Assembly (NCBI GenBank): GCA_947054085.1
Contig: CAMRVD010000005.1
Location: 1-43,047 of the forward strand
Origin: an uncultured Clostridia bacterium
GTDB taxonomy: Bacteria; Bacillota; Clostridia; Christensenellales; UBA1242
DNA: 43,047 bases
Direction: 5' to 3'
Below are positions 1 through 43,047 of the stretch, in pieces. The translations under genes and the position numbers were made by a program. The notes below the pieces were generated by a model, which made no database searches, was not told the DNA's origin, and was given only the letters and a program-made list of their open reading frames with translations. The stretch's first letter is position 1. Every line of letters begins with the position of its first letter.

Positions 1-179
1 ATTTCCAGACACAAATTTTACTTATAAGTAATTCTATTACTATTATAACAAAGTTTTGTATAAAATTCTACTTTTTTTATTGCTTTTTAGGTAAATTTTT
101 TCTTAAATAAATTTGTAAAATTGACACCAATGAATTATTAGTAGTATAATAAAATTATTAAAATTTAAGGAGAAATATA

Positions 180-1250
180 ATGGGTGTAATTTTAGGAATC
201 TTGTTTGCCGTGCTTGCTGTAGTTGGCATTTTATTGGTATTGCTAGGCAAACGCAAGAAAAATAAAAAATACATACTAAGCGGCAGTATATTGTCGGCGG
301 TAATGGTGATAATGTTTGTATTTTTGCCATTTAGTTTTCATCAAGTAGATTCTGGCGAGATAGCGGTAGTAAAAGTTTGGGGCAAAGCTAAAGAGATAAA
401 AACCGAGGGTTTAAGCTTTAATAACTGGATATCTACCAAATATGTAAAGTACGATATTACTACACAGGAAATTAAGTGTGAGATTTCGGCTTATTCGCAA
501 GATGCACAGTCTATGAATGCAACATTAGCTGTACAATTTAGAATTCTGCCAGACAAAGCTATAGAAATAAATAAACAATTTGGATCTCTTGATACTTTAA
601 CCGAAAGACTTAGGGCTGTTAGCGAAGAAAAAACAAAAGTTGTTTTAAGCGAAAGCTCGGCAATGGTATTAATTGAAACCCGAAGTGGCTTATCTAGCAA
701 AGTAGAAGAAAAAATTAAAGAATCTATAGATCAATATTATGTTACAATTACTATGGTAGCTGTAACAGATATCAATTTTAGCGAAGCGTTTGAAAATACA
801 GTAGAAGATAAAATGATAGCCGAACAAGAAAAACTAAAAGCAGAATACGAAAAGGAAAAGGCTATTATTCAAGCTAAGCAAGCACTAGAAGTTGCAAAGT
901 TAGAAGCCGAAGCTAAACTTGCCGAGGCCGAAGGTGAAGCCAATGCAATAGAAGCAATTGCAAAAGCCGAAGCTAATTCTATAAAATTAAAATCGGTAGA
1001 AGTAGCAAGGACTTTGGGCTTTGATATTATAGAAACCGAAATTAAAGATGCCGACAACAATGTAATTGGTACCAATTACGATATAGATTTTAGTGGCAAG
1101 ACCGAAACAGAGATTGCTGCAATTGCCGAATATCTAAAATATATAGAGTACTTAGAAAAATGGGATGGTAAACTTCCAGAAGTTGTAACGGGCGAAAATG
1201 CAAATATATTTATACCCGTAAAACCAAGCAATTCGGCATCAAAAGGCTAA
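180..1250 (+). CDS. SPFH/band 7 (prohibitin-like) domain membrane protein
   Basis: Two N-terminal hydrophobic stretches, then VDSGEIAVVKVWGKA..., and a long Ala/Glu/Lys coiled coil (KLEAEAKLAEAEGEANAIEAIAKAEA) typical of SPFH proteins; SD aaggag upstream. Confidence 0.85.
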   Translation: MGVILGILFAVLAVVGILLVLLGKRKKNKKYILSGSILSAVMVIMFVFLPFSFHQVDSGEIAVVKVWGKAKEIKTEGLSFNNWISTKYVKYDITTQEIKCEISAYSQDAQSMNATLAVQFRILPDKAIEINKQFGSLDTLTERLRAVSEEKTKVVLSESSAMVLIETRSGLSSKVEEKIKESIDQYYVTITMVAVTDINFSEAFENTVEDKMIAEQEKLKAEYEKEKAIIQAKQALEVAKLEAEAKLAEAEGEANAIEAIAKAEANSIKLKSVEVARTLGFDIIETEIKDADNNVIGTNYDIDFSGKTETEIAAIAEYLKYIEYLEKWDGKLPEVVTGENANIFIPVKPSNSASKG

Positions 1251-1306
1251 AAACCGTTGTAACAACAAATAAAATTTAAGAAATAAATAGAAACAGGTAG
1301 TTTTAA

Positions 1307-1885
1307 ATGGAACAGAAATTAAATAATAATGAAGATTTAGATGTTTCCGAGACTGCAAACCCAGATTTATTACAGCCTGGCATAATAGGAGAACGGGCAA
1401 ACCCGCCAAAACGCAAAATATTAAACTTTGTTAGTTACATACTTTTGTTTGCGGGCGTAGCATTTATCGTTTTAGGATTTATTGCAATGGGCGAAGATGG
1501 GTCGCTTGCATTAATAATAATTTTAAGTAGCATTATTATAATTGCATGTGCTGTACTTGGTATTGTGTTTATAAAAAATGCAGAAAAACGCAAAAAAGAT
1601 AATGAAGGCAGACCAACAGTAAAGTTAAACGAAGATAAAACTATAACATTTTATTTGGCAGACAAAACCGAAAAAACGGTAGAAATTAGCGATATAGTAA
1701 GTGCAAAGTTTACCCCAAGAGTAGTGGTAACTTATCAAGTTATTTATATAACTTATACTCCTCAAAAAGACGGCACATTAATTGTAAAATTAAAAGACAG
1801 TCAAACTTTAAAAGTTCATAATGTTGACGAATGCATGCTTGTTGCTAATAAGATAAATTTACTAGTATCGGTAGCTAGTAAGTAA
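1307..1885 (+). CDS. Hypothetical membrane protein (two TM helices, C-terminal soluble domain)
   Basis: 192-aa ORF co-directional with and close to the SPFH gene; hydrophobic segments ILNFVSYILLFAGVAFIVLGFIAM and LALIIILSSIIIIACAVLGIVFI; followed by a terminator hairpin. Confidence 0.65.
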   Translation: MEQKLNNNEDLDVSETANPDLLQPGIIGERANPPKRKILNFVSYILLFAGVAFIVLGFIAMGEDGSLALIIILSSIIIIACAVLGIVFIKNAEKRKKDNEGRPTVKLNEDKTITFYLADKTEKTVEISDIVSAKFTPRVVVTYQVIYITYTPQKDGTLIVKLKDSQTLKVHNVDECMLVANKINLLVSVASK

Positions 1886-1938
1886 AATATATAATTTATA
1901 AAATTAATTGTTTAAAAGCTTTTATAAAAGTATATTAA

Positions 1939-1975
1939 AAACCCACCATACATTTTGGTGGGTTTACTTTTTATA
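1939..1975. terminator. Intrinsic terminator, possibly bidirectional
   Basis: aaacccacca / tggtgggttt 10-bp stem between convergent genes. Confidence 0.7.
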
Positions 1976-1986
1976 TAAAAGTTCTA

Positions 1987-3552
1987 TTAATTTCTGCTAT
2001 TAATTATTTCGTCTTGTAAAGTAATGTGTTCAAAGTAATCGCTAAAATCATTACTATCGTCATCTTTATTTGCAAGTTTATGTAAGTCGTACTTGGCATA
2101 TCCTTTTTTTGTTTTTACTATCATAAAATTTTTGTCGGCGGAAATTGCAGAATATTCAGAAACGGTGTAGCCCAAAGCTTTTAAAGAATCTTGTTCGGCT
2201 TTTATTGGTTCTGCCGAATACGACGATATTTCTTTTAAATAGTAATCGCTAATAAGCTTAGCTAAGTTATTGTCAGCTTCTTCTTTATTGTCGGATTCTT
2301 GTTGTTTTATTTTTGATATTTTTATTGCGTCGGTTTCGTAATTGCTAAAATATTTTGCGGATACATCTTTGTAAACATCAACAAGATTTCCTGTTTTATC
2401 AAAATTTGCAAAAAATCCATTGCAGTCTACAACTACATTATTGTAAAAAAATTCACCAATAGGCATTAAATTTTGCCCTTTGTTTGTAACCGAAGAAATA
2501 TATTTTGTAGATGCAATATAGCTAAGACCTTGGTAATTTACATTATTAAAGTAAAGAGGCAATGGGTTATTTTTGTATTGCTTATTTAATAGGTTGTAGT
2601 TATTATTAATATTTAAGGCAGATAGGTTTACATCCTTACCTGTTTTATCTTTAATTTGTTTTGATAAATTATTACCATATTTATTTATAAGTTTATTAAA
2701 AGAGTAATTACTAACGTTAAATTTATTAAGATGACTTTCTATCTTTTGATTGGCAAACTCTGCGTCTTGAGGAGTTTTAATATCTGATAAAGTAGCGTAT
2801 AACAAACTAAGATCATTTTTATATAAATAATTTGTTCTTGCACTATTACTATCCATAATGGTATCTATGCTATTTTGATTATATACGTAGTAATCGCCAA
2901 TGCCAAAATAATGCATAAGTTCATGAGTAAATAAACTTCTAACCATATTATAACTATTACTATTTATAGTGTCTTTGCTAAGGCAAATTGTTGGGCTAAT
3001 GCGTTGACCTTTTGCAAGATAGCCGCTATAAAAAGTTCCTGATTCTTGACTTATAGGTGTAAAGTTAGTATTTAGGCTTATATCAAAAATATCCCCAACG
3101 CTACCACGCTTTAAGTTTAAGCTATAGTTTTTACCAGTATCTTTTAAAACATTGTTATATTCTTCTAAGCTATCGGTTAAAGCGTCCATTACGGGAGCAG
3201 ACAAATCTTGACTATAAACAACATTAACTGTATCTTTATAGCTAGGTACTGTTGGGGCAATATAAATTTGTTTATCTATATTTATGCCGGTTTTATTAAA
3301 TATATTAGAATTTATTAAACTGCCGTAGGTGTCTTCTGCACCAAGTAGATTAATTGCATGGTTAATATCATCAGCCGTTTTAACATTGTCGGTAGGAAGT
3401 GCGGTTAATGCTATTAAAGACGTAGTTGCTATACCCAACGAGTACAGAGCCGCTTTACCAACACTCTTTACTTTTTTTAATCCCTTATGCAAAAAATTTT
3501 TAAAGCCCGTTTGCTGTCTATAAAATAAATCCAGTTCGTTATTTAATTTCAT
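1987..3552 (-). CDS. Putative secreted/membrane-anchored metzincin-like zinc metalloprotease
   Basis: N-terminal hydrophobic segment (ALYSLGIATTSLIALTAL) and HELMHYFGIGD...DTIMDS, matching HExxHxxGxxD plus a downstream Met. Confidence 0.6.
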   Translation of the reverse strand: MKLNNELDLFYRQQTGFKNFLHKGLKKVKSVGKAALYSLGIATTSLIALTALPTDNVKTADDINHAINLLGAEDTYGSLINSNIFNKTGINIDKQIYIAPTVPSYKDTVNVVYSQDLSAPVMDALTDSLEEYNNVLKDTGKNYSLNLKRGSVGDIFDISLNTNFTPISQESGTFYSGYLAKGQRISPTICLSKDTINSNSYNMVRSLFTHELMHYFGIGDYYVYNQNSIDTIMDSNSARTNYLYKNDLSLLYATLSDIKTPQDAEFANQKIESHLNKFNVSNYSFNKLINKYGNNLSKQIKDKTGKDVNLSALNINNNYNLLNKQYKNNPLPLYFNNVNYQGLSYIASTKYISSVTNKGQNLMPIGEFFYNNVVVDCNGFFANFDKTGNLVDVYKDVSAKYFSNYETDAIKISKIKQQESDNKEEADNNLAKLISDYYLKEISSYSAEPIKAEQDSLKALGYTVSEYSAISADKNFMIVKTKKGYAKYDLHKLANKDDDSNDFSDYFEHITLQDEIINSRN

Positions 3553-3699
3553 AAATTATTCCTATAAATTCATTTTATCATACAATAATAGAATGTCAAT
3601 ACAATTATAATTTAATTTTATAAAAATTTAAACAAAGTTTTCAACAATTATATTTTATATAGCCTTAAGTTATAAAATGAAATAATAAATAACAATAAA

Positions 3700-3731
3700 A
3701 AAACACATCCGCTATTTGGATGTGTTTTTTA
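3700..3731. terminator. Intrinsic terminator
   Basis: aaaacacatcc / ggatgtgtttt stem flanked by A and T runs, downstream of the minus-strand DUF975-like gene. Confidence 0.65.
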
Positions 3732-3739
3732 TTGTTTGT

Positions 3740-4390
3740 TTACGCTTTTGTAACTTCTGGATTAAGTGGTTCGCTTTGGTTAGGTTGTTCTGTTGTTTCG
3801 GTAGTTTGAGCCACTAAGCTGTTATAGAAAGCAGCTTCGGCAGCTTTCATATATGGAGAAATCCATATCATAAGTATGCCAAATGTTAGCATGCTTAGTA
3901 AAATCCAACCTATAAAGCTAAACTGTAAGCAAAACAATCTCCACTTGTTGCCTTTCATAAGGCGTATAGAAGCTTTTCTTGCATCGTTTGCACCCATTTC
4001 CGGATGATCAGCTAGTATATACATTGTCATACTATAGCTATAACTTTTAATAATACCAGGTATTACAAAAAGTAAACTCCACAAAAATGTAAAGATAACC
4101 ACAAGTAGGTAGGCACATAGTGCAGAAACAAAGTTTTTAAAGCCATCAAACATCGATGTAAATTCTACTTCGCCTTTGCGAATTAAGTTAATGTTAGCAA
4201 TGGTTACGCCAAGTGTTAGTGGTCCAATAAGTACTATTTCTGCAATTGCACCTACATAAATGTAAGCTAACCCTGCACATACACTAGAAATTAAGCTAAA
4301 CACTAATGTAATTGCTATCATAGTACCCCAGTTACCGCTAAGTTTCTGCCAAGCTTCTCTTCTAAAGTCTCTTGCTTTTTGCATATTCAA
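3740..4390 (-). CDS. DUF975 family integral membrane protein
   Basis: MQKARDFRREAWQKLSGNWGTMI start, FTSMFDGFKNF, FVIPGIIKSYSYSMTMYILADHPEM, ISPYMKAAEAAFYNSL are typical DUF975 signatures. Confidence 0.85.
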   Translation of the reverse strand: MNMQKARDFRREAWQKLSGNWGTMIAITLVFSLISSVCAGLAYIYVGAIAEIVLIGPLTLGVTIANINLIRKGEVEFTSMFDGFKNFVSALCAYLLVVIFTFLWSLLFVIPGIIKSYSYSMTMYILADHPEMGANDARKASIRLMKGNKWRLFCLQFSFIGWILLSMLTFGILMIWISPYMKAAEAAFYNSLVAQTTETTEQPNQSEPLNPEVTKA

Positions 4391-4477
4391 TCTCCTTTTA
4401 ATATTTAGTATGTCTACTATAATAAAATTTTATGAATTTGTCAAATTTTTTATGATTGTCTAATTAACATAATAAAA

Positions 4478-4499
4478 GCCACGAATATTTATTCGTGGC
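4478..4499 (-). terminator. Intrinsic terminator for the 4525-5181 gene
   Basis: gccacgaat attt attcgtggc; T-rich on the minus strand side. Confidence 0.55.
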
Positions 4500-4524
4500 C
4501 ATATAATTGTATATAAATTCAATT

Positions 4525-5181
4525 TTATTTTTTTGTATTTAAATATTTTATAAGACAATTGTTAACCAATCTTCGACTGCCTCGCATACTTAATGTAAAT
4601 ATTATTGCAAATACAAAGGTTACGCAAAGCATGGTGCTAATTTCGGTAACAAATAGGGCGGCAATGTTTGTAATAATAAGTTTTTTTGCAAAACACTTAC
4701 AAATGCCAACAATTAACTGATAAATTAGAATTGCCGCACTAGAGTAACAAAAACAGCTAAATACCAAAAATTTATCGGTGGTTTTAACAGCATTTTTTGC
4801 ATCTTTTTGTGTGTTATAAAATAGCGAAACCGCCAAAATATTAATAAGTGCCGCAAAACAAATATCAAATATTACAATGCCTGCTATTGTATGATACAAA
4901 CCAAATAAATAATACACATTTGTAAATACAAAAAATGCTACATAAAACAGATTTTTAAACCAAGCAGGAATATCTAAGTTTTTTATTTTTTCTATAAACA
5001 AAAACCCAATGTAAAGTAGCATACAAACAATAACTATTGCAAATGCCCACCAGTAATTAAAGTTAGTGCCTGCAACTTTATATAAATTAAATACTTCAAA
5101 CATACCAAGCGATAGCATAATAATCCACAAACCGCTTAAAACAATTGCAGAATATAGTAATATATTATTTAACTTTTTCAT
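4525..5181 (-). CDS. Hypothetical polytopic membrane protein
   Basis: 218-aa ORF with about six hydrophobic segments; SD AAAGGAT upstream of ATG. Confidence 0.6.
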   Translation of the reverse strand: MKKLNNILLYSAIVLSGLWIIMLSLGMFEVFNLYKVAGTNFNYWWAFAIVIVCMLLYIGFLFIEKIKNLDIPAWFKNLFYVAFFVFTNVYYLFGLYHTIAGIVIFDICFAALINILAVSLFYNTQKDAKNAVKTTDKFLVFSCFCYSSAAILIYQLIVGICKCFAKKLIITNIAALFVTEISTMLCVTFVFAIIFTLSMRGSRRLVNNCLIKYLNTKK

Positions 5182-5201
5182 AAAAATATCCTTTTAATAA
5201 A

Positions 5202-6305
5202 CTATTCGTACAAGCGTACTGGAAATACAACAAAAGTAAAGCTGTCGTTGTCTGGCGAAGTTATAGAGCATGGATAAATACTAGATAAAAAACTAACCTT
5301 TATATATTCTTCGTCTATATTACGCAAACAATCGCTAATGTACCTTGCATTAAAGCCAATAAGTAAGTCTTTACCTTCTAGGCTGATCGTTAGATTTTCG
5401 GTAACGTTTCCAAGGTCGGAGTTACTGGCAACTGTTAGTAACCTATCTTTTATATCAAAAGTAATAGAATTATTGTTAATAGAGCGAGATAGCAAGCTTG
5501 CACGTTCTATAGCGTATTCCAGTTGCTTTTTGTTTACAATAATTGTTGTTTCGGGATTTTTGATTAATGCCCCGGTATAGTCTATAAAATCGCCCTCTAG
5601 TCTGCGAGTAATAATTTTAGTAGAACCAAGAGTAACCATCATATAAGTGTTAGAGATATATAAAGTAATTTCCTCGTCGTCGCCATCTATAAGTTTAGAA
5701 ATTTCGCCGAGGGAGCGGGCAGGAACAACAAATTTTAGTTTATTAGAAGTTGATAAAATATTATGTTTAACTTGAGCCACTCTAAAACCATCAAGTGCTG
5801 CGACAATAATTTCGTTGTTGTCCACAATAAACTGACAACCTTTTAGTATTGGTCTGCTGTCGTCGGTAGCTGCTGCAAAAATTGTTTTATTAATAGCATC
5901 TCGCAAATTAAATTTAGAAAGCGTAAAACTGTCGCCATCGGTAAATTGCTTTATTACAGGAAATTCTTCCGCTGGCATACAGGCAAGGTATCCCTCGCTA
6001 TCGGTATACTTAATTTTTAAAGTATTTTGATTTGTAACAGAAAGTTCTATTTGTTCGTTAGATAGCTTTTTAATAAAGTCAGCAAAAATTTTACCGGGAA
6101 CAACTACTTCGCCCTCTATTTTAACATCGGCAGGAATGGTTTTTTCTATAGATATTTCTAGGTCGGTAGCACTAAGTACAAGTGTATCTTCGCTAGCGGT
6201 AAGTTTTATGCCTTCTAGTATTGGGTTAGTGGTGCGGCTAGCTGTTGCTTTTATTACCTTTAAAACCGCATCGCTTAAGTCTAAACCTTCGCATATTAAT
6301 TTCAT
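5202..6305 (-). CDS. dnaN: DNA polymerase III subunit beta (sliding clamp)
   Basis: MKLICEGLDLSDAVLKVIKATASRTTNPILEGIKL..., DDSRPILKGCQF, ending FVVFPVRLYE; SD AAGGGAGAA; next to dnaA. Confidence 0.95.
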   Translation of the reverse strand: MKLICEGLDLSDAVLKVIKATASRTTNPILEGIKLTASEDTLVLSATDLEISIEKTIPADVKIEGEVVVPGKIFADFIKKLSNEQIELSVTNQNTLKIKYTDSEGYLACMPAEEFPVIKQFTDGDSFTLSKFNLRDAINKTIFAAATDDSRPILKGCQFIVDNNEIIVAALDGFRVAQVKHNILSTSNKLKFVVPARSLGEISKLIDGDDEEITLYISNTYMMVTLGSTKIITRRLEGDFIDYTGALIKNPETTIIVNKKQLEYAIERASLLSRSINNNSITFDIKDRLLTVASNSDLGNVTENLTISLEGKDLLIGFNARYISDCLRNIDEEYIKVSFLSSIYPCSITSPDNDSFTFVVFPVRLYE

Positions 6306-6389
6306 TTATTTTCTCCCTTATGTATAACAATAAATTACATATTAATTATTTACATATACATTTTAACATATTCGCAATAAAAATACAAG

Positions 6390-7751
6390 TTATTTACCTT
6401 TAAGCATTTGCTCTATATCGCTAATTTCTACCGCAAGTTTTTTGTTTTTAGCCATGTCTTCTGCAACTTTTGTTTTTGCGTATATTACAGTTGTATGATC
6501 TTTACCAAAAATATTACCTATAGCGGTTAGTGGCATGCTAAGTAACTCGGTTATTAAGTACATAGCAATCTGACGTGCTTGAGCTACTTCTTTAGTACGT
6601 TTTCTGGCAAGAAGGTCATCTTTTTTTAAACCATAAAATTTGCATACACAATCTATTATACGGCTTGCGTCTATAGTTTCCTCGCTTTGGGTTGCCATGT
6701 CTTTTAAGGCTTCTCGTGCCAGGTCTATAGTAACTATGTTTTTGCCCATCATTTTACTATAGTAAACGGCTCGGGTTAAATAGCCCTCCATTTCACGTAC
6801 GTTGGTTGTAACAGCTTCGGCTATAAAGTTAATAACTTCGCGGCTAACATTGTAGCGTTCTATATAAGCCTTTTTGTTAAGTATTGCAATACGAGTTTCT
6901 AGCTCTGGGTAACCAATATCTGCAGGAAGCCCCCAACCAAGGCGGCTCTTAAGCCTTTCTTCTAGCGGATTAATTTCGCTTATTGGCCTGTCGCTAGATA
7001 TTACTATTTGCTTACCGTTTTCGTGTAGCTCGTTAAACGTATGGAAAAATTCTTCCTGAACCGCGTTTTTGCCTATAATAAACTGAATATCGTCAATAAT
7101 AAGAACATCGGCACTGCGATACTTACTTCTAAAATCTATGTTTGCACCGCGTTTATTGTTCTGAATACTTTCGATAAGTTCGTTCATAAACTTTTCGATA
7201 GTTACATATACAACGGTAATATTTGGCTTATTTTCGGCAATATAATTTCCAATGGCATGAAGTAGGTGGGTTTTACCAAGTCCCACTCCGCCGTAGATAA
7301 ACAGCGGGTTAAAGGAAGCTCCGGGATTTTCTGCAACGCTTTTAGCTGCGGCAGTTACAAACTGATTACTTGGACCTATTACAAAGTTGTCAAATGTATA
7401 TTTTGGGTTAAAAGAAAAACTGCTAATATTGGTTTTTGGTTTAGAAACGATTGCGACAGGTTTTTCTTCTTCTACTTCTACATTAGGCACAATAAACTCT
7501 ACGTCTACAATAGAATTATATACCTTATTAACACAGCTAGTAATAATATCCTTATAGTTTTTAATTATTGTTTGCCTACCGCTGGTAGAAGACGTAGAAA
7601 GAACTAGTGTATTGCCCTTTAAATCTACAACTTCTAAACTTTTAATCCAAACATCAAAGCTTATTATAGATACATTTTTGGCGATTTCTTCTAAAGCTTC
7701 TTGCCATACTTTATTTAAATTAATTTCTTGCGGTTTATCGTAGTAGCTCAA
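6390..7751 (-). CDS. dnaA: Chromosomal replication initiator DnaA (TTG start proposed)
   Basis: NPLFIYGGVGLGKTHLLHAIGN, DVLIIDDIQFI, C-terminal FGKDHTTVIYA. ORF track starts at 7790, but reverse complement TAGGAGGCATATC-TTG-AGCTACTACGAT puts a perfect SD just before a TTG codon at 7751-7749. Confidence 0.93.
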   Translation of the reverse strand: MSYYDKPQEINLNKVWQEALEEIAKNVSIISFDVWIKSLEVVDLKGNTLVLSTSSTSGRQTIIKNYKDIITSCVNKVYNSIVDVEFIVPNVEVEEEKPVAIVSKPKTNISSFSFNPKYTFDNFVIGPSNQFVTAAAKSVAENPGASFNPLFIYGGVGLGKTHLLHAIGNYIAENKPNITVVYVTIEKFMNELIESIQNNKRGANIDFRSKYRSADVLIIDDIQFIIGKNAVQEEFFHTFNELHENGKQIVISSDRPISEINPLEERLKSRLGWGLPADIGYPELETRIAILNKKAYIERYNVSREVINFIAEAVTTNVREMEGYLTRAVYYSKMMGKNIVTIDLAREALKDMATQSEETIDASRIIDCVCKFYGLKKDDLLARKRTKEVAQARQIAMYLITELLSMPLTAIGNIFGKDHTTVIYAKTKVAEDMAKNKKLAVEISDIEQMLKGK

Positions 7752-7850
7752 GATATGCCTCCTAAAAATGTATTTACAAAATATTATCATTTTAATTATA
7801 AAGGAAAATAAAAAAAAAGCAACTATTAGTACAAAAATTATAATAATTTA

Positions 7851-7879
7851 TAGACATAAAAGTTAAAAAATTATATAAT
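7851..7879 (+). promoter_or_regulatory. Candidate sigma-A promoter of recF
   Basis: TAGACA (7851-7856), 17-bp spacer, TATAAT (7874-7879); ATG follows 6 nt later. Confidence 0.6.
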
Positions 7880-7885
7880 AAATTT

Positions 7886-8971
7886 ATGATTATACAAAGT
7901 GTCGAACTAAATAATTTTAGAAATTACACGGAAGAAAGGGTGGATTTTTGTGATGGCTTTAATCTTGTAAGCGGAACAAACGGTCAGGGAAAAACCAATC
8001 TTGCCGAAAGTATAGTATTTGCAAGCTTTGGTTTTAGCCCTAGATCGCATCAGGCCAGCGAACTTATAAAAGATGGCTGTACAAAATCTAAAGTCAAAAT
8101 AGATATAAAAAAAAGCTATGGCGTGCAATCTATAGAATATATCATAGACGACCAAAAACAATTTTTTATAAATAAAAACCCAATAAAAAAACAATCCGAT
8201 CTATTTGGCACACTTGTAAGCGTGTATTTTTCGCCAAAGGAACTGGAAATTGTTTCGGGTGGGCCACAGGAACGCCGAGATTTTATGGATAACGATATAT
8301 CGCAGTTATCTGGTAATTATTACAACTTAGTGCAACGTTACAACAAAGTTCTTAGTCAGCGTAACAAACTTTTAAAAGGCGACCATAAACAGGTAATAGA
8401 TCAAATTGATATTTGGAACGAGCAACTAGCGAGCCTTGCTGCACCGATTATAAGAACCCGAAAAAATTTTATAAACAAATTAGTATTCCCGGCAAATGAT
8501 GCTATCAAATACATAAGTAAACAAACCGAAGAAATTAATCTTGAATATCTAAGTGTAAAGGGAGAAACAACCGAAGAAATAAAAATAAATATACTAAAGG
8601 CACTAAACGATAATTTGTCTAAAGATATGGAACTGGGTTATACAACGATAGGCCCGCACCGTGACGATATAAAAATAGATCTAAATGGTAAAGACTGCAA
8701 AATTTATGCCAGTCAAGGTCAAAAAAGAAGTATTGTTTTGGCATTAAAAGTGGCGGAATTAAAAGTATTTACACAATCACTGGGCGAAAAACCAATTTTA
8801 GTATTAGACGACGTGTTTAGCGAACTAGACAGTTCTCGGCAAAAAAAGTTATATGAGGCACTATCTGGCTATCAAGTAATAATGACGGGTACAACCTTTA
8901 AATTTAAACCGCAAAAAGACGAAAATGCAAATTATAAGCAAATTAAAATAAAAAATGGTAAAATTTGCTAA
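7886..8971 (+). CDS. recF: DNA replication and repair protein RecF
   Basis: MIIQSVELNNFRNY, NGQGKTNLAESIVFASFGFSPR, QGQKRSIVLALKVAEL, PILVLDDVFSELD. Confidence 0.95.
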   Translation: MIIQSVELNNFRNYTEERVDFCDGFNLVSGTNGQGKTNLAESIVFASFGFSPRSHQASELIKDGCTKSKVKIDIKKSYGVQSIEYIIDDQKQFFINKNPIKKQSDLFGTLVSVYFSPKELEIVSGGPQERRDFMDNDISQLSGNYYNLVQRYNKVLSQRNKLLKGDHKQVIDQIDIWNEQLASLAAPIIRTRKNFINKLVFPANDAIKYISKQTEEINLEYLSVKGETTEEIKINILKALNDNLSKDMELGYTTIGPHRDDIKIDLNGKDCKIYASQGQKRSIVLALKVAELKVFTQSLGEKPILVLDDVFSELDSSRQKKLYEALSGYQVIMTGTTFKFKPQKDENANYKQIKIKNGKIC

Positions 8972-9008
8972 CTTTTAAGTAAAAAATAAAACAAAAATGA
9001 CTTGTCTA

Positions 9009-9036
9009 TTGACAAGTTTTTTACTTATGATAAAAT
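9009..9036 (+). promoter_or_regulatory. Candidate promoter of the 9043 ORF
   Basis: TTGACA (9009-9014), 16-bp spacer, TGa-TAAAAT (9031-9036); ATG at 9043. Confidence 0.6.
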
Positions 9037-9042
9037 ATTGAT

Positions 9043-10278
9043 ATGAAAAAGTACACAATAACAGGATTTTTTAATGTCTTTACATCATTTTTAGAAGATT
9101 TAGAGGAACGCGGAATAAAACAAGATGATGTTTTAAAATTGTATGGCGGCAAAGACGGAGCAATAACACTAATTGATAACGGCTTAAATGTGGTAGGTTA
9201 TACTTTAAGCGGTAGCAAAAGGTTAGTGATAAATGGTCGTAAGGTGGCTGACGGTCAATTTCAGTTATACATCTGCTCGGTAGCTGGTAATATCTATACT
9301 TTGTCTGTAGATTCAACGCGTGAGGGTGTAAATTGTGCGGTTTATTTTTGTAAGTATAATAAGGATGATTTTGATGAACTTATATGCTGTACGGCAAGTG
9401 TTAAATTAAAGCAAGAAGAGGTGGACAACCAGCAGATAGATAAAATATATAAAAATTATCTAAAGTTGCAAACTCAAGTGTCAAAAGTATATAAATTGCA
9501 TGTAGAGGGAGCTCTTTCTAGCGAATACTTTATCTTACAAGATTATGGAAGTTTTACCGATAGCTTAGAAGAGGGCGACCTTTTTGATAATAAAGATGCA
9601 GAATTTATACCTATCTATAATATTTGCTGCGAGTGCTTAGATAAATTAGATAATTATGCAGATACATTAAACTTAAAAGTAGGTGAAAGTTTTACTGTCC
9701 CAAGCGGATTAATAAAAAATTTTGCAAAAGATGCGATAGAAAAACGAAATTTAAAGCTTTCGCAATTAGAAAAGCAAGAAATTATAAATTTAGTGGATCA
9801 AATTTTTGAGCAAGATGATATACAAAGTGACAGTATAACGCTTGGAACTGCTAAGGTAATTATGCAATGCCCACTATTAGAGGAACGGTCAACTGTAAGT
9901 ATAGATAGCTTAATTGCTAATTGCATTTACTTTAATATAGACGACATTTCCGAAGTTAATTATGTTATAAACGCATTTAGTATTTGCGAGGGTAGTAATG
10001 CTGATGAAATTATAACAAACAGTCTAAAAAATCAGTTTGAAGACTATCAAATATCAGTATTTATAGATTGTTACGAGGTTATTACGCAATATTTAAACCA
10101 TATTAATTGCAACGACTATCAAGGTTTTTTACAAGATATTAAGTTTTTGGTAGAGGCTAATTTTATTCAGGAAGCAGAAGATAATTTTAACAATCAAATT
10201 AAGGTAAAAGCAGAAAACGATAATCTAACAAACGAAGAAATAGAGTTAATCGAATACCAAAGTGAATTTATAAGCTAA
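9043..10278 (+). CDS. Hypothetical protein of unknown family, between recF and gyrB
   Basis: 411-aa intact ORF with a good promoter; no family recognised by eye. Confidence 0.75.
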   Translation: MKKYTITGFFNVFTSFLEDLEERGIKQDDVLKLYGGKDGAITLIDNGLNVVGYTLSGSKRLVINGRKVADGQFQLYICSVAGNIYTLSVDSTREGVNCAVYFCKYNKDDFDELICCTASVKLKQEEVDNQQIDKIYKNYLKLQTQVSKVYKLHVEGALSSEYFILQDYGSFTDSLEEGDLFDNKDAEFIPIYNICCECLDKLDNYADTLNLKVGESFTVPSGLIKNFAKDAIEKRNLKLSQLEKQEIINLVDQIFEQDDIQSDSITLGTAKVIMQCPLLEERSTVSIDSLIANCIYFNIDDISEVNYVINAFSICEGSNADEIITNSLKNQFEDYQISVFIDCYEVITQYLNHINCNDYQGFLQDIKFLVEANFIQEAEDNFNNQIKVKAENDNLTNEEIELIEYQSEFIS

Positions 10279-10342
10279 TTTAAAACGATTATAAAGACAA
10301 TTTGGTTTGGGTGAGTATTTAAAAAAAATAAAGTTTAAAATT

Positions 10343-10366
10343 CCACTAGTTTTAGTGGTTTTTTTA
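10343..10366 (+). terminator. Intrinsic terminator
   Basis: ccacta gttt tagtgg followed by ttttttt. Confidence 0.6.
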
Positions 10367-10440
10367 TTCGGTTTATTACGTAACTTTAATAGCTCAATTG
10401 TTTTAATTTAAAAAAGTATGCTACAGAGCATAATCTGCCT

Positions 10441-10466
10441 CGCGTGCACGCGTGCACGCGTATATA
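10441..10466. repeat. Palindromic, strictly alternating pyrimidine-purine tract
   Basis: CGCGTGCACGCGTGCACGCGTATATA; the first 20 bp form a perfect palindrome with an 8-bp internal period. Confidence 0.9.
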
Positions 10467-10506
10467 GTATATATATAATTAAAATATAAATATTATCAAT
10501 ATTTGT

Positions 10507-10535
10507 TTGCCTTAATGGCGAGTTTTTGATATAAT
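10507..10535 (+). promoter_or_regulatory. Candidate sigma-A promoter of gyrB
   Basis: TTGCCT (10507-10512), 17-bp spacer, TATAAT (10530-10535); about 60-nt leader before gyrB. Confidence 0.7.
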
Positions 10536-10601
10536 CTATATTAGATGCCAAGGATATGGCAATTTGCCCGTGTAGGGGTAAAATAACTCGCAAAAAGGTG
10601 A

Positions 10602-12536
<1,935 letters not shown>

Positions 12537-12546
12537 GAGGAAAGAC

Positions 12547-15072
12547 ATGGCAAAAAAACACGATTATTCTGCAGAGTACGAACAAATTGTAGACAATACA
12601 AAGTACGAAGAAAAAGAAATTCATGACGAAATGGCACATTCGTTTATGGCGTATGCAATGGCGGTAAATGTAAGCCGTGCTATCCCAGATGTTCGTGACG
12701 GACTTAAGCCTGTTCATCGTCGTATTCTTTATGGTATGAACGAGATTGGTTTAACTCATGACAAACCACACAAAAAATGTGCACGTATAGTTGGTGACGT
12801 ACTGGGTAAATACCACCCACATGGCGACAGCTCGGTATATGGTGCCTTGGTGCGTTTAGCACAGGATTTTAGCATTCGTTATACCTTGGTAGACGGTCAT
12901 GGTAACTTTGGTAGTGTGGACGGCGATCCACCAGCAGCATACAGATATACCGAAGCAAGAATGAGCAAAATCGCAGACGAACTTTTGCGAGATATCGACA
13001 AAGACACTGTAGATTTTAGCCCTAACTTTGACGGCGACTACAACGAACCCGATGTACTTCCTAGCCGTTTTCCTAACTTGCTTGTAAATGGTTCGGACGG
13101 TATTGCGGTTGGTATGGCAACAAATATACCACCACATAACTTAAAAGAAGTTACAAATGCAATAGTTGCTCAAATTAAAAATCCAGATATAGATGTAGAA
13201 GAATTGCTTACATATATTCCGGGTCCCGATTATCCAACTGGCGGTATAGTATTGGGTAAGCAAGGTTTAAAAAATGCTTATGTTACTGGTAAGGGCAATG
13301 TTGTTGTTCGCGCTAAAACTCATATAGAAGAGCACGGCGAAAGGGAAAGAATTGTTGTAACCGAAATACCTTACCAAGTAAATAAAGCCGAACTTATTAA
13401 AAATATGGCAGACCTTGTTAAAAACAAACGCATAGAAGGTATTGCAGATATTAAAGAAGAGTCCGACCGTAAGGGTATGCGGCTTGTTATAGACATTAAG
13501 CAAGGCTTTCAGCCACAGATTGTATTAAATATGCTATTTAAGCATACTGCGCTTCAATCTTCGTATGGCATTAACTTTTTGGCACTTGCTGACGGTGTTC
13601 CAAAAATACTAAACCTAAAACAAATACTTGGATACTATATAGAGCACCAAAAAGAAATTATAATTAGGCGTACTAAGTTTGACCTAAACAAAGCAGAAGA
13701 ACGTGCGCATATTTTAGAGGGCTTAGTAACTGCTCTTGCAAATATAGACGAAGTTATCAAAATTATTAAAGCTTCAAAGGATCGTCAAGATGCAAGTGCA
13801 AAACTTCAAAGTGCATTTTTGCTTTCGGATAAGCAAGCGGGCGCAATACTTGATATGAGGCTTCAACGCTTAACCAACCTAGAAGTAGAAAAACTAAAAG
13901 AAGAACTAGAGGGTCTACGTAACTTAATAGTAGAACTAAGAGGAATTCTTGCTAGCGAAGACAAAGTTAAAGAAATTATTGTAAAAGAACTTACCGAAAT
14001 TGCCGAAAAATACGGCGACGACCGCAAGAGCGAAATTTCTGCCGACGTTAGCGATATAGATATAGAGGACTTAATAGAAAAACAAGATGTTGTTATATCT
14101 ATGACTCACTTTGGTTACATTAAACGCCTTCCTGTAGCCGAATATCGCACTCAGGCAAGGGGCGGCGTTGGTGCAACCGGGCACAAACCTAAGGAAGAAG
14201 ATTTTGTAGAGCGCATGTTTATAGTAAGCACGCACGACAACATAATGTTCTTTACAAACTTTGGTAAAGTGTACACCTTAAAGGGTTACGAAATTCCAGA
14301 AGGTCAAAAGACCGCTCGTGGCCGCGCTATGGTAAACCTACTTAACTTAGCCGAAGGCGAAAAGGTTACTACCATGCTGGCTCAAGACGCTATGGAAGAG
14401 GGATATCTTGTTATTGCAACTCGCGGCGGCATGATTAAAAAGACCGATGTTAAAGAGTACGTAAATATCCGCAAAAATGGTAAGATTGCAATTAGCTTAG
14501 CGGAGGGCGACGAACTTATATCGGTAGAATACACAACAGGCAATAGTGATATTATTGTTGCATCTAACGAGGGCAAAGTTATTCGCTTTAGCGAGCAAGA
14601 TTGCCGTCCACTATCTCGTGATACCATGGGTGTTCGCGCTATGGATTTAGCAGATGACGACTATCTTGTAGATATGCTGGTACTAAAACCAGAAACTTAT
14701 ATACTAACCGTTACCGACAAAGGCTACGGAAAACTATCTCCACAAGACGAGTATCGCTGCCAAAGCCGTCGTGGTAAGGGTGTAAAAGCGGGCGTGTTTA
14801 ACGCAAAAACTGGTAGACTAGTTGGCTTAAAACAAGTAACGACCGAAGAAGACGTAATGTTAATTTCTAACAACGGCATAATTTTGCGTACACCGGCAAG
14901 TAGCATAAGCGTTATTGGTCGCGATACACTGGGCGTAAAAATTATGAAACTTCGCGAAGACGACAAAGTAGTTTGCCTTGCAGTTGCAGACAAAGTTGCC
15001 GAAGATACAACAGAAGATAGCGAAGAGGGCGAGGCTATAGTTGTAGACGAAACCCTTTCTAGCGAGCAATAA
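12547..15072 (+). CDS. gyrA: DNA gyrase subunit A
   Basis: [59 protein letters not shown]-terminal beta-pinwheel repeats; SD aggagg. Confidence 0.97.
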
Positions 15073-15101
15073 TTAGCGCAATCTATCGTTTACTTGCACG
15101 C

Positions 15102-15170
15102 TTTTGCACTTACTCATTTACGCTTAAGTAAAATCGCAGCGCAAAAACATGCAGAGCACTCATCTTGCAT
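15102..15170. repeat. Intergenic structured repeat, copy A (degenerate)
   Basis: TTTTGC-acttactCATTTACgcttaaGTAAAatcgcagc-GCAAAA, then GAGCACTCATCTTGCAT (15154-15170); resembles copies at 27.4-27.7 kb and 31.8-32.0 kb. Confidence 0.55.
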
Positions 15171-15344
15171 CAATTCTTGCCGCTAGAAGCAAGAATCAAA
15201 TAGCCGTTTTAATATATCTCACTAGCAATAATTAACAGGTTCTATTAATTTTTGCGATCTTATACTAGATTGTTTGTAAACATAATAATCTTAAAGTAAT
15301 TAAATATACAAATAACAAAGTAATTTAAAATAAATAACAAAAAG

Positions 15345-15367
15345 TCCACCAAAATTGGTGGATTTTT
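15345..15367 (+). terminator. Intrinsic terminator
   Basis: tccacc ... ggtgga followed by ttttt. Confidence 0.55.
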
Positions 15368-15468
15368 AATTTAAAATCAATAATTTTTATATATATGTAT
15401 AAAACAAACGATTTTGCACATTCTAGTATTACAAACAAAAAATCTATAACTTACTTTTGTTTGTAAAG

Positions 15469-15493
15469 GTGAGGGGAGGCCCTCACTTTTTTA
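15469..15493 (+). terminator. Intrinsic terminator
   Basis: gtgaggg gagg ccctcac followed by tttttt. Confidence 0.6.
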
Positions 15494-15709
15494 TGAGTTT
15501 ATTAATTTTTTTTATTAATTTCCATGCCCTCTTTAAGGTTTTGAAGTTAGCTATCGCAAACAGGAAAATTTGCCGATTTACCATAAACAACCGATGCGGA
15601 AGTGGTAATTTGCTTATTGCAAATGCAACATGTTTTCAAAAATCAATAATAACACGAAAATAAATGTATATCAAGAATAAAAACATTTTTATAAGTGTAA
15701 TATTAAGGT

Positions 15710-15922
15710 ATGAACAGATTTGGTCAAAATTTAAAGGGGATTAGACAAAGCGTAGGATTAAGTCAATTTCAGTTAGCAAAGCTGCTCTCTACAACTCAGC
15801 AACGCATCAGCGAGTGGGAACAAGGACAAATAGAACCATCGCTAAGATACTTAATAAAACTAACAAAGGTTTTAGATGTATCGTTCGAAGAATTAACCGA
15901 CGGCGTTTTACAAGAAAACTAA
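15710..15922 (+). CDS. XRE-family HTH transcriptional regulator (small, HTH only)
   Basis: LKGIRQSVGLSQFQLAKLLSTTQQRISEWEQGQIEPSLRYLIKLTKVLDVSFEEL. Confidence 0.85.
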   Translation: MNRFGQNLKGIRQSVGLSQFQLAKLLSTTQQRISEWEQGQIEPSLRYLIKLTKVLDVSFEELTDGVLQEN

Positions 15923-16162
15923 GCCCTAAAAACACTAAAGAAAATATTTATAGCAAATTTTATTTTTTAACGAATAAATTACTTTTTTACTGCACATGCT
16001 ACTATCAGATAGAACTTACAAGCTCTATCAAGTATAAGCAAAAGATCAACTTGTCCACCAAAAATAAATAAGTAGGTCTTTTGTTTTTTTGTGTGCAAGA
16101 TTATTAATGCCTTAAAATACTTTATATACTTGTTGTTTGTATATAGTTAAAGTGCTACAAAA

Positions 16163-16190
16163 AAAACTACCAAATAGTTGGTAGTTTTAT
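16163..16190. terminator. Intrinsic terminator
   Basis: aaaactacca / tggtagtttt stem with flanking A and T runs. Confidence 0.6.
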
Positions 16191-16301
16191 ATTTTATCCT
16201 TAAAAGCCATAATTAGGTTACGATTTGTAGTTGATTTTCAATTATGCTAACTATCAATTATTTTTATAATTTCATTAAATATATAGTAATAAAATATGCT
16301 A

Positions 16302-16880
16302 TTATCTTGTTTCGCCGTAAACGCCAAAGTCGTAGATTGTCCAAGCAAAGTCGTCAGATACTTGATCTTCTAGATCTAGCGTAATTTTAAATTCGTTGTT
16401 GGTTACTTGTTTTTGTACGTCAATTTTAAAAGTATAGCCCGAATTTGCAGACACTTTTCCCGATAAAACCATTTCTTGTTTATAACTGCCCTCGGGAAGA
16501 GTCGCGTCGTAGTCGCCGGCGTTTAGCCCAATAATTGTGCACCTAAGCTGGTTAAGGTCTAAACTTTTGTTTGCATAAAATGTAATGTAAATGCAGTCTA
16601 TGTACATGCCATAAAGCCAACTGGTTTCGCCGGTAAATTCTAAACTATTGCGTTTTTTTAGCGTAGCTAAGTCTACATTTTTACCAGTAAAGCTGCTAAG
16701 CTTAAGCTTTTCGGTATCTTTTAACCCACTGTTTTTAACAACCGTACTTAACACTTGCGTGTTAAAATATCTGTCCATTGTTATTTTGTCAAAACCGTTT
16801 TTAGTGCATCCATTAAATACAAAAAGTGCAAAAACTGCAACACAACTGCAACAAATTGCTAACATATGCTTAAATTTCAT
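16302..16880 (-). CDS. Putative lipoprotein of unknown function
   Basis: Better start than the ORF track: SD CAGGAGAAG before MKFKHMLAICCSCVAVFALFVFNGC (lipobox-like FNGC). Confidence 0.65.
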   Translation of the reverse strand: MKFKHMLAICCSCVAVFALFVFNGCTKNGFDKITMDRYFNTQVLSTVVKNSGLKDTEKLKLSSFTGKNVDLATLKKRNSLEFTGETSWLYGMYIDCIYITFYANKSLDLNQLRCTIIGLNAGDYDATLPEGSYKQEMVLSGKVSANSGYTFKIDVQKQVTNNEFKITLDLEDQVSDDFAWTIYDFGVYGETR

Positions 16881-16900
16881 AAAACTTCTCCTGTGGTAAA

Positions 16901-17725
16901 TTATTGCTTCTTCCAAATGGCTTTCCAAAAGGTAACAAACAAATTTTGTCCATATGGCACGTGTATAGAAACGCTGCCCATAATATCTTCGGCATTAACC
17001 GCTCCAAAATATCTGCTGTCGGTACTGTTGTTTCGGTTGTCGCCACACACAAAATACTCGTTATCTTTTAGGGTGTAGCTGTAACTAAATTCGCCTTCGC
17101 CAAATTCCTCTGTTGAGTTCTCTTTTATAGTGTTATATATCTCTATAATAAATTTATAGTCGCCATACCAGTTGTAGTTATTAGATAAATCGGTTCTAAA
17201 CTGCAAATAGCTAATTTCGTCTTTAATGTAGCTTTCGGTAAGAGGCTCGCCGTCTAAAAGCAAGGTATAGCTGTAAGTGTAAACAATTATCTGCTGAGTG
17301 TTAATAACTTGTCTGCCTGTTTTTGTTAGGTTAAAGGTAATCGTTTGGTTAGCTTTGGCTATAATTCTTTTAATAATTGGGTCGGATTGGTTATGCTCGT
17401 ACAAATAAGGTGCAGAATCTACCAAAACAATGTCCCCTATGTTATAGCTGCCATGTTTTTGGTAATAAACAAGGTCGCAATGCTTGTGGTCGGTTTCGCT
17501 GGTTACGCTACTATTTATGGTTGGCTGCATGCTTGTGCCCACAATATAAATCGGCTTAAAATGAATAGAAAAAACATAGGTAAAAATTAGAAACCCAAGC
17601 CCAAAAAGTATTAAAACATGCAAAAAATGACGCTCAAAAAAGTTTGGCGTATGCACTTTAATCATCTCTACATTGTCGCCGCTACTATTTTTGTTTGCAG
17701 GCTCGTGGCTTACATTTTGTTCCAT
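16901..17725 (-). CDS. lepB: Signal peptidase I
   Basis: N-terminal TM, GTSMQPTI (Ser region), DPIIKRIIA (Lys region), CGDNRNNSTDSRYFG. Confidence 0.9.
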   Translation of the reverse strand: MEQNVSHEPANKNSSGDNVEMIKVHTPNFFERHFLHVLILFGLGFLIFTYVFSIHFKPIYIVGTSMQPTINSSVTSETDHKHCDLVYYQKHGSYNIGDIVLVDSAPYLYEHNQSDPIIKRIIAKANQTITFNLTKTGRQVINTQQIIVYTYSYTLLLDGEPLTESYIKDEISYLQFRTDLSNNYNWYGDYKFIIEIYNTIKENSTEEFGEGEFSYSYTLKDNEYFVCGDNRNNSTDSRYFGAVNAEDIMGSVSIHVPYGQNLFVTFWKAIWKKQ

Positions 17726-17888
17726 CTACTGCATTTTACCACATGCGTAAGTGCAAATCAAGTATAAATTCAATTATAAAATAATTGACCCGCGTATTTT
17801 AGGATTTCTTGTCGGTAAACCTAAACCACTACTTATTTATATCGGTCATGTCTTTTATAAAATTGTTTATAACATTATGGAAGTTTAA

Positions 17889-18530
17889 ATGCTTAACCAA
17901 ATTGCACTAAAGCAGGGGCTGTCAAGTTTAGAAGATAGAATTGAAAGTTTTAAAGAACTTTCAAAACACTGTCCTGTAATTTGGAGATATGACCCAATAT
18001 TGCTAGCAGAAGAAATAGATGCAGAGTGGCATAAAAAAGCGTTTGCAAAACTATGCAAAGAGCTTAAAGGTTATACCAACAAATGCAAAATTAGTTTTTT
18101 GATTGCTAGTTATAAAGGTTGTTCAAAAACTGTTTGGGCTCCAAATCTCACACAGAAACATGAAATACTAGAAGCGTTTTCTAAAACCGCAAAAGAAAAT
18201 GGCATCCAAATTGAAGCTTGTGCTGAAAGTGACGATTGGTCTAAATATGGAATTGTTTCAAGCAAGTGTATTGATGGGGAAATTTTTGAAAAGTTACTCT
18301 CAGAGAAATTTAGAAAACAAAACATTATTGTTAAACGCAAAAACAACAAAATTGACGGACAGCGAAAATTTTGTGGTTGTATGCCAGCTATTGATATTGG
18401 CAGATATGACACATGCCGTCATGGTTGCAACTATTGTTATGCTCGCAAAAGCATTCCCAAAAGTATGCTTGACCCACTTGTCGGCGAAGTTTACGAACGA
18501 AAAACCGAACTTGAGTTTGAGTATAAATAA
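17889..18530 (+). CDS. DUF1848-like protein, apparently N-terminally truncated
   Basis: VIWRYDPILLAEE, KCKISFLIASYKG, CGCMPAIDIGRYDTCRHGCNYCYAR resemble the middle and C-terminus of DUF1848 proteins; N-terminal third missing. Confidence 0.6.
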   Translation: MLNQIALKQGLSSLEDRIESFKELSKHCPVIWRYDPILLAEEIDAEWHKKAFAKLCKELKGYTNKCKISFLIASYKGCSKTVWAPNLTQKHEILEAFSKTAKENGIQIEACAESDDWSKYGIVSSKCIDGEIFEKLLSEKFRKQNIIVKRKNNKIDGQRKFCGCMPAIDIGRYDTCRHGCNYCYARKSIPKSMLDPLVGEVYERKTELEFEYK

Positions 18531-18550
18531 ATTGATTTTAATAAAATTAC

Positions 18551-18582
18551 AAAAAAATCTGCTAGTTTAGGCAGATTTTTTG
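18551..18582. terminator. Intrinsic terminator between convergent DUF1848-like gene and tRNA
   Basis: aaaaaatctgc tagtttag gcagatttttt. Confidence 0.65.
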
Positions 18583-18584
18583 GT

Positions 18585-18657
18585 ACCCCCAGCAGGAGTC
18601 GAACCCGCAACCTTTCGGTTCGAAGCCGAACGCTCTATCCAGTTGCGCTATGAGGGC
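18585..18657 (-). tRNA. tRNA-Arg (anticodon UCG)
   Basis: Reverse complement GCCCTCA TA GCGCAACTGGATAGAGC G TTCGG CTTCGAA CCGAA AGGTT GCGGG TTCGACT CCTGC TGGGGGT folds as a cloverleaf; anticodon TCG. Confidence 0.9.
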
Positions 18658-19120
18658 ATATATTATTTAGTTGTTAAGTTGTATCCATTTATCCTATCGG
18701 TTTAAAGCCGAACGCTTATACAACTATTATATATTACAAATAGTATTATACACAACTATTATTAATATCGCAATAGATTTATAAGATTTTTATGTTATAA
18801 ACTACTTTTTTAAAGGTTTATATAATAATAACTCCATTTAGATAATCAAAGAAAAATAAGTAAATTGTAAAAAAATGGATATTTTTATATCTTTTTTACA
18901 AAATAAAATCAAAATTGTAAAAATAATTATTAAAAAGCTAGCAAAACTGCTGGTTTTTTATATGCTCACAAAATTAGATTTTAATAAAGCAAGTTATTAA
19001 GGTCTCGAAATAGTATGGTTTATTGTTTATAAATACAAATCACAATTTTATAGGATTAAGTGGTAACAGAGCGATAGGTTTATATAACAAATCTCTAAAC
19101 TTACAAAATTACCAATTTAT

Positions 19121-19150
19121 TTGCAAATAGATGCATGTATTTGATATAAT
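19121..19150 (+). promoter_or_regulatory. Candidate extended -10 promoter for the M60-like gene
   Basis: TTGCAA (19121-19126), 18-bp spacer, TGa-TATAAT (19145-19150). Confidence 0.55.
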
Positions 19151-19193
19151 ACATAACGATAAATTAAAATTTATAAATAGTAGAGGAAAACTA

Positions 19194-22100
19194 ATGGCAA
19201 ATAATAAAAATAATACCATTATAAAATCTAACAAATTTAAAGATTTTTTTAAAAAGAAAACCAACAAAATATTAAGTATATGTTTAGCTGCAGTACTTGT
19301 TGTGGGCACAACACTTGCAGTTGTTTTACCAATTACACTTAAAAAGCGTAACGTAGATGTTGCGTTTAAAATACCGGCACTTAACTTGCCTATATCGGAG
19401 AGATATGCTCTTACTAAGTACGATTACGACAATCTAGGCGAAACTGTAAAAACCCTAAGGGAAGATACAATGGTTGTAACAAAGCGTGATCTACCAAGGG
19501 CAGAAACTACTTTGTTACCAGACGAATATACAATAGCAGAAAATGGTAATAACCTAAATTACTATTATGGGTTTCAGGATGCCGAAGGCAATCCATATAA
19601 TTTTGGTAGTAAATACACTACTATAGATTTTGACAACTACTATTTATACCCCGGCGATGGTCTTGGAAATGGTACGGGCGGTGCAAACACTATCGGCAGG
19701 CACTTTGCAGCAGAGGCAAATGCAATGTTCCCGGGGGATTCCGATGCTTATACAAAATATGGCTTGTATTACAAATTTATGCTACTTTCTCAAGGACATA
19801 ACTTAGGCATAGAGTCGCAAAACCGTGCGGTGCAAACTTTAAATAATCCGCAAAATCAAGCTGAATTTAAGGCTTGGCTAAAAAAGCACCCAGCTGCAGA
19901 TCTGCAGTACGGTGCAGTTGTTGGCGACAATAACGCAGTAGAAAAAGAGATTACTTTAGACCCTATTTATAGAGCATACCATGCGACAGGGCTATACTTG
20001 CCTGCAGGCGAAGCTATAGACTTAAAAATAGAAAACTTACAACCGGGCGAAAGCATCTCGGTAGTTGTAGCTTTGCAAAATACTTTGGCTTATGCTGCAA
20101 CAGGATATAATACTATCACTGGTTACAAGAGTGCAGAAACTGCATTACTAAATGGTCAATTTTCTAATTATTTTGCTAGTACTACAAACGAAGAAACGGG
20201 TGTAACTTCGCTATCTGGTCACTCTTTTTTGCAAAGTCAGATGCTTAGACAAAATAATCGTATGCCATGGATTCATGCAACCTTTACTTTTAGCAAAAAT
20301 GGAACATATACACTAGGCACTCCATTTGGCGGAATTATGCATATAGCTATGAACAACTGCTATAGTCAAGTTAAAACAACTTTTACTGGTGCGGTAGAAA
20401 CTCCTCATTATATTTTGGGCGTAACCACCCCAGAGTACTACGATACTTATCTTCGTAACGCTCCGGGCGTTGTGGGCGTACTAGATACCGAAAACGGTCA
20501 GCTAGTTGGCCCAGTTTTTCCAGTAGATGGATATCCTTCTAACAGTGTTAAAAACCACTCTTTACGAACAACAAAAACCGAAGAAATAGAAAAGCTTGGC
20601 ATGCTTTGGCATTCCTTTTTTGCGGTTAACGAGTCGTTTACTGGCGGAACATATAACCGCGGCAATATTGTTAAGTTCGACCAGCACGTACCAGCAGGTG
20701 CGGCGGTTGCTCTTGGCGGATATAACTATGCTTGTCCTACGGGTTGGTTCTATAACTGCATGAGCTATACAAATATGACGACAAGTGGCAACTGGGGAAC
20801 ACTTCACGAAATTGGACATAACCATGCAAGTAGTTATGGTACTTTTTGGGGCTTTGGCGATGGTAAGGAAGGCGAGGTTCATAATAATGCCCTAACCGTT
20901 TTAAGTTACTTGCTGTTTACAGATATCCCTACATCGGTTGGCAATAATACAGTGGGTGTAGAACATGGTTTTGTTGCAAACCCTTATACAAGTTTATCCG
21001 CGGCACTTAGTATAAAAAATCGTAATTTTAGCGACTATAGCGAGCTTGGTTACTTTGATATGCTAGATATGTATAGTAATATAATGCACTCGTTTAGTCC
21101 CGAAAAGTTCTACGAACTACTTTATACATACAAAGCAAATGGCGATTCTGCATACCGCGAAACGGCTACAAGCAATCGTCGTTCGGGCTTTGCGTATAGG
21201 TGTGCTCTTGTTTACGGAATGAACTTTACAAATTACTATAACAATATATATAGAGCAAAAATAACCGAGGATATGTATACCTCGGAGCAACTAGCATATT
21301 TAAAAAGTTTGCCAAATTACGAACCAATTGCTTGCAAATATGCTGGTGGCATAGATGGCATAAAAACTGGTGGCGACTACATAGTAAACTTTGGAGAGGA
21401 CATAACCCTAGATTTACTTACAAACACTATATCTAGCTTAGATACGGCAGACAAAAAAGGCTTTACAATTTTAAATGTAGGTAACCCAATATACGGAAGC
21501 ATTACTAATTTAGGTAACGGAAAGTATAGTTACAGATTTAACCGAAATTACGCAGGTACAAGCGACCAGTTTAGTTTTACTGTTAAATTAGATGACGGAG
21601 TAGTGCACGAGTTTACCGTGTACTTGCGTATAGGCTATAACGCAGGCAGCTTAACATCTTATCAAGGACTAGATAAAGGCACTGATATTTTTGAAACAGT
21701 AGAACCTCAGATTGCGGAAAAAGGGCCAACAAAAGTAGAAAACGTTAATGTGGCTGGTACAGGAAAGTATACAACTGCCGCAAACACATGGGAAGTTAAG
21801 TATTTGGACTTTTATTGGAAAGCTCCTAAATCTGGTAAAGTTACATTTACTTTGTATTACGACGACGCAATTAAATTCTACTTTGGTACAAACTTTAATA
21901 ACCTAGAACTTTTGTATACAGCAACTTCGCATTCGGGAAGCAACTGGATGGAGGTAAACGATAAAGATATAATAGTTACTGCTGGTCAGTATTATGCACT
22001 GAGATTATTTAACGTAAATACTGGCGGCGGCGGACATGCCTATGTTGGGTGCTTCTTTGAGGGCGATGCTAACAGACAAATAAAGACGGAAACTATGTAT

Positions 22101-23855
22101 CATCCGTATATGAGTTTAGGGGCAAATCCTGTACCATATAAGTTTGAACCAGTATATTTGGTATCTAAAAAGGATGGTATTGCAGTAGAAACTACGGGTA
22201 CAGATAAAGGTAAATGGGAAGTTATAGAAGCTCCAACTCTTGCTCATGGCGGTATTTATTACGACGAAGCTAGTGATAAGGCAGATACTAAAAAACGCGG
22301 TCACTACGAAAAACATACCCAGTACATATTGCCTCCAGAAGCCTACGACGAATACGGCAACGAAATAGAGGGTTTTACTGGTGATAGAATAGAATATACT
22401 CAGTACTATAATATGTGGAACTATCTTATAGACGGTAGTACAAGCACGCATTATCATACACCTTATAACGGCAGTTATAACGAAACAAATTTATCAAAAA
22501 ATCCTCATGTCTTTGTTATAGATACTAAAAACTTGCAGTCGATGAATTATTTTTCGGTAACTACTCGAAATAATGCAAACTCTTACATAGAAGAATACGA
22601 ATTTAGCGTATCTACCGATAATGTAAACTATAAACTTATAAGAGCAGGAACTCGAAAAGACTATAAAAATACAACTATTACAATAGAATTTGATTCGCAA
22701 ACGGTAAGGTATTTAAAACTGGTTGTAAAAAAGGCATCGGGTGGATCGTTCTCGGTGCTATCCGAAATTGATGCAGGTATACAAACTCATACACAAAGAC
22801 TGCTATCTACAACAAGCCCACTAGTATTTACTACAAAAAATTGGCAAAATTCTGCTAATATTCAGGGCTTAAAACATGGATACTTAGTATCAGATAAAAA
22901 GAACGAAAAAATGGTACTAAGATTTATTGGTACAGAGATTGCTCTATACGGTGCAGTAGGTAAAGATTTCGGCATGGTAGATGTTAAAGTTGATGGAAAG
23001 TATGTAACAACTATTGATTTTTCGAGTACCAAAGACGAACCACGCAAACTATTGTATATTTTAGAAGACCTAGAAGATACTACCCACACGGTAGAAATTA
23101 TAACAAAATCTAATGGGAGGGTTATGCTTAATATGCTCGGAATAAACTATTTATCTCAGCTAATAAACGCACCAAATATATATAAGGAAAGGGCACTTAC
23201 TAATACGGTAATTGTATTTGTAATATTATTTGCTGCTATACTAACACTTATATTATGCTTGTTATTTATACCAAAGTTTCGCAACTTTATGGGTGGAAAT
23301 AAAGGTATACTTTGGATGGATAAAAAACTAGAAGAGGGTAGAAAAAAGCGAAAAGAAAAACGTGCCGAAAAGCGTGCTCAAAAAGCTGAGGAAAAACGCA
23401 TTGCAGCTATTGCAAATGGACAAAAGGTAAATTCAGAAAAAAAGACTAAGTCCTTAGAAAATAACGTTACTACTAATACAAAAATTAATAATAAAGTAAG
23501 TGCTACAAACTTACACAATAATCAAAATAGCAAGGTTGCTAAAAAAGATTCAAGTAAAATTAGTGAAAGTCATTCTGCTGGTAAAACACAAGCTTCGGCT
23601 TCAAGTAAAGGTAGCAATGATAACAAAACTACAAGTAGTGCTTTAAATTCTACTAAAAGCCCAATCGCACATAAAAACAATACAAAATCAATAAAATCAA
23701 CTGAGGATAAGACAACAAAACCTGCTGATAAAACAGTTAAAGCCAAGAACGCTCAAGCTGGTAAAAAAACTAAACCAACTAATAGCAAGTCAGCAAGCAA
23801 TACAAAGTCAACAACCAAAACGGCGACTAAAACCGCTGCCAAAAATAAAAAATAA
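19194..23855 (+). CDS. Giant membrane-anchored peptidase M60-like (enhancin/mucinase-type) protein with discoidin-like domain and Lys-rich tail
   Basis: GNWGTLHEIGHNHASSYGTFWGFGDGKEGEVHNNALT (HExxH plus downstream Glu), F5/8C-like NMWNYLIDGSTSTHYHT...YLKLVVKKASGG, TM NTVIVFVILFAAILTLILCLLFI. ATG at 19194 has an SD; the ORF-track start at 19131 lies upstream of the predicted transcription start. Confidence 0.8.
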   Translation: MANNKNNTIIKSNKFKDFFKKKTNKILSICLAAVLVVGTTLAVVLPITLKKRNVDVAFKIPALNLPISERYALTKYDYDNLGETVKTLREDTMVVTKRDLPRAETTLLPDEYTIAENGNNLNYYYGFQDAEGNPYNFGSKYTTIDFDNYYLYPGDGLGNGTGGANTIGRHFAAEANAMFPGDSDAYTKYGLYYKFMLLSQGHNLGIESQNRAVQTLNNPQNQAEFKAWLKKHPAADLQYGAVVGDNNAVEKEITLDPIYRAYHATGLYLPAGEAIDLKIENLQPGESISVVVALQNTLAYAATGYNTITGYKSAETALLNGQFSNYFASTTNEETGVTSLSGHSFLQSQMLRQNNRMPWIHATFTFSKNGTYTLGTPFGGIMHIAMNNCYSQVKTTFTGAVETPHYILGVTTPEYYDTYLRNAPGVVGVLDTENGQLVGPVFPVDGYPSNSVKNHSLRTTKTEEIEKLGMLWHSFFAVNESFTGGTYNRGNIVKFDQHVPAGAAVALGGYNYACPTGWFYNCMSYTNMTTSGNWGTLHEIGHNHASSYGTFWGFGDGKEGEVHNNALTVLSYLLFTDIPTSVGNNTVGVEHGFVANPYTSLSAALSIKNRNFSDYSELGYFDMLDMYSNIMHSFSPEKFYELLYTYKANGDSAYRETATSNRRSGFAYRCALVYGMNFTNYYNNIYRAKITEDMYTSEQLAYLKSLPNYEPIACKYAGGIDGIKTGGDYIVNFGEDITLDLLTNTISSLDTADKKGFTILNVGNPIYGSITNLGNGKYSYRFNRNYAGTSDQFSFTVKLDDGVVHEFTVYLRIGYNAGSLTSYQGLDKGTDIFETVEPQIAEKGPTKVENVNVAGTGKYTTAANTWEVKYLDFYWKAPKSGKVTFTLYYDDAIKFYFGTNFNNLELLYTATSHSGSNWMEVNDKDIIVTAGQYYALRLFNVNTGGGGHAYVGCFFEGDANRQIKTETMYHPYMSLGANPVPYKFEPVYLVSKKDGIAVETTGTDKGKWEVIEAPTLAHGGIYYDEASDKADTKKRGHYEKHTQYILPPEAYDEYGNEIEGFTGDRIEYTQYYNMWNYLIDGSTSTHYHTPYNGSYNETNLSKNPHVFVIDTKNLQSMNYFSVTTRNNANSYIEEYEFSVSTDNVNYKLIRAGTRKDYKNTTITIEFDSQTVRYLKLVVKKASGGSFSVLSEIDAGIQTHTQRLLSTTSPLVFTTKNWQNSANIQGLKHGYLVSDKKNEKMVLRFIGTEIALYGAVGKDFGMVDVKVDGKYVTTIDFSSTKDEPRKLLYILEDLEDTTHTVEIITKSNGRVMLNMLGINYLSQLINAPNIYKERALTNTVIVFVILFAAILTLILCLLFIPKFRNFMGGNKGILWMDKKLEEGRKKRKEKRAEKRAQKAEEKRIAAIANGQKVNSEKKTKSLENNVTTNTKINNKVSATNLHNNQNSKVAKKDSSKISESHSAGKTQASASSKGSNDNKTTSSALNSTKSPIAHKNNTKSIKSTEDKTTKPADKTVKAKNAQAGKKTKPTNSKSASNTKSTTKTATKTAAKNKK

Positions 23856-23860
23856 TATTT

Positions 23861-23887
23861 AAGTACAACTTCGGTTGTACTTTTTTG
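23861..23887 (+). terminator. Intrinsic terminator with UUCG tetraloop
   Basis: aagtacaac ttcg gttgtactt followed by ttttg. Confidence 0.8.
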
Positions 23888-24145
23888 TGTCATAAATCGG
23901 CTAGAATAAGTAAATTTGAGTCTTTGAAACTTTGTATACAAGATTAAGTATTCCTAAAAGATAAATTATAAGTATAGAAAATCTTACTTAAGCGAAATTG
24001 GCTGGCTTGACAGACTGAGGTGTAAAATTACTTAATCTAAATGCTTCTTGTCATTTTGAGCAAAAGCAAAAAATCTAAGGTTGCTAAATTAATATTTCAC
24101 TTTAAAAAAGTATCTATTTAGTTTGTTTTATGCTAAAATTATCGT

Positions 24146-24982
24146 ATGGAAAAGTTGTTACTTGTGGATGGCAGTGGGCTGTTGTTTCAGTCTTTTTACG
24201 GTATGCCTAGGCAAATTAAAAATAGCTGTGGGCAAAGGGTAGAGGCGGTAATCTGCTTTGTAGGTATACTTTTAAAACAAATAAAGATTCTTAGACCAGA
24301 CAAACTATTTATTGTTTTTGATGGCGAAACACACTTAGAGCGTAAAGAGCAAGACAAAGATTATAAGGCAAACCGAATAGATTACTCTACCATGGCAGAA
24401 GAAGACACCCCTTTTTGCCAACTACAAATTATAAAGAAAGTTTTGGATTATCTAAATTTTGAGTGGTACGAAACGACCTTTTGCGAAGCTGATGATATTA
24501 TTGCAAGTTTAGTAAACGACAATAAAGATAAATTTAAAATTATAATAAGTTCTGCCGATAAGGATTTTTATCAGCTGGTGCAAGATAATGTTAGCATTTT
24601 TACTTACCGCGGCAAGGCTAGCAATTTGGTAACGCCCGAAAATATTTTATCTAAATATGGAATCGCTCCAAAATATTTTGCGGACTACAAAGCTCTTGTG
24701 GGTGATGCGTCCGATAATATTAAGGGAATTAGTGGTATTGGATTAAATACAGCGGCAAAATTAATAACTAATTATGGCGGCATTGACAATATAGTGCAAA
24801 ATGCTAAAACAAGCAAAGATAAAGTTAGCCAAAAAATTATAGAAAATAAAGATAAACTTTTAACAAATTACAAAATTATAGAACTATTTAGTAAAACCGC
24901 ACTATATTCTTTGCCTGATTGCGAAGTTATAATGACAAATGCAAACTCGATAGAAATTCTAAAGAGTTTAGATTTACTTTAA
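24146..24982 (+). CDS. Stand-alone 5'-3' exonuclease (PolA N-terminal domain family)
   Basis: LLLVDGSGLLFQSFYGMP, FIVFDGE, YKANR, EADDIIASL, SADKDFYQLV, GDASDNIKGISGIGLNTAAKLI. Confidence 0.88.
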   Translation: MEKLLLVDGSGLLFQSFYGMPRQIKNSCGQRVEAVICFVGILLKQIKILRPDKLFIVFDGETHLERKEQDKDYKANRIDYSTMAEEDTPFCQLQIIKKVLDYLNFEWYETTFCEADDIIASLVNDNKDKFKIIISSADKDFYQLVQDNVSIFTYRGKASNLVTPENILSKYGIAPKYFADYKALVGDASDNIKGISGIGLNTAAKLITNYGGIDNIVQNAKTSKDKVSQKIIENKDKLLTNYKIIELFSKTALYSLPDCEVIMTNANSIEILKSLDLL

Positions 24983-25141
24983 TCGAAAAATTTGGTATAT
25001 TATCAAAGGCACTTGTAAAAACTTTGATAAAAGGGTTTGGCAACTGCTGATTTTAATTTAAAATAATAGAAATTTAAATTTAGTAAGATAAATCGATAAT
25101 CCAAATTAATTATTAATAAAAAAATAAATAAAGGAAATATT

Positions 25142-25543
25142 ATGAAATTTAGTACAAAATCGCGCTATGCACTTAGGGTTATGGTAGATTTAGCCGAAAA
25201 TCCAGAAAAACAAAATATTAAAGCAATAGCAAGCCGCCAAGATATCAGCGAAAAATATTTGGAGCAAATAGTATCGTGTTTATCTAAAGCGGGGCTGGTT
25301 TCTAGCACCAGGGGCGCCGCGGGTGGATATACGCTATCTAGGCCAGCAACCCAAATTTTTGTGGGCGAAATACTCCGCGCTGCCGAAGGCAATTTGTTTG
25401 TAATAGAATGTTTAGACCCAAAGCTGCCTTGCAATAGGGAAGATAAGTGCCGCACGCACACTTGTTGGAACAAACTAAACACACTTGTAAACAACTTTTT
25501 AGATTCGGTAAGTTTAAAAGATGTAATAGAGGACAAATTGTAA
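25142..25543 (+). CDS. Rrf2-family (IscR-like) transcriptional regulator
   Basis: MKFSTKSRYALRVMVDLAEN, ISEKYLEQIVSCLSKAGLVSSTRGAAGGYTLSRP, Cys cluster CLDPKLPCNREDKCRTHTCW; upstream of iscS. Confidence 0.9.
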   Translation: MKFSTKSRYALRVMVDLAENPEKQNIKAIASRQDISEKYLEQIVSCLSKAGLVSSTRGAAGGYTLSRPATQIFVGEILRAAEGNLFVIECLDPKLPCNREDKCRTHTCWNKLNTLVNNFLDSVSLKDVIEDKL

Positions 25544-25640
25544 AAAATTGCAAAAAATAAGTTAAAATTTGCAAACTAACCATTTTTTACTAAAATAACG
25601 GCTAACTTTTTATAAAACCAACCAATAATTTTACCAAAAT

Positions 25641-25667
25641 AAAAACTCCAAATTCTTGGAGTTTTTT
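25641..25667 (+). terminator. Intrinsic terminator
   Basis: aaaaactccaa / ttggagttttt stem. Confidence 0.65.
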
Positions 25668-25723
25668 GCTTGCATCATATAATTTTACATTACCAATAAT
25701 TTGCATTAATTTATTTATATGTG

Positions 25724-25770
25724 TTGACAACTATAAAATTTAGTTGTAAACTAATTCCTAGTAAATTAGT
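25724..25770 (+). promoter_or_regulatory. Candidate iscS-iscU promoter with two inverted repeats
   Basis: TTGACA (25724-25729); ACAACTA...TAGTTGT (25727-25747) and ACTAATT...AATTAGT (25750-25770). Confidence 0.45.
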
Positions 25771-25828
25771 ATGAAATAAATTTTAACATTTTGATAATAC
25801 TAAAATGTATAATACATAAAGGAGAATT

Positions 25829-27022
25829 ATGAGCAAACTTATATATGTAGATAACGCGGGCACAACCGCTATGAGCAAACATGCAAAAAGTGCAATGCTA
25901 AAATTTTTGGATAAAGAGTATGGCAACGCAAGTAGTTTGCACAGTTTAGGTCAAAGGGCTAAAGAATACTTAACCAAAGCTCGCGAGATGGTGGCAAAAG
26001 CTATTAACGCACTACCAGACGAAATATATTTTACCTCTGGTGGGTCAGAAAGCGACAATATGGCAATACTTAGCACTGCACATCGCGGTAAAGCAAAAGG
26101 TAAAATGCATATAATAACAAGTAGCATCGAGCATCATGCGGTGCTTCATACCTTAGATAGGTTAAAAGAAGAAGGTTTTGAAGTAACTTATCTTCCGGTT
26201 TACAAAGACGGGCTTATAAAAATAGCCGACCTTAAAAAGGCTATAACCGATAAAACATGCTTAGTTACAATTATGTACGCCAATAACGAAATTGGAACAA
26301 TTCAACCAATAGAAAAAATCGGAAAAATTTGCAGAGACGCGGGCGTTCCGTTTTTTACCGACGCCGTACAAGCTGTTGGGCATATTCCTGTAGATGTAAA
26401 GGTAAATAATATTGACATGCTTAGCTTAAGCGGACACAAGTTCCATGGGCCAAAAGGTGTTGGTGCGTTGTATGTTCGACGTGGGGTTATGGTAGACCCA
26501 CTTATTAGTGGTGGCACGCAAGAAAAAAATCGCCGTGCCGGTACCGAAAATGTAGCTGGCATATATTCTATGGCGGTGGCACTAGAAGACGCTGTAAAGA
26601 ACATGGAAAAAAACGCAAAAGCAGAAATTAAGCTAAGGGATTACTTAATAGAAAATCTTTCTAAAATTCCGCATAGCAAGCTTAACGGCAATAAAGAGCA
26701 TCGACTTCCTAATAACTTTAATATGTGCTTTGAAGGTATAGAGGGCGAAAGCTTACTATTACTATTAGACGACTACGGTATTTGTGCGTCTAGTGGTTCG
26801 GCTTGCACAAGCGGAAGTTTAGACCCATCGCATGTACTACTTGCAATAGGCTTGCCTCACGAAGTGGCCCACGGCTCACTTAGGATAACCGTTAGCCCAT
26901 ACAACACAATGGCAGAAATGCAAAAAATCTGCAAATATGTGCCACAAATAGTGGAATATTTACGCAAAATCAGTCCAATTTGGGACAGATTACAAAAAGG
27001 AGAATTAAAACATGTTATATAG
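25829..27022 (+). CDS. iscS: Cysteine desulfurase
   Basis: YVDNAGTTAMS, GNASSLHSLGQRAKE, SGGSESDNMAIL, SLSGHKFHGPKGVGALY, SSGSACTSGSLDPSHVLLA. Confidence 0.95.
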   Translation: MSKLIYVDNAGTTAMSKHAKSAMLKFLDKEYGNASSLHSLGQRAKEYLTKAREMVAKAINALPDEIYFTSGGSESDNMAILSTAHRGKAKGKMHIITSSIEHHAVLHTLDRLKEEGFEVTYLPVYKDGLIKIADLKKAITDKTCLVTIMYANNEIGTIQPIEKIGKICRDAGVPFFTDAVQAVGHIPVDVKVNNIDMLSLSGHKFHGPKGVGALYVRRGVMVDPLISGGTQEKNRRAGTENVAGIYSMAVALEDAVKNMEKNAKAEIKLRDYLIENLSKIPHSKLNGNKEHRLPNNFNMCFEGIEGESLLLLLDDYGICASSGSACTSGSLDPSHVLLAIGLPHEVAHGSLRITVSPYNTMAEMQKICKYVPQIVEYLRKISPIWDRLQKGELKHVI

Positions 27023-27425
27023 TAAAAAAGTTATGGAACATTTTCGCAACCCTCGTAACGTTGGAGAAATGCCAGATGCCGACGGTATTGGCGAAGTTGG
27101 TAACGCAAAATGCGGCGACATTATGCGTATGTACATAAAAGTTAAAGATGGTATTATTACCGACGTAAAGTTTATGACTTTTGGCTGTGGTAGTGCAATA
27201 GCCACTAGCAGCATGGCAACCGAGCTAATTAAGGGAAAAAAGATAGAAGACGCCCTTGAAATTTCTAACAAAGCGGTAGTAGAGGCACTAGACGGTCTGC
27301 CAGCTTACAAACTTCATTGTTCAGTACTGGCTGAAGAAGCCGTTAGGGCAGCCATTGTAGACTATTACGAGAAGAATAATATAGCCTACGACAAAGCAAA
27401 ATATGCTCCACACGCCGAAAATTAG
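27012..27425 (+). CDS. iscU: Fe-S cluster assembly scaffold IscU/NifU-like
   Basis: MLYSKKVMEHFRNPRNVGEM, GNAKCGDIMRMYIKV, FGCGSAIATSSMATELIKGK, LHCSVLAEEAVRAAI; overlaps iscS by 11 nt. Confidence 0.95.
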   Translation: MLYSKKVMEHFRNPRNVGEMPDADGIGEVGNAKCGDIMRMYIKVKDGIITDVKFMTFGCGSAIATSSMATELIKGKKIEDALEISNKAVVEALDGLPAYKLHCSVLAEEAVRAAIVDYYEKNNIAYDKAKYAPHAEN

Positions 27426-27721
27426 CGAATAGCTATGTTACAATAAAAATTCCGAACTAGTCACTTACGGATAAGTAAGCTCCTATCTCGGAATTTTTTT
27501 GTGCCTCGCTCTTCATCTAATTTTCGGCGTGTGGTAAAAGAAATTAGCACAATACTTCGTTTTCTACAAATAGCCAGCACTAGTCATTTACGCAAAGTAA
27601 ACTCCTATCGCTGGCTTTTTGCGAGCACTCGTCTTGCACTAATTTTCGGCGTGTGGTAAAAGGTAAAGTGCAAATATTAGCGAATAGCTATGTTACAATA
27701 AAAATTCCGAACTAGTCACTT
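27421..27721. repeat. Intergenic repeat cluster (copies B, C and truncated D)
   Basis: 46-nt direct repeat attagcgaatagctatgttacaataaaaattccgaactagtcactt at 27421-27466 and 27676-27721; two hairpins with related loops at 27445-27498 and 27572-27616. Confidence 0.85.
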
Positions 27722-27746
27722 GCGTCAAACCAACATAACAGTTTTA

Positions 27747-27776
27747 GCCACTTTTAGAAATTTTAAAGTGGCTTTT
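27747..27776 (+). terminator. Intrinsic terminator
   Basis: gccacttt tagaaatttt aaagtggc followed by tttt. Confidence 0.55.
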
Positions 27777-27932
27777 AGTTTTATGTTTTTGTGCTATTTT
27801 TCCAATAAATGGTAACTATATTATTTATCATTCTATGCTACATAGTTCTATTTTGTATAATATGTTATTTGTGTAATTATAAAGTTAATAATAAAACGCG
27901 GCATAAAATGTAAACCTTACGCACAAAAAAAT

Positions 27933-27957
27933 CCCACTAATGCTTAGTGGAATTTTT
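27933..27957 (-). terminator. Intrinsic terminator for the 27974-28423 gene
   Basis: ccactaa tgc ttagtgg stem; T run on the minus strand. Confidence 0.55.
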
Positions 27958-27973
27958 ATATAAATTATTGCAT

Positions 27974-28423
27974 TTATATTTTTTGATTGTTTATATTTTT
28001 AATAGCATTTTGTTTAAAATTATTTAAAGCTTTCATTTCGGATTTTAAATACTCTGCGTCTTGCTTATAATTTTTTGACTCTTCATTTAAGGTAAAAAGA
28101 GTTAATTCGTCTAATTTGTAATCTTCTTCAGCTTTTTGTATAATCATGTTCGCAAAATCTACATCTAAACTTATTAAATAATCTTGCCAGTCTAATGTAA
28201 ATTCAGTATATTCGTTAAAATTAGTAATCAGTTCTATTTTTAATATATCAACGCTAATATTTGCAAGTTGTGCATCTGATCTAAATTGTTGATTATTTAT
28301 ATAAAACATTTTTATTTTTTTATTTAAGCGATTATGTTTTAATGCTTTTAAGCCATTTTCGCTTATAGATATATTTTTAGTTCTTAAAAAGTCATAAATA
28401 TTTTTAGATGTTAATTTTGCCAT
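27974..28423 (-). CDS. Hypothetical protein, paralog 1 of a three-gene family
   Basis: 149 aa; shares W-x-[DE]-[YF]-L-I-x-x-[DN]-[IV]-x-[YF]-A with the next two ORFs. Confidence 0.65.
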   Translation of the reverse strand: MAKLTSKNIYDFLRTKNISISENGLKALKHNRLNKKIKMFYINNQQFRSDAQLANISVDILKIELITNFNEYTEFTLDWQDYLISLDVDFANMIIQKAEEDYKLDELTLFTLNEESKNYKQDAEYLKSEMKALNNFKQNAIKNINNQKI

Positions 28424-28434
28424 TGTTTTTTCCT

Positions 28435-28923
28435 TTATTCTCTTTCGCCAAGTTGTTTGGCGTAATTTTCTACTTGTTTTGATGCATATTTATTTAAATT
28501 TTGCAGTTTTTTTAACTTTTTTTCTAGTTCTTCACTTTTTTGGGAATATTCCATTGTAACAACATCGGTATTATCTAACAAATAAACCAGTTTTTTGCAA
28601 TCGTTAGCTGTTTTTTCGCGGATAGCTTCGGCGTAGGCGATATCTTTATTAATTAAATAGTCTACCCAACTAATTTGTTTATCTTTTGACGAAAAACTAA
28701 ATATTTTTTTATCGCCGTTTTTGTTATTTTTTAGTGATATTCCGTAAAGATTGGCGTATAGATTGTAATTATGTGTAGAGCCCTTTAGCGTACCAGTTTT
28801 AAAAGCAATGTTTACACGATTGTTAAAAATATTGTCTTTAACTTGGTTATGCTTATAGTTGCAGACAATTATGCCTTGCTTTTTTAAAAATTGATAGATA
28901 TCTTCAAAATTAAAACTAGTCAC
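28435..28923 (-). CDS. Hypothetical protein, paralog 2 (GTG start)
   Basis: 162 aa; WVDYLINKDIAYAEAI motif; SD-like GCGAGG upstream of GTG. Confidence 0.65.
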   Translation of the reverse strand: MTSFNFEDIYQFLKKQGIIVCNYKHNQVKDNIFNNRVNIAFKTGTLKGSTHNYNLYANLYGISLKNNKNGDKKIFSFSSKDKQISWVDYLINKDIAYAEAIREKTANDCKKLVYLLDNTDVVTMEYSQKSEELEKKLKKLQNLNKYASKQVENYAKQLGERE

Positions 28924-29116
28924 AATTGCACCTCGCTATTGTTCTATTTAAGTTTATCATAAATTTAGAGTTTGTCAATACACAAATCTAATATTGTACA
29001 TAAAAAAAGCGGCGATTTAGCAAATCAATTCTTTTATACAATATAATTTTTGCTTTTACTAAAGCTGATTATAAAAAAAGAGCAGTATCTGCTCAGTATT
29101 TTTTATTTAGCGGTTC

Positions 29117-29554
29117 TTACAAAGTTTTACTAAAATTATCTAAAAAGTCTAAAGTTTCTTGTTTTATAAGTTTAAGTGCTTCAATTTTTTGGCTGCGGAT
29201 TTTTGCATTTTCTGATGAAGAAATTTTATAAATATTGTTATTCACAAACCTAATATTATGCTCAATTTCTTCCAAAATGCTGTCTGCATAAGCAATGTTT
29301 TTATTTATTAAAAATTCACGCCATTGTTTATTAAATATCATAATATTTTTAGTTTTTGCATGCACAAAAGTAAGTGATAAACAATTTACGTCCAAATAAT
29401 ATTTGCTTGGCGTTGGGTCGGTTAAATTATTATCTACAATATTGTAAACATATCTGCTTGGATTTGCTTTTATTGCAGGGTCAGAATACGCCTCTACATC
29501 TAGGTGCACAGTTTTTGCAAATTCTATTACTAAATCTAAATTTATTTCGTACAT
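29117..29554 (-). CDS. Hypothetical protein, paralog 3
   Basis: 145 aa; WREFLINKNIAYADSI motif; SD AGGAG. Confidence 0.65.
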   Translation of the reverse strand: MYEINLDLVIEFAKTVHLDVEAYSDPAIKANPSRYVYNIVDNNLTDPTPSKYYLDVNCLSLTFVHAKTKNIMIFNKQWREFLINKNIAYADSILEEIEHNIRFVNNNIYKISSSENAKIRSQKIEALKLIKQETLDFLDNFSKTL

Positions 29555-29653
29555 AAATTTCTCCTAAAACCTTAGGTATTTTACATATATATTATGGGTT
29601 TGTCAATATAAAAATGCAAATTTAATGTGCTATCTACTTTATGCGTAAAAAAA

Positions 29654-29674
29654 GCCACCAAGTAAAGTGGTGGC
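29654..29674 (-). terminator. Intrinsic terminator for ychF
   Basis: gccacc aagtaaagt ggtggc; T7 run on the minus strand. Confidence 0.65.
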
Positions 29675-29705
29675 ATTAGTTTTTACTACAAATAAATATT
29701 TTTTG

Positions 29706-30803
29706 TTATACATTAAACCTAAATAGCATTACATCGCCGTCTTTAACTACGTAGTCCTTGCCTTCTATTCGCACTTTTCCGGCTTCGCGGGCGAGGGTAT
29801 AACTGCCTGCGGCTATTAAGTCGTCGTAGCTTACTACTTCGGCTTTTATAAAGCCTTTTTCAAAGTCGGTATGAATTTTTCCTGCAGCGGCAGGGGCTTT
29901 CGTTCCGTTAATAATCGTCCAAGCACGCACTTCGGTAATGCCCGCAGTTAGGTAGGAGATTTGTCCAAGTAATTTGTATCCAATTTTTATAACTTTATCT
30001 AGTCCGCTTTCGGCAAGCCCAAGATCTGCCAAAAACATAGCACGCTCATCTTCGTCTAGTTCGGTAAGTTCTTGTTCTACCTTAGCACTTATAACCAGCA
30101 CCTCGCTGCTCTCGGCTTTGGCGAGTTCTTTTACCTCTTTTACGCCTTGGATTTCGTCCTCGGGTTTAGAAATATCCGCTTCATCTATATTGCAAGCATA
30201 AATTACCGGTTTGGTTGTAATTAAAAACAAACTTTTTGAGTATTCGGTTTCGTCCTCGGTAAGAACAACGCTTTTTGCGGGCTTTCCGGCGTTTAGTGCT
30301 TCGGCTAGTTTATTTAGTACGCCTAACTGAAAAATCGCTTCTTTGTCGTTTTGCTTAGCTTTTTTCGAAACCTTTTCTAGCTGTTTGTTTACACTTTCTA
30401 AGTCGGCTAAACTTAATTCTAAGTTAATTGTTTCTATATCTCTAATTGGGTTTACGCTGCCGTCTACATGGGTAACATTAGAGTCTGTAAAACATCTTAC
30501 TACATGTACAATGGCGTCGCATTCGCGAATATTTGCCAAAAATTTGTTACCAAGGCCTTCGCCTCTAGATGCACCTTTTACAAGCCCCGCAATATCTACA
30601 AATTTTAGACTTGCTGGCGTAATTTTTTGCGTATTATACATTTTGCCAAGAACATTTAGCCTCTCGTCAGGAACTGCCACCACTCCAACATTCGGCTCTA
30701 TTGTACAAAACGGATAGTTTGCACTTTCTGCCCCTGCACGAGTAATCGCATTAAACAGAGTACTTTTGCCAACATTTGGAAGCCCTACAACACCTAATTC
30801 CAT
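29706..30803 (-). CDS. ychF: Redox-regulated/ribosome-binding ATPase YchF (Obg-like)
   Basis: MELGVVGLPNVGKSTLFNAITRAGAESANYPFCTIEPNVGVV..., DIAGLVKGASRGEGLGNKFLANIRECDAI, C-terminal TGS-like domain. SD supports the start at 30803, not 30836. Confidence 0.95.
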   Translation of the reverse strand: MELGVVGLPNVGKSTLFNAITRAGAESANYPFCTIEPNVGVVAVPDERLNVLGKMYNTQKITPASLKFVDIAGLVKGASRGEGLGNKFLANIRECDAIVHVVRCFTDSNVTHVDGSVNPIRDIETINLELSLADLESVNKQLEKVSKKAKQNDKEAIFQLGVLNKLAEALNAGKPAKSVVLTEDETEYSKSLFLITTKPVIYACNIDEADISKPEDEIQGVKEVKELAKAESSEVLVISAKVEQELTELDEDERAMFLADLGLAESGLDKVIKIGYKLLGQISYLTAGITEVRAWTIINGTKAPAAAGKIHTDFEKGFIKAEVVSYDDLIAAGSYTLAREAGKVRIEGKDYVVKDGDVMLFRFNV

Positions 30804-30980
30804 ATTTTTCTCCTGATTATTTTCCTTTAATTTCAAGAGTTAGTATACTAAATTCGTCAAAAAATTTCAACAATAATTAACTAATACAAAATAGTTTTTT
30901 ATATTAATTGCTTTTTTGGGGCTATTTAGCATATAATTGTAAGGCAAACAGAGAAATTTAAGCTATTATTAGGAGTTAAA

Positions 30981-31778
30981 ATGAGTTTTTGGGTAGCAAT
31001 ACTACTTGGCTTAGTGCAAGGGTTAACCGAATTTTTGCCGGTATCTAGTAGTGGACATTTAACATTTTTTGAACTGGTTTTTGGGTTTAGCGAAGGCAGT
31101 GTGTTTTATAATCTAATTTTGCATGTAGCAACGCTTTTGGCACTTATTATTGTTATGTGGCGGGACATAGTAGAACTTATTAAGCATCCGCTAAGCAAAT
31201 ATATGAGGATGCTGCTTGTTAGTACCTTAATTACCGGAGTACTTGGGCTTTGCATGGATTTACTTATTGGTGCAGAGGGCAGTTTACTAATTATTGCAAT
31301 TGGTTTTATAATAACTGCAGGACTACTTGTAGCTTTAGATTTATTTATGAAAAAGTCTAAAAAATACAACTCTGCCGGCGAAATTGGCTACAAACAATCG
31401 ATAATTGTAGGCGTGGTGCAAGGCATTGCGGTGCTTCCGGGGCTTAGCCGAAGCGGTAGTACACTAGTTGCGGGAACGCTTAGCGGGGCAGGTCAAGTAC
31501 AAGCCGCAAATTTTAGCTTTTTACTAAGTATTCCAGTTATTTTGTTTGGCACAATTTATGAAACTTATAAGGGTGTAAAATATGGCTTTGGGTTTACAAC
31601 AGCCGATATATGGCCAATGGTTGTTGGGTTTATTGTAGCTTTTGTAAGTGCAATACTTACACTAAAACTTATGTTTAAGCTAGTTCGCAAAAACAAGTGG
31701 GTATGGTTTAGTGTATACCTAGTTATATTTGCAATTGCTATAATAGTAGTGGGCAGTATTAAAGGTGTACTAATTTAA
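30981..31778 (+). CDS. uppP: Undecaprenyl-diphosphatase (BacA family)
   Basis: LLGLVQGLTEFLPVSSSGHL, GVVQGIAVLPGLSRSGSTL; SD aggag. Confidence 0.95.
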   Translation: MSFWVAILLGLVQGLTEFLPVSSSGHLTFFELVFGFSEGSVFYNLILHVATLLALIIVMWRDIVELIKHPLSKYMRMLLVSTLITGVLGLCMDLLIGAEGSLLIIAIGFIITAGLLVALDLFMKKSKKYNSAGEIGYKQSIIVGVVQGIAVLPGLSRSGSTLVAGTLSGAGQVQAANFSFLLSIPVILFGTIYETYKGVKYGFGFTTADIWPMVVGFIVAFVSAILTLKLMFKLVRKNKWVWFSVYLVIFAIAIIVVGSIKGVLI

Positions 31779-31785
31779 CGGTTTT

Positions 31786-31818
31786 AGCGAAAAAAATTAT
31801 GCAATTTTTCGCTTTTTG
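31786..31818 (+). terminator. Intrinsic terminator of uppP
   Basis: agcgaaaaa ... tttttcgct followed by ttttt. Confidence 0.6.
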
Positions 31819-31824
31819 CAAAAA

Positions 31825-31996
31825 AGCCAGCTACTTCTCATTTACATTTTAGTAAACTCCTATCGCTGGCAACACGGGGTCCCCATAAATTTAGAATAAA
31901 TTGTATGGGGAGAGGAATAACCTTGCTACAAAAAGAGCAAATTTACAATTTGCGAAAACACAAGCAATGGTTATGACGAGAGCACTTATCTTGCAC
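31825..31996. repeat. Intergenic structured repeat, copy E (split by further hairpins)
   Basis: AGCCAGC-tacttctcaTTTACattttaGTAAActcctatc-GCTGGC (31825-31870) and GAGCACTTATCTTGCAC (31980-31996), with CCCCATA...TATGGGG (31881-31910) and GCAAATTtacAATTTGC (31937-31953) between. Confidence 0.65.
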
Positions 31997-32172
31997 AAAT
32001 TTTTGTCGCTAAACAAATTGAAAAGTTCACACAATACTTCGCTTTATCGGCACTTTGCAAATGAATGACTTGAATATATTAAACAAATTAAATCGACAAA
32101 GAATGTAAAAATAGTTGCATACTTTGTCGATTTTTGTTAGCATATTTTTTGTAAAAAATAAAGGAGGGTATT

Positions 32173-33219
32173 ATGGATTGGTCAAAAATATGGGCTAATA
32201 TTGTAAATTTTTTTACAAATAACATTTGGAATGTAGTTTTGTTTGTGGCAGTGCTTGTACTTGGCATAATATTAGTAAAGATTGTTATAAACATAATGCG
32301 TCGCATTTTAAACAAAACCAAAATGGAAAAAATTGCACAAAACTTTTTGCTTGCAATTATTAAATTTTGCTTGTATTTGGTTTGGATACTGGTGCTTTTA
32401 AGTATTATTGGAATACAAGTTTCGGGCATATTAACCGCGCTTTCTGCAGTTGTACTTGCTATTGGCATGGCGCTAGAAAGCAACATTGCAAACCTTGCAA
32501 ACGGAATTATTATAGTTTCTACGCACATGTTTAAAAAAGGCGATTATATATCGGTAGATGGTGTAGAGGGAAGTATAACACAAATAAACTTTTTGTTTAC
32601 TACTCTTACTACGCCAGATAACAAAAAGGTAACACTACCAAATAGCACTATAGTTAACAGCAGTGTTACAAATGCGGGAGCAAACCCAAAGCGTAGGGTA
32701 GACTTTACTTTTAGCGTAGCTTACGAAAGCGATGTAGAGGTGGTAAAAAAGATAGTAACAGACGTTATGACTAGTAACGGCAAGGTATATCTAGACCCAG
32801 CGCCATTTTGTAGGCTAAAGGTACTTGGTGCTAGCAGCATAGACTTTTTTGCAAACTGCTGGGTAGACAGTGAGGATTACTGGGATGTTTACTATTACAT
32901 TATCGAAAATGTTTATAACGAATTTAAGCGCAATAATATAAGTATACCATATAATCAACTAGAAGTTCGCAGTAGGGTAGACGAGGTAACTATGCCATAC
33001 TGCAAACAGACTTTACCAGCTAGGGAAGAAAAGGTACGGGCAGAAAAACACACACTAGATTTAGAAAACGCTGACTTGACTGCTATATTTAAAAAACGCA
33101 AAAGGACAAACGAAAATAACAAAAACAACAAGCAAACCAAGCAAAAAACCGCAAAAACACAAAGTAAAGCGGAAAAGTCATCGCAAAAATCTGCAAAAAA
33201 TGCAGAAGATAAAAAATAA
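32173..33219 (+). CDS. mscS: Small-conductance mechanosensitive channel (MscS family) with Lys-rich C-terminal tail
   Basis: GILTALSAVVLAIGMALESNIANLANGIIIVSTHMFKKGDYISVDGVEGSITQINFLFTTLTTPDNKKVTLPNS. Confidence 0.92.
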   Translation: MDWSKIWANIVNFFTNNIWNVVLFVAVLVLGIILVKIVINIMRRILNKTKMEKIAQNFLLAIIKFCLYLVWILVLLSIIGIQVSGILTALSAVVLAIGMALESNIANLANGIIIVSTHMFKKGDYISVDGVEGSITQINFLFTTLTTPDNKKVTLPNSTIVNSSVTNAGANPKRRVDFTFSVAYESDVEVVKKIVTDVMTSNGKVYLDPAPFCRLKVLGASSIDFFANCWVDSEDYWDVYYYIIENVYNEFKRNNISIPYNQLEVRSRVDEVTMPYCKQTLPAREEKVRAEKHTLDLENADLTAIFKKRKRTNENNKNNKQTKQKTAKTQSKAEKSSQKSAKNAEDKK

Positions 33220-33230
33220 TTAAAAAGCAA

Positions 33231-33256
33231 AAAAAAGATGCAGCCATATTAGTTGC
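33231..33256. terminator. Bidirectional intrinsic terminator
   Basis: aaaaaagatgca ... tgcatctttttt between mscS and a minus-strand small ORF. Confidence 0.7.
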
Positions 33257-33291
33257 ATCTTTTTTTAGAGATTAAATTAAGGGTAAATTAA

Positions 33292-33384
33292 TTATCTCTT
33301 TGTCGAAGTTGAACCGCAATCGGATTCCTTTACTCTTTTAGAAGAGCAATTTTTCATCTTTTTGCTATTTTTGTCTTTTTTCAT
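33292..33384 (-). CDS. Candidate 30-aa Lys/Ser/Cys-rich microprotein
   Basis: Reverse complement AAGGAGGACGAT-ATG, encoding MKKDKNSKKMKNCSSKRVKESDCGSTSTKR*; below the ORF-track length cutoff. Confidence 0.5.
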   Translation of the reverse strand: MKKDKNSKKMKNCSSKRVKESDCGSTSTKR

Positions 33385-33759
33385 ATCGTCCTCCTTGACT
33401 AACTTTAGTATGTGAGGATTTTTAATTATTATTCACAAAATAACAAAAATAAAAAGAGAGCCATTAGTCACTCAATTTTGAAACTATCGGAATAATTAAA
33501 GCAAAACATAGACAAAACGGCCTATGTTTTCTTTTTACCCATTCTCTCTCTTAACTGCCAAACAAAACGAAAATTTCTGCCGTTGTCATAGGTTGCCGTG
33601 AAAATAAATAATATTTAAAATTCTATGGCACTTACCTTGACCTTGACAACAAAGAATATTCGTTTATATCAAAATAATAGAGAGAAGAAAACAAAAAGCA
33701 AAAGAGCGGTGTGCGTTATGCTGCGCCAGCAACCGTTCTTTTTGCAAACAAAATTTAGT

Positions 33760-33823
33760 TTAGGCGTGTGCTTGTCTGCTGGAGCGAAGCGATGCCACTT
33801 GTTCAAGACAAGCACACGCCTAA
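33760..33823. repeat. 18-bp perfect inverted repeat (hairpin)
   Basis: TTAGGCGTGTGCTTGTCT (33760-33777) / AGACAAGCACACGCCTAA (33806-33823), 28-nt loop. Confidence 0.85.
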
Positions 33824-33922
33824 GTACCAAATTGAAAATTTTTTTATTTTATCATAACTTTTTAATACATATTAGAGAGGTTTGTGTTATAATTATAATG
33901 AAGTTAAATAAGGGGGCGTTTT

Positions 33923-34804
33923 ATGTTGTATACAAAAAGCGGAAAAGAAGTTAGTAAAATTGGCATAGGCACATGGACTATTAAAAAAGAAAATATTGAT
34001 GATGAAGTCAAATCCTTGCAATTTTATTTTAATCAGGGAGTAAACTACATTGATGTAGTTTTAGCATATGACAACGGTGCCGTTCTTGATGTCGTTGCAA
34101 AGTTTTTAAAATCTGTTAAGAGAGAAGATATTTTTCTTAATGTTTTTATCACTCATGGTTGTGCTAAAATAGCCGATGTAGAAGAACAGATTAAAGTTTA
34201 TTTAAACAAATTGGGTGTTGACTATTTTGATTGTATAACTTTGCATAGTCCTGCTGTTTTAGGTTTCGATTTTAAAGAATATGTAAAAGAGATTAAAAGA
34301 TTGCATACTAAATATAAATTTTTAAACATTGGCTATAGCAACTTATCTCCAGCACAATTTGAGCAAGTAAAAGATCACATTTCATTTTTTGAAGGGCTTT
34401 ATAATTTAGAAAACAAGATAAACGATGACAATGGCATAATTGACTACTGCATCCAAAATAATATTCCATTTTATGCCTATCAACCACTTAGAAGAAATAG
34501 AACAGCAAAGCAAAATTATAATAAAGTTGTATCTCTTGCAGATAAATATTCCAAAACTCAAAATCAAATCCTTATAAATTGGATGATAAAGCACAAGAAT
34601 ATTGGGACGCTAATCAAAGCAAGCAAACAAGAACATATCAAAGAAAATGTTGAAGCATTAAATTTTGAGATGACTGAAAAAGATTATAAGCTGTTAGATA
34701 ATTTTAGAAATAAAGAATTTGATAAAATTCCTTTCTCTTATTGCAATGAAGAAGGAAAAATAAGAATAGACCAGATACCAAATCAACCTATTGGAATTTT
34801 ATAA
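33923..34804 (+). CDS. Aldo/keto reductase
   Basis: SKIGIGTWTIKK, GVNYIDVVLAYDNG, LNKLGVDYFDCITLHSP, IGYSNLSPAQFEQV; SD aaggggg. Confidence 0.85.
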   Translation: MLYTKSGKEVSKIGIGTWTIKKENIDDEVKSLQFYFNQGVNYIDVVLAYDNGAVLDVVAKFLKSVKREDIFLNVFITHGCAKIADVEEQIKVYLNKLGVDYFDCITLHSPAVLGFDFKEYVKEIKRLHTKYKFLNIGYSNLSPAQFEQVKDHISFFEGLYNLENKINDDNGIIDYCIQNNIPFYAYQPLRRNRTAKQNYNKVVSLADKYSKTQNQILINWMIKHKNIGTLIKASKQEHIKENVEALNFEMTEKDYKLLDNFRNKEFDKIPFSYCNEEGKIRIDQIPNQPIGIL

Positions 34805-34805
34805 T

Positions 34806-34837
34806 AAAAAACGAACTTATTTCAAGTTCGTTTTTTG
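34806..34837. terminator. Intrinsic terminator between convergent genes
   Basis: aaaaaacgaactt attt caagttcgtttttt-type stem. Confidence 0.75.
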
Positions 34838-34882
34838 CTAGTTTCAAAATTTACAGCCCTTGGGCTCTCTTTTTAGATAATT

Positions 34883-36544
34883 TTATGTGCTTTCTTTTTT
34901 AATTGTTCCTGTTTGCACGCGGTATACGTTTTTACAAACATCGCTAAATAAATTGTTGTAGCTAAATATAATAACAGTGCGGGTTTTAGAAATATATTTT
35001 ATTAGGCTTTTTATACGATCACGTTGATCTATTGTCAGCCCCGACGGAAACTCGTATAAACATATAACTTCGGCGTTTGTGCAAAGTGCTCGTGCAATGC
35101 CTAGTAGGTAAATATCAAAGCTGTTTAAATTGGTTTTTTCTTTATTTAAGTTTGTATTATAGGAATTGGTGGTAGATACAATTTTATCATGTATGCCCAA
35201 TTTTTTGCATGTGTTGTAAATATCGGTTTTACTTGCACCAGACAGTTGTAAGTTTTTCATAATTGTATCGTTATATAAGTAATTTTTGCTGGTTGCCACT
35301 GCAAAATTATGTTTATATGTTTCTTTGTCGAAGTCGTAAATATTTATTTTATCTAAAGTAATTGTACCAGTTGTTGGTTTTATTGTTCGGTTTAACATGT
35401 AAAAAATTGCTCGTTTGCCGCATAAATGTGTTCCATAAAACAAAGTTGCACTGTTATTAGTTAGTTTTAAGTTAAACTCATTAATATTACCGGTAAAATC
35501 GTCAGTCGAAGAAATGTAGCTAGCATTTGTAAAAATCACTTCACCATTTACATTGTCCTCGGTATTTTTACCAAACTCGGGTATATCTTCCTGCTTCATT
35601 TCGAGGATATTTTTAACCCTTAAACATGCAACATTTGTAGAGTCTAGTTTATCTATTATAACAAAAGAATTGGTCATTTTGGTTATGCTACTTGTTAGGT
35701 AGTTTGTAAGTACAAGATACAATGTTAATGTAAGAAAATTTGCTTTAGTTAATAGTACCATATAAATGCAAAGTGCACATATTACTAGTTTGTAGAAAAA
35801 TGGCACCCAGTTGTCTGTTATAGAATAAAATTTACCATACGTTTTTTTTGCGGTTTGACTATTTTTAATATTATTTAAATATTTTTTGTTTAATTGACTC
35901 GTTAAATCCAAGTCGCTTGTAATTTCGCGGTTATTAAAATTGTCGGTTAAAACTTCTAGCGATTTATCTTGATAGTAATAAAATTTGTCGGAATATTTTT
36001 CTATTTTTTTATTAAAAAAGTTTTGGGCAAAAAATATAATTATGCATACAGCTACTATAGCGATACCTATAATAAAATTGTAAGTAAGAAGTATTGTTAT
36101 ACTGGTTATAGCCTGCACAAAATAGCTTAGATATTTTGCTGCGTAATGGGGAAAGTCGCCTATTGCACCTATATTAGAGTAGGCAATATTTATAATTTTT
36201 TCCTTACTGGTTGTTACAAAGCTTTCGCTTGTGGCAGAACTAACTTTGTCGTAAATTTTAGAGTGAATATTCTGCCAAACTTTATGCATATTAAAAAAAT
36301 AAAAACGATCTGCAAGCCATGTTAAAAACTGCTCAATAAATACAATTACAAAGGATAATATTAGCCAAAATGTTGTAGATTTAAAGTTTCCTGCCGTTAA
36401 ACTTGTAATAGCATTAGCACTAGGAATAGCCGCAAAAATACCTAGCACAAACATAAGCAAAAAGCATAAAACTTCTAGTAACCAAACCCATAAACTAGGT
36501 TTAGCAATACTGGTAAATAATTTAACTTTTTGTAGATTATTCAT
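34883..36544 (-). CDS. ABC exporter-like half-transporter with degenerate NBD
   Basis: N-terminal TM domain; C-terminal NBD-like GTHLCGKRAIFYMLNRTIKPTTGTITLD, ...LLGIARAL, EVICLYEFPSGLT. SD AGGGGG supports ATG at 36544; overlaps the upstream gene by 8 nt (ATGAATAA). Confidence 0.8.
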   Translation of the reverse strand: MNNLQKVKLFTSIAKPSLWVWLLEVLCFLLMFVLGIFAAIPSANAITSLTAGNFKSTTFWLILSFVIVFIEQFLTWLADRFYFFNMHKVWQNIHSKIYDKVSSATSESFVTTSKEKIINIAYSNIGAIGDFPHYAAKYLSYFVQAITSITILLTYNFIIGIAIVAVCIIIFFAQNFFNKKIEKYSDKFYYYQDKSLEVLTDNFNNREITSDLDLTSQLNKKYLNNIKNSQTAKKTYGKFYSITDNWVPFFYKLVICALCIYMVLLTKANFLTLTLYLVLTNYLTSSITKMTNSFVIIDKLDSTNVACLRVKNILEMKQEDIPEFGKNTEDNVNGEVIFTNASYISSTDDFTGNINEFNLKLTNNSATLFYGTHLCGKRAIFYMLNRTIKPTTGTITLDKINIYDFDKETYKHNFAVATSKNYLYNDTIMKNLQLSGASKTDIYNTCKKLGIHDKIVSTTNSYNTNLNKEKTNLNSFDIYLLGIARALCTNAEVICLYEFPSGLTIDQRDRIKSLIKYISKTRTVIIFSYNNLFSDVCKNVYRVQTGTIKKEST

Positions 36545-38222
36545 GTTTTGCCCCCTGTTTTTTAGCATCTGTTACTTTTCCTGCAGTAACATTAAACATT
36601 GAGTCTGCAATACTTGAAATGGTGTCACTAGCCGTAAACACTATAAACGAATAATTGGCTTTTAAACTCTTTAAAAGTTTTTTAATGTTATCTTGTTCGG
36701 TTTTGGTAAGCGAAATAGGAAATTCGTATATACATATCCATTCGGACTCGCTAAGTAATGCCCGAGCAAGTCCTATCATAAACAATAAGTAAGCAGAACA
36801 GTCTTCTGCTTGTTTTACAAGATTGGTTTCGTATTCGTTTTTTAAAGATTTTATAGTTTTGTCTATATCCAGTTTTTTACACATGCTTATAATTTTTTTG
36901 CGGTTTGGTGTAACATACATTAAGTTATCCATTATGCTTTGGGAATAAAAGTATGGCTTGCTGGTAGCATAGCTAAAATTATGCTTGTATATGCTTTTAG
37001 AAAAATCGTATAAGTTTATACCGTCCATGGTAATAGTTCCGGTTGTTGGTTTTATGGTTCTTCTAAGCATATAAAAAATACTTCGCTTTCCGCAGCCCGC
37101 AACACCTTTAAATACCGTTATGGATTTTTGCTTTAAACAAAAATTTGTTAAATTTAAATCTCCGCTTCTATAAGGTTTTTCTTGAGTGTCTTTGTAAGTT
37201 ACATTGCTAAATATCAGGTCTTCACCAAGATTGTCAGTAGTATTATTAGAAAACTCTATTATATCTTCCTCGGGCATTTCTAAAACCGTTTGAATTCTAA
37301 GCCTGCAAACGTCTGCACGCTCTAGTTGTTTTAAAAAATCGTAGCCCTCGTTTGAATAATTTAGTATATCTATTAGGTAAGGTGCAATAACTAAATAAAC
37401 TGTAAGTGTAAGAGTACCAGAATTTGTTAAAGTGGCAAGCCAAATAGTAAGTGCAGTTATAACACCGTACAGCACACCGTATGTCCAATTAGATTTTAAT
37501 ATATTTAGCCTAGACCTCTTAGAATAATTGCTAACTATTAAACTAGCTTGTTTTAGATATTCGTCTTTATTAAGATTTTCGATATTAAGCATAGAACTTA
37601 TTTTTCGTCCGTCTACCATATCGGTAATTTTTTCGCCTAATTTATCGCGTTGGCTATAAAGCAAGGTAGTAATTTGATTATCTTTTTTTGCTAAAAACTT
37701 ATACCAAAAATATAATAGGACCACCACTGCTAGCATTATTAATCCCATATATAAATTATAATAAGCAACAATTCCGCATGTTATAATAGCACGTAAAATG
37801 TCGCTGATTTGGTAGCATAAATAATCGGTAAAACTTTGGACGGTAGAAAGATTAGCGGTAAATATTAGCATTAATTTTTCTATAGAATGACTGCTTAAAC
37901 TTGAACTTTTTACTTTTCCTACTTTTTGGTATAGCTTATTGCTTAGGTTTGTGGTGATATAATCACATTGTTTATAATAAAAGTAGTAATCTAAACTTTC
38001 AGAAATGTAATATAAAAGCGTACAAAAAAGCCCTATCAGTAGCCAAAAAATAGCTGCAGTAAAATCTAGTGAGGTTAAACTTGTTATAACGTTTGCGGCA
38101 GGGTAGGCTTGAATTATACTAATTAGTATGGAACATATACAAGCAATATAATTGCCAGCTAAATAGCCTTTATTAGGATTAGCTACTTTTGCCCAAGCTT
38201 TTATTTTTTTTATGATATACAT
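36537..38222 (-). CDS. ABC exporter-like half-transporter with degenerate NBD (paralog)
   Basis: Same architecture: GVAGCGKRSIFYMLRRTIKPTTGTITMDGINLYDF, MIGLARALL, WICIYEFPISLT; SD TAGGAG. Confidence 0.8.
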   Translation of the reverse strand: MYIIKKIKAWAKVANPNKGYLAGNYIACICSILISIIQAYPAANVITSLTSLDFTAAIFWLLIGLFCTLLYYISESLDYYFYYKQCDYITTNLSNKLYQKVGKVKSSSLSSHSIEKLMLIFTANLSTVQSFTDYLCYQISDILRAIITCGIVAYYNLYMGLIMLAVVVLLYFWYKFLAKKDNQITTLLYSQRDKLGEKITDMVDGRKISSMLNIENLNKDEYLKQASLIVSNYSKRSRLNILKSNWTYGVLYGVITALTIWLATLTNSGTLTLTVYLVIAPYLIDILNYSNEGYDFLKQLERADVCRLRIQTVLEMPEEDIIEFSNNTTDNLGEDLIFSNVTYKDTQEKPYRSGDLNLTNFCLKQKSITVFKGVAGCGKRSIFYMLRRTIKPTTGTITMDGINLYDFSKSIYKHNFSYATSKPYFYSQSIMDNLMYVTPNRKKIISMCKKLDIDKTIKSLKNEYETNLVKQAEDCSAYLLFMIGLARALLSESEWICIYEFPISLTKTEQDNIKKLLKSLKANYSFIVFTASDTISSIADSMFNVTAGKVTDAKKQGAKHE

Positions 38223-38386
38223 AAATGCTCCTAAGTGGTTTTTAAATCTAAATAACTAAATTTGCATTAATTAGTAAAATTATACATTGGCAGAGGTCAG
38301 GTAAAATTTAATTTATTAGTAATAATTATAGCCATAAAAAAATAAATATTGTCGTTATTTTATTGAATTACATCTTTTTTTATGAT

Positions 38387-38405
38387 ATACTATCATAGAT
38401 AGTAT
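38387..38405. promoter_or_regulatory. Operator-like palindrome
   Basis: ATACTATC ATA GATAGTAT in the intergenic region between divergent genes. Confidence 0.45.
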
Positions 38406-38534
38406 AGCCAAAAATACTCATAATGATATATTTTGTTGAATAAACTATCGTATAAGATATCGACAAATTTAGATTAATAGATTTATTATTTTACATAGGT
38501 TTAACACAAAAGTCAAGGTCGGTTAAGGATAAAC

Positions 38535-41500
38535 ATGAAGAAATTTTTATCTTATCTATTAACTTTTATAACGTTGCTTGTAATAAGTGCAACCATAACA
38601 ATAAAAGTTAAGTCTGATATATTAGAAAGCAATGTTTCTAATGTAAATGCTAGCGCTAGTAGCGAGGCAAGCCTTTTGTCTGGCTTAATGACGGCACTAG
38701 AGGATAATCCTAAATTAGATGTTTCGGCACAACTTTATGTAGTCATAGACGGCAAGCCTATGGACTTATGTTTAAATGCTAAAATAGATGTAACTAAACT
38801 TACAAATCCAAATGTAAGCGGAAACCTTACAATTAACTATGGCGGCGATACCTTAGATATTTTATTTACATATTTTAACGATATAATTTACTTATCGTAC
38901 AATAATATTCAAGTAAAATTTAGTGTAGATTCTATAAAGGATCTTATCAAAATATTTAGCGATACTGCAAAAAAAGAGTTGATTTTAAAGAATAGTCAAT
39001 CGCAAGATTCCCATAAAGAGGTTGATAGCGAAGAAAATTTGGATACAACTCAACCTGATAGCGGATTAAGTTTAGATTTAGATGCTTTAATGGATGCACT
39101 AAATAACCCAACCAAAACCGTTATTGGTGACGACTATATATACGAAGTTAATCTTCCTGATATTTGCAAACTTGTGATTGTTTGCGACAAAGGCTTTAAT
39201 ATAAAATCCGCAGATATTTCTAACTTTACTATGCTTAATAATGTAGAAGTAACTGGCAAAGTAAATGTGGTAATAGATAAAGATATTGTAATTGCAGATC
39301 CTTCTAATGCCGACGAACATTTAGATGTAGGAGCTATTACTCATGCTTTTGATACATTAAAAAACAACAGATACCTTCGTCTTAATGCTTGGGCGGCACT
39401 TTATAAAGAAGGTCAAATGGTACAAAATTTACAAGCTTTTGGCAAAGTAGATTTAAAAAATAACAGGGTATCGGTAAGCTCTTCGCTAAATGGTTTACTG
39501 GATGCTAAACTAAATTTAGATTACTTTGAAGATAATCTGTATATAAACTTTAACGATTTGTATTTGGCTTCTAATAAGGATGGCATTAATCAATTAGACA
39601 TACTATTAAAAAGCACAAATATAAAATATACAGATTTAGTCGCCGGCATATTTAATGGTAGTGCGGAGATAGTATCTTGGTTGGAAAATAATTATCAAGA
39701 AATATTAGATACTGCAATAATAAATAGTAATCAAATAAAACTTGTAGCAAACCTAAATGGAATACTTGGTCAAACTAGCGAAGTTAGCTTTATTGTAACA
39801 TTTAATAATGGGTTAATTTCGGGTATACAAATAAGTGGAATATCTATTAATGGTTATACTTTAAAACTTACAGTTTATGTAGATTCTCCAAAAGAACTGG
39901 TGTTTAATTTAGATACACAAAAATATTATCAAGTAAACGATCTACTGCAAACTTTAGTTCCTATTGTTTCGGACAAGAAATTTAAGGTAACTGCAGATTT
40001 TAATATTTTATCAAACAATAATAATTTTAATTTTTCGGCAAATGCTAATATAGATTTAAGTAACAATATTTTTGTTGGAGATATTACATTATTAGATAAA
40101 ATCTTGGGCTTGGGCTACGACGGAAATAATATTTATATAAATTACGATCAAATTTACGCAAAAATAGATGCTGCAGAATTATTTAATATTATATCCACTT
40201 TGTCGGGTAATTCTTCTACAGAGTTGTTGTTTAATGTTAGTCAATTTGTAAATGGATTATTTTTAAACGATATGTTATCGCTATTTAATCTTTCGTCTAA
40301 TAAAGATGGCATATCTTTATACGCAGATTTATCTACATTGTTTAATAAGTCGATAATTATATCTGTTAACGTTTCGTATAGTAATGGTGTTGCTTTAGAG
40401 ATAAATGTTACATATGGCGACTATACAATTTTAGGAACAATTAACATAAGTCAATTAAGTGACGATGTTAGTATACCAAACAATCAATATCAAGATGTTA
40501 CTAACTTAGTTAAGGAAATTTCAAGTTTAACACAAGGTAACAATTTTGTAGGAAGTTTAGATGTTAAATACAAAGATATATCGCTTAATGGTAATTATCA
40601 ATTAAGTTTAAACAATGATAAGTCAACTGTAAACGTTAAATTTATAGGTCAGCTATGTGATCTTAATATAAATATTGCATTAGTAGATAACGTTATTTAT
40701 TGTGCTATAGACGATCTAAAAGTTTATATGCCAATATCAGAAATAAACGATTTGGTTAATTGGATTAACGTTAATTTTAATAAAAATATAAATATTAATG
40801 ATTTATCTAATTTATTTAAAAATTCCAGTCTTGATAATATTAACATAACGCTATTAGAATTATTGAACGACAAAATTGCTATAAATATTAATCAATATAA
40901 TCTTGCTATAAATCTAAAAAATGGACTAAATATACAAGTATCATCTAATGATTTGCTTGCAAACGCAACATTAGGAATAACAGAAGAACCGTTTAATTTT
41001 AATACTCAAGGTTATGTTCATTTTAGTGAAGTTTTAAATTTAGCAAATAGTGTAATCAACCTTGTAAAACAAAAACAATTTGCATTAAACGGTACAGCAG
41101 AAGTATACGAGGGTAATACTTTACATTACTCGGCAATAGCTACGGTACAAGTAGATTTACAAGATTTTGCAGTATTTGGCGAGATTATTGTAACTGATCA
41201 TATAAAAAATATAGATATGCCATTTATGATAGCCTTTAACCAAGGTATGTGGTATGTAGACTACAATAACTTAAAGGTAAAAATAGCTAAAAACGACCTT
41301 AACGAAATTTTAGTTGTACTTTTAGAACTTGCAGGTGTAGACCCAAGTGTTATACCATTTTTACAAGATGCCGTAAATGGTATGGATATAAATGTCGGTA
41401 ATATTTCTGCCATAGTACCTAATATCGATTTTAGTAATCCTATTAGTATGATTAAGTTTGTAAAAGGCTTAAGCTTTAACGGAACCGATTTAAGTTTAAA

Positions 41501-43047
41501 ATTAGACAGTAAGCTTACAAGCGTAGAGGGCGAAGGCGATATGCTTGTTTGCATAAAAACAAATGGCAGTAAACTTACAAATGTAACCATAAATAATCTA
41601 TATACTGGCGTAACTCTTGGTGAGCATTTTAACTTAGATGTTAATGTTATAGATTACAAGGGTGTAAACAAACCTTACGAAGGTAAATATATCGATTTAT
41701 CTGGTAGTAACGAACTAATTAAAGCTATAATTAATACAGCTGAGCTTAACTACTTTAATATTACTGGTAATTTGGATATTACCGTTATGGGTATCAATCT
41801 TGGTAAAGTATACATCGATGCTCAAGTTAAACTAGACGAAGAGCGTAAGCCAGAAATTATTATAAGCCTTCCTAATATTCCAGTAATTGGTGCTGCGGTT
41901 GGCGGGCTTAATGTTAATAATGATGTTCCTTATAAGTTTGGCGATGGTGCAGTAGATAGCAGACAAGCAGTAATTTATTATAAAGACGGCTATGTATATA
42001 TGTACCGTAAAGATGTTCTTCAAGTTAGTCGCCGAACTTACGAAAAGAAACTAAAAGTTCATATTGACCAAATGCTTGCTGATCCTATGTATTATGTACA
42101 ATATCTAACCGGTTTTACCGATCAGATAATTGACGCGATAAAAAAGAGTTTAGCGTTAAGCGAAGGGCATACTCCAGATTTAGGCAATATTATTAATGAA
42201 TTTAAAGTAAATAACAAAACCGACTTTAGTATAAAACTTAATATGCACGAACTGACAAACGATCCTAATATGGGCGAAATGTCTATTGGATTAAATGTTA
42301 TAAACACTCCAGAAACTGGAAACAAAAACTATGTTGGTAAAGCAAACTTTAGTTTAACATTACCATTTACTGATGCAATTACAATGGTACTTAACAGCGA
42401 CGATTTAGCACTAGTTAATATTGGTAAAACATTAGACTTTAGCAGCTTGTACAACTATATTAGTAGCTACAACTACTCGGAAAACGAGGAGTGGGAAGCA
42501 AGTAACGGCTCCTGGAAAAAAGCTGATGAAAGAACCAACACCATAAGTTTTAACAGTATGGGCGGCGCAAATGTAGATAATATTACTGCAAAAGTTGGCG
42601 AACCTATAACAGTTCCTGCATTACCTAATAAAGTTGTAGTAGATAGTGCTACTGGCACAAGATATACTTATAAATTTGATGGCTGGTATACTGATAATAG
42701 GTTTAAAGATGGCACAAAGTTTACTGAAACTATTATGCCACGCAAGGACACACAGCTTTATGCTAAGTGGGTACTTATTAAAACCGAAAAGATAGTAACT
42801 ATTAGCTTTAATAGTAATGGTGGTAGTGCTATTAGTAGCATTAGCGAATTGCAAGGCACATATATCAATGTAAACAATTATGTACCTACTAAAGACACTA
42901 TTTACCAAGACAAAGGCTATAACTGGACGGGCAAAAATGCTGGTAAGTGGACGTATTTGGTAACGACTTATAACTTTGAAGGCTGGTACACTGATAGCAG
43001 TTGTACAAGTAAGTTTAATGGAATTGTTCCAGATAACAACATAACTC
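38535..43047 (+). CDS. Giant secreted repeat protein with C-terminal Flg_new/InlB B-type repeats (partial, runs off window)
   Basis: ATG at 38535 after SD taagga, N-terminal signal/TM MKKFLSYLLTFITLLVISATITI, long open frame to the window end; YKFDGWYTDNRFKDGTKFTETIMPRKDTQLYAKWV and YNFEGWYTDSSCTSKFNG near the end. Confidence 0.85.
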   Translation, partial: MKKFLSYLLTFITLLVISATITIKVKSDILESNVSNVNASASSEASLLSGLMTALEDNPKLDVSAQLYVVIDGKPMDLCLNAKIDVTKLTNPNVSGNLTINYGGDTLDILFTYFNDIIYLSYNNIQVKFSVDSIKDLIKIFSDTAKKELILKNSQSQDSHKEVDSEENLDTTQPDSGLSLDLDALMDALNNPTKTVIGDDYIYEVNLPDICKLVIVCDKGFNIKSADISNFTMLNNVEVTGKVNVVIDKDIVIADPSNADEHLDVGAITHAFDTLKNNRYLRLNAWAALYKEGQMVQNLQAFGKVDLKNNRVSVSSSLNGLLDAKLNLDYFEDNLYINFNDLYLASNKDGINQLDILLKSTNIKYTDLVAGIFNGSAEIVSWLENNYQEILDTAIINSNQIKLVANLNGILGQTSEVSFIVTFNNGLISGIQISGISINGYTLKLTVYVDSPKELVFNLDTQKYYQVNDLLQTLVPIVSDKKFKVTADFNILSNNNNFNFSANANIDLSNNIFVGDITLLDKILGLGYDGNNIYINYDQIYAKIDAAELFNIISTLSGNSSTELLFNVSQFVNGLFLNDMLSLFNLSSNKDGISLYADLSTLFNKSIIISVNVSYSNGVALEINVTYGDYTILGTINISQLSDDVSIPNNQYQDVTNLVKEISSLTQGNNFVGSLDVKYKDISLNGNYQLSLNNDKSTVNVKFIGQLCDLNINIALVDNVIYCAIDDLKVYMPISEINDLVNWINVNFNKNININDLSNLFKNSSLDNINITLLELLNDKIAININQYNLAINLKNGLNIQVSSNDLLANATLGITEEPFNFNTQGYVHFSEVLNLANSVINLVKQKQFALNGTAEVYEGNTLHYSAIATVQVDLQDFAVFGEIIVTDHIKNIDMPFMIAFNQGMWYVDYNNLKVKIAKNDLNEILVVLLELAGVDPSVIPFLQDAVNGMDINVGNISAIVPNIDFSNPISMIKFVKGLSFNGTDLSLKLDSKLTSVEGEGDMLVCIKTNGSKLTNVTINNLYTGVTLGEHFNLDVNVIDYKGVNKPYEGKYIDLSGSNELIKAIINTAELNYFNITGNLDITVMGINLGKVYIDAQVKLDEERKPEIIISLPNIPVIGAAVGGLNVNNDVPYKFGDGAVDSRQAVIYYKDGYVYMYRKDVLQVSRRTYEKKLKVHIDQMLADPMYYVQYLTGFTDQIIDAIKKSLALSEGHTPDLGNIINEFKVNNKTDFSIKLNMHELTNDPNMGEMSIGLNVINTPETGNKNYVGKANFSLTLPFTDAITMVLNSDDLALVNIGKTLDFSSLYNYISSYNYSENEEWEASNGSWKKADERTNTISFNSMGGANVDNITAKVGEPITVPALPNKVVVDSATGTRYTYKFDGWYTDNRFKDGTKFTETIMPRKDTQLYAKWVLIKTEKIVTISFNSNGGSAISSISELQGTYINVNNYVPTKDTIYQDKGYNWTGKNAGKWTYLVTTYNFEGWYTDSSCTSKFNGIVPDNNIT

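Follow-up and report, generated by a model that had tools for sequence, protein, structure and literature searches.

A candidate pseudo-ATPase family with the ABC exporter fold in the Clostridia family UBA1242

Motion driven by ATP is the defining feature of ABC transporters. Three of their residues, the Walker A Ser/Thr, the Q-loop Gln and the Walker B Asp, coordinate Mg2+; the adenine stacks on the A-loop, and LSGGQ and the D-loop of the opposite nucleotide-binding domain (NBD) complete the site. Two neighboring genes in a 43,047-nt stretch of DNA from an uncultured Clostridia bacterium (contig CAMRVD010000005.1; hereafter the window) encode ABC half-transporters in which this site is altered, raising the question of whether they still pump, serve as halves of other transporters, are decaying, or have been kept for something else. 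We take the host to belong to UBA1242, a Christensenellales family with reduced genomes.

Both genes lie on the minus strand and both open reading frames are complete. ABC1 (36537..38222) encodes a 561-aa half-transporter composed of a transmembrane domain (TMD) and a pseudo-NBD; ABC2 (34883..36544), located downstream, encodes its paralogue, a half-transporter of 553 aa when counted from Met9. The longest frame of ABC2 starts at 36568 and would overlap ABC1 by 32 nt. The second ATG (Met9, 36544) is preceded by a Shine-Dalgarno-like AGGGGG and reduces the overlap to 8 nt; the intact frames and 8-nt coupling overlap proposed in the preliminary description are thus borne out, provided that ABC2 starts at Met9. 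Inspection of the sequence after ABC2 revealed a possible terminator hairpin, AACGAACTT-GAAAT-AAGTTCGTT followed by a T-run (34803..34832, minus strand), which is absent from the terminator scan output. No Rfam families were found in 33000-43047.

The exporter-like layout that had been read from the letters was confirmed by an HMM search, with TMD followed by NBD and every domain above its curated Pfam cut-off in both proteins. ABC_membrane (PF00664) scored 36.4 and 45.3 bits (cut-off 28) and ABC_tran (PF00005) 31.5 and 35.5 bits (cut-off 25). AF2 models (pLDDT 84.2 for ABC1 and 82.1 for ABC2) contain a helical TMD and an NBD in which the P-loop helix (H379-386 in ABC1) and the Walker B strand (E495-499 in ABC1) are present; the exporter fold is retained. 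The top Foldseek matches of ABC1 are TM287/288, MsbA, TmrAB and other exporters, with TM-scores mostly between 0.75 and 0.84. Domain order, AF2 and Foldseek therefore agree on an ABC exporter fold.

The ATP site is a different matter. In ABC1, Walker A reads G373-VAGC-G378-K379-R380-S381 (37080..37106, minus strand, as are all motifs below), with Arg380 in place of the Ser/Thr of GK[ST]. Alignment with canonical exporters places YATSKPYF (36948..36971) at the Q-loop, where the Gln is replaced, and shows that in the signature region (36753..36797) LSGGQ is gone while the helix that follows it, IGLARAL, is retained. Walker B ends in ICIYEFP (36717..36743), in which Tyr499 replaces the Asp, Glu500 is retained and Pro502 replaces a Thr. 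Ala531 takes the place of the H-loop His in FIVFTASDT (36621..36647). ABC2 follows the same pattern: its sequence contains a Walker A GTHLCGKRA with R386 (35408..35434), a Walker B end ICLYEFP with Y505-E506 (35045..35071) and an ATSK Q-loop, lacks LSGGQ, and has another residue instead of the H-loop His. The GKR, YE, ATSK and missing-LSGGQ readings of the preliminary description were all correct for both proteins. Compared with a functional ABC ATPase, ABC1 and ABC2 lack a standard Walker A, the Walker B Asp, the Q-loop Gln, LSGGQ, the D-loop SALD and the A-loop Tyr, and by motif reading each protein is without both sides of the composite site.

This double loss bears on one alternative, namely that each protein is an accessory half that pairs with a canonical half-transporter encoded elsewhere to give a degenerate site in the style of TM287/288, TAP, CFTR or SUR. 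Most carrier genomes have one copy, and canonical exporters are encoded in the same genomes, which fits such an arrangement. However, with the Walker A/B and the LSGGQ/D-loop sides both gone, both composite sites of the dimer would be broken, and in the loci examined family genes adjoin each other or stand alone, with no canonical half beside any of them. We consider this alternative improbable. Self-pairing or pairing with a canonical partner should not rebuild a canonical ATP site, because both sides of the composite site are replaced.

We aligned 62 members of the family, all of full or nearly full length and with a median pairwise identity of 28%, and set them against 18 canonical exporters taken from the same order and from the sister family. 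Of the members, 61/62 retain the Walker A Lys and 61/62 have Arg after it, where all 18 canonical exporters have Ser/Thr. The Walker B Asp, present in 18/18 canonical exporters, is Tyr in every one of the 62 members. The next residue is Glu in 59/62 members (17/18 canonical), and at the Pro502 site, two columns after the Glu, 60/62 members have Pro where 18/18 canonical exporters have Thr. The Q-loop Gln, invariant in the canonical set, is found in only 5 of the 62 members, most of which have Ser, Ala or Thr. Ordered by conservation, the GKR, YE and P columns lie within ranks 4-21 among 561; in the same alignment the A-loop Tyr, LSGGQ and the D-loop Asp show no conservation across the family. 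Arg after GK and Tyr at the Walker B Asp position, occurring in 61/62 and 62/62 members, respectively, versus 0/18 canonical exporters at both positions, make a replacement far beyond chance. The proposed check of whether GKR and YE are conserved in homologues has thus been run, with a positive answer across the 62 members. The loss of the H-loop His holds for ABC1 and ABC2 but not as a family rule: His is retained in 32/61 members, mostly in one subclade, and Ala is found in 22/61. Reassignment of Arg codons to Ser was considered and excluded, since five Arg codons (AGA, AGG, CGT, CGC and CGA) occur at the site across the family; the Tyr is encoded by TAT or TAC.

In the genomes searched, the family is confined to one lineage. 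A protein search in 59 relatives, 34 of them from the GTDB family of the window (UBA1242), identified clear homologues with 25-37% identity in 9 of these 34 genomes. A profile search of 309 UBA1242 genomes found copies in 59, distributed over 18/42 genera; full-length family copies scored ~279-776 bits and generic exporters at most ~233 bits. In searches of 396 genomes at the level of the order, 291 at that of the class and 300 at that of the phylum, the altered family turned up only in UBA1242. The remaining strong matches, at 325-342 bits, were all canonical exporters, encoded by three genomes from a single further Clostridia family. No relatives were found in viral contigs. One member is encoded by Candidatus Onthoplasma faecipullorum, and Onthoplasma is assigned to GTDB family UBA1242 (PMC12306168). 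Some loci were collected by a pattern scan that contained YE; by contig and coordinates they match genomes that the full-length profile search, which involves no selection on the YE motif, had likewise identified, and ascertainment bias from the scan was dismissed on this ground. The most divergent members (L088, L089 and L055, genus g33; 279-323 bits) still have GKR, and L089 has Tyr-Gly at Walker B.

Most carrier genomes have a single copy, and the heterodimer suggested in the preliminary description is therefore not a general feature; an obligate pair is in general unsupported. The genome of the window itself carries a third copy, a single gene (L033:6223-7902, G000:C22) that belongs to the subclade with the H-loop His.

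In a phylogenetic tree the 62 members form one clade (SH-aLRT 100), separate from the canonical sister and from generic exporters. ABC1 and ABC2, both of which have GKR and the Walker B Tyr, group as sisters inside this clade with a support of 85; a separate duplication gave rise to the tandem pairs in three other genomes (G130, G179 and G105). The closest canonical relatives are the matches from the other Clostridia family (L131-L135 in G762, G969 and G974; 325-342 bits with the family profile). They occur as tandem pairs in 2/3 genomes and, unlike the family, have canonical GKS/GKT, DE/DD, S[GS]GQ and D-loop Asp, and in most cases the H-loop His. Because these closest relatives keep every motif, the replacement probably occurred once, before the tandem duplication, and has since been held by selection. 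A single clade argues that the altered center is ancestral and not the product of parallel decay; the initial view that the two NBDs had degenerated in parallel gives way to a single origin in the family ancestor, with the window genes as later tandem paralogues.

Could these nevertheless be pseudogenes decaying during genome reduction? The genome is small (1.19 Mb), one copy is split by a stop codon (L108, G209:C11), and another has its whole site eroded (L121, G321:C38). Against this stand the 62 open frames of full or nearly full length, the invariant replaced residues, and NG86 dN/dS values of 0.04-0.10 between the closest relatives, with dS at or near saturation in most pairs; L052/L054, the pair that behaved best, gave 0.043. 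Among more than 60 copies, only about one was interrupted and one eroded. Decay as an explanation is highly improbable, and we rejected it on dN/dS and conservation. Isolated decay, a dN/dS near 1 and frequent frameshifts in relatives were each looked for, and none was found. The proposal that the proteins are retained for a role without canonical Mg-ATP hydrolysis agrees with the conserved GKR and YE, a dN/dS far below 1 and the few broken copies.

Selection appears to act unevenly. NBD identity is 0.33 in the family vs 0.63 in canonical exporters at a TMD identity of 0.25-0.30. Judged from these sequences, constraint on the family NBD is loose as a whole but tight at GKR and YE-P, and the TMD is more constrained relative to the NBD than in canonical exporters.

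The family resembles the type IV ABC exporters MsbA, TM287/288 and TmrAB in domain order, six-helix TMD, NBD fold and P-loop position, but is without the Mg2+-ligand residues, the A-loop Tyr, LSGGQ and the D-loop, and has a conserved Arg and Tyr instead. To our knowledge, the degenerate ABC proteins described so far (TM287/288, TAP, CFTR, SUR1) keep one canonical composite site. Like these proteins and fungal Pdr11p/Aus1p, the family has non-canonical motifs under selection; unlike them, it has lost both site halves in every protein, and ABC1 and ABC2 together do not retain even one canonical composite site. In Pdr11p, by comparison, NBD1 has poor Walker motifs and a good signature, and NBD2 the reverse (PMC5602531). 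SUR1 NBS1 binds ATP independently of Mg2+ and offers a partial precedent for metal-free binding (PMC4699857). We found no description of GKR, or of a family with both sides lost, in the open-licence papers searched.

We therefore asked what a protein of this kind might do. ABC1 and ABC2 probably serve a purpose other than classical pumping driven by ATP. The reading that we favor, and hold to be reasonably likely, is that they belong to a lineage-restricted, conserved family of exporter-fold pseudo-ATPases with a repurposed P-loop and without canonical Mg-ATP binding and hydrolysis. The comparisons show one ancestral change that replaced the Mg2+ site (Ser/Thr to Arg, Asp to Tyr, most Q-loop Gln lost) and also dropped the Tyr that stacks adenine, the signature LSGGQ and the D-loop; purifying selection has kept the P-loop Gly residues and Lys fixed, along with the new Arg, Tyr-Glu and the Pro. 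Arg380 may substitute for Mg2+ beside Lys379, such that an anion or nucleotide is held metal-free and without turnover; alternatively, an Arg380-Glu500 ion pair may fix the NBD in a single state. Rather than an ATP-driven pump, the membrane half could, as a dimer, form a pathway that is passive or gated by a ligand, or else a scaffold. What speaks against a pseudo-ATPase is that the catalytic Glu and the P-loop Lys, not obviously needed by a purely structural domain, are retained.

The same residues could instead sustain a non-canonical, possibly metal-free hydrolysis of a nucleotide or another phosphoanhydride, with Lys379, Arg380 and Glu500 driving the pumping of a substrate. The joint retention of Lys (61/62), Arg (61/62) and Glu (59/62) fits such chemistry, as does the H-loop His present in about half of the members. 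However, the loss of LSGGQ, Q-loop, D-loop and A-loop would leave no closed NBD sandwich and no geometry for an attacking water, and we regard turnover of this type as unlikely. Alternatively, the proteins might act as regulated sensors: a nucleotide or phosphorylated metabolite would bind without Mg2+, and its level would be relayed to a partner, with nothing transported. The conserved P-loop and adjacent basic residues would suit this role, and sensing of the energy state would be useful in a lineage reportedly without ATP synthase and complete glycolysis (PMC12306168). Yet no partner gene is conserved family-wide, and the TMD constraint, which relative to the NBD exceeds that of canonical exporters, suggests that the TMD still forms a definite structure, for example a pathway; sensing alone is rather improbable.

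Returning to the pseudo-ATPase reading, a more specific and quite tentative version of it is that the family provides a membrane pathway free of ATP hydrolysis in a lineage that is poor in energy and depends on partners, the former Mg2+ site being occupied by Arg and Tyr and the pore gated by a metal-free nucleotide or other anion. This gut lineage is reported to have neither ATP synthase nor complete glycolysis nor standard nutrient transporters (PMC12306168). How solutes move in UBA1242 cells is a question that the family helps to make testable. A family without the Mg-ATP center, in which other residues are conserved at that place, would also be a natural experiment on the exporter fold without hydrolysis. 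TLC-type ATP/ADP translocases (PF03219) had no matches in 40 genomes, and none in control genomes either.

The neighboring genes gave no hint of a substrate. In one subclade the context comprises BacA, YchF, FtsH and dCMP deaminase, and in another Pol I, ThrS and YajC/SecD; both look like inherited synteny. In the window, a frame of at least 1504 aa (38535-43046, plus strand) runs off the contig end, divergently from ABC1; it begins with a segment resembling a signal peptide and carries a Flg_new repeat. A giant secreted protein lies near the ABC gene in divergent orientation in 8 genomes of two genera. Homologues of the window frame lie near the ABC gene, again divergently, in 7/7 genomes of one other genus (G312-G318), and in the loci that were read a dCMP deaminase separates the two. 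A functional link between the giant protein and the ABC gene is unproven, the deaminase often lying in between. Elsewhere in the window (19131-23855, plus strand), a 1574-aa protein contains an M60 (enhancin-type) peptidase domain, with Big_9 above and GLEYA below the cut-off.
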